Part shown: piece by piece, positions 1 to 42,307 of the stretch
Numbering within the stretch: the stretch's first letter is position 1
Layout: the number at the start of each line of letters is the position of its first letter
Assembly (NCBI GenBank): GCA_946625545.1
Contig: CAMOTC010000003.1
Coordinates: 1-42,307 of the forward strand
DNA: 42,307 nt
Reading direction: 5' to 3'
From: an uncultured Clostridia bacterium
Lineage (GTDB): Bacteria > Bacillota > Clostridia > Christensenellales > CAG-1252
Notes under the pieces: generated by a model
Databases searched by the model: none
Told to the model about the DNA's origin: nothing
What the model saw: the letters and a program-made list of their open reading frames with translations, nothing else
Position numbers and translations under genes: made by a program

Positions 1-1
1 A

Positions 2-331
2 TCAAAAGAATTTGCGAAGCAGATCGTTATTCTATGCAGAGATATTAAACAAAACAGCCGCGAATCCGTGATGACAAATCAACTGCTCAGAAGCGGTACG
101 TCGATAGGCGCTAATATTCACGAAGCGCAGTACGCGCAAGGGACAAGGGACTTTATTTCAAAATTTGAAATATCGCTGAAGGAGGTTTACGAGACTGAGT
201 ATTGGCTTGACCTCTTGTTCGAAACGGGGTATATCGATGAACAAACCTACAAACCGATCCGTAACACTTGCGGTGTGATCAGACGTATGCTGATCTCTTC
301 CATAAAAACATTGAAGGAAAGCGAGGGATGA
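2..331 (+). CDS. four-helix bundle protein (23S rRNA intervening-sequence/S23 family), truncated by left edge
   Basis: Open frame continues upstream of the ORF-track start ([43 protein letters not shown]); the [13 protein letters not shown] motif is typical of this family. Confidence 0.8.
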
Positions 332-420
332 TCTATTAAGACTCGAGGAAAAGCACTTTTTCTCAAATCTGAATGATGAGATCATCAGCACGCACAGTTT
401 TCCTTTTTCCCCTCACTTAC

Positions 421-449
421 TTGCATTCCGAGCTTATAGATGGTATGAT
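421..449 (+). promoter_or_regulatory. sigma-A type promoter of tyrS
   Basis: TTGCAT (421-426), 17-nt spacer, TATGAT (444-449), about 34 nt before the tyrS ATG. Confidence 0.6.
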
Positions 450-482
450 ATAAATATCATATTTGATAATGGAGTTTTACTT

Positions 483-1691
483 ATGAACGTAATGGACACC
501 TTGCGCGAAAGAGGATTTATCAAGCAGACCGTTTTCGAGGAGGACCTGTATAAGCTCCTCGGCTCGGAAAAGGTCAGCTTTTATATTGGGTTTGATCCCA
601 CGGCGGACAGCTTACACGTCGGACACTATCTCGCGATGATGGCGATGAGCCATATGCAGAGGGCTGGGCATCGTCCCATCGTCCTGATCGGCGGTGGCAC
701 GGGTATGATCGGCGATCCTTCGGGTCGTACCGATATGCGTAATATGCTGACTGCCGAGACCGTTCGTCATAACTGCGAGTGCTTTAAGAAGCAGATGAGC
801 CGTTTCTTCTCCTTCGAGGGGGATAACGCCGCGATCATGGTGAATAACGGCGATTGGCTATTAAACCTCAATTACGTGGATTTCCTGCGCGATATCGGCT
901 CTTTGTTCAGCGTAAATCGTATGTTGACCGCCGAATGCTATAAGAACCGCATGGAGAAGGGTCTCACGTTCCTTGAGTTTAACTATATGCTGATGCAGAG
1001 CTACGACTTCCTCGTGCTCTTCCAGAAATACGGCTGCGTACTTGAGTGCGGCGGCGACGATCAATGGAGCAATATGCTCGCAGGTGCTGACCTCATTCGG
1101 CGCAAGGAGGGCAAAGACGCCTTCGCGATGACTTTCCCCCTCCTCACGAATAGTGAAGGCAAAAAGATGGGTAAGACCGCCTCGGGCGCAGTATGGCTCT
1201 CTGCGGAAAAGACTTCTCCCTACGATTTCTACCAATATTGGCGCAACGTGGAGGACAGTGAGGTCAAGAAGTGCATGAAACTCCTGACCTTTATGCCGCT
1301 CGATGAGATCGAGGAGATGACCGCGCATCAGGACGAAAGGATCAACGCCGCGAAGGAGCGTCTCGCTTACGAGATCACCAAGATTGTGCACGGTGAGGAG
1401 ATCGCAGACGACGTGGTCAGAAAGGTCAAGGCGGCTTTCTCCGGTGACGTGGAGAATATGCCCACGGCAGAGATCCCCGCAGGAATGACGAAGGTCGTGG
1501 ATATCCTCGCGGAGGTAAAGTTCGCTCCGAGTAAGAGCGAAGCGCGCCGCTTGGTGCAGGGCGGAGCTGTCTCGGTGGACGGCGTCAAGATCACCGACGT
1601 CATGGCTGAGGTCAGCGATAGTCAGGTCGCGAACGGTTTTATCCTTTATAAAGGTAAAAAGAACCGTTTGAAGGTCACTTATTCCAAATAA
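483..1691 (+). CDS. tyrS: tyrosyl-tRNA synthetase
   Basis: [41 protein letters not shown] (KMSKS-like) and C-terminal S4 domain. Confidence 0.96.
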
Positions 1692-2318
1692 ATGTATTTT
1701 ACCGTAGGGGGCGAGATGACGGCGGAGACGTCCGTCAAGCACAGCAAGTTTATCGCTTTTTGTTCGAGAGTCACTTGTGACGAGGAGGCGGAAGCCTTCG
1801 TGAAAACCATCAAAAAGCGCTATACCGACGCGACGCACGCCCCCTATGCTTATGTCCTGGGGGAGAGATCGGACAAGTCGCGCGCCAGTGACGACGGCGA
1901 GCCTTCGGGCACCTCGGGAGTTCCCATTCTCGAAACCATCAAAAATAACGGACTTACCAATACCGTCGTCGTGGTCGTCCGCTATTTCGGCGGGATCAAG
2001 CTCGGGACGGGCGGCCTCGCGCGCGCTTATTCCGACGCGGCGCTTGCGGCGCTGACTCTGGCGGGAAAGACTGCTTTTGATAAGTGTGCTGTATGTACGC
2101 TTTCGTGTGATTACACTTTTATCTCCATCGTTCAAAATCAAATATATGCCTTTAACGGGCTCATTCTCGGCGCTGAGTACGTAAATGGTGCGGAACTGAC
2201 CGTTGCCATCCCTTGCGGAAAGAAGCAAGGCTTCTATGCCGCCATCGCCGACGCGACGTCGGGGCGGGTCACTGCTGTCGAGATAGAGGAGCGTTACTGC
2301 GAGATCAAGGGGGAATGA
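1692..2318 (+). CDS. YigZ/IMPACT family protein
   Basis: SKFIAF, DDGEPSGTSGVPILE, VVRYFGGIKLGTGGLARAY motifs. Confidence 0.93.
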   Translation: MYFTVGGEMTAETSVKHSKFIAFCSRVTCDEEAEAFVKTIKKRYTDATHAPYAYVLGERSDKSRASDDGEPSGTSGVPILETIKNNGLTNTVVVVVRYFGGIKLGTGGLARAYSDAALAALTLAGKTAFDKCAVCTLSCDYTFISIVQNQIYAFNGLILGAEYVNGAELTVAIPCGKKQGFYAAIADATSGRVTAVEIEERYCEIKGE

Positions 2319-2319
2319 T

Positions 2320-3162
2320 ATGCTGAAGGACTTTTTGATCGGCAACTTTACCGATAGCGTCAATCAAACGGGAGTGACTGCGATCCTTTGTCCCAAGGGA
2401 GCAACGGGCGGGGTCAGCGTGCGCGGAGGTGCTCCCGCTACCCATGAGACCGATCTCTTGCGCTCGGAAAATACCGTGGATCGCGTCAACGCTGTCGTGT
2501 TGTCGGGTGGGAGTGCTTTCGGTTTAGAATCTATCTCGGGTGTGATGCAGTATTTGTCAGAGCAGGGCTTCGGCTTTGACGCAGGCTGCTACAAGGTCCC
2601 GATCTGTTGCGGCGCATCTATCTACGATCTCGAATGTGGAAACTTTGCTTATCCCGATAAAGCCGCGGGCTACTCGGCGGCAAAGGATGCAAAAGAGATC
2701 AGCGAGACGTACGGCAGGATAGGCGCAGGTACGGGCGCGACTGTCGCGAAACTCGGTGGCAAAGCGAATGCGATCCCCTCGGGAATGGCTGTCTCTATGC
2801 TAAAAAAAGGAGATCTCGAGGTCGCAGTCGTCAGCGTAGTCAACGCTCTCGGCAATATCTATGATCCCATAAAGGGTGAACCCATCGCTTGCTCGGAGGG
2901 GCGGTCGGTCTCTCCCTTTACAAATACGACGATCTCCTGCGTGATCACAAATGCAAGGCTGACCAAGGCGCAGGCAAATAAACTCGCCGATGCGACGCAG
3001 GACGCTTATGCTCGGTGCATTCGTCCCGTGCATACCCCTTACGACGGCGACACCATCTTTCTCCTCGCAAGCGGAGAGGTCGAGGCGAATATCCTCGACA
3101 TCCAAATGCTCGTTGACGAGGTATGCTGTCACGCGATCGTGAAGGCGGTGCGGCATGGTTAA
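2320..3162 (+). CDS. P1 family peptidase (DmpA-like aminopeptidase)
   Basis: RVNAVVLSGGSAFGL, RIGAGTGATVAKLGG, FTNTTISCVITNA typical of the P1/DmpA family. Confidence 0.88.
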   Translation: MLKDFLIGNFTDSVNQTGVTAILCPKGATGGVSVRGGAPATHETDLLRSENTVDRVNAVVLSGGSAFGLESISGVMQYLSEQGFGFDAGCYKVPICCGASIYDLECGNFAYPDKAAGYSAAKDAKEISETYGRIGAGTGATVAKLGGKANAIPSGMAVSMLKKGDLEVAVVSVVNALGNIYDPIKGEPIACSEGRSVSPFTNTTISCVITNARLTKAQANKLADATQDAYARCIRPVHTPYDGDTIFLLASGEVEANILDIQMLVDEVCCHAIVKAVRHG

Positions 3163-4648
3163 GCTTCTCTCCGTAATCGCGGCGAAGAGCGCCGATGAAA
3201 AGACCATTCGCGGAGGGATCACCTCCGTTGAATTGATGCGGAGAGTCGCGAAGGGCGTCTTGGACGCCTGTCCTCCCGAGGAAGGACGATCTTTGATCGT
3301 CAGCGGAAAGGGCGGCAACGGCGGTGACGGATATGCTCTCTATCTCCTGATGCGGGAAAGGGGGTTTGCCGTCGATCTCGTGGACTTCGGAGACAGCAAG
3401 CACGAAGGCGCAAAGGAGCTCCGCAGAGACTGCGAGAGTGATGTCAACCCCTTTAACGATACATTTGATTTTTCACAGTATAAGACGATCTATGACTGTA
3501 TCTTTGGGATCGGGCTTACGCGCCCGGCGTCAAGGGAGATGCTTGCCGCGATACGCAAGATAAACGCATCGAAAGCGCACGTCGTCTCGGTAGATATCGC
3601 GAGCGGGCTCTCTGCGGACAGCGGGATCGCGCTCGGTGACGCCGTTCACGCGGACGTCACGATCTGCGTGCAAGAACTGAAAGAAGGCTGTTTTCTGAAT
3701 GACGGCTTGGACTGTTCGGGCTCTGTCGGCGCTCTCGACGTCGGCATTTGCGAAGGGGAGGCTGACGCATTCCTCCTCGAGGAATCTGACGTTTTGGCGC
3801 TTTTCCCGCCTCTCAAACGAAACGTACATAAAGGCTCCCTCGGCAGGCTATCCGTCATCGCGGGGAGTGAGTCTTATTCGGGCGCCGCTGTCATCGCTGA
3901 GCTTGGCGCCGCGGCATTTGCGCTCGGGGACGGACTCGTCAAGCTCTGTATCCCGGAGTGTATCCTCTATCCTGTGATGAATAAGATCACGGAATGCACT
4001 CTCCTATCCTGTCCCTCTCGCGAGGGGCATATCGCTTACGACGTACCGACTATCGACAAGGCTATAAACGGTGCGAACGCGGTGCTTTTCGGAAACGGCG
4101 TTGATATCTCGGAGGACGGCAGGGCGATCCTACGCTATCTCATAAAGAACGTCAAAGTCCCTCTCGTGCTCGACGCAGACGGCATCAATCTGCTTGCAGA
4201 GGAGCCCGATCCCTTACGCGAGCGCTCCGCCGTGACAGTCTTGACTCCTCATCCGCGCGAGATGTCTCGCCTGATGGGACTCCCGCTTGATGAGATCCTC
4301 TCCGATCCCGTATCGTATGCGAAAGAGTTTGCCGCGCGCTACGGGGTGATCGTCGCGCTCAAGGGTGCTTCTACCGTCGTTACGGACGGCAGTGAGGCTG
4401 TGATCTCTATCTCGGGGAGTGCGGGTATGGCAAAAGGCGGTAGTGGAGATCTCCTCGCGGGATCGATCGCCGCGCTCCTTGCCGGCGGACGTGAAGCTAT
4501 GCTCGCGACGTACGGAGCCGCGTATATCCTCGGCGTTGCAGGGGAAGGTGCGGCGGAAGAAATGGGGGAATATTCCTCTCTCCCCACCGATACGCATCGG
4601 CATATCGCCTCCGTCGTGAAATATCTCTCTCAAAAAGCAGTAGAATAG
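3155..4648 (+). CDS. nnrE-nnrD: bifunctional NAD(P)H-hydrate epimerase / ADP-dependent NAD(P)H-hydrate dehydratase
   Basis: N-terminal YjeF domain (SGKGGNGGDGYALYLLM) and C-terminal carbohydrate-kinase-like domain (LDADGINLL, LTPHPREMSRL, GSGDLLAGSIAALLA). Confidence 0.93.
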   Translation: MVKLLSVIAAKSADEKTIRGGITSVELMRRVAKGVLDACPPEEGRSLIVSGKGGNGGDGYALYLLMRERGFAVDLVDFGDSKHEGAKELRRDCESDVNPFNDTFDFSQYKTIYDCIFGIGLTRPASREMLAAIRKINASKAHVVSVDIASGLSADSGIALGDAVHADVTICVQELKEGCFLNDGLDCSGSVGALDVGICEGEADAFLLEESDVLALFPPLKRNVHKGSLGRLSVIAGSESYSGAAVIAELGAAAFALGDGLVKLCIPECILYPVMNKITECTLLSCPSREGHIAYDVPTIDKAINGANAVLFGNGVDISEDGRAILRYLIKNVKVPLVLDADGINLLAEEPDPLRERSAVTVLTPHPREMSRLMGLPLDEILSDPVSYAKEFAARYGVIVALKGASTVVTDGSEAVISISGSAGMAKGGSGDLLAGSIAALLAGGREAMLATYGAAYILGVAGEGAAEEMGEYSSLPTDTHRHIASVVKYLSQKAVE

Positions 4649-4993
4649 TCAGTCGAAAAATCCGAGACTGATCAAAAGTGCGTCGTTGACTCTCTTCATC
4701 ATATCCAGGGGCAGGATACCGATCCTTTCGCGCAGCCTGCGCTTATCGATGGTACGGATCTGCTCGAGGAGGACGACGGAGTCCTTCGCGAGGCCGTAGT
4801 CTCCTGCGGATAGGGCGATGTGCGTCGGCAGTTTCGCCTTGCCCATCTGACTGGTGACGGCGGCTGCGATCACGGTCGGGCTATACTTATTACCGATATC
4901 GTTCTGCACGACGAGAACGGGGCGCACACCCCCTTGCTCGCTGCCCACGACAGGGCTGAGATCGGCATAATACAGTTCACCTCGCTTGATCAT
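4649..4993 (-). CDS. mazF: MazF/PemK-type endoribonuclease toxin
   Basis: [35 protein letters not shown] ... [13 protein letters not shown] is the MazF/EndoA signature. Confidence 0.93.
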
Positions 4994-5091
4994 CGCGTCA
5001 CCTCACTTCACCCCTTGACGCTCACTACATTGTATGTATCTCGGCGGTGGGGTGCCATAGATATCATTGCCTCGGGCGAAAAACTTTATAC

Positions 5092-5120
5092 TTGCAAGAT
5101 CATAGGATATATGGTAAAAT
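5092..5120 (+). promoter_or_regulatory. sigma-A type promoter of pilT
   Basis: TTGCAA (5092-5097), 17-nt spacer, TAAAAT (5115-5120). Confidence 0.55.
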
Positions 5121-5167
5121 AGAATATACTTAATTCACGCTCGGATATCCGAGAAAAGGGGAACCAC

Positions 5168-6226
5168 ATGGTAACGATCAAAGAACTACTGAAACTCGCG
5201 CTCCAGCAGAAAGCATCCGACCTTCATATCACCGTGAAGTCCGCTCCGGTGCTCCGCGTCTCGGGTACATTCCGCTATTTCAAGACCGCTCCGCTCACAC
5301 CCGAAGATACCGAGCAGATGTGCCGCGATCTCCTCGATGAGAATAATTGGCAGAAGCTCCAGAAACTCGGCGAAGTGGACGTCGCCGTTGCCCTTGGGGA
5401 AAACCGTTTCCGTGTGAACGCATTTCGTCAAAAAGGATGCTATGCGATCGCCATTCGTACGATCAATAGCGTGATCCCCTCCTTCCCCGCGCTCGGTCTC
5501 CCGAATACGATGCTCGATCTCTGCAATAAGAGCAGGGGTATCATCCTCGTCACAGGTCCGACCGGTAGCGGTAAGTCTACGACCCTCGCCTCGATGATAG
5601 ATTACATCAACAATCATCGTAGCGCGCATATCATCACACTCGAAGATCCTATCGAGTATTATCACAACCATATCAAGAGCATCGTCAATCAGCGTGAGAT
5701 AGGCAACGATACGCGCTCCTTTGCGGCGGCGCTCCGCGCCTCCCTTCGTCAGGATCCCGACGTCATCCAAGTGGGCGAAATGCGTGACCTTGAAACCATT
5801 TCTACCGCTATCACCGCTGCAGAAACGGGTCACTTGGTCATGAGCACCTTGCATACCATCGGTGCGGCGAATACCGTCGACCGTATGGTGGACGTCTTTC
5901 CCTCCTATCAGCAACAGCAGGTCAGACTGCAGCTCTCGATGGTGCTCGTAGCGGTTATCTCTCAGCAGCTTATCCCCAAAGCCGACGGCTCGGGGCGTGT
6001 CGCAGCTCTCGAGATCATGCTCAATCATCCCGCGATCAGCGCTCTGATCCGTGAAGGAAAGACCCATCAGATCGCAAATACCATCATGACCAATAGGACG
6101 AGCGGTATGATGCTGATGGACGACTCTATCGCAAATTATCTCCGTCAGGGCATCATTACGCAGGAGAAGGCGATCCTCTACTCCGTCGATCCCGATTATA
6201 TGCTCGCACAGGCAAAGAAGGGTTGA
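5168..6226 (+). CDS. pilT: type IV pilus retraction ATPase PilT
   Basis: GPTGSGKSTTLASM Walker A, EDPIEYYH, RASLRQDPDVIQVGEMRDLETI, AAETGHLVMSTLHT. Confidence 0.93.
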   Translation: MVTIKELLKLALQQKASDLHITVKSAPVLRVSGTFRYFKTAPLTPEDTEQMCRDLLDENNWQKLQKLGEVDVAVALGENRFRVNAFRQKGCYAIAIRTINSVIPSFPALGLPNTMLDLCNKSRGIILVTGPTGSGKSTTLASMIDYINNHRSAHIITLEDPIEYYHNHIKSIVNQREIGNDTRSFAAALRASLRQDPDVIQVGEMRDLETISTAITAAETGHLVMSTLHTIGAANTVDRMVDVFPSYQQQQVRLQLSMVLVAVISQQLIPKADGSGRVAALEIMLNHPAISALIREGKTHQIANTIMTNRTSGMMLMDDSIANYLRQGIITQEKAILYSVDPDYMLAQAKKG

Positions 6227-6312
6227 TAGGAAAAAATCGTAGATTTTCAGGAAAATATCCTTTTATTGCTTGACAAAGCACGGGTAAACCTTTACTATAG
6301 TCATTGTCATTC

Positions 6313-6395
6313 GCGATCATGGCGGAACAGGCAGACGCGTACGTTTGAGGGGCGTATGGGCAACCATGGGGGTTCAAGTCCCCCTGATCGCACCA
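6313..6395 (+). tRNA. tRNA-Leu(GAG), CCA encoded
   Basis: Acceptor GCGATCA/TGATCGC; anticodon arm TACGT-TTGAGGG-GCGTA (anticodon GAG); long variable arm TGGGCAACCA; T-arm GGGGG-TTCAAGT-CCCCC; ACCA 3' end. Confidence 0.93.
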
Positions 6396-6422
6396 AGAGC
6401 ACTTGCTTCGGCAAGTGCTTTT
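6378..6422 (+). repeat. direct repeat copy 1 (tRNA-Leu 3' end + CCA + terminator)
   Basis: GTCCCCCTGATCGCACCAAGAGCACTTGCTTCGGCAA(G)TGCTTTT; the same sequence with one mismatch recurs at 6541. Confidence 0.95.
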
Positions 6423-6423
6423 T
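6398..6423 (+). terminator. intrinsic terminator of tRNA-Leu
   Basis: AGCACTTGC-TTCG-GCAAGTGCT perfect 9-bp stem followed by a T run. Confidence 0.88.
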
Positions 6424-6434
6424 GCTTTGTTTTT

Positions 6435-6547
6435 GGGGGACTTGAACGGGTGGGGAGCGCCGACTGATAAAGGTGGATTAGCACGTTAGGCGGCGCCAAA
6501 GGCGAGCGTGCACAGCGTTTGCCACCTCGGTGAGATGGATGTCCCCC
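6435..6547 (+). other. tRNA-linked nested-hairpin element
   Basis: Nested pairings GGGGGAC(6435-6441)/GTCCCCC(6541-6547), AGGTGG(6471-6476)/CCACCT(6522-6527), GCACG(6481-6485)/CGTGC(6507-6511), CGCC(6494-6497)/GGCG(6501-6504); no supported ORF. Confidence 0.65.
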
Positions 6548-6585
6548 TGATCGCACCAAGAGCACTTGCTTCGGCAAATGCTTTT
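6541..6585 (+). repeat. direct repeat copy 2 (orphan tRNA-Leu 3' end + CCA + degraded terminator)
   Basis: 37 nt identical to 6378-6414, then G to A, then TGCTTTT; no tRNA 5' half precedes it. Confidence 0.95.
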
Positions 6586-6806
6586 AGTTTTTTTCTGCTT
6601 AGTTATATTGGATTTCTTTTCTCTTGTTATTGGATCACCGTAGGATGATCTGAGTCTATGGGGGAGGGCAGCACAAATCATCCCTAACTTCAATAGAGTA
6701 AAAAAGATAACCGGCATAATCGCTTATAAATCATAATAATCGGAGAAAAACGAAAGAGAAAGAAGCGAATTTGCGTCTTTTTTCATAATAAATACGAAAT
6801 TCGGTA

Positions 6807-6835
6807 TTGACAATAAATAACAATCAATATATAAT
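6807..6835 (+). promoter_or_regulatory. full-consensus sigma-A promoter of the prepilin gene
   Basis: TTGACA (6807-6812), 17 nt, TATAAT (6830-6835). Confidence 0.85.
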
Positions 6836-6866
6836 TATTGTAGAAATCTCTAAACGGAGGCTAATT

Positions 6867-7292
6867 ATGTTTTATAATTTCAAAAAGAATAAGAAAGCTT
6901 TTACCTTGGTCGAGCTTATCGTCGTTATCGCGATCATCGCGATCCTCGGCGCTGTCGTCGGCGTGACGGTTTCTTCGTTTGTTGATAAGGCGAGAGTGTC
7001 CGCTGCCGAGTCTCCCCTCGATGATCTGAAGAAATATTGGGATACCGGAATTACTGATAATTTGACTCTTAGTGCGCTAGTCGCTTCGATTTTTGGCGAA
7101 AGCGAGAGGGCTAACTTCTCCTGCAGTTCCGATGCTTGGGGTACAAAAGTCAGCAAGCTCGGCACCATTAATATCTTCTATCATGATGATGCCAGTGGTG
7201 ATTACTACGGCAAACTCGCTGTTACGAGCGGTACCCCCGGTGAGGTCTCCTCTTCCAAGACTGCTCCGACCAATCCTGTTAAGTATAAATAA
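6867..7292 (+). CDS. type IV pilin-like protein with class III signal peptide
   Basis: MFYNFKKNKKAFTLVELIVVIAIIAILGAVVG; start chosen at ATG 6867 with SD GGAGG at 6856-6860, not the TTG at 6807 used in the ORF track. Confidence 0.87.
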   Translation: MFYNFKKNKKAFTLVELIVVIAIIAILGAVVGVTVSSFVDKARVSAAESPLDDLKKYWDTGITDNLTLSALVASIFGESERANFSCSSDAWGTKVSKLGTINIFYHDDASGDYYGKLAVTSGTPGEVSSSKTAPTNPVKYK

Positions 7293-7306
7293 TTCATGCT
7301 GAACGT

Positions 7307-7343
7307 TGCCGCTTGTCATTTCCTTGACAAGCGGCATTTTTTT
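7307..7343 (+). terminator. intrinsic terminator after the pilin gene
   Basis: TGCCGCTTGTCA-TTTCCT-TGACAAGCGGCA followed by T7. Confidence 0.92.
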
Positions 7344-7380
7344 ATTTATTATATAAATAAATCCTTTCATCGGAGGGTAT

Positions 7381-8244
7381 ATGAGTAAGATCTTTTTTGA
7401 TACTGACTGCGAGTTGTGGTACACGATGCTTCCCGAGCTCGGATGTGAGCTCTTCAGGATGCCGTACACGATCGATGGTAAAGAGTATTTCTACGATATG
7501 GGGGAGAATACCGACTTTGACGCTTTCTATAAAGCGGTGCGCGGCGGTTCGATGCCCATTACTTCTGCGCTGAACGCGCAGATCTATACCGAGATCCTCG
7601 AGCCTTTCTTTAAGGCAGGGGAGGATATGCTCTATATCTCCTTCAGCGGCAAGATGTCGGGAACTTTTAACCATCTCGAGATGGCGCTCAAGGATCTCCG
7701 CGCGAAGTATCCCGCGGCGCGCTTCCGCCGTTTCGATACCAAGAATATCTGCTGGGGCGCAGGTATTCAAGTGTATTACGCTGCCAAGTATTATCAAGAA
7801 GGGCACACTTTGGACGAGGTCATCACCTATCTCGAGGAAAACATCAATCACTTCACTCAGTTCTTCGCCGTGGACGATCTTTTTCATCTCAAGCGCGGCG
7901 GCAGGATATCGGCAGCTGCCGCTGCTTTCGGGACACTTTTCTCTTTGAAACCCATTTTGCACACCAACGACAATGGAGAGCTCGAGGTCGTTAGCAAGGT
8001 AACCGGTTCCAACAAGGCGGTTTCCACCTTGACCGAGAAGGTAAAGGCGCTCGGGACCGATCTCGACAAATATCCTATCATCATCCTTGACGCTGATAAT
8101 AAACCCTCCGCGGATAAACTCGAGGCAAAGATCCGCGAGGCTTTCCCCGATGCGGAGATATGGCGTTATCCCATCGGTCCCGTGATCGGCAGTCATTGTG
8201 GTCCCGGTACCATCGGTGTTTGTTTCCGTTCGACTGCGAGATAG
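7381..8244 (+). CDS. DegV family (fatty-acid-binding) protein
   Basis: TSALNAQIYTEILEPFFKAGEDMLYISFSGKMSGTFNH, DDLFHLKRGGRIS, IGPVIGSHCGPGTIGV. Confidence 0.93.
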   Translation: MSKIFFDTDCELWYTMLPELGCELFRMPYTIDGKEYFYDMGENTDFDAFYKAVRGGSMPITSALNAQIYTEILEPFFKAGEDMLYISFSGKMSGTFNHLEMALKDLRAKYPAARFRRFDTKNICWGAGIQVYYAAKYYQEGHTLDEVITYLEENINHFTQFFAVDDLFHLKRGGRISAAAAAFGTLFSLKPILHTNDNGELEVVSKVTGSNKAVSTLTEKVKALGTDLDKYPIIILDADNKPSADKLEAKIREAFPDAEIWRYPIGPVIGSHCGPGTIGVCFRSTAR

Positions 8245-8245
8245 G

Positions 8246-9238
8246 ATGAAAAAGCTTTCGGCGATCCTGCTTCTCATCTCTTTGACGTTTTGTCTCGGTG
8301 CATGTTCTCCGAGAGAGATGACGGTGCGCGGCTTCGCCGTGGGCTCCGAATACTATGTTACGTATACTTCGTCGAAGGATCTTTCGGCGGAGATCAATGA
8401 GATGCTCTCCTCTATAGAGGAGAGTTTTTCTGTCAAAGTATCTACCTCCGTACTCGCGCGTATCAATGCCGCACAGGCGGGCGAGGCTGTCACTCTCAAT
8501 GAAGAGGAGAGCGTCGTCCTCTCGCGCGCACTCACTATCGCGATAGAGACGCAGGGCGCTTTTGAGCCTGCAATACTCCCCCTTGTCAAGGTGTGGGGAT
8601 TTGATCCTCCGTTTGAGATGAATAAAGAAGTGCCTCCCTCTACTCAAAGTATCGACGATGCGCGCTTGATATCGGGCTACGGCTATTTTACTTATTCCGA
8701 GGCTACCTCGAGCGTCGTGAAGACTATCGACGACGCCTGTCTCGACCTCGGCGGTGCGATCAAGGGGTATGCCGCAGAGAGGGTGCGAGAGGTGATAAAA
8801 GAGCGCTGTGATGAGGCTCTCGTCTATGTCGGCGGGACCATCGCGGCGGTGGGGCGTGACTATGAGATCGGCGTGACTCCCCCCAGAGATAGTAAGGAGA
8901 GCTACATTTTCCGCTTTACTCTCGGACAAAACGAGATCTGTGCTACGAGTGGTGATTACGAGAGATATTATCTCTACAAAGGGGAGAGATACCATCATAT
9001 TTTGGACGCTTCGACAGGGTATCCTGCGAATGCGGGTGTGATCTCGGCAACGATCATCAGCGAGGACGGTATGCTCGCAGATGCTCTCGCCACTGCGGTC
9101 GTCGTGCTTGGCGCGGAGAAGGGCGTCGCCCTCATCGAGAAGCTCGGCGCAAAGGGCGTGATCGTGACGGAGGAGAAAGAAGTGATCTCGACAGGGGTCA
9201 CGGTGACGATCAAGGATACTGCCTATGCGCTCCGTTAA
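8246..9238 (+). CDS. apbE: ApbE family FAD:protein FMN transferase (lipoprotein)
   Basis: Lipobox LGAC; LDLGGAIKGYAAERV; SGDYERYY; HHILDASTGYPAN; start moved to ATG 8246. Confidence 0.92.
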   Translation: MKKLSAILLLISLTFCLGACSPREMTVRGFAVGSEYYVTYTSSKDLSAEINEMLSSIEESFSVKVSTSVLARINAAQAGEAVTLNEEESVVLSRALTIAIETQGAFEPAILPLVKVWGFDPPFEMNKEVPPSTQSIDDARLISGYGYFTYSEATSSVVKTIDDACLDLGGAIKGYAAERVREVIKERCDEALVYVGGTIAAVGRDYEIGVTPPRDSKESYIFRFTLGQNEICATSGDYERYYLYKGERYHHILDASTGYPANAGVISATIISEDGMLADALATAVVVLGAEKGVALIEKLGAKGVIVTEEKEVISTGVTVTIKDTAYALR

Positions 9239-9590
9239 GCCCTTGACTCTATTTCGCATCTGGGACGTTGTATTGATCGTCCTGCTCCTTGTTTTGGTGG
9301 GATTATCGCTGTATTTCGCACTCTCTCCCGAGAGCGGGACTGCTGCGGAGATCTATCTTGACGGCGAACTATACGACACGTGCCCTCTGTCTCGCGATGC
9401 GCAGATCACTCTCGATCATTTGACTATCGTTGTGTCCGATGGTCGCGTATGGGTGGAGGATGCAGATTGTCCCGATAAAATATGCGAAAAGCGCGGCGCG
9501 ATCTCTCAAGCGGGACAATCTATCGTCTGTCTCCCAAATCGTGTTGTCGTAAAGATCAGCGGAAAGGGCGAAGTGGAGGCGATCTCATGA
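9225..9590 (+). CDS. NusG domain II-containing membrane-anchored protein
   Basis: N-terminal TM segment followed by CPDKICEKRGAISQAGQSIVCLPNRVVVKI. Confidence 0.88.
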   Translation: MRSVKPLTLFRIWDVVLIVLLLVLVGLSLYFALSPESGTAAEIYLDGELYDTCPLSRDAQITLDHLTIVVSDGRVWVEDADCPDKICEKRGAISQAGQSIVCLPNRVVVKISGKGEVEAIS

Positions 9591-10093
9591 CGGCAAGGAA
9601 TGCGGCGCAAACGGCGGTGCTCCTCGCAGTCGCCTTGATCCTCGGTTTTTTGGAGAATCTATTACCTCCCATTATCCCTATATTGCCCTATGCGAAGATC
9701 GGTCTCGGCAACGCCGCGGTGCTGCTCGCTTTGATATGGCTCGGCGTTCCCTATGCGGCGGTCATACTCGTCCTAAAATGCGTGATCATAGGGCTCTTTT
9801 CAGGAGCTCCGACGATGATACTATATTCTCTCGGCGGTGGGATTTTGTCCTTTGCGATCATGGCTGTCCTCTTGTATATCGGTGCAAACGGCGTTCCCGC
9901 CATCAGTGCGGCGGGCGGCATCATGCACAACGTAGGACAGATCCTCGTCGCGATCGCATTTACGGGTACGGCAGGGGTTGCTCTTCTCCTCGTTTATCTC
10001 GCGCTCTTTGGCGCTGTCGCGGGAGGGGTGATCGGAGTGATCGTCTATTTTGTCGATCTCGGCGTCAGAAGGGCGCAAAAGGGAAAAGAATGA
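9587..10093 (+). CDS. Gx transporter family / heptaprenyl diphosphate synthase component I-like membrane protein
   Basis: LENLLPPIIPILPYAKIGLGNAAVLLAL ... GGGILSF ... GGIMHNVGQILVA; ATGA overlap with upstream stop; start at 9587. Confidence 0.87.
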   Translation: MTARNAAQTAVLLAVALILGFLENLLPPIIPILPYAKIGLGNAAVLLALIWLGVPYAAVILVLKCVIIGLFSGAPTMILYSLGGGILSFAIMAVLLYIGANGVPAISAAGGIMHNVGQILVAIAFTGTAGVALLLVYLALFGAVAGGVIGVIVYFVDLGVRRAQKGKE

Positions 10094-10764
10094 TCGAGCG
10101 TGAAATATTCAAACGGAGGATCATCCTCTTTGACAGATTGGAAAGCTTCGGATTTGTCCGTGCAAACGGAGATTATCTTTACGAGCGGAAGATCTACGAC
10201 GGGATGATCGCTCGCGTACGGATCGCTCCCTTGGGTGAGGTCTCGGGAGATGTCTATGACGAGGATCTCGGCGAGGTGTACGTCAATCATCGCGTCGAGT
10301 CTGCGACGGGAGCTTTCGTCGTAGGGGTCAGGAATGCATATACCGCTCTCCTCGAGGAGATCGCCGAAGCGGTCAGCGTGGAGAAACGATATGTCGGGGA
10401 TCAGACAAATCGCATCGATGCCTATATGTTGGATCGATACGGCGTTTCCCCCGAGTTTATGTGGAAGAAATTTCCCCATTTCGGAGTGTATCGTAATGCT
10501 TCGACGAGTAAGTGGTTCGCGATCATCATGAATATCGGTAAGGAAAAGATCGTCAAAGGGGAGAGCGGCGAGGTCGAAGTGATGAACCTGAAACTCGATG
10601 GACTCGCGTCGGACTATCTAGGGAATGGAGTCTATCCTTCATATCACATGAATCACAAGAGTTGGGTCACTGTCCTTCTCGACAGCTCTGTGGGGGATGA
10701 TAAGGTAGAGGAAATGATCGAGATTTCTTATAAGAATTCATTCAATAAATCAAAGAGAAAATAA
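10090..10764 (+). CDS. MmcQ/YjbR family protein
   Basis: ATGA overlap start; SPEFMWKKFPHFGVYRNASTSKWFAIIMNI and NHKSWVTVLLD typical of YjbR/MmcQ. Confidence 0.8.
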   Translation: MIEREIFKRRIILFDRLESFGFVRANGDYLYERKIYDGMIARVRIAPLGEVSGDVYDEDLGEVYVNHRVESATGAFVVGVRNAYTALLEEIAEAVSVEKRYVGDQTNRIDAYMLDRYGVSPEFMWKKFPHFGVYRNASTSKWFAIIMNIGKEKIVKGESGEVEVMNLKLDGLASDYLGNGVYPSYHMNHKSWVTVLLDSSVGDDKVEEMIEISYKNSFNKSKRK

Positions 10765-10792
10765 AAAAGGCGCTTGCGCGCCTTGTTTTTTT
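10763..10792. terminator. bidirectional intrinsic terminator
   Basis: AAAAAAGGCGC-TTGC-GCGCCTTGTTTTTTT between convergent genes. Confidence 0.85.
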
Positions 10793-11547
10793 CAGATCAA
10801 ACGAGTTTGTTTTATATTGATCACGCTCTTTGCGTTCGGATCGGGGATATAGCCTTCAAAGATGATATTCTCCGCATACATACGCGCCTTTTTCTCGAGG
10901 ATGGGGTTAGTGACCGTCCAGGCGAGGACTTTGGGCGCTTTCCCTCTCAGGATGATGGATCTGCGATCGTTGAGATTGGAGACCATATAGGAGATAAAGT
11001 CGGGACGGATGCGTTTCGTCCAGTAAAGGGCGAAACTCACGACGTCTGATGCGAGGATGCCGATGGGACAGGCGGGGACGTGCTTCCTGTACCAAGAGAG
11101 AGCAGTGGGGCTGAAGGATTGTATCGCGTATTTGCCGTTATAGTTCGCGAGTAGCTCAGACATTCTCTCGGCGACGCGGGTGCGGACGTAGGTCTTGATC
11201 TCGATCAAGAGACCCGTCCTGCCGTTGACGTAGGAGAGCACCTCCTGAAAGGTGGGGATGCGCTCGTTGACAAAGGGGAGGGTGTAATGCGAGAGCTGTT
11301 CGTAGGTGAGATCCTGCAATTCGATGCTCTCGCCGAAGATGCGCTCGAGGGTATTGTCATGAAAGACGACAAGCTCGTCGTCTGCGAGAATATGTACATC
11401 GATCTCGATATTATAGCCCTTCTGAATGGCGGCTTCGTACGCCGCGAGGCTATTCTCCATGACGCCGCCACCGTGCAGTCCGCGGTGAGCTATCGGCTTG
11501 TCAAAGAGCCAGCTGTGATCGATGACTTTGGTAATGTTTTTCGCCAT
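10792..11547 (-). CDS. glycerophosphodiester phosphodiesterase family protein
   Basis: PIAHRGLHGGGVMENSLAAYEAAIQKGYNIEIDVHILADDELVVFHDNTLERI. Confidence 0.93.
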   Translation of the reverse strand: MAKNITKVIDHSWLFDKPIAHRGLHGGGVMENSLAAYEAAIQKGYNIEIDVHILADDELVVFHDNTLERIFGESIELQDLTYEQLSHYTLPFVNERIPTFQEVLSYVNGRTGLLIEIKTYVRTRVAERMSELLANYNGKYAIQSFSPTALSWYRKHVPACPIGILASDVVSFALYWTKRIRPDFISYMVSNLNDRRSIILRGKAPKVLAWTVTNPILEKKARMYAENIIFEGYIPDPNAKSVINIKQTRLI

Positions 11548-11600
11548 GACTTCCCTCTCCTTAACTATTATTATAACATAACTTTTAATTATGTAAATAC

Positions 11601-11629
11601 TTTACCTCATAAAAAAAATATTATATAAT
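11601..11629 (+). promoter_or_regulatory. sigma-A type promoter of lepA
   Basis: TTTACC (11601-11606), 17 nt, TATAAT (11624-11629). Confidence 0.55.
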
Positions 11630-11660
11630 AATTTATGCGATAAATATCGCGACGGACAAT

Positions 11661-13451
11661 ATGGATAGGGATCATATCAGGAATTTTTGTATTATAGCGC
11701 ACATCGATCACGGCAAGAGCACCCTTGCGGATCGCTTGATGGACGTCACGGGGACTGTCCCCGAGAGAGAGGCGAAAGAACAGCTTCTCGATAATATGGA
11801 CATCGAGCGCGAGAGGGGGATCACGATCAAGCTCCAGCCTGTCAGAATGTTTTATAAACTGGATGGCGAGGAGTATATGCTCAACCTGATCGATACCCCG
11901 GGACACGTGGACTTTACCTACGAAGTTTCACGTTCTCTCGCCGCGTGCGAGGGCGCCGTCCTCGTCGTGGACGCTACGCAGGGGGTGGAGGCGCAGACTT
12001 TGACCAACGTCTATCTCGCGATAGACAATAATCTTGAGGTCATTCCCGTGATCAATAAGGTAGACTTGCAGGGCGCAGACGTCGAGGGCACCAAGCGTGA
12101 GATCGAGGATATCATCGGGATCCCCGCTTCGGACGCTCCCGCCATCAGCGCAAAGACAGGTCTCAATATCGAGAAGGTGCTCGAGAGTATCATCTATAAC
12201 CTTCCTGCCGCGCGCGGTGACGAGAGCGCGCCGCTGAAAGCGCTCATTTTTGACTCCGTTTATGACAATTACAAGGGAGCGATCAGCTTTATCCGCGTGC
12301 TTGACGGCTCGGTCAAGGTAGGGGATAAGATCAAGATGTTCTCGACGGGCAAGGTCTTTGACGTGACCGAGGTCGGCGTCTTTACGCCTAAGATGATCCC
12401 TGTGAGATCTCTCTCTGCGGGTGAGGTCGGTTATCTCGCCGCGAGTATAAAGAACGTTTCGGACACCGCCGTAGGTGATACGATCACCTTTGCGGAGGGC
12501 GGGACGAAGGAGCCTTTCCCCGGCTATAAAGCGGTCAAGCCTGTAGTTTTTGCGGGTATCTTCCCCGCGGATGGCAGTAAATACACCGAGCTGCGCGAGG
12601 CGCTCGAAAAGCTAAAGCTGAACGATGCTTCCCTTTTCTTTGAACCCGACGTTTCTGCGGCTCTCGGTTTTGGGTTTCGTTGCGGTTTTCTCGGTCTTCT
12701 TCATATGGAGATCATCGAGGAGAGGTTGGAGAGGGAGTTTAATATCGATCTCGTGACCACTGCGCCGAGCGTCTCCTATAAGGTGTATAAGTACGGCGGC
12801 GAGGTCATCAACGTGGATAATCCCTCCCATTTGCCTTCCCCCTCCGAGATCGACTATATGGAGGAGCCTATCGTGCGCGCGACCCTCTTTACTCCGCCCG
12901 AGTACGTCGGCCCCATAATGGAGCTTTGTCAGGGGAAGAGGGGTACTTTCCTGGATATGAGCTATGTGGATACTTCGCGTGCGAAGTTGACCTACGATAT
13001 CCCTCTCGCTGAGATCGTTTACGATTTCTTTGACGACCTCAAGTCGCGTACGCGCGGTTATGCGAGTATGGACTATGAGATCATCGGGTTTAAGAAGAGT
13101 GAGCTCGTCAAGCTCGATATCATGCTGAACGGTGAGATCTGCGATGCGCTCTCCTTGATCGTGCATAAGGACGCCGCCTATGGGCGAGGCAGGGGTATCG
13201 CCGAAAAACTGAAAGAGGTCATTCCTCGTCAGATGTTCGAGATCCCCATTCAGGCGTGCGTCGGCGGGAAGGTCATCGCTCGTGAGACGGTGAAGGCGAT
13301 GCGTAAAGACGTCCTCGCGAAGTGCTACGGCGGCGATATCACGAGAAAGAAAAAGCTCCTTGAGAAGCAAAAAGAAGGCAAAAAGCGTATGCGGCAGGTG
13401 GGAAGCGTCTCATTGCCGAGCGAGGCTTTTATGTCCATTTTGAAGCGGTGA
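11661..13451 (+). CDS. lepA: elongation factor 4
   Basis: [51 protein letters not shown]; LepA C-terminal domain [23 protein letters not shown]. Confidence 0.98.
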
Positions 13452-14581
13452 GAGATCTCTCGCGCGACTTTTCGCTCTATATCCATATCCCATTTTGCGT
13501 GAAGAAATGCGCGTACTGCGATTTCTTGTCTTTTGCCGATCATTCTGCTATGGCGGATTATTTCTCCGCGCTCATCCGCGAGATCCACGCGAAGGGGCGT
13601 GAGTACGGCGGCAGGGTGGATCATATCTACGTAGGCGGAGGGACCCCCTCGATCGCATACGAGTATTTTCCTCTTTTGCGATCGGCGATAGAGGAGAGCT
13701 TTGATCTGTCGGACGAGATCGAGATCAGTATGGAGTGCAATCCCGAGAGCGTGACGCCGCGCTTTATCGAGGCGGCGAAAGCCTTTGGGGTAAATCGCAT
13801 CAGTGTAGGGGTCCAGACTTTATCCGATGCTCTCTTGAAGGTTATCGGCAGGGCACACGATCGCGCGCGTGCGCTGAATGCGGTTGATCTCTTGACTCGC
13901 GAATTTCCCTCCGTCAACGTGGACGTGATGGTGGGACTACCGAATCAGACGCGCAATGATGTCGCGGAGACGTTGGACGCTTTGCTCGCATTTCCGATCG
14001 ATCATATCTCCTGCTATAGTCTGATCCTCGAAGAAGGTACGCCCCTATGCGCCGCCAAAGAGCGTGGGGAATTTATCCCCGACGACGATCATGCGGTCGA
14101 TCTCTACGATCTCGCGAGAGAGAAGCTCAAAGCGTCGGGATTTTATCGCTATGAGATCAGCAATTTCTGCAAGAGCGATCACGCTTGCGGCTACAACCTT
14201 TCTGTTTGGCAATATGGGGAGTATCTCGGCCTCGGTATTGGCGCGTCTTCTTTCTTGAGAAGAGGGGTGAGAGGCTTTGCGGTAAGATTGAAGAATGTCG
14301 AGGATCTATCCGAGTACATCGCCACTGATGGCACCTTTCCCGATCGCGAGGAGATATCCAAAGAGGAGGGGATGAGGGAGTTTATTATGCTCGGGCTTCG
14401 GCTCGAGGAGGGACTCGATCTCAGCGCGTTTCAGACAATTTTCGGCGTAGATTTTATGAAAATATATGGAGAAAAGGTGCTGAAACTCGATAATATGCTC
14501 ATGATTTCCTCCACGCACGTTGCCATAAAGCCCGAATATTTCTATATATCAAACGGTATCATAGAAGATATTATATATTGA
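13448..14581 (+). CDS. hemW: radical SAM coproporphyrinogen III oxidase-like / heme chaperone HemW
   Basis: [27 protein letters not shown] start overlapping the lepA stop. Confidence 0.92.
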
Positions 14582-14685
14582 TTTTTTTATTTCGATATTA
14601 TTTTTTTAATATAATCTAAAGATTAAGGCTTTTTGTTTTCTTATCTGTTTTGTAGAAAATTTTTTGAAAAAACGGCATAAAAGTC

Positions 14686-14714
14686 TTGACAAAGGCACAT
14701 AATGGTATTAGAAT
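14686..14714 (+). promoter_or_regulatory. sigma-A promoter of the hrcA-grpE-dnaK-dnaJ operon
   Basis: TTGACA (14686-14691), 17 nt, TAGAAT (14709-14714). Confidence 0.85.
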
Positions 14715-14715
14715 G

Positions 14716-14742
14716 TTAGCAGTCGAGCGATGAAAGTGCTAA
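14716..14742 (+). promoter_or_regulatory. CIRCE operator (HrcA binding site)
   Basis: TTAGCAGTC-N9-AAGTGCTAA directly downstream of the -10, compared with the canonical TTAGCACTC-N9-GAGTGCTAA. Confidence 0.92.
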
Positions 14743-14784
14743 CAATCATCAATAAAGACTGCCAAGGTTGCAAGGAGGTATGAT

Positions 14785-15834
14785 ATGGAACTATCCGCGA
14801 GAAAGAGAAAGATCCTCGGTCTCTTGGTCGAGAGATATATCAAGACCGCCGAGCCTGTCTCCAGCGGGGAGATCAAATCGCTTTACGGTGAGGACATCAG
14901 TTCTGCCACGATCCGCAGTGAGCTCGCGAGCCTGGAGGAGCTCGGCTATCTCGTACAGCCGCACGTTTCTGCGGGTCGTATCCCGACCGAGGTCGCCTAT
15001 AAGCTCTACGTGGAGAATATCCTCGCAGGGGAAAAGAAGGAGATCCGCGTGGCGGGTGTCAGAGATTATCTCGATAAAAAGATCGTAGAGATCGAGGACG
15101 TGGTCAGAAATACCGCTCGCGTGATCAGCGACGCTACGAACTATACGAGCGTGATCGTGATCAAGAATACCGACGATATCCGCATTCGCGAGGTCAAGCT
15201 CGTTGAGGTAGATGCCGGCAGAGCGCTCGTGGTCATCATGACAGACAGCGGCGTGATCAAGGATAACATTATCGAGATCCCTATCAATATGGGGAGCGGC
15301 TATGTCAATGCCGCAAATGAAGTCGTGAACGATCTCTTTGCGAATAAAACGCTCCGCGATATTCGCGAGGGCGTCAAGAATATCGACGACGAGATGATGC
15401 AGTATCACGACATCTTTGATAAGATCATCGGGCTGCTTGAGGCGTATGCGTCGGGTAGGCACGACAAGGTCTTTGTGGAGGGTACGAGCAAGATGTTTGC
15501 CCATCCCGAGTTTTCGGAGATCGAGAATGCGCGTGATTTCATCCGCCTCCTCGATGAAAAAGAGAAGCTCGGCGAGCTGATGACAAATGACGGCGACATC
15601 GAGCTCTCGGTCAGGATCGGCAAGCCCGACGGACTTGAGGGAAATTGCTCGATGGTGACTGCTCGCTATTCGATCGGCGGAGCGGAGATCGGCAAGGCGG
15701 GTGTTATCGGACCCGAAAGAATGGACTATGATAAGGTGGTGAGCGTGCTCCATTATATCCAAAAGGTATTTAACGGAGAAGGCGAACCTGACGAAAAGGA
15801 GAAGAAAAATGGCGAAATCCGCAAACGAAAATAA
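14785..15834 (+). CDS. hrcA: heat-inducible transcription repressor HrcA
   Basis: MELSARKRKILGLLVERYIKTAEPVSS, SSATIRSELASLEELGYLVQPHVSAGRIPTEVAYKLYV. Confidence 0.97.
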   Translation: MELSARKRKILGLLVERYIKTAEPVSSGEIKSLYGEDISSATIRSELASLEELGYLVQPHVSAGRIPTEVAYKLYVENILAGEKKEIRVAGVRDYLDKKIVEIEDVVRNTARVISDATNYTSVIVIKNTDDIRIREVKLVEVDAGRALVVIMTDSGVIKDNIIEIPINMGSGYVNAANEVVNDLFANKTLRDIREGVKNIDDEMMQYHDIFDKIIGLLEAYASGRHDKVFVEGTSKMFAHPEFSEIENARDFIRLLDEKEKLGELMTNDGDIELSVRIGKPDGLEGNCSMVTARYSIGGAEIGKAGVIGPERMDYDKVVSVLHYIQKVFNGEGEPDEKEKKNGEIRKRK

Positions 15835-16363
15835 GAAGAAAACGACCAAGCAGGAGGAAGAAGTCATCTCCTTCGATACCGAAGAGATGATCCGCGAGGA
15901 GGAGCCGAAGGTCAATCCCGAAGTGGAAGGGCTAAAGCAGGCGCTCCAGGCTGAGAAGGACAATTACCTCAGGCTTCGCGCCGACTACGAGAACTTCCGC
16001 AGAAGAAATCAAGAGGCGACGGTGAATGCCCGCCGTGACGGTACGGCGAATGCGGTGGAGGCGATCCTTCCGATCATTGATTCCATCGACAGGGCGTTCG
16101 GCATCTGCTCTGATGACAAGTCAAAGGAAGGATTGATGCTTATCAAAAAGCAGATCGAGACTTCACTTAGTCAACTCGGCGTCAGTGAGATCCCCGCAGA
16201 AGGCGCAGAATTCGACCATAACCTCCATAACGCAGTTCAGCGTGCGGAAGTAGAGGCGTCGGAGGTCGGCAAGGTCCTCGAGGTCTATCAGAGAGGCTAC
16301 AAGCTCGGCGACAAAGTCATCCGTTACGCGATGGTGAAGGTCGGCGTGGAAAAGAGCGAATAA
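15809..16363 (+). CDS. grpE: nucleotide exchange factor GrpE
   Basis: LRADYENFRRRNQEATVNARRDGTANAVEAILPIIDSIDRA; position between hrcA and dnaK. Confidence 0.96.
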   Translation: MAKSANENKKKTTKQEEEVISFDTEEMIREEEPKVNPEVEGLKQALQAEKDNYLRLRADYENFRRRNQEATVNARRDGTANAVEAILPIIDSIDRAFGICSDDKSKEGLMLIKKQIETSLSQLGVSEIPAEGAEFDHNLHNAVQRAEVEASEVGKVLEVYQRGYKLGDKVIRYAMVKVGVEKSE

Positions 16364-16422
16364 AAGGATAAAGGTTATCCTTTCAAATACACAATCATCG
16401 AGGCAGTGCCTCAAATAAATAA

Positions 16423-18252
<1,830 letters not shown>

Positions 18253-18331
18253 TTAAATTCAGCAGGGAGGGGCAACCCTCTCTGCATCCTTTATAAAGTC
18301 GATCGGAGAGATTGGCTGAATCGAGTAAATT

Positions 18332-19477
18332 ATGGCAGATAAGTACGATTATTACGAAATATTGGGCGTGTCTAAGGGCGCGAGCGAGGATGAGATCAAG
18401 TCCGCATATCGAAAGATGGCGAAGAAGTATCATCCCGACCTCTACTCCACAAAGCCCGAATCAGAGCGCAAAGCGGCAGAAGAGCAGTTCAAAAAGATCA
18501 ATCACGCCTACGACGTGCTCTCTGATAGCCAAAAACGTGCGGCATACGATCAGTACGGTGACGAGAACGGCCCGATGGGCGGTGGCTTCGGCGGTGGCGC
18601 AGGCGGCGCGCAAGGGTTCGGCGACTTTGACAGCTTCTTCGGTGATTTCTTCAGCGCCTTTACAGGTGGAGGACGTCGTTCCGCCAGAGCGAACGGTCGT
18701 ATCGACGGAGATGATATCTCTGCGACGATCACGATCGACTTTATGGAAGCGGTCAGAGGAGTGCAGAAAGATATCCACATCACGAGACAGGAGACCTGCG
18801 CCGATTGTCACGGAACAGGAGCGAAAAACGGCTCCGCATATAAGACCTGCGGTCGATGCGGCGGTACGGGGCGTGTGACCATGCGTCAAAATACCATCTT
18901 CGGACAGCAAGTCGTGCAAAGCGTATGTCCCGATTGCCATGGCAACGGTCGTATCATTACCGAGACCTGCAGAAGCTGCGGCGGCAAGGGAATGAACCGC
19001 GCGTCGCGCGTCATACACGCGAATATTCCTGCGGGTATCGATAACGGACAGATGCTCAGCTTTGCCAATGAGGGCAACTGTGGCAAAAATGGGGGTGCGA
19101 AGGGTAATTTTATCCTGATCGTGAATGTAAGACCGCATACTCTCTTCAAGAGGAAAGGATACGATATCTATTTCGACGTCCCGATCTCCTATACCACGGC
19201 AACTCTCGGCGGCGAGATCGAAGTCCCGACCTTGGACGGTGTAGAGAAATATAAGATTTCCGAAGGTACGCAGTCGGGTACGGTATGCAGAATGTCGGGT
19301 AAGGGAGTAAAGAAGATCAAGAGCGAAGCTCGCGGTGATATATACTTCACCGTGCAGGTGCAAACCCCGACAGGGCTCAGTAAACAGCAGAAGGAGATGC
19401 TGTCAAAGTTTGAAGAGACTCTGACTCCTAATCAATCTCCCAAACAAAAGAAATTCTCGGAGTACACTCGCAAATGA
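18332..19477 (+). CDS. dnaJ: molecular chaperone DnaJ
   Basis: J domain [30 protein letters not shown]; Gly-rich linker; four CxxCxGxG zinc repeats. Confidence 0.98.
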
Positions 19478-20382
19478 TCAAGATCACCGTCACGACGACA
19501 CATGAAGGCGCGGAGCTGATCTCCGATATCCTCTATCAATATTCTCGTTCAGGCGTCGTCATCGAAGATAAGGAAGATGTCGCGGAGCTCTGGAACTCAG
19601 AATTGGTATGGGACTATCTCGAGGACAGCGTCTTATCTAGACCGAAAGAGGTAAAAGTGGCGGGATATTATGACGGAGAATATTCGGAAATTTCCGATGA
19701 TTTCGAGGAACTGATGGAGAGCGTGAAAGTCAACTGTCCCTTCGCAACTCCTCTCGAATGGCGAGTGGATCCCGTGACGGTCGTTGACTGGTCGGAGGAC
19801 TGGAAAACATTTTATAAGATCATTGAAGTCGGTGACCTGAAAGTCGTTCCTGTTTGGAAGAGGGAAGAGGTCAAAGACGGAAAGATCGTACTCATCAATC
19901 CCGGATCGGCATTCGGCACAGGCGAACACGAAAGTACGCGCTTATGCTTGTCCTTGATGCGGTCTCTGCCTCTCAATGGTTTATCCGTCGTAGATACGGG
20001 ATCCGGGAGCGGGATCCTCGGGATCGCCGCGCTGAAGATGGGCGCGAAGAAATGTTTGTTCCGTGATATCGATGCATCCGCTTTAAATAACCTGCGTGAG
20101 AATATCGCCCTGAATGAAGTGGATGGGACGGTGGAGCAAGCCTCCTTGCTGGAAGGGATCAGCGAAAGCTACGATCTCGTTCTGGCGAATATTACGGCAG
20201 ATATCCTCGCGAAAATGGAGAATGCGGGAGACGTGGTCCGCCAAGGCGGTCATCTCATAATGAGCGGGATCATCGACAAGTACGAAAAACCCTTATTGGA
20301 CAAATTCCTATCTATGGGATTCTCCTTGGTGAAGCGAGAATGCGACGGCATTTGGGTAGGTCTATTAATGAGAAAAGAATAG
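19474..20382 (+). CDS. prmA: ribosomal protein L11 methyltransferase
   Basis: [50 protein letters not shown]. Confidence 0.95.
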
Positions 20383-20384
20383 AG

Positions 20385-20411
20385 AAAGTGCGATTTTATC
20401 GCACTTTTTTA
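20385..20411 (+). terminator. intrinsic terminator between prmA and rsmE
   Basis: AAGTGCGAT-TTT-ATCGCACTT plus T run. Confidence 0.87.
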
Positions 20412-20427
20412 AATTCGTCGTTATTTA

Positions 20428-20456
20428 TTGCCATTTATTAACAATTGCATTATAAT
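20428..20456 (+). promoter_or_regulatory. sigma-A promoter of rsmE
   Basis: TTGCCA (20428-20433), 17 nt, TATAAT (20451-20456). Confidence 0.75.
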
Positions 20457-20462
20457 ATAGCT

Positions 20463-21197
20463 ATGGAAGTAAAGCGCTTTTTCGTAGAAAATCGACCCAT
20501 AACGGTCGGCGAAAAGATCAACGTGTCGGGAGAGGAGTATCGTCATGCGATCAAGGTCAGCCGATATAAGGTAGGCTATTCTCTGATCCTTTCAAACGGT
20601 GACGGCTACGATTATTTCGCCAAAATCACCGAGATCGACAGAGACTTCTTTACCTGCATTGTAGAGTCTTCTCAAAAAAACGAAAACGAACTCAAAAAAC
20701 CGCTTGCTTTGTATCTCTGCGCGATAGAACGGAGCGATCTCGCCGTCCAAAAAGCGACCGAGATCGGCGCAACCGAGATCCATCTGATGATCTCTCGCTT
20801 TACCAACGCAGTCAATCAAAATCTCGAGCGTTTGAAACGTATCGCGTTGGAGTCCGCGAAGCAGTGCGGCAGGGCGGTCGTCCCAACCATCTATCCTCCC
20901 ATCTCATACGAGGAAGGGATCAAGGATGCGACCTCGCGCTACGAGCAAACGGTTTTCTGCTATGAGCTTGCGCGTGGAGAGAGGATCGGCGACGTTTTTG
21001 CTCCCGACGCTGAGTCCTATGCCTTGATCGTCGGCAGTGAAGGGGGATTTTCGGAGGAAGAAGTCGAAGAGGCTCGCGCTCTTGGCGCGAAGGTCGTGAC
21101 GCTCGGACGCAGAATACTCAGGGCGGAGACCGCCTGTATTGCAGGTTTGGTGCTCATCGCAGATACTATGGAGAAGTATGAAAACAGCTGTAATTAA
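20463..21197 (+). CDS. rsmE: 16S rRNA (uracil1498-N3)-methyltransferase
   Basis: EVKRFFVE, HAIKVSRYKVG, ATEIGATEIHLMISRFT, VGSEGGFSEEEVEEARALGAKVVTLGRRILRAETA; start set at ATG 20463. Confidence 0.94.
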   Translation: MEVKRFFVENRPITVGEKINVSGEEYRHAIKVSRYKVGYSLILSNGDGYDYFAKITEIDRDFFTCIVESSQKNENELKKPLALYLCAIERSDLAVQKATEIGATEIHLMISRFTNAVNQNLERLKRIALESAKQCGRAVVPTIYPPISYEEGIKDATSRYEQTVFCYELARGERIGDVFAPDAESYALIVGSEGGFSEEEVEEARALGAKVVTLGRRILRAETACIAGLVLIADTMEKYENSCN

Positions 21198-22410
21198 CAT
21201 CGGATGCAAGGTAAATCAATGCGAATGTGACAGCTTGATGACGGGCCTCAAGGCTCTCGGACACGAGGTGACGGACGAGCTCGTTTTTGCCGATAACTAT
21301 GTTATCAATACTTGCGCCGTGACCAAAGAGGCGGAGAGAAAGTCGAGACAGTTCGTCGGAAAGGTAAAGAAGATCAACCCCAAAGCCGACGTCTACGTCA
21401 TCGGTTGCGCCTCGGAGAAAAATGCGGAGCAGTTCTCTATAAAAGGAGTAAAGTACATCTCGGGTACGGCAAGAAAAGAGGACGTATTGCAGATGCTCTC
21501 GGGCGTGCATATTTCTGAGATCCCCGAGGTTTATGAGTCCCTACCGCAAGGGACAATTTTCCGCGCTCGCGCTTATGTAAAAGTCGAGGACGGATGCAAT
21601 AATTTCTGTTCTTACTGCATCATTCCCTACCTTCGCGGTCGGGTGCGTTCCCGCTCTATAGAGAGCATTCGTGAAGAGTGTATCAAAGCGGCGGAAACCA
21701 CCGACGAGATCGTACTGACGGGGATCAATCTCTCCGCTTACGGATCGGATATCGGCTTGACGCTTGCAGATCTCGTGAGTGCGCTCAGCGATCTTCCGGT
21801 GCGTTTGCGTCTCGGCAGTCTCGAGGTGAACGTCGTGACGGAAAGTTTCCTTGATGCCGTCGTTGCTTCGGAAAAGATCTGTCCCCATTTCCATCTCTCC
21901 TTACAGAGCGGCTCGGATGGCGTTCTCAAAGAGATGAATCGCCATTATACGACGGAAGAGTATAGGATGAAGGTATCTTTGATCCGCACCTATTTTCCCT
22001 CTGCGGCGATCACTACGGACATTATCGTCGGCTTTCCGACCGAAACGGAAGAGCAATTTGAAGAGAGTCTTGCCTTCGCCCGCGAGATCGGTTTCGCGAA
22101 TATCCACGTTTTCCCTTATTCGAGACGATTGGGCACGGCGGCTTATCCTCTCGGGACGTTGCCCGATCAGGTCATGACCGATCGCGTCAATCGAATGATC
22201 GCTCTTAGGAACGAATTGAAAAAAGCCTACGAGAGTCCTTTTGTGGGGAGTGAGCTCGAGGTGGTGGTGGAGTCGAGCGACGGTGTCTTTGCGGAAGGAT
22301 ATTCCGAGAATTATATCAGAGTCTATATTCCCGATCGCGATTACAGCGTGGGTAAAAAAATAATCGTCACGATCGAAGGCGAGAGAGCCGACGGTCTCCT
22401 GGCGAGATAG
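21178..22410 (+). CDS. mtaB: tRNA (N6-threonylcarbamoyladenosine(37)) methylthiotransferase, MtaB-type
   Basis: INIGCKVNQCECDSL, GCNNFCSYCIIPYLRGRVRSR radical SAM cluster, DIIVGFPTETEEQF; start at ATG 21178. Confidence 0.93.
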   Translation: MKTAVINIGCKVNQCECDSLMTGLKALGHEVTDELVFADNYVINTCAVTKEAERKSRQFVGKVKKINPKADVYVIGCASEKNAEQFSIKGVKYISGTARKEDVLQMLSGVHISEIPEVYESLPQGTIFRARAYVKVEDGCNNFCSYCIIPYLRGRVRSRSIESIREECIKAAETTDEIVLTGINLSAYGSDIGLTLADLVSALSDLPVRLRLGSLEVNVVTESFLDAVVASEKICPHFHLSLQSGSDGVLKEMNRHYTTEEYRMKVSLIRTYFPSAAITTDIIVGFPTETEEQFEESLAFAREIGFANIHVFPYSRRLGTAAYPLGTLPDQVMTDRVNRMIALRNELKKAYESPFVGSELEVVVESSDGVFAEGYSENYIRVYIPDRDYSVGKKIIVTIEGERADGLLAR

Positions 22411-22419
22411 GAGGAAAGT

Positions 22420-22758
22420 ATGGATTGTATTTTTTGTAAGATCGTAAAAGGAGAGATCCCTAGTCCGCGCGTCTATGAGGACGATGATTTTATCGTCATT
22501 CGCGACATCGCGCCGCAGGCGAAATATCACTATCTCGCGATCCCGAAGAAGCACTTTGCCGACGTGACCGAGATGGCGGATGAGGACGTCCTCTTGGTGG
22601 GGCGCATTTTCAAGAAGATCGGTGAGATCGCGGACTCCCTCGGACTGTCGGGCGGCTTCCGTCTCGTCTCCAATAAAGGGGCAGACGCGATGCAGAGTGT
22701 GCCGCACCTGCATATCCACATCCTCGGCGGTGAAAAAATGTCTGATAAAATGTGCTGA
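22420..22758 (+). CDS. HIT family protein (histidine triad)
   Basis: CIFCKIVKGEIPS ... VPHLHIHILGG. Confidence 0.96.
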   Translation: MDCIFCKIVKGEIPSPRVYEDDDFIVIRDIAPQAKYHYLAIPKKHFADVTEMADEDVLLVGRIFKKIGEIADSLGLSGGFRLVSNKGADAMQSVPHLHIHILGGEKMSDKMC

Positions 22759-22763
22759 AATCA

Positions 22764-22792
22764 TTGACAACCATTTTGTGATGCAATAGAAT
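22764..22792 (+). promoter_or_regulatory. sigma-A promoter of rpsU
   Basis: TTGACA (22764-22769), 17 nt, TAGAAT (22787-22792). Confidence 0.8.
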
Positions 22793-22838
22793 TTATAGAG
22801 ATCAATATACCGTTTACGGAAGGTGGGTGAACAAAAAA

Positions 22839-23021
22839 GTGACTAACATCAAAGTTCGTGAGAATGAATCTTTAGACAGTGCGATCAGACGTTTCAAGCG
22901 TCAGTGCACGAAAGATGGCATCATCGGTGACATCAAGAAGAGAGAAGCGTACGAAAAGCCCAGCGTAAAGCGTAAGAAGAAGGCGGAGGCTGCTCGCAAG
23001 AGAAAGTCTTCCAGAGACTGA
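22839..23021 (+). CDS. rpsU: 30S ribosomal protein S21
   Basis: [27 protein letters not shown]; family length (60 aa) favours the GTG at 22839 over the in-frame GTG at 22827. Confidence 0.92.
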
Positions 23022-23027
23022 AAAATC

Positions 23028-23061
23028 GAGTCTCGAACATAGCGTTCGAGACTCTTTTTTT
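23028..23061 (+). terminator. intrinsic terminator after rpsU
   Basis: GAGTCTCGAAC-ATAGC-GTTCGAGACTC followed by T7. Confidence 0.93.
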
Positions 23062-23063
23062 AC

Positions 23064-24296
23064 CTATTGTTTCTTGAACGGTTTTGACTCTTCGTCGAAA
23101 TCTTCGTCCTTCTCGGTGGTAAGATTTCCTCTGTGAATGATGTCGAAACCGTACTTGTCTCTGATGCGATCGATGCTTTTCTCGAGACGAGTATTTTTCA
23201 GTGATTTTTTCTCCTCTTCAAAAAAGGAAGTAGGTACGTAATCATCGGTGCCGATCAAGTATATCGCGGTCACCGTCAGTGCTCTGACGGGGAGGGAGAC
23301 GCCTTGTTTCCATAAGCTGTCCAGTAGGGTCATGGCGTTATTCTTGATATCCGTCGCCGATGCCGTCGGAGCTGGGAGGCGCATTTGCTTTCCTTTTATC
23401 GTCATCATATTTGACTTTACGCTGAGATGTACGCCGCAACAGAGCATTTCGTGGCGGCGCAGTCTCGTCGCAACTCTCTCGGAGAGAGAAGTGATCAACT
23501 TGGCACATTCCTCTCGCCTCGTCAGGTCTTTTTCTGCGGTGGATCCGTTTCCGATGCTTTCGGGACGTCTCGTCTCATAGTAGAGTTTAACCGGGGAGTC
23601 GTCGATGCCGTTCGCCCACTCGTGCAAGGTTGCGCCCATTTTGCCGAGCCGCGCAGTCAGGAATTCTTTATCAGCTCTCGCGAGATCTCCGATCGTGCGT
23701 ATCCCAACGGTACGAAAAAACTCCATTGATCCGGCACCGACCATCAATATGTTTTCCACGGGAAGAGGCCAGGCGATCTCTCGATAATTTTCCTGCGAGA
23801 TCAGAGTCTGCGCGTCGGGCTTTTTATAGTCGGAGCCGAGTTTTGCAAAGACCTTTGTGAAGGATACTCCCACGCTGATCGTGATGCCGAGCTCCTCTTT
23901 TGCTCTGCGGCGTAATTCTTCTGCGATATGCTCGCTTGACCCAAAGAGTTTATGACTGCCCGAGAGGTCGAGCCAGCATTCGTCCAAGCCGAAGCTCTCC
24001 ACGCGGTCTGTGTAGGAAGTGTATAGGGAGTAGAGAGATTTGGAATACTTGACGTATGAGGGAAAGTCGGGCGGGATCAGTATGAGATCGGGACAGCACT
24101 CTTTCGCCTCGCGAATGGTCTGACCCGTCTTTACACCGAGACGTTTCGCTCCTTCGCTTTTGGCAAGTATGATGCCGTGACGTTTCTCGGGGTCACCGCA
24201 GACGGCTATATTCTTGCCCACGAGAGAGGGATCCTTCGTCATCTCGACGGAGGCGTAAAAATTATTGGCATCGCAGTGTAAAATATCTACTTTCAT
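23064..24296 (-). CDS. dinB: Y-family DNA polymerase (DinB/Pol IV-like)
   Basis: ILHCDANNFYASVE, ESFGLDECWLDLSGS, ISVGVSFTKVFAKLGSDYKKPDAQ; likely start MKVDIL (24296), with an upstream in-frame GTG at 24326. Confidence 0.92.
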   Translation of the reverse strand: MKVDILHCDANNFYASVEMTKDPSLVGKNIAVCGDPEKRHGIILAKSEGAKRLGVKTGQTIREAKECCPDLILIPPDFPSYVKYSKSLYSLYTSYTDRVESFGLDECWLDLSGSHKLFGSSEHIAEELRRRAKEELGITISVGVSFTKVFAKLGSDYKKPDAQTLISQENYREIAWPLPVENILMVGAGSMEFFRTVGIRTIGDLARADKEFLTARLGKMGATLHEWANGIDDSPVKLYYETRRPESIGNGSTAEKDLTRREECAKLITSLSERVATRLRRHEMLCCGVHLSVKSNMMTIKGKQMRLPAPTASATDIKNNAMTLLDSLWKQGVSLPVRALTVTAIYLIGTDDYVPTSFFEEEKKSLKNTRLEKSIDRIRDKYGFDIIHRGNLTTEKDEDFDEESKPFKKQ

Positions 24297-24366
24297 ATCT
24301 TTCCGAATGGGATGGGTTTCATCCACATCTATTATAGCATATTATTTAGTAATTAAATAATGTTTC

Positions 24367-24395
24367 TTGATTTTTTTGCATTTGAAGTCTATAAT
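24367..24395 (+). promoter_or_regulatory. sigma-A promoter of the galU-like/mcsA/mcsB/clpC unit
   Basis: TTGATT (24367-24372), 17 nt, TATAAT (24390-24395). Confidence 0.6.
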
Positions 24396-24412
24396 ATAAG
24401 GAGGGAAAAAGT

Positions 24413-25219
24413 ATGTCTGTAAAAGCGGTGATCCTTGCCGCAGGTAGGGGTGCTAGGCTGTGTCCTTTGACTCCCTTTATCCCCAAAGAAATGCTCCCTG
24501 TGGATGGTTTTCCCGCGCTCCATCACGTCTTGAATGAGGTCGTGGATGCGGGGATCACAGAGGTGATGATCGTCCTCTCCGAAGGGAAGGAAATGATCCG
24601 CGAGTATCTGACCCGTGAGCTCTCTCCCAAGGGGTGCGAAGCGTCTCTGTTTGCAGAGGAGCGAAAGAGGACGCTCTCTCGAGTGAAGATCACTTTCGCG
24701 CTGCAGAAGGAGCTCCTCGGTACCGCGCATGCGATCTCGCTTGCAAAGGATTTTGCGGGGCAGGATCCTTTGCTCGTCATATATCCAGACGACTTGATCT
24801 ATGATGCACGCGCGCATCGGATCATCAGCGAGCCTACTCGTCGGTTGGTGGACTCCTGCCTTGAGACAGGGCATAGCGTCCTCCTTGCCGCAGAGATCCC
24901 CGGGCGTCTTGCCTCGATGTACGGCGTGCTGACTCTCCGAAGGAGAGGAGAGCGCTATGACGTTACGGATATCGTGGAGAAACCTCTCCGATACAACGCG
25001 GATCGGGCGCACGTCCTCGTGGGACGAATGATGCTCACCTCGCGCATAATGGATAGCTTGACTTACTGTCGTATGAATGACTGCGAAGGGATCATTCCCG
25101 CGCTGACACTAGAGGCGAGAGCAGGGCGATTATCTGCGGAAGTGTATCGCGGGAAGCGCTATGACCTCGGCTCGCACGAGGGATATCGACTGTTGCTGCG
25201 AGATAGTACTCGCGGCTGA
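24413..25219 (+). CDS. UTP--glucose-1-phosphate uridylyltransferase-like nucleotidyltransferase
   Basis: KAVILAAGRGARLCPLTPFIPKEMLPVDGFPALHHVLNEVVDAGITEVMIV; ALQKELLGTAHAI. Confidence 0.88.
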   Translation: MSVKAVILAAGRGARLCPLTPFIPKEMLPVDGFPALHHVLNEVVDAGITEVMIVLSEGKEMIREYLTRELSPKGCEASLFAEERKRTLSRVKITFALQKELLGTAHAISLAKDFAGQDPLLVIYPDDLIYDARAHRIISEPTRRLVDSCLETGHSVLLAAEIPGRLASMYGVLTLRRRGERYDVTDIVEKPLRYNADRAHVLVGRMMLTSRIMDSLTYCRMNDCEGIIPALTLEARAGRLSAEVYRGKRYDLGSHEGYRLLLRDSTRG

Positions 25220-25227
25220 GGATAGAT

Positions 25228-25683
25228 ATGGAAAAAGAGCTTTGTCAAATATGCCATCACAGGATCGCGGAGCATCGATTTGTCCGCATTGTCGGCGGGG
25301 TGGAGACATCCTACCGCATCTGTTCGCATTGTAAAGCTCTGATGGATAATAAGTACAAGGAGCTCCAAGCCGAAGCGGCGAGAAAAGCCGTTCCGCCCGA
25401 GCGCCGCGTCTGTCCTACCTGCGGATCGACCTTGCAGAGTTTCTCCGCTACCGGTCTTCTCGGATGTGAGGAGTGTTATCACGTATTCGATGATTATCTG
25501 ATCGAATATATCCGCGGTTATCACGGAGCGGTCACGCACGTCGGCATGAATGCAAAAGCGGTGCCTACCGATATAGAAACTCTCTACAGAGAACTCGCTG
25601 ATCTCGTCAAGAAAGAGGAATTTGAAAAAGCAAGTCTCCTGAAGAAAAAGATCAAGCGCTTGCAAGGAGGGGTAGATGACTGA
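25228..25683 (+). CDS. mcsA: McsA, activator of protein arginine kinase (UvrB/UvrC-motif protein)
   Basis: CQICHHR, CSHCKAL, CPTCGSTL, CEECYHVF zinc pairs and C-terminal UVR motif LADLVKKEEFEKASLLKKKIKRL. Confidence 0.93.
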   Translation: MEKELCQICHHRIAEHRFVRIVGGVETSYRICSHCKALMDNKYKELQAEAARKAVPPERRVCPTCGSTLQSFSATGLLGCEECYHVFDDYLIEYIRGYHGAVTHVGMNAKAVPTDIETLYRELADLVKKEEFEKASLLKKKIKRLQGGVDD

Positions 25684-26656
25684 TTATATCGTTATTTCCT
25701 CTCGTGCAAGACTCGCACGTAATCTCTCGGGAGTAAAGTTTCCTTCAAAGATCACGCCCGACGAAGTCGTCGTCGTGGAAAGGGCGGCGCTTACCGCGGC
25801 AAAGAAGGTCTTTGATGCCGCATTCTATCGTATATCCGATCTCAACGATGCTGACTTGGAGTATCTCGTAGAAGGGCATTTTATCAGCAAGCATCTCCTT
25901 GAATCTCCCTATGCCGCATTGATCCTATCCAAGGACAAAAGAATGTCGGTGATGCTCCAAGAGGAGGATCATATCCGCTCGCAGTATATCCTCCCGGGAC
26001 TTTCGCTGGAGGAGTGCTTCGCCGCGGTAAAGGAATATGATGAGATGCTGCGCGGCGAGACCTATCTTGCCTACGATAAACAGCTCGGATACCTGACCGC
26101 CTGTCCCACTAACGTCGGGACTGGGCTACGCGCCTCTGTCATGATGTTTCTCCCTGCGCTCAGTATGTCGGGAGGGATCGGCGAACTCGAGAACGAACTC
26201 AAAAACGCAAGTCTCACGATCCGCGGCGCCCTCGGAGAAGGCTCAAAGGCGGAAGGATATCGTTATCAGATCTCTAATGCGATCTCTCTCGGTGTCACGG
26301 AGGACAGGATCCTAAATCGTGTCGAATCCGCGGCAAAAAGGATCAAAGAGATCGAATGGAATACTTTGGAGACACATTACGAAAGGGATCGTCTCAGGAT
26401 CGAAGACTCGGTCATGCGTTCCGACGCGATCCTTCGCTCTGCGAGGATACTCACGCAGGATGAACTCGAGTCCTTGATCGTGTATGAAAAGATCGGCGTC
26501 ATCCTCGGACTCATCGGCGCAGGAGGGGTGAATCTTGATGAGCTTACTCTGCTCTGCAAGTCGTCCTCGCTGATGCGTTTGGTCGGGCGTGACTCAAATA
26601 TAGACGAGAAACGTGCCGAAACTGTAAGAAAAGCAATTACCCAAAAGGAGGAATAG
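25676..26656 (+). CDS. mcsB: protein arginine kinase McsB
   Basis: YIVISSRARLARNLSG, EEDHIRSQ, YLTACPTNVGTGLRASVMMFLPAL. Confidence 0.96.
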   Translation: MTDYIVISSRARLARNLSGVKFPSKITPDEVVVVERAALTAAKKVFDAAFYRISDLNDADLEYLVEGHFISKHLLESPYAALILSKDKRMSVMLQEEDHIRSQYILPGLSLEECFAAVKEYDEMLRGETYLAYDKQLGYLTACPTNVGTGLRASVMMFLPALSMSGGIGELENELKNASLTIRGALGEGSKAEGYRYQISNAISLGVTEDRILNRVESAAKRIKEIEWNTLETHYERDRLRIEDSVMRSDAILRSARILTQDELESLIVYEKIGVILGLIGAGGVNLDELTLLCKSSSLMRLVGRDSNIDEKRAETVRKAITQKEE

Positions 26657-26659
26657 ATT

Positions 26660-29170
26660 ATGTTTTATAACTTTTCAAGCGAAGCCGAACAAGTAGTGGA
26701 ATATGCAACGAAGATCGCCTCCAGATCGGGAGGGTTGATCGCTACCGAGCACCTGCTCGCAGGCGTTTTGTACGTGGATAATGCTCTCGCCGACAAGATG
26801 ACGGCGTACGGTATGCCCGTGGAGGGTGTCGTGCGTTTTATCGATACAAATCATCCTCTCGTCAGCAGGATCCGTATCTCGACCAATGCGGGAAGGGTCT
26901 TTCGTCTGGCGCAGATGCTCGCGGAGCGCTTGAACTCCGACAAGGTCTATCCCTTGCATATCTTCCTCGCTATCTTGCGCACGCCTTGCCGTGCGTGCAG
27001 TATCATTGAGTCCTTTAATATCGCTCCTTCGACGCTCTTTGCCGAGCTCGCAGGGCAGGAGGAGGATGCGCCTGACAGAACGTCCGCGTCGGGCGGGTTG
27101 GATCGTGAAGACGACATCTTTGCGGGAATGGAGCGCTTTTTCCGTGCGATCTCGGATCAGGACGGAAAGACGGAAAAGGAAGAAGCCCCGCTGACAAGCC
27201 GTAACGGAAAGAAGGAGTCCGACCTTGACGAGGCCTTAAAGGGGATCGGCGAAGATCTGACCGCAAAGGCGAGAGCGGACAAGCTCGATCCCGTGATCGG
27301 CAGAAAGAATGAGATCGAGAGGATCATTCAGATACTCTCGCGTAGGACAAAGAATAATCCCGTTTTGATCGGAGAACCCGGCGTAGGTAAGACTGCGATC
27401 GTGGAGGGGCTTGCTCAGGCGATCGTTTCGGGCAACGTCCCCGAGACCTTGAAGGACAAGAGGATCTTTACTCTCGATATCTCGAGCGTGGTCGCAGGGA
27501 CGAAGTATCGCGGCGAATTTGAAGAAAAACTCAAGAACGCTATCGGAGCGATCAAGGAGGCGGGTGACGTCATCATCTTTATCGATGAGATCCATATGAT
27601 CGTAGGCGCAGGCGCGGGAAGCGAGAGCTCGATGGACGCCGCGAATATCTTAAAACCGATGCTCGCTCGCGGAGAACTGCAGGTAGTAGGGGCTACGACC
27701 CTTGACGAATATCGTAAGAATATCGAGAAAGACGCCGCGCTTGAGAGGAGATTTCAGCCCATTATGGTAGATCCTCCGACAGTCGAGGATACCATCACCA
27801 TTTTGAAAGGACTGCGCAATAAGTACGAGCAGCACCATAAGGTGAAGATCACCGATGAGTCTTTGACTGCAGCGGCAGTTTTGTCCGATCGCTATATCAG
27901 CGACAGATATTTGCCCGACAAGGCGATCGACCTCATCGACGAGGCAGCGAGCAGAAAGAGAATGTTGAATTTCACCGCGCCCGACTCGATCAATGCTCTC
28001 GAGAATAAGATCGCATCGCTTGAAGCGCAGATCAAAGAGCGTGTCAGTCACGAGGACTTTGACGCCGCGTCGGCGCTGAAAAAGGAGAAGGAAGAGCTCA
28101 TTATGAAGCTCTCTAAGAGCAAGCTGAATTGGTCTTCCGAGGTCAATACCTCCGAGCTCGTGATCACAGAGCAGGATATCGCGGAGATCGTTTCCAAATG
28201 GACGGGGATCCCCGTAGTAAAACTCACCGAGGCGGAAGCGTCAAAACTCATGAATCTCGAGAAAGAACTCTCCAAGAGGGTCGTTGGACAGAGCGAAGCG
28301 ATCTCCGCTCTCGCTCGTTCGATTCGCCGCGCGAGAGCAGGTCTCGGCGATCCCAAGCGTCCGATCGGATCCTTTATCTTTATGGGTCCCACGGGCGTAG
28401 GTAAGACCGAGCTGTGCAAGGCTCTCGCAGAGACGATGTTTGGAGATGAGAACAATATTGTGCGTATCGATATGAGCGAATATATGGATAAGATCTCGGT
28501 CACGAAGCTCACAGGTTCCGCACCCGGATACGTCGGATACGAGGAAGGGGGACAACTCACCGAAAAGATCAGGCGCAAACCCTATTCCGTCGTGCTTTTC
28601 GACGAGATCGAGAAGGCGCATCCCGACGTCTATAATCTGCTTTTACAGATTTTGGACGACGGACGACTGACCGATAGCCATGGCAGGACCGTCAGCTTCA
28701 AGAATACCATCATCATCATGACCTCGAATATCGGGGCGAATGTCGGCAAGCAGACCAAACATCTCGGTTTCGGCTCCTCCGACGAATATGAGAATGAACG
28801 AGAGAGACACATCGAAGCGCTCCGCTCCTTCATGCGTCCCGAGTTTATCAATCGTCTCGACGATATCATCGTTTTCCACAGCTTGACCGAGGAAAATATC
28901 TCGCAGATTTCCGAGATCATGCTGACCTCTTTGCAAAAGAGACTTGATGATAAAAATATCAGGATAGTATTGACGGAAGAGGCAAAAAAGTTTATTATAA
29001 AGAAGGGGACAAACGTGGAATACGGAGCACGTCCCTTACGTCGTACAGTTGAGCGTTTGCTCGAGGACGCTCTATCGGAGAAACTTCTCCTCGGAGAGAT
29101 CGCGATCGGAGACACCGTGACGGTGGACTACGAAGGCGGCGAGGAGCTGACATTCCGAAAGAGTGCATGA
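26660..29170 (+). CDS. clpC: ATP-dependent Clp protease ATP-binding subunit ClpC
   Basis: Clp N domain, two AAA+ domains (GEPGVGKTAIVEGLA, GPTGVGKTELCKALAE), UVR-like middle segment. Confidence 0.97.
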   Translation: MFYNFSSEAEQVVEYATKIASRSGGLIATEHLLAGVLYVDNALADKMTAYGMPVEGVVRFIDTNHPLVSRIRISTNAGRVFRLAQMLAERLNSDKVYPLHIFLAILRTPCRACSIIESFNIAPSTLFAELAGQEEDAPDRTSASGGLDREDDIFAGMERFFRAISDQDGKTEKEEAPLTSRNGKKESDLDEALKGIGEDLTAKARADKLDPVIGRKNEIERIIQILSRRTKNNPVLIGEPGVGKTAIVEGLAQAIVSGNVPETLKDKRIFTLDISSVVAGTKYRGEFEEKLKNAIGAIKEAGDVIIFIDEIHMIVGAGAGSESSMDAANILKPMLARGELQVVGATTLDEYRKNIEKDAALERRFQPIMVDPPTVEDTITILKGLRNKYEQHHKVKITDESLTAAAVLSDRYISDRYLPDKAIDLIDEAASRKRMLNFTAPDSINALENKIASLEAQIKERVSHEDFDAASALKKEKEELIMKLSKSKLNWSSEVNTSELVITEQDIAEIVSKWTGIPVVKLTEAEASKLMNLEKELSKRVVGQSEAISALARSIRRARAGLGDPKRPIGSFIFMGPTGVGKTELCKALAETMFGDENNIVRIDMSEYMDKISVTKLTGSAPGYVGYEEGGQLTEKIRRKPYSVVLFDEIEKAHPDVYNLLLQILDDGRLTDSHGRTVSFKNTIIIMTSNIGANVGKQTKHLGFGSSDEYENERERHIEALRSFMRPEFINRLDDIIVFHSLTEENISQISEIMLTSLQKRLDDKNIRIVLTEEAKKFIIKKGTNVEYGARPLRRTVERLLEDALSEKLLLGEIAIGDTVTVDYEGGEELTFRKSA

Positions 29171-29225
29171 TCGATATACTCGTCCTCTAGGACGATTATA
29201 TAATTTACCATAAAGGAGGCTTTAT

Positions 29226-29771
29226 ATGAGAATCGACATTGTGGGTAAGAACTATTCGGTGAGTGACAAGCTTGACGATATCATCCGCAGAAAAGCAGAG
29301 AGATTGGATCGCTTTTTCTCTGATGACGTGACCGCTCGCGTAGTCTGCAAGGAAGAGCACAAGGGGAGATATACTCTCGAAGTGACCATTATCGTGGACG
29401 GTGCGGTCATCCGCAGCGAAGAGACCAGCGATAATATGTATAGCAATATCGACGTCGTGATCCCGAAGATCGACAGACAGATCCGCAAGCACAGGACGAG
29501 ATTGAATAAGAAGATCAAGGACAGCTACTTTAACTTCAGCGCCGCGGAGGCGGAGGCGATCGAGATGAGCGATCCGCAGGAAGCGGAGATCCCCGTCATC
29601 GTGAAGACCAAGAAGTTTGAGCTCCTCCCGATGAGCGTAGAAGAGGCGATCGAGCAGATGGACCTCTTGGAAAATAAGTTCTTTGTGTATCTGAATCCCA
29701 CTACGGGCAAGGTAAATATCGTGTACAGGAGGTATGATGAGACCGTCGGTCTCATTGAGCCGCAGTATTAA
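29226..29771 (+). CDS. hpf: ribosome hibernation promoting factor, long form
   Basis: MRIDIVGKNYSVSDKLDDIIRRKAERLDRFF and C-terminal dimerisation domain KKFELLPMSVEEAIEQMDLLENKFFVYLNPTTGKVNIVYRR. Confidence 0.96.
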   Translation: MRIDIVGKNYSVSDKLDDIIRRKAERLDRFFSDDVTARVVCKEEHKGRYTLEVTIIVDGAVIRSEETSDNMYSNIDVVIPKIDRQIRKHRTRLNKKIKDSYFNFSAAEAEAIEMSDPQEAEIPVIVKTKKFELLPMSVEEAIEQMDLLENKFFVYLNPTTGKVNIVYRRYDETVGLIEPQY

Positions 29772-29791
29772 AAGGAGAATAAACAAAACGT

Positions 29792-31216
29792 ATGGCAAGA
29801 TTTAATAAAAACGACTACCGCATCCGCTTTGATTTCAACAATATGATGCGGGACTATATCGGCGCGGAGCAAGGGATCAAGGATTCCGACATCTCCGCTG
29901 TCTCCTCCACCGTTAAAGGCGCCTATGAGAGTGTGAAAGCGCAGGGCGGCGCTGGCTGGCAAGGATGGCTGGATCTCCCCTATAATCAAAATGAGATCGT
30001 CGCGGATATCATCGATACCGCAAAGTCGGTGAGAAAGAATTTCAAGACCTTCGTCGTGCTCGGCATCGGCGGTAGTGCGCTCGGCCCCATCGCGGTCTTC
30101 CAGGCGCTATGTCATCTGCATTACAACGAGCTTCCCTACAAGATGCGCAAGGGACCGAAGTTCTATGTAGAGGATAATATCGATCCTGAGCGTATGGCGG
30201 CGCTCCTCGACATCATCGACGTCAAGACCACGATGTTTAACGTGATCACCAAGAGCGGTGCAACGAGCGAGACTATGAGCCAGTATCTCGTGATCACCGA
30301 TATCTTGAAAAAAGCTCTCGGCGCCGACTATGCGAGCCACGTGATCGCCACGACAGATAAGGAGAAGGGAAATCTCATCAAGCTCGCAAAGAAGGAGGGA
30401 TTCAAGACCTTCTATATCCCGTCAGGCGTGGGCGGACGTTTCTCCGAGATGTCTCCTGTGGGACTGCTTCCCGCCGCTGTACTCGGCATTGATATCAAGA
30501 AGATGCTCCTCGGTGCGAAGGATATGATCGCGCAGGGCTTCAAAACGGCAAATCCCTATAAGAATATGCCATTGATGGCTGCGACGTTGCAGTATATCGC
30601 GATGGGCAAGGGAAAGAATATTTCCGTCATGATGCCCTATGCCGATAGCCTGAAGTATATCGCAGACTGGTACTGCCAGTTGTGGGGCGAGAGCCTCGGC
30701 AAGTCTGTTGACAAAGAGGGCAAAGAGGTCTATGCGGGACAAACTCCCGTCAAGGCACTCGGCGTCACCGATCAGCACAGTCAGATCCAGCTCTACACCG
30801 AAGGTCCATTTGATAAAGTCATCACCTTGATCGCTGTGGACAACTTCCGCAAGGAAGTCATGATCCCCGAAGGCCTCGCAGATTTCCCCGACGTGAATTT
30901 CCTGTGCGGCAATACGATGGGCACCCTCCTCAATACCGAGAGGAAGGCGACCGAATATGCACTCGCAAAGAAGCATCGTTTGAACCGCACGATCACCGTG
31001 CCCGAAGTCAACGAGTATTCGATCGGACAGCTCTTGATGCTCTTTATGATGGAGACCGCATTTGTGGGTGCGATGCTGAATATCGATACCTTCAATCAAC
31101 CCGGTGTGGAAGAGGGCAAGAACGCGACCTACGCGATGTTTGGCAGAAAGGGCTACGAAGAGAAGAAAGCGGAGCTCGATAGCGCAAAGGCAAAGTCGGA
31201 AAAATACATCATTTGA
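29792..31216 (+). CDS. pgi: glucose-6-phosphate isomerase
   Basis: VVLGIGGSALGPIAVFQAL, VITKSGATSETMSQYL, GVGGRFSEMSPVGLLPAA, VTDQHSQIQLYTEGP. Confidence 0.97.
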   Translation: MARFNKNDYRIRFDFNNMMRDYIGAEQGIKDSDISAVSSTVKGAYESVKAQGGAGWQGWLDLPYNQNEIVADIIDTAKSVRKNFKTFVVLGIGGSALGPIAVFQALCHLHYNELPYKMRKGPKFYVEDNIDPERMAALLDIIDVKTTMFNVITKSGATSETMSQYLVITDILKKALGADYASHVIATTDKEKGNLIKLAKKEGFKTFYIPSGVGGRFSEMSPVGLLPAAVLGIDIKKMLLGAKDMIAQGFKTANPYKNMPLMAATLQYIAMGKGKNISVMMPYADSLKYIADWYCQLWGESLGKSVDKEGKEVYAGQTPVKALGVTDQHSQIQLYTEGPFDKVITLIAVDNFRKEVMIPEGLADFPDVNFLCGNTMGTLLNTERKATEYALAKKHRLNRTITVPEVNEYSIGQLLMLFMMETAFVGAMLNIDTFNQPGVEEGKNATYAMFGRKGYEEKKAELDSAKAKSEKYII

Positions 31217-31227
31217 CCTCGATTCGC

Positions 31228-31256
31228 TTGACATACGTTTGGCGGAGAGATACAAT
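31228..31256 (+). promoter_or_regulatory. sigma-A promoter of the TPP-riboswitch leader
   Basis: TTGACA (31228-31233), 17 nt, TACAAT (31251-31256). Confidence 0.8.
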
Positions 31257-31265
31257 TTAATAGCA

Positions 31266-31342
31266 ATGTTGCAAGGGGTGCCGAAAGGCTGAGATCATAC
31301 CCTTCGAACATGATGAGGTAATTCTCGGCATGGAAAGCACTT
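31266..31342 (+). promoter_or_regulatory. TPP riboswitch (THI element)
   Basis: GGGGTGCCGAAAGGCTGAGATCATACCCTTCGAACATGATGAGGTAATTCTCGGCATGGAAAGC carries the THI-box conserved blocks and precedes a ThiT-like gene. Confidence 0.95.
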
Positions 31343-31352
31343 AAGCACTTTG

Positions 31353-31381
31353 ACCTCCCGAGAATTCGGGAGGTTTTTTTT
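31353..31381 (+). terminator. riboswitch expression-platform terminator overlapping the SD
   Basis: ACCTCCCGA-GAAT-TCGGGAGGT plus U7 ending directly at the ATG; 3' arm contains GGGAGG (31368-31373). Confidence 0.92.
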
Positions 31382-32536
31382 ATGACAAACACATTACTTT
31401 CTGCCGAGATGAAGTTTTATCCGATCTTGTTCGATAGTGCGCAAAACGCGCTTAGATCGGTCTTTATATGGATCACGCTTCTCGGGATGATCGCATATCT
31501 TATCGCTTATTTTCTCCTAAAGGAGAAGCCTGCTTGGAAAAAGGTAAAAAAGGGGACTTTGATCGGGGTCATCGTATACGCGACGATCATATTCATCACA
31601 CAATTGGTCTTTTCCTTTCGAGAGGACGGGATCGTTACCATCCTCTTTGTGCCGCTCCTCGTTTCGATCCTGCTAATTGCAGGTAGTGTCGTATTGCTGA
31701 TTGTGCGCCCGGGGCAAATCTCGAACGTGATCGCAGGCTCGCTGATCGGTGTGGGGCTACTCGCAGTGTTGATCTGTATCGGAGTGCATTTTGCGAGCGG
31801 CAATGCCATCGAGATCAACGACGTGGACGGGGCGGACGTGAGCAGTATGATGCTCTATATCTTCGCAGCGATCGGGATCGTGCTTCTCTTCTTTATCTCC
31901 TATTTTTTCGGAAAAAAGGGGAATAACGGATTTGATACGAAGTCCATTACTTATGCGGCGATCTGCTTGGCGTTGAGCTTTGCGCTCTCCTTTTTGAGCT
32001 TGATCAAGCTACCTCAAGGAGGATCGGTTACTCTCGTCAGCTTACTGCCGTTGATGCTGTATTCGCAGATGTTCGGCGTCCGTAAAGGCGTAATTGTCGG
32101 ATTTATTTACGGCTTATTGCAGGCGATACAGACCCCCTATATCTTGCATCCCGCGCAGTTTCTCCTCGATTATCCCATCGCATTTGCGATGATCGGGTTT
32201 GCGTCCTTGTTTACGCAGGGAGGGATCAAAGATAAGAAAGGGATCGTCCTCTTTGCCGCCGGGGCGCTCTTTGCTGCGACGATGCGTTATCTGGCGCATT
32301 TCGTTTCCGGAGTTTTCGCTTTTTCCAGTTATGCACGCTATGCAGGGTATGACAGCGCGGTCATATACAGTTTGGTCTATAATTCGTTTGTTTTCGTTGA
32401 TATGGCGATTGCGCTAGTGGTCGGTGTGATGATCCTCTTTAATACCGCATTCCGTAAATTGATCGACGGGATCAACTATTCCGTTATGACGCCTCGTACG
32501 GCAGAGACCGCTAGCGTCGAAGATAAAGGTGAATGA
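31382..32536 (+). CDS. ThiT-family thiamine transporter S component with long N-terminal membrane extension
   Basis: C-terminal half KLPQGGSVTLVSLLPLMLYSQMFGVRKGVIVGFIYGLLQ ... HPAQFLLDYPIAFAMIGFASLF matches ThiT; TPP riboswitch upstream; N-terminal ~190 aa hydrophobic and unassigned. Confidence 0.88.
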   Translation: MTNTLLSAEMKFYPILFDSAQNALRSVFIWITLLGMIAYLIAYFLLKEKPAWKKVKKGTLIGVIVYATIIFITQLVFSFREDGIVTILFVPLLVSILLIAGSVVLLIVRPGQISNVIAGSLIGVGLLAVLICIGVHFASGNAIEINDVDGADVSSMMLYIFAAIGIVLLFFISYFFGKKGNNGFDTKSITYAAICLALSFALSFLSLIKLPQGGSVTLVSLLPLMLYSQMFGVRKGVIVGFIYGLLQAIQTPYILHPAQFLLDYPIAFAMIGFASLFTQGGIKDKKGIVLFAAGALFAATMRYLAHFVSGVFAFSSYARYAGYDSAVIYSLVYNSFVFVDMAIALVVGVMILFNTAFRKLIDGINYSVMTPRTAETASVEDKGE

Positions 32537-32558
32537 GATCACATATATTCAGGGATCG

Positions 32559-32586
32559 GGGCTTGCCGGTGCAAGCCCTTTTTTTT
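32559..32586 (+). terminator. intrinsic terminator after the ThiT-like gene
   Basis: GGGCTTGC-CGGT-GCAAGCCC followed by T8. Confidence 0.9.
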
Positions 32587-32616
32587 ATCGCTCTATCAGA
32601 TAGTTTTTCCTTTCGA

Positions 32617-32646
32617 TTGACTAATCGCGAGGCGTGAGGATATAAT
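32617..32646 (+). promoter_or_regulatory. sigma-A promoter of the degenerate ABC-ATPase gene
   Basis: TTGACT (32617-32622), 18 nt, TATAAT (32641-32646), only 6 nt between -10 and ATG. Confidence 0.75.
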
Positions 32647-32652
32647 TTACTT

Positions 32653-33699
32653 ATGAGTAAATTAGTTTGCAAGGACTTTTCCGTTCAGTATTTTGGATAC
32701 GACGCCGCGATAAATAACGTCACGACGACCTTTTCCGATGGTGTGAACGTAGTCTTTGCAGGCGAAAAGGGCGGAAAAACCACCTTTTTGAAGGCGCTCG
32801 CGGGACTGATCCCGCATAGCGGCGAGCTTTACTTGGATGACGTCAATATGGACGACGTCCCCTTAAAGGATCGCGATTTTCAGATGCTCTTTGACGATTA
32901 CGCCCTCTTTTCGCGCCGTTCCGTGCGCTATAATCTCGAGTATCCCTTGAAGATACGTAAAATGCCAAAGGGAAAAAGGCGTGCTCTTATAGAGAGCGTT
33001 GCGCCTCTTTTCGATCTCGATATCATGATCGACGCACCTGTTTACCGATTGAATGAGTGGCTCAAGGTGACTCTCGTGCTATGCCGCGCATATATGCGCC
33101 GTGCGAAGGTCTTATTGATCGACAATATCTTCTCGAAATTATCCCTTTCGGAGAGAAGGGAGGCTTTTCTTCGTTTCATACCTCTTTTCCGCGAGGGCAT
33201 CGTGATCTATGCTACAGATGACAAGGGGGAGGCTTCTGCCTTGTCGCGTGAGATCAAGCATTTGACTTGCGGTTATCTGATGCAAGAGGGCGCGCCGACA
33301 GACTTTATCGCGAAAGCGCGAGCGTTATCCGTTTTTACCGCTTGGAGAGACTATCCCTCGGTATTGCCTTGCACGGTGAGAGAGGATGGATTGGAGTTTT
33401 TCGGCGTTCTATACGAAAGTGAAATGAAGGGAAAGATCTCTTCTTACGTCGGCAAGGATGCGCTTGCGGGGATATTGCCCGAGGATATTATCCTTGAAAA
33501 CCGTGGTTTCGATGCCGTTGTCATAGGTCGTTTTTACATAGGAGATCGCCTCGTGTATTGCGCGGAGAGAGAAGGAACTCGTCTCTACTTCTATAGCGAG
33601 CAGGATCTCTCGCGCGATTCGACAGTCAAACTCATTGTGAGACGTGTCGCAGGCGTTTTCGATGCGCTGAATGAGCGCAATATTTTGGAGGTGATGTGA
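32653..33699 (+). CDS. MalK/PotA-like ABC ATPase homolog with degenerate catalytic motifs and C-terminal TOBE-like region
   Basis: FAGEKGGKTTFLKALAG (degenerate Walker A), LFDDYALF (Q-loop Q to D), LNEWL in place of LSGGQ, LLIDNIFSKLS in place of LLDEPxSxLD, YATDD in place of VTHD. Confidence 0.8.
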   Translation: MSKLVCKDFSVQYFGYDAAINNVTTTFSDGVNVVFAGEKGGKTTFLKALAGLIPHSGELYLDDVNMDDVPLKDRDFQMLFDDYALFSRRSVRYNLEYPLKIRKMPKGKRRALIESVAPLFDLDIMIDAPVYRLNEWLKVTLVLCRAYMRRAKVLLIDNIFSKLSLSERREAFLRFIPLFREGIVIYATDDKGEASALSREIKHLTCGYLMQEGAPTDFIAKARALSVFTAWRDYPSVLPCTVREDGLEFFGVLYESEMKGKISSYVGKDALAGILPEDIILENRGFDAVVIGRFYIGDRLVYCAEREGTRLYFYSEQDLSRDSTVKLIVRRVAGVFDALNERNILEVM

Positions 33700-34973
33700 T
33701 GAAAAAATGGGGCAAAATGCTTCTTATCGCTCTTGTAGCCATCATTGTATCTGTTACTGCTTTTTCCTGTAAAACGGTTACGGAGGAGAAGTTGCAGGTT
33801 TTGGACGATCGCTTTGATCTCACCAATCAAGTGCTGAACTATATTGCGGAGAATTACTATGACGATATGGATATGGACGATGCGGATCTCTACGCCGCGT
33901 ATGGGATCGTATCCAGTCTCGGCGAATACAATTATATCTATTCCTCTGCCGACGTGATGGGGGCAGGCTCAGACGGCAAAGGATTTGGCTTAATCATCAG
34001 AAATACTGCCTATAATGAGCATTTGATCGACTTTATCTTGCCGGGATCGCCTTTCTTGACGGCATCAAACGGACATTCGGTCATTCGCGGTGACGAGCTG
34101 TATGCGGTAAACGATCAGAGGCTCTCGGGTCTCTCTTCGAGCGCATATTCCGCGATCATTTCCGCGCTTCCTTCCGATACTCCTGTGAAGTTTACCCTCG
34201 TTCGTGGCGAGGAGCGCTTTGAGGTGTATTATTCCAAAGTGGACTTCACGTTCCCGTACTGTATCTATATCAACGATCTGCCCGGTGTATCCTCGCAGCT
34301 CGGGTATATCTATCTGCGTACCTTTGATAATTCCACGAACGTCTTGAATGAGTTTAAGAATGCCGTGCATTCCTATAACGTAGACGCAAATCGCGCCTTG
34401 ATCCTCGACCTCAGGGGAAATGGCGGGGGCAGTGCGGAAGTATTGCGCTATATCGCGTCCACTTTCCTCGGGAGCGACGTCCCGGTGGGTACGCCCCTCG
34501 TGGAGATCCATTATGCGAAGGAAGATCGTTCCGTCCATATCAGCTCTATCGCCGTCTCGGAAAAGATCGATACCCCCGTTTACGTTCTCTGTGACGGTGG
34601 GACGGCTTCTGCGTCCGAGGCTTTGATCGGCATTTTGAAGGCGCATGGGAGCACGACTCCCTTGATCGGAAAACCGACGGTCGGTAAAGGGGTCGCGCAA
34701 AATGGATTTACGACCTATACCGAGGGAGAGAAAGGGATCATTCGCGATAAAGGAACGGATGAAAACGGTAATGAGATCGATCTCGACCTCTATCTCTTGC
34801 AGATCATCGTGGGGAAATACTATATCTATGACGATTCGGTCGAAGGGGGCAAGTATTGTATCCACGGCAAGCCTTTTACGCCCGATATCCTGATCACAGG
34901 AGATAATCCCGTTACGCCCGATTACCGCGATGATCTCTATATCAAAGCCGCGATCGAGGACTACAACAAATAA
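33699..34973 (+). CDS. S41 family (C-terminal processing) peptidase, lipoprotein
   Basis: Lipobox-like TAFSC; PDZ-like GFGLII...GDELYAVN; LILDLRGNGGG; CDGGTASASEALIG; GKPTVGKGVAQ; SD GGAGGTGAT supports ATG 33699. Confidence 0.92.
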   Translation: MKKWGKMLLIALVAIIVSVTAFSCKTVTEEKLQVLDDRFDLTNQVLNYIAENYYDDMDMDDADLYAAYGIVSSLGEYNYIYSSADVMGAGSDGKGFGLIIRNTAYNEHLIDFILPGSPFLTASNGHSVIRGDELYAVNDQRLSGLSSSAYSAIISALPSDTPVKFTLVRGEERFEVYYSKVDFTFPYCIYINDLPGVSSQLGYIYLRTFDNSTNVLNEFKNAVHSYNVDANRALILDLRGNGGGSAEVLRYIASTFLGSDVPVGTPLVEIHYAKEDRSVHISSIAVSEKIDTPVYVLCDGGTASASEALIGILKAHGSTTPLIGKPTVGKGVAQNGFTTYTEGEKGIIRDKGTDENGNEIDLDLYLLQIIVGKYYIYDDSVEGGKYCIHGKPFTPDILITGDNPVTPDYRDDLYIKAAIEDYNK

Positions 34974-34993
34974 AAACTCTAAGGAGGAGACTT

Positions 34994-36040
34994 ATGAAAA
35001 AAATCATTTTAACCGCACTCTTGATACTTACTGTTCTCACAATGAGCGTCTTTTCCTTTGCGGCATGCTCGGATAAAACCGTCGTTTCCGACGATCCGGA
35101 TACGAAGACCGAGAGTATCACGATCGCCGTCCCCGACGGCGGTCCTGCGCTCGGTATGAGTTATCTCATGAAGCATTACGAGAAGATCAGCAATACGACT
35201 GTCACCTATAAGATCGTGGATGGCGCGGCAGGCATCAAATCCGCCGTGATGAGCGGAGAGGCTGACGTCGCGATCATGCCCACGAATATGGCGGCGATTC
35301 TATATAATCAAGGGATCGAGATCCAAGTCGTCGGTACAAATAGCTATGGGCTGCTCTATATGCTCTCAAATAGCGTTGCGCCGAGTGCGTTTACTTTTGA
35401 TGACTTGAAAGGAGAGGTCCTGAATACCGTCGGACAGGGCGGCACTCCCGAGATCGTCTTGAAGAAGGTGCTCGAGGGCGCCGGGATCGAGTACGTGGAA
35501 AGCGATACTCCTGTCGAAGGAAAGGTCGCGATCAAGTATCACACCGAGGGCACGTCGATCATCGGCGGGTTAAAGCAGGGCACCATTCACTTCGCAGTGC
35601 TCGGCGAGCCTGCGGTATCCACGGCACTCCAAAAGGTGGGCGGAAGTCTTGCTATCGTGTGTGATCTCCAGGAGAAGTGGAAGGAAGCGGCGGATACCGA
35701 GTCCAGTTATCCGCAGACCGCGCTCGTCGCAAAGAAATCTTTGATCGAGTCTGATCCTCTCTTGATCCGGTTTATTGCGAAGTACACAGACGACTGCGCC
35801 ACAGCCTTGCGCGAGGATGCCGCTCCCTATATCGCAGAGCTCAAAGATAGGGAAGCGACCGTCCCCGACACATTCGGAAAGGATGGCGTCTCGAGGACAA
35901 ATATAAAGCCCGCTTTCGGCGCTACGGCAAAAACGGATATCGAGGCGTATCTCTCGATCTTGAAAGATTTTAAGCCGCAGTTGATCGGCGGGAAGCTCCC
36001 CGACGCAGGGTTCTACTATGATCTCAGCATAAAGGAGTAA
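34994..36040 (+). CDS. ABC transporter substrate-binding lipoprotein (NMT1/SsuA-like)
   Basis: Signal peptide with AAC lipobox; ITIAVPDGGPALGMSYLM ... GEADVAIMPTNMAAILYNQGIEIQVVGTNSYGLLYM; followed by permease and ATPase. Confidence 0.88.
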   Translation: MKKIILTALLILTVLTMSVFSFAACSDKTVVSDDPDTKTESITIAVPDGGPALGMSYLMKHYEKISNTTVTYKIVDGAAGIKSAVMSGEADVAIMPTNMAAILYNQGIEIQVVGTNSYGLLYMLSNSVAPSAFTFDDLKGEVLNTVGQGGTPEIVLKKVLEGAGIEYVESDTPVEGKVAIKYHTEGTSIIGGLKQGTIHFAVLGEPAVSTALQKVGGSLAIVCDLQEKWKEAADTESSYPQTALVAKKSLIESDPLLIRFIAKYTDDCATALREDAAPYIAELKDREATVPDTFGKDGVSRTNIKPAFGATAKTDIEAYLSILKDFKPQLIGGKLPDAGFYYDLSIKE

Positions 36041-36041
36041 A

Positions 36042-36806
36042 ATGGAAAAAAAGAGGCTGATCTACAATATCCTCGCTCCCATCGCGGGATGTGTGGTGTT
36101 TATAGCCGTGTGGTTCGCGGTCGCCGCGGCGATCGGGAAGAGTATCATTCTGCCTTCTCCCGCGGACACGTTGATCAGTTTCTTTGATTTGCTCGGACAA
36201 GGAGGCTTTTATCTCGCAGTGCTGAAGACGCTTGGGCGTACGCTCCTGAGCTTTATTATCGCCTTTATCCTTGCGTGCTTGCTCGCATTTTGTTCGGTAA
36301 AATCCGAATTTTTCAAGAAAGCATTCGCGCCGCTTGCCGTCATCGTGCGCGTCTTGCCGACGATATCGGTGATCTTACTCGTGTTGATATGGTTCAAGAG
36401 CGCTGTCGCTCCTTACGTCATCACCTTTATCGTCATATTCCCGATGCTTTATACGACGGTACTTGACGCCGCAGAAAATGTCGATCCCAATCTCATTGAG
36501 ATGTGCGAAGCGTATAAAGTCTCGAAGGGGAGACAGCTTTTATACCTATATATCCCCGATATGATCCCTTCGGTACTGACGGGGATCAGTATCACTTTGT
36601 CTTTTTCGGTCAAGCTGACAATCGCCGCCGAGGTGCTCGCTTCGACGCAGCGCAGTATGGGCAGATATATGTCGCAGGCATCTGCTTATATAGAGACCTC
36701 GACACTTCTTGCTTGGACGCTTGCGGCGATCATACTCGGCTTTTTGCTCGAAGGGCTCGTGCTACTTCTTAAAAAGCTATTAGCGAGGCATTATCATGCA
36801 AACTGA
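36042..36806 (+). CDS. ABC transporter permease (NitT/TauT/SsuC-like)
   Basis: LPSPADTLISFFDLL, TLGRTLLSFIIAFILACLLAF, EAYKVSKGRQLLYLYIPDMIPSVLTGI (EAA-like loop). Confidence 0.93.
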   Translation: MEKKRLIYNILAPIAGCVVFIAVWFAVAAAIGKSIILPSPADTLISFFDLLGQGGFYLAVLKTLGRTLLSFIIAFILACLLAFCSVKSEFFKKAFAPLAVIVRVLPTISVILLVLIWFKSAVAPYVITFIVIFPMLYTTVLDAAENVDPNLIEMCEAYKVSKGRQLLYLYIPDMIPSVLTGISITLSFSVKLTIAAEVLASTQRSMGRYMSQASAYIETSTLLAWTLAAIILGFLLEGLVLLLKKLLARHYHAN

Positions 36807-37509
36807 GCGCAAAACATTCGATATCTCGAATATTTCGGTTCGTTTCGGTGATAAGACGGTTTTCCGCGACTTTTCTCTCGCGCTCCCGAAGAATGAGATC
36901 ACATGTGTCCTCGGACCATCCGGGTCGGGTAAGACGACTTTATTGAAGGTGCTCTCCGGGATACTGCCCATAGAGGGCTTTTGCTCGCCGAAATGCTCGT
37001 TTGTCTTTCAGGATCATCGTTTGATCCCTTATCTCACTGCGCTGGATAATCTCGCGATCATCCTTGATGGGGACAATGTATCCCGCAAGGAAAGAGCGCG
37101 CCTGATGCTCTCGGATATGGAGTTAAAGGAAGCGGAAAACCTCTATCCGCATGAACTGTCCGGTGGTATGGCGCAACGTGTGGCCATCGCGAGAGGCCTC
37201 TTGTATGAAGCGGATATATTACTTCTTGACGAACCTTTCAAAGGACTTGACCTCGGTCTGCAGGAGCGCTTGATCAAGTATTTCGGCAAGTATTGGGAAG
37301 CGAAGCGCCGCACGACCGTATTTGTTACGCACAGTATCCTTGAAGCGATCCTTGTCGCCGATCGTATCATTATTTTGGATAAAGGAGAGGAGGGCGCAAA
37401 GGTCGTTTACGATAAAGCCGTGACTCTCCCGCGTTCCGCGCGTGCGCTCGGTGATCCCGAAGTGGACGCCCTTCGTAAGGAGATCCATGATATCCTCGTC
37501 GCTCTTTAA
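36796..37509 (+). CDS. ABC transporter ATP-binding protein
   Basis: GPSGSGKTTLLK, LSGGMAQRVAIARGLL, ILLLDEPFKGLD, VFVTHSILEA all intact. Confidence 0.95.
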   Translation: MQTERKTFDISNISVRFGDKTVFRDFSLALPKNEITCVLGPSGSGKTTLLKVLSGILPIEGFCSPKCSFVFQDHRLIPYLTALDNLAIILDGDNVSRKERARLMLSDMELKEAENLYPHELSGGMAQRVAIARGLLYEADILLLDEPFKGLDLGLQERLIKYFGKYWEAKRRTTVFVTHSILEAILVADRIIILDKGEEGAKVVYDKAVTLPRSARALGDPEVDALRKEIHDILVAL

Positions 37510-37799
37510 TTTCCTCTGATCATTTTCAGAACGGCATTCAGCCTATCTAGTTGCTCTTGATTTAAGATAGGAGTGACGCTCTCTGCGAATTTTTGCAGTT
37601 GCTCATCGCTGATCGATCCATCCGCTTTGCCTTGTCTTACGGTTTTCATGATATCTCCGAGCAACTCTTCGTCGCTTTTCCCCGCATAACGTTCCGCTGC
37701 TTTTCTGATATCGTTTTCGTTTGCCGTGGCGCTTTGCTCGGGTTTATCGTGAAAACCTTTATTGAAAGATCTGAAGTCCATATCTCCTCCCGTATTCAC
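37506..37799 (-). CDS. conserved hypothetical small protein
   Basis: Intact 97-aa ORF with an SD-like GGAGGAGAT before the ATG; charged helical composition. Confidence 0.7.
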   Translation of the reverse strand: MNTGGDMDFRSFNKGFHDKPEQSATANENDIRKAAERYAGKSDEELLGDIMKTVRQGKADGSISDEQLQKFAESVTPILNQEQLDRLNAVLKMIRGN

Positions 37800-37841
37800 T
37801 GAATTATACTCCTCGGCATATACAAATGTGACGGAGGGTAT

Positions 37842-38198
37842 ATGGATCTTGGCATTTTATCGGGATTTTTAGGCGGTCAGAAAAAGGATAATTCTATGTT
37901 AGCGACGCTTTTGCCTATGCTCCTCGGAGGAAAGCTATCATCGAATACGGGCGGTGCTACCGGTGATCTCTTGAGTTCACTTTTCAAGGGAGCGCCTAGG
38001 GAGAAAGGAGATGATTTTCCGCCTTTATTCGGTGGTGTAACAGGGGAAAATAGCACCACCCCGATCGGTCTCTCCGATCTCCTCGGCAAGGTCATGTCAG
38101 CGCCTCAGGGGAATAATCTACCCGCGCCTTCTCATCCCGAATATCCGTACGAATTGCAGTATAATCGTCCTTTTAAACCCAATTCGCGCGATAAATAA
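37842..38198 (+). CDS. hypothetical small Gly/Leu/Pro-rich protein
   Basis: 118-aa ORF with SD GGAGGG 5-10 nt upstream of the ATG, divergent from 37506-37799. Confidence 0.65.
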   Translation: MDLGILSGFLGGQKKDNSMLATLLPMLLGGKLSSNTGGATGDLLSSLFKGAPREKGDDFPPLFGGVTGENSTTPIGLSDLLGKVMSAPQGNNLPAPSHPEYPYELQYNRPFKPNSRDK

Positions 38199-38224
38199 TG
38201 GGGAAATATTACACAATAAATACT

Positions 38225-38252
38225 TTGCAATAAACACAATATATGGTATAAT
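38225..38252 (+). promoter_or_regulatory. sigma-A type promoter of gyrB
   Basis: TTGCAA (38225-38230), 16 nt, TATAAT (38247-38252). Confidence 0.7.
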
Positions 38253-38294
38253 AAACAAGATTTTAGATCCAAATATTGTTTTCGGAGGAGTCTT

Positions 38295-40265
38295 GTGAGC
38301 AAAGAATATAACGCAAAAGACATACAAGTCCTCGAAGGACTGGAAGCGGTTCGACTGCGTCCCGGTATGTATATCGGTACGACGGGGGCGAAAGGTCTGC
38401 ATCACATCTTATGGGAGATCGTGGATAACTCTCTCGACGAGATCTGTAACGGATTCGGTTCGCGGGTCGATATCGTGATCTACGGCGATGGCAGTATCAG
38501 CGTAGAGGACGACGGCCGCGGTATCCCTGTCGATAAGCATCCCACTCTCGGGATCAGCGGCGTTGAGGTCGTTTTTACCCAGTTGCACGCCGGCGGCAAG
38601 TTCAATAACGATAACTATACTTTCTCCGGCGGTCTCCACGGCGTCGGCGCTTCGGTGACGAATGCTCTCTCGGAATGGCTCGACGTCACCATCTGCAAGG
38701 ACGGCAAGGTCTATAAGCAGGAGTTCTACTCTCCCGAGATCGACGGCAAGATTCACAGCGGTATCCCGCGCACCCACCTCACCGAGACGGGCGAAAAGAC
38801 CAAGAAGCACGGCACTTACGTGCGTTTCCTTCCGGACAAGCGTGTATTCGGCAAGGAGCTCTTTAACTATCAAACCATCGTATCCCACGTACAGGAGCAG
38901 GCATTCCTGAATCGCGGCATCACGATCACCGTTGAGGACAAGCGTCAGGTGGATGAAGACCTGAATACCTTGAAGTCTACCTTCTGCTATGAGCGCGGAC
39001 TCAGCGACTTTGTCAAATATCTCAATGACGGCAAGGAGCCTTTATTTGGCGATCCTATCGAGTTTGAAGTACAACAGGATCGCTTCTATCTCGGACTCTC
39101 GATGCAGCACACGGGAGCTTATACCGAGAGTATCTTCTCCTACGTCAATAGTATCCCCACCACCGAGGGCGGCACGCACGAGATCGGATTTAAGAGCGCG
39201 TTGACCAAGGTCATGAACGACTACGGCAGAAAGCGCGGCTTGATCAAGGACAAGGATCCGAACCTCCAGGGTGAGGATTTCCGTGAAGGTTTGACCTGCG
39301 TGCTCTCGATCCGTATGCAGAACGTGCAGTTCGAAGGACAGACCAAGACCAAGCTCGGCAATCCCGAGATCCGTCCTCTCGTCGAGGGGATCGTGATGGA
39401 GAAGCTCGACGCCTATCTCTCCGAGAAGAAGCACTTTGACGTCGGCGATAAGATCATCGAGAAGGCGCTCGGTGCGGCGAAGGTCAGAGAAGCGGGAAAG
39501 AAGGCAAAAGAACTCGCTCGCCAAAAGAATAACGCAAACAGCAATATGTTGATCGGTAAGCTCGCGAATTGTACGGGGAGAAAACCCGAGCTGAACGAGC
39601 TCTTTATCGTTGAGGGCGACAGTGCAGGCGGCAGTGCGAAGCAGGGACGTGACAGAAGATTCCAGGCGATCCTCCCCCTCCGCGGTAAGCCGATCAATGC
39701 GGAAAAGAAACGTATCGATCAGCTCCTCTCCAATGAAGAGATCTGCACGATCATCAGCGCTCTCGGCGCGAATTTCGATACAGAGTTTAACGTCAATGCC
39801 TTGAAATTCGGTAAAGTCATCATTCTCGCGGATGCCGACCAGGACGGCGGCCATATACGTTCCATTCTGCTGACTTTCTTCTTCCGTTATATGAAGGAGC
39901 TCATCACCGAGGGGCATCTCTATATCGGTATGCCTCCTCTCTTTAAGGTGGAAAAGAAGGGCGAAGTGCGTTACGCTTACGATGACGTCGCCCTTGATCA
40001 GATCATCTCGGAAGTGGGCAGAAACTATGACCTGCAACGCTACAAAGGTCTCGGTGAGATGAACCCCGAACAGCTGTGGGAAACCACGTTGAATCCCGAG
40101 ACGCGCTGCTTGACTCGCGTCAGCATCGATGATGCGGCTTCGGCGGATCGCTTGATCACGACGCTTATGGGCGACAACGTTGACGCGCGTAAGGCTTACA
40201 TATATCAATACGCGAATTTCAATCGCAAAGACGAAGTGGAGAAGAAGGGTTACTTGAATGTCTGA
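38295..40265 (+). CDS. gyrB: type II DNA topoisomerase subunit B (GyrB)
   Basis: GTG start with SD GGAGGA; RLRPGMYIGTTGAKGLHHILWEIVDNSLDE, EGDSAGGSAKQGRDR, QRYKGLGEMNPEQLWETT. Confidence 0.94.
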   Translation: MSKEYNAKDIQVLEGLEAVRLRPGMYIGTTGAKGLHHILWEIVDNSLDEICNGFGSRVDIVIYGDGSISVEDDGRGIPVDKHPTLGISGVEVVFTQLHAGGKFNNDNYTFSGGLHGVGASVTNALSEWLDVTICKDGKVYKQEFYSPEIDGKIHSGIPRTHLTETGEKTKKHGTYVRFLPDKRVFGKELFNYQTIVSHVQEQAFLNRGITITVEDKRQVDEDLNTLKSTFCYERGLSDFVKYLNDGKEPLFGDPIEFEVQQDRFYLGLSMQHTGAYTESIFSYVNSIPTTEGGTHEIGFKSALTKVMNDYGRKRGLIKDKDPNLQGEDFREGLTCVLSIRMQNVQFEGQTKTKLGNPEIRPLVEGIVMEKLDAYLSEKKHFDVGDKIIEKALGAAKVREAGKKAKELARQKNNANSNMLIGKLANCTGRKPELNELFIVEGDSAGGSAKQGRDRRFQAILPLRGKPINAEKKRIDQLLSNEEICTIISALGANFDTEFNVNALKFGKVIILADADQDGGHIRSILLTFFFRYMKELITEGHLYIGMPPLFKVEKKGEVRYAYDDVALDQIISEVGRNYDLQRYKGLGEMNPEQLWETTLNPETRCLTRVSIDDAASADRLITTLMGDNVDARKAYIYQYANFNRKDEVEKKGYLNV

Positions 40266-42307
40266 TGAGATAAAGAACGAAAACGTTTCCAACGAAAATA
40301 TGAACGAAAGGATCTACGAAAAGACTGTCGAGCAGGTGATGCACGAGTCTATGATGCCGTACTCTGAGTACGTTATCCTTGATCGCGCGCTCCCTCGCGT
40401 GGAGGACGGCTTGAAGCCTGTTCAGCGCAGGATCCTTTACAGCATGTACGAGCTCGGACTCACACACGATAAGCCGCACAAAAAGTGCGCGAGGATCGTC
40501 GGTGAATGTCTGGGTAAATATCATCCGCACGGCGATACTTCCGTTTACGACGCCTTGGTCAGACTCGCGCAGTCCTTCAATATGAGCGAATGTCTCGTGG
40601 ACGGTCACGGAAACTTTGGTTCTGTGGACGGAGACGGCGCCGCCGCGATGCGTTACACCGAGGCTCGCCTTGCCCCCATCGCGCAGGAGATGCTCCGAGA
40701 CCTCGAGAAGGACACCGTCACCTACAGCTTGAACTTTGACGATACCTTAAAAGAGCCTGATATGCTCCCCGGTAGATTTCCCAATCTCCTCGTCAACGGT
40801 GCTTCGGGTATCGCGGTCGGTCTCGCGACGAATATCCCCACGCATAACCTCACAGAAGTGATCGACGGCGCGGTGGCGATGATCGATAATTCCCATATCA
40901 AGCTCGATGAACTGATGAATATCATCAAAGGACCCGACTTCCCGACGGGAGGTATCATCTATCGCTCCGACGAACTGCGCCAGGCATACGAAACGGGAAA
41001 AGGCAAGGTCACGATCACTGCGAAGATGCACATCGAGAGAGAGGGGGACAAGAAGAGTATCGTCATCACGGAGCTCCCTTATCAGGTCAATAAAGCAAAG
41101 CTCCTGCTCAAGATCAACGAACTGAGAGAGAGCAAGAAGGAGCCCTATACTCAGATCGCCGATATCCTCGACGAATCGGATAGACAGGGTCTTCGCGCCA
41201 CGATCAAGCTGAAGAGAGACGCCGATCCCGATCGTATCGTAAAGCTACTTATGAAGCATACCGATCTACAGACGAATTTCGGCATCAATATGGTGGTGAT
41301 CGCAGACGGAAAGCCTCGTTTGATGGGGCTCAAGGAGATCTTGCGCTACTATCTCGACTATCAGCGCACCTTGATCCAGCGCCGCACCCGTTTTGACCTC
41401 AATGCAGCAAAGGAGAGAGAAGAGATCTTGCGCGGACTGCTCGTCGCGATCCAAAATATCGACGAGGTTATCTCTATCATCAAGAAGGCAAAGAACGTCA
41501 CCGATGCAAAGGATTCCTTGCGTCAGCGTTTTACTCTGTCCGAAAAACAAGCGCACGCCATCGTGGAGATGAAACTGCGTAAGCTCACCAATCTTGAGAC
41601 GGACGAGATCGTCGCCGAGATCAAGGATCTGCGTGAAAAGATCGAGTATTATAACAAGATCCTCGGCAATCAAAAACTCCAGTTCCAGGTGGTCAAAGAG
41701 GAGCTTCTCGATATCAAGAAGCGCTACAAGAGAACGCGTCGTACCGCTATCATCGATGAAAATGGCAAGGAGATGATCGTCTCTGAGCTCAAGCCCGAGG
41801 AAGCGGAGTCCAAGCCCGTTGTGAACGGCGGTATCGTTCTCTTTAAAAACGGAAATCTGAAGTTCTGTAATCAGCGTACCCTCGGCGCAGGTGGTAAGAA
41901 CGTCATCGGACTGACTCAAGACGACGTCGTCGTGGATATCTGTTACCTGACTTCGGATAAGAATTTCTACGCCTTTACCAATAAGGGTAACGTCGCGAGG
42001 ATCGCGGCGTCCGATCTCCCCGAGCGGTCGTGGAAGGACAGGGGACTCCCGTTGATCAAGATCGTCTCGCAGGCGGATAAAGATGAAAGGGTAGTATCCA
42101 TACTCTGCCTTGATGAGAGCGAGAAGGCAAATCCGGAAAGCAGCTTGATTTTCTTTACAAGCGATGGTATGGCGAAGCGCACTCTCACCTCTGAGTACAT
42201 CTCTCTTTCAAAGTCCTATTTCCAGGCAATCATCCTGAAGGAAGGGGAGAAGGTCGTGAACGTCTCTCCTTTTGACGAAGGAAACTCCATGATCTTCGTG
42301 ACGAGAG
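40258..42307 (+). CDS. gyrA: type II DNA topoisomerase subunit A (GyrA-like), truncated by right edge
   Basis: Not in ORF track (open at the edge). ATG at 40258 overlaps the gyrB stop; MMPYSEYVILDRALPRVEDGLKPVQRRILYSMYELG, ARIVGECLGKYHPHGDTSVYDALVRLAQ, DGHGNFGSVDGDGAAAMRYTEARL. Confidence 0.93.
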   Translation, partial: MSDEIKNENVSNENMNERIYEKTVEQVMHESMMPYSEYVILDRALPRVEDGLKPVQRRILYSMYELGLTHDKPHKKCARIVGECLGKYHPHGDTSVYDALVRLAQSFNMSECLVDGHGNFGSVDGDGAAAMRYTEARLAPIAQEMLRDLEKDTVTYSLNFDDTLKEPDMLPGRFPNLLVNGASGIAVGLATNIPTHNLTEVIDGAVAMIDNSHIKLDELMNIIKGPDFPTGGIIYRSDELRQAYETGKGKVTITAKMHIEREGDKKSIVITELPYQVNKAKLLLKINELRESKKEPYTQIADILDESDRQGLRATIKLKRDADPDRIVKLLMKHTDLQTNFGINMVVIADGKPRLMGLKEILRYYLDYQRTLIQRRTRFDLNAAKEREEILRGLLVAIQNIDEVISIIKKAKNVTDAKDSLRQRFTLSEKQAHAIVEMKLRKLTNLETDEIVAEIKDLREKIEYYNKILGNQKLQFQVVKEELLDIKKRYKRTRRTAIIDENGKEMIVSELKPEEAESKPVVNGGIVLFKNGNLKFCNQRTLGAGGKNVIGLTQDDVVVDICYLTSDKNFYAFTNKGNVARIAASDLPERSWKDRGLPLIKIVSQADKDERVVSILCLDESEKANPESSLIFFTSDGMAKRTLTSEYISLSKSYFQAIILKEGEKVVNVSPFDEGNSMIFVTR

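Follow-up and report, generated by a model that had tools for sequence, protein, structure and literature searches.

The gene for tRNA-Leu(GAG) in an uncultured Clostridia bacterium is followed by a second copy of its own 3′ end, and the question that this locus raises is what the DNA between the two copies is. In the window, by which we mean the whole analysed stretch of 42,307 nucleotides, the 37-nt sequence GTCCCCCTGATCGCACCAAGAGCACTTGCTTCGGCAA occurs twice (6378-6414 and 6541-6577; chance expectation 0.00), and the extended direct repeat covers 54 nt at 93% identity with an offset of 163 bp. The repeated stretch consists of the last 18 nt of the tRNA, with its CCA, and the terminator. The second copy lacks the 5′ half of the tRNA, and the mismatch in its terminator stem is a G-to-A change. 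The earlier note on this DNA had described the repeat correctly and had offered two explanations, a scar of a lost element, in line with a classic attL/attR footprint, or a tiny non-autonomous element with tRNA 3′ ends as its boundary. It had missed an inverted copy of the T-arm, a conserved fold and numerous relatives.

The features of the locus are collected in Table 1. The head of the unit, GGGGGACTTGAAC, is complementary to positions 53-65 of tRNA-Leu(GAG), perfectly so over 13 nt, and the GC-rich DNA after it folds better than shuffled DNA (z -3.7). Farther along the window, a perfect consensus sigma-70-type promoter (12/12) at 6807-6835 stands upstream of a prepilin-like gene (6870-7289) with an N-methylation motif, whose neighbour is a type II/IV secretion ATPase gene (5168-6226).

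Table 1. Features at the tRNA-Leu(GAG) locus, in window coordinates
Feature	Position	Strand	Basis or remark
Promoter-like site of the tRNA gene (TTGACA, 17 nt, TACTAT)	6270..6298	+	consensus scan 10/12
Host gene tRNA-Leu(GAG)	6313..6395	+	ARAGORN
Direct repeat copy 1 (T-stem 3′ strand, acceptor 3′ strand, CCA, terminator)	6378..6431	+	
Terminator hairpin of the tRNA, stem of 12 pairs	6395..6422	+	
Complete repeat unit, 163 bp (terminator, head, core, tail)	6396..6558	+	163-bp spacing
Head, inverted copy of the tRNA T-arm; P1 5′ strand	6435..6447	+	exact inverted repeat with 6372-6384
Structured core	6448..6540	+	covariation; model R2 match, E 1.3e-21
Core stem P2	6448-6453 with 6522-6528	+	
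Core P3	6457-6496	+	
Core P4	6497-6521	+	
Conserved 3′ internal loop of the core	6529-6540	+	
Tail, second tRNA 3′-end copy GTCCCCCTGATCGCACCA; P1 3′ strand	6541..6558	+	
Terminator copy 2, one mismatch in stem	6558..6585	+	

We found that the window segment is a member of a family of non-coding elements of about 100-350 bp that lie directly behind tRNA genes. All follow one plan, with a head complementary to the T-arm of the element's own tRNA, a conserved folded core and a tail that copies the 3′ end of that tRNA. The core is marked by P2, by hairpins and by the loop motifs GAAC and GGCGTGATA, with GGAGC also present in the widespread form. A fold derived from 11 members has 32 pairs (P1 between head and tail, P2, P3 and P4), and 98.9% of its cells pair, compared with 36-53% in slid controls. 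Changes on both sides of a pair were seen at 12 of the 32 pairs in the 11 sequences and at 20 of 32 when 27 sequences were used. Furthermore, a first covariance model built without the window element and the more distant members recovered them (E 8.1e-18). A short form runs in the order head, GAAC, P2, one hairpin, CCGCCCCGGCGTGATA, variable stem, GGAGC and tail, and 13 of its 15 pairs covary among 51 distinct sequences; model R3, which represents this form, was built on an alignment of natural sequences. The conserved fold is supported by covariation, above controls. G-U versus A-C pairs, taken as an indicator of the strand, stood at 32 to 6 in one set and 15 to 18 in the other. In many genera the DNA between the two copies recurs as a conserved structured unit; it is not the debris that the scar of a lost element would have left.

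Other cores were also seen. Behind tRNA-Leu(CAA), a second core type, GAACGGGCGCAG...CTGCGCCCCGGCGTGTCGGCGAGCGAYAGCGAGAGTGCGAGC-AAGTCCC (L006, L009, L012 and L017; genomes G001, G011, G012 and G010), has the ends and loop motifs in common and occurs within the same arrays, with different inner stems. Further units of G060 (at L041 and L049), behind tRNA-Val(CAC) and tRNA-Leu(CAA), combine anti-T-arm heads and tRNA-3′ tails with unrelated cores, which suggests that further core types probably exist. At L100 (G264, about 4600-5700) and L106 (G197, 4974-5900), units have extra segments longer than 200 bp, either within the core or in front of the head, after the terminator, which indicates that the unit tolerates insertions.

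Covariance models located relatives in at least 48 genomes, from nearly all members of the window's genus, from many families of the order, from another family in the class and from families outside the class. A search with a 135-bp segment matched 11 of the 13 genomes of the window's genus and, at that sensitivity, no relatives in other genera of its family. Model R2 had matches in 44 of 396 genomes of the order and in three genomes of another family in the class, the weaker ones being the short form. With model R3, members appeared in three additional families beyond the class, and in one genus outside the class five of five genomes had them. The tRNAs followed by elements, in single or tandem copies, represent 20 isoacceptors and 10 amino acids. 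In the window's genus the host is always tRNA-Leu (GAG, CAA or CAG) at loci with a callable tRNA, and arrays hold one to three units, each ending in a copy of its own tRNA's 3′ end and usually a terminator. Copy number at orthologous sites in this genus is 0, 1 or 2: the site syntenic to the window's has two units in tandem in G003 and only a head remnant in G008, where the prepilin gene is still downstream, and no unit follows tRNA-Leu(GAG) in G005. The genome of the window itself has one copy (its assembly is 81% complete, with 1.45 Mb in 119 contigs), so that the search of this genome suggested by the earlier note returned a single element, with relatives numerous in other genomes. The comparison with relatives that it also suggested turned up copies behind other tRNAs and empty sites, and no integrase gene inside the arrays examined.

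Searches of Rfam release 15 at gathering and permissive thresholds gave no family match beyond tRNAs and one SAM riboswitch elsewhere on a locus. Phages gave no element match, and plasmids gave short chance matches only, a weak negative since the query was a hand-made composite of several members. No published description of the family was found in the literature searched, which excluded most subscription journals. The family, many carriers of which are metagenome assemblies, is apparently undescribed and of a kind unlike known systems.

The ends of the elements proved to be matched to the local tRNA. A same-strand tRNA lies at most 1.2 kb upstream of 59 of 77 distinct elements, and most of the 18 others are at contig ends; the few that are not include L078 and L110, behind a tRNA 3′ remnant, and L118, separated from its tRNA by what resembles an insertion sequence. 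At L118 (G969) insertion-sequence-like DNA stands between tRNA-Gly(TCC) and the element, with a transposase-like end upstream of the element, and the same arrangement is uninterrupted in G945. At L078, L110, L120 and L126 a tRNA 3′ half without its 5′ half directly precedes the element or remnant, as though the insertion of a genomic island into the tRNA upstream had displaced the 3′ half together with the element.

Tails are identical to the adjacent tRNA at 19-20 of 20 nt in most copies. One apparent tail from another tRNA, in G028, was rejected as a degenerate tail. Heads were compared over the nine bases facing tRNA positions 57-65 in 57 elements chosen more strictly, behind tRNAs of 20 isoacceptors and 10 amino acids. 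They matched their own T-arm at 7.96 of 9 positions and other T-arms at 6.00 of 9, a sum that 0 of 10,000 shuffles reached; the T-arm-like head built into the models could bias them towards typical heads, though not towards a better match to the own tRNA than to others. In 45 pairs of elements with cores at least 85% identical behind different tRNAs, 178 of 218 differing head positions follow the own tRNA and 18 follow the partner's, the pairs being non-independent in that related genomes and tandem copies supply several each. Some heads match their own tRNA poorly. In the window's genus the ends differ between leucine isoacceptors, being GGGGGAC...GTCCCCCTGATCGCACCA for GAG, GTGGGAC...GTCCCACCTTCGGCACCA for CAA and CGGGAC...GTCCCGTTTTCCGCACCA for CAG. 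In the family at large, near-identical cores stand behind different tRNAs, and the ends go with the tRNA.

These observations bear on the attL/attR interpretation. The 3′ ends of tRNA genes are classical integrase targets (PMC8371274), and the element could be a scar or satellite of an ordinary tRNA-targeting integrase element, the tail being attR and the core left-over attP DNA. The repeat does cover the known integrase target region from the T-loop to CCA (PMC8371274), and integrase genes lie 0.5-4 kb from some copies in larger genomes. Like tRNA-integrating islands and prophages, the elements show a direct repeat from T-loop through CCA, an intact tRNA and clean empty sites. However, an att scar would carry one attP core per tRNA family, whereas here one covarying folded core stands behind 20 isoacceptors with both ends fitted to each; unlike those islands and prophages, the elements carry no gene, measure only about 100-350 bp and have an inverted T-arm copy and a conserved fold. 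Several carriers, moreover, have a single tyrosine recombinase. We therefore disfavour this explanation and regard it as very improbable.

Sites with and without the element were then compared in one operon (Glu-Val-Asp-Gln-Lys-Lys-Gly-Arg-Thr-Leu-Ser-Asn-Met-Gly) that five genomes of a single genus share. Between Leu and Ser, G945, G1016 and G1058 have an empty spacer of 13 bp, and G969 and G1059 have an element there; between Ser and Asn, only G1059 has an element and the spacer of the other four is empty. In the Leu/Ser spacer, G969 is distinguished from G945 by one precise insertion, flanked by the 23-bp direct repeat CAAGTCCCGCCTTCCGCACCAAT. This difference reflects either insertion or precise deletion, as recombination across the 23-bp repeat would delete the unit equally cleanly. 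The core at the Leu site of G969 is 90% identical to the Ser-site core of G1059 and only 62% identical to its Leu-site core, so cores move between tRNAs. Several occupied sites, at His and Gly tRNAs, are common to related species, with partial decay in some, and many copies appear to have been passed on vertically behind one and the same tRNA in different species. With copies behind many tRNAs, variable arrays, and empty and occupied alleles, the earlier note's second proposal has held up, and we infer that the segment is a mobile element, small and non-autonomous, that is specific for the 3′ ends of tRNAs, a reading to which we give a probability of roughly 55%.

Recombination alone might produce part of this picture. 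An old structured element would then have been duplicated and homogenised through tRNA 3′ ends and cores with no dedicated mover, the arrays arising by unequal exchange, the empty sites by precise deletion and the matched ends by selection on P1. Direct repeats of 20-54 bp flank each unit, arrays consist of near-identical units, and neither a resident reverse transcriptase (RT) nor Cas1 is needed. By itself, however, this process does not explain the spread of one core to the tRNAs of 10 amino acids in several families, and it leaves the sharing of a core by Leu and Ser sites of sister species, rather than by orthologous Leu sites, without explanation. We consider it improbable.

If the elements are mobile, an enzyme may be sought in their carriers. 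Tyrosine recombinases (PF00589) were present in every genome tested, with a single match in G000, G107, G325, G060 and G074; several carriers have just one such enzyme, and non-carriers have it too. Reverse transcriptase was absent from 13 of 17 genomes tested, nine of them carriers. RT-driven mobility was rejected since RT is missing in most carriers tested, though an extinct or transient RT may have acted. Cas1 was found in 10 of 44 carriers and in 4 of 16 genomes without a detected copy, a group defined by stricter-filter searches that may contain missed copies; Cas1 or a casposase as mover was rejected, as it showed no association with carriage. No integrase gene was found inside the arrays examined, and units of about 100-350 bp lack coding room. 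Together, the results for tyrosine recombinase, RT and Cas1 revealed no resident mover.

The main rival to mobility is that the elements are regulatory RNAs linked to tRNAs: in read-through transcripts or operons, pairing of the head, either with the upstream tRNA's T-arm or with the tail of the element itself, would control tRNA folding, 3′ processing or termination. The ends would then co-evolve with the tRNA because the pairing is functional. Conserved folds and strong covariation agree with this. An invariant GAAC beside the head lengthens this pairing to include the GTTC that is universal in tRNAs, giving unbroken complementarity to tRNA positions 53-65; the tail does not provide this extension. 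In the predicted minimum-energy fold of a read-through transcript, the head is paired to the T-arm of the tRNA and the tail to its 5′ acceptor strand, so that the elements could have a regulatory role in tRNA transcripts. In addition, some elements are located within tRNA operons, and such copies have no T run between tRNA and head and should therefore be co-transcribed. In the window and at many other loci, however, a terminator separates the tRNA from the head, and a consensus scan found no promoter-like site within the window's element. Carriage is also patchy in its choice of tRNA, with many tRNAs and sister genomes lacking copies, and decayed copies are common. On balance, we think a regulatory function rather unlikely, though it stands ahead of the other rivals.

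The elements also differ from other systems that they resemble. Casposons target the 3′ ends of tRNA-Leu genes and produce duplications of 14-15 bp, which overlap only the last few tRNA bases (PMC6977970). Here the direct repeat at the tRNA 3′ end is longer, 20-54 bp from the T-loop (23 bp at the G945/G969 site), the units have no coding capacity, and Cas1 is absent in most carriers. An inverted copy of the T-arm, a folded non-coding core that is conserved, and the adaptation of one core to many tRNAs are all missing from both integrase elements and casposons. Integron cassette arrays likewise consist of short tandem units with palindromic repeats (attC) between them, but our units are non-coding and their repeats are tRNA 3′ ends. 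An attC site has GTTRRRY boxes; inspection by eye did not reveal this consensus, and the element repeat reads GTTCRANYC. MITEs, REP/REPIN sequences and small palindromic repeats are similarly short, non-coding, foldable, dispersed and non-autonomous, whereas our elements occur only at tRNA 3′ flanks, and their ends either complement the local tRNA or are copies of it. T-boxes and other tRNA-sensing RNAs share with them a part of the sequence adapted to a specific tRNA, but the elements lie behind tRNA genes, are predicted to pair with the T-arm rather than with the anticodon and NCCA end, and had no Rfam match.

A mobile element of tRNA 3′ ends could work as follows. It would enter at the T-loop/CCA region, keeping the tRNA intact and leaving a target-derived copy of the 3′ end on the far side; we propose that the tail always matches the local tRNA because it is derived from the target at insertion. 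Tandem arrays would grow and shrink through repeated insertion or through recombination between repeats, and the mover would act in trans. The head may be made anew from the target when the element inserts, or it may adapt later so that stem P1 is kept; imperfect heads such as that of the G969 Leu element allow for such later adaptation. A target-derived tail, an intact tRNA, precise empty sites and tandem growth all fit insertion at tRNA 3′ ends. More tentatively, and less likely than not, the family may be a new class of mobile element that renews both ends from its target tRNA whenever it inserts: the tail would be copied directly from T-loop to CCA, the head would be copied from the T-arm in inverted form, and the recognised part would be the conserved folded core, as RNA or single-stranded DNA.

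For genome annotation, tRNA 3′ copies of this kind can mislead the calling of tRNA fragments and integration sites. If the elements are mobile, an insertion chemistry or a trans-acting enzyme new to science would be implied; if they are regulatory, they would add a new level of control over tRNAs in Bacillota of the gut and the environment. Because copies occur in tRNA operons of complete genomes, either reading is testable.
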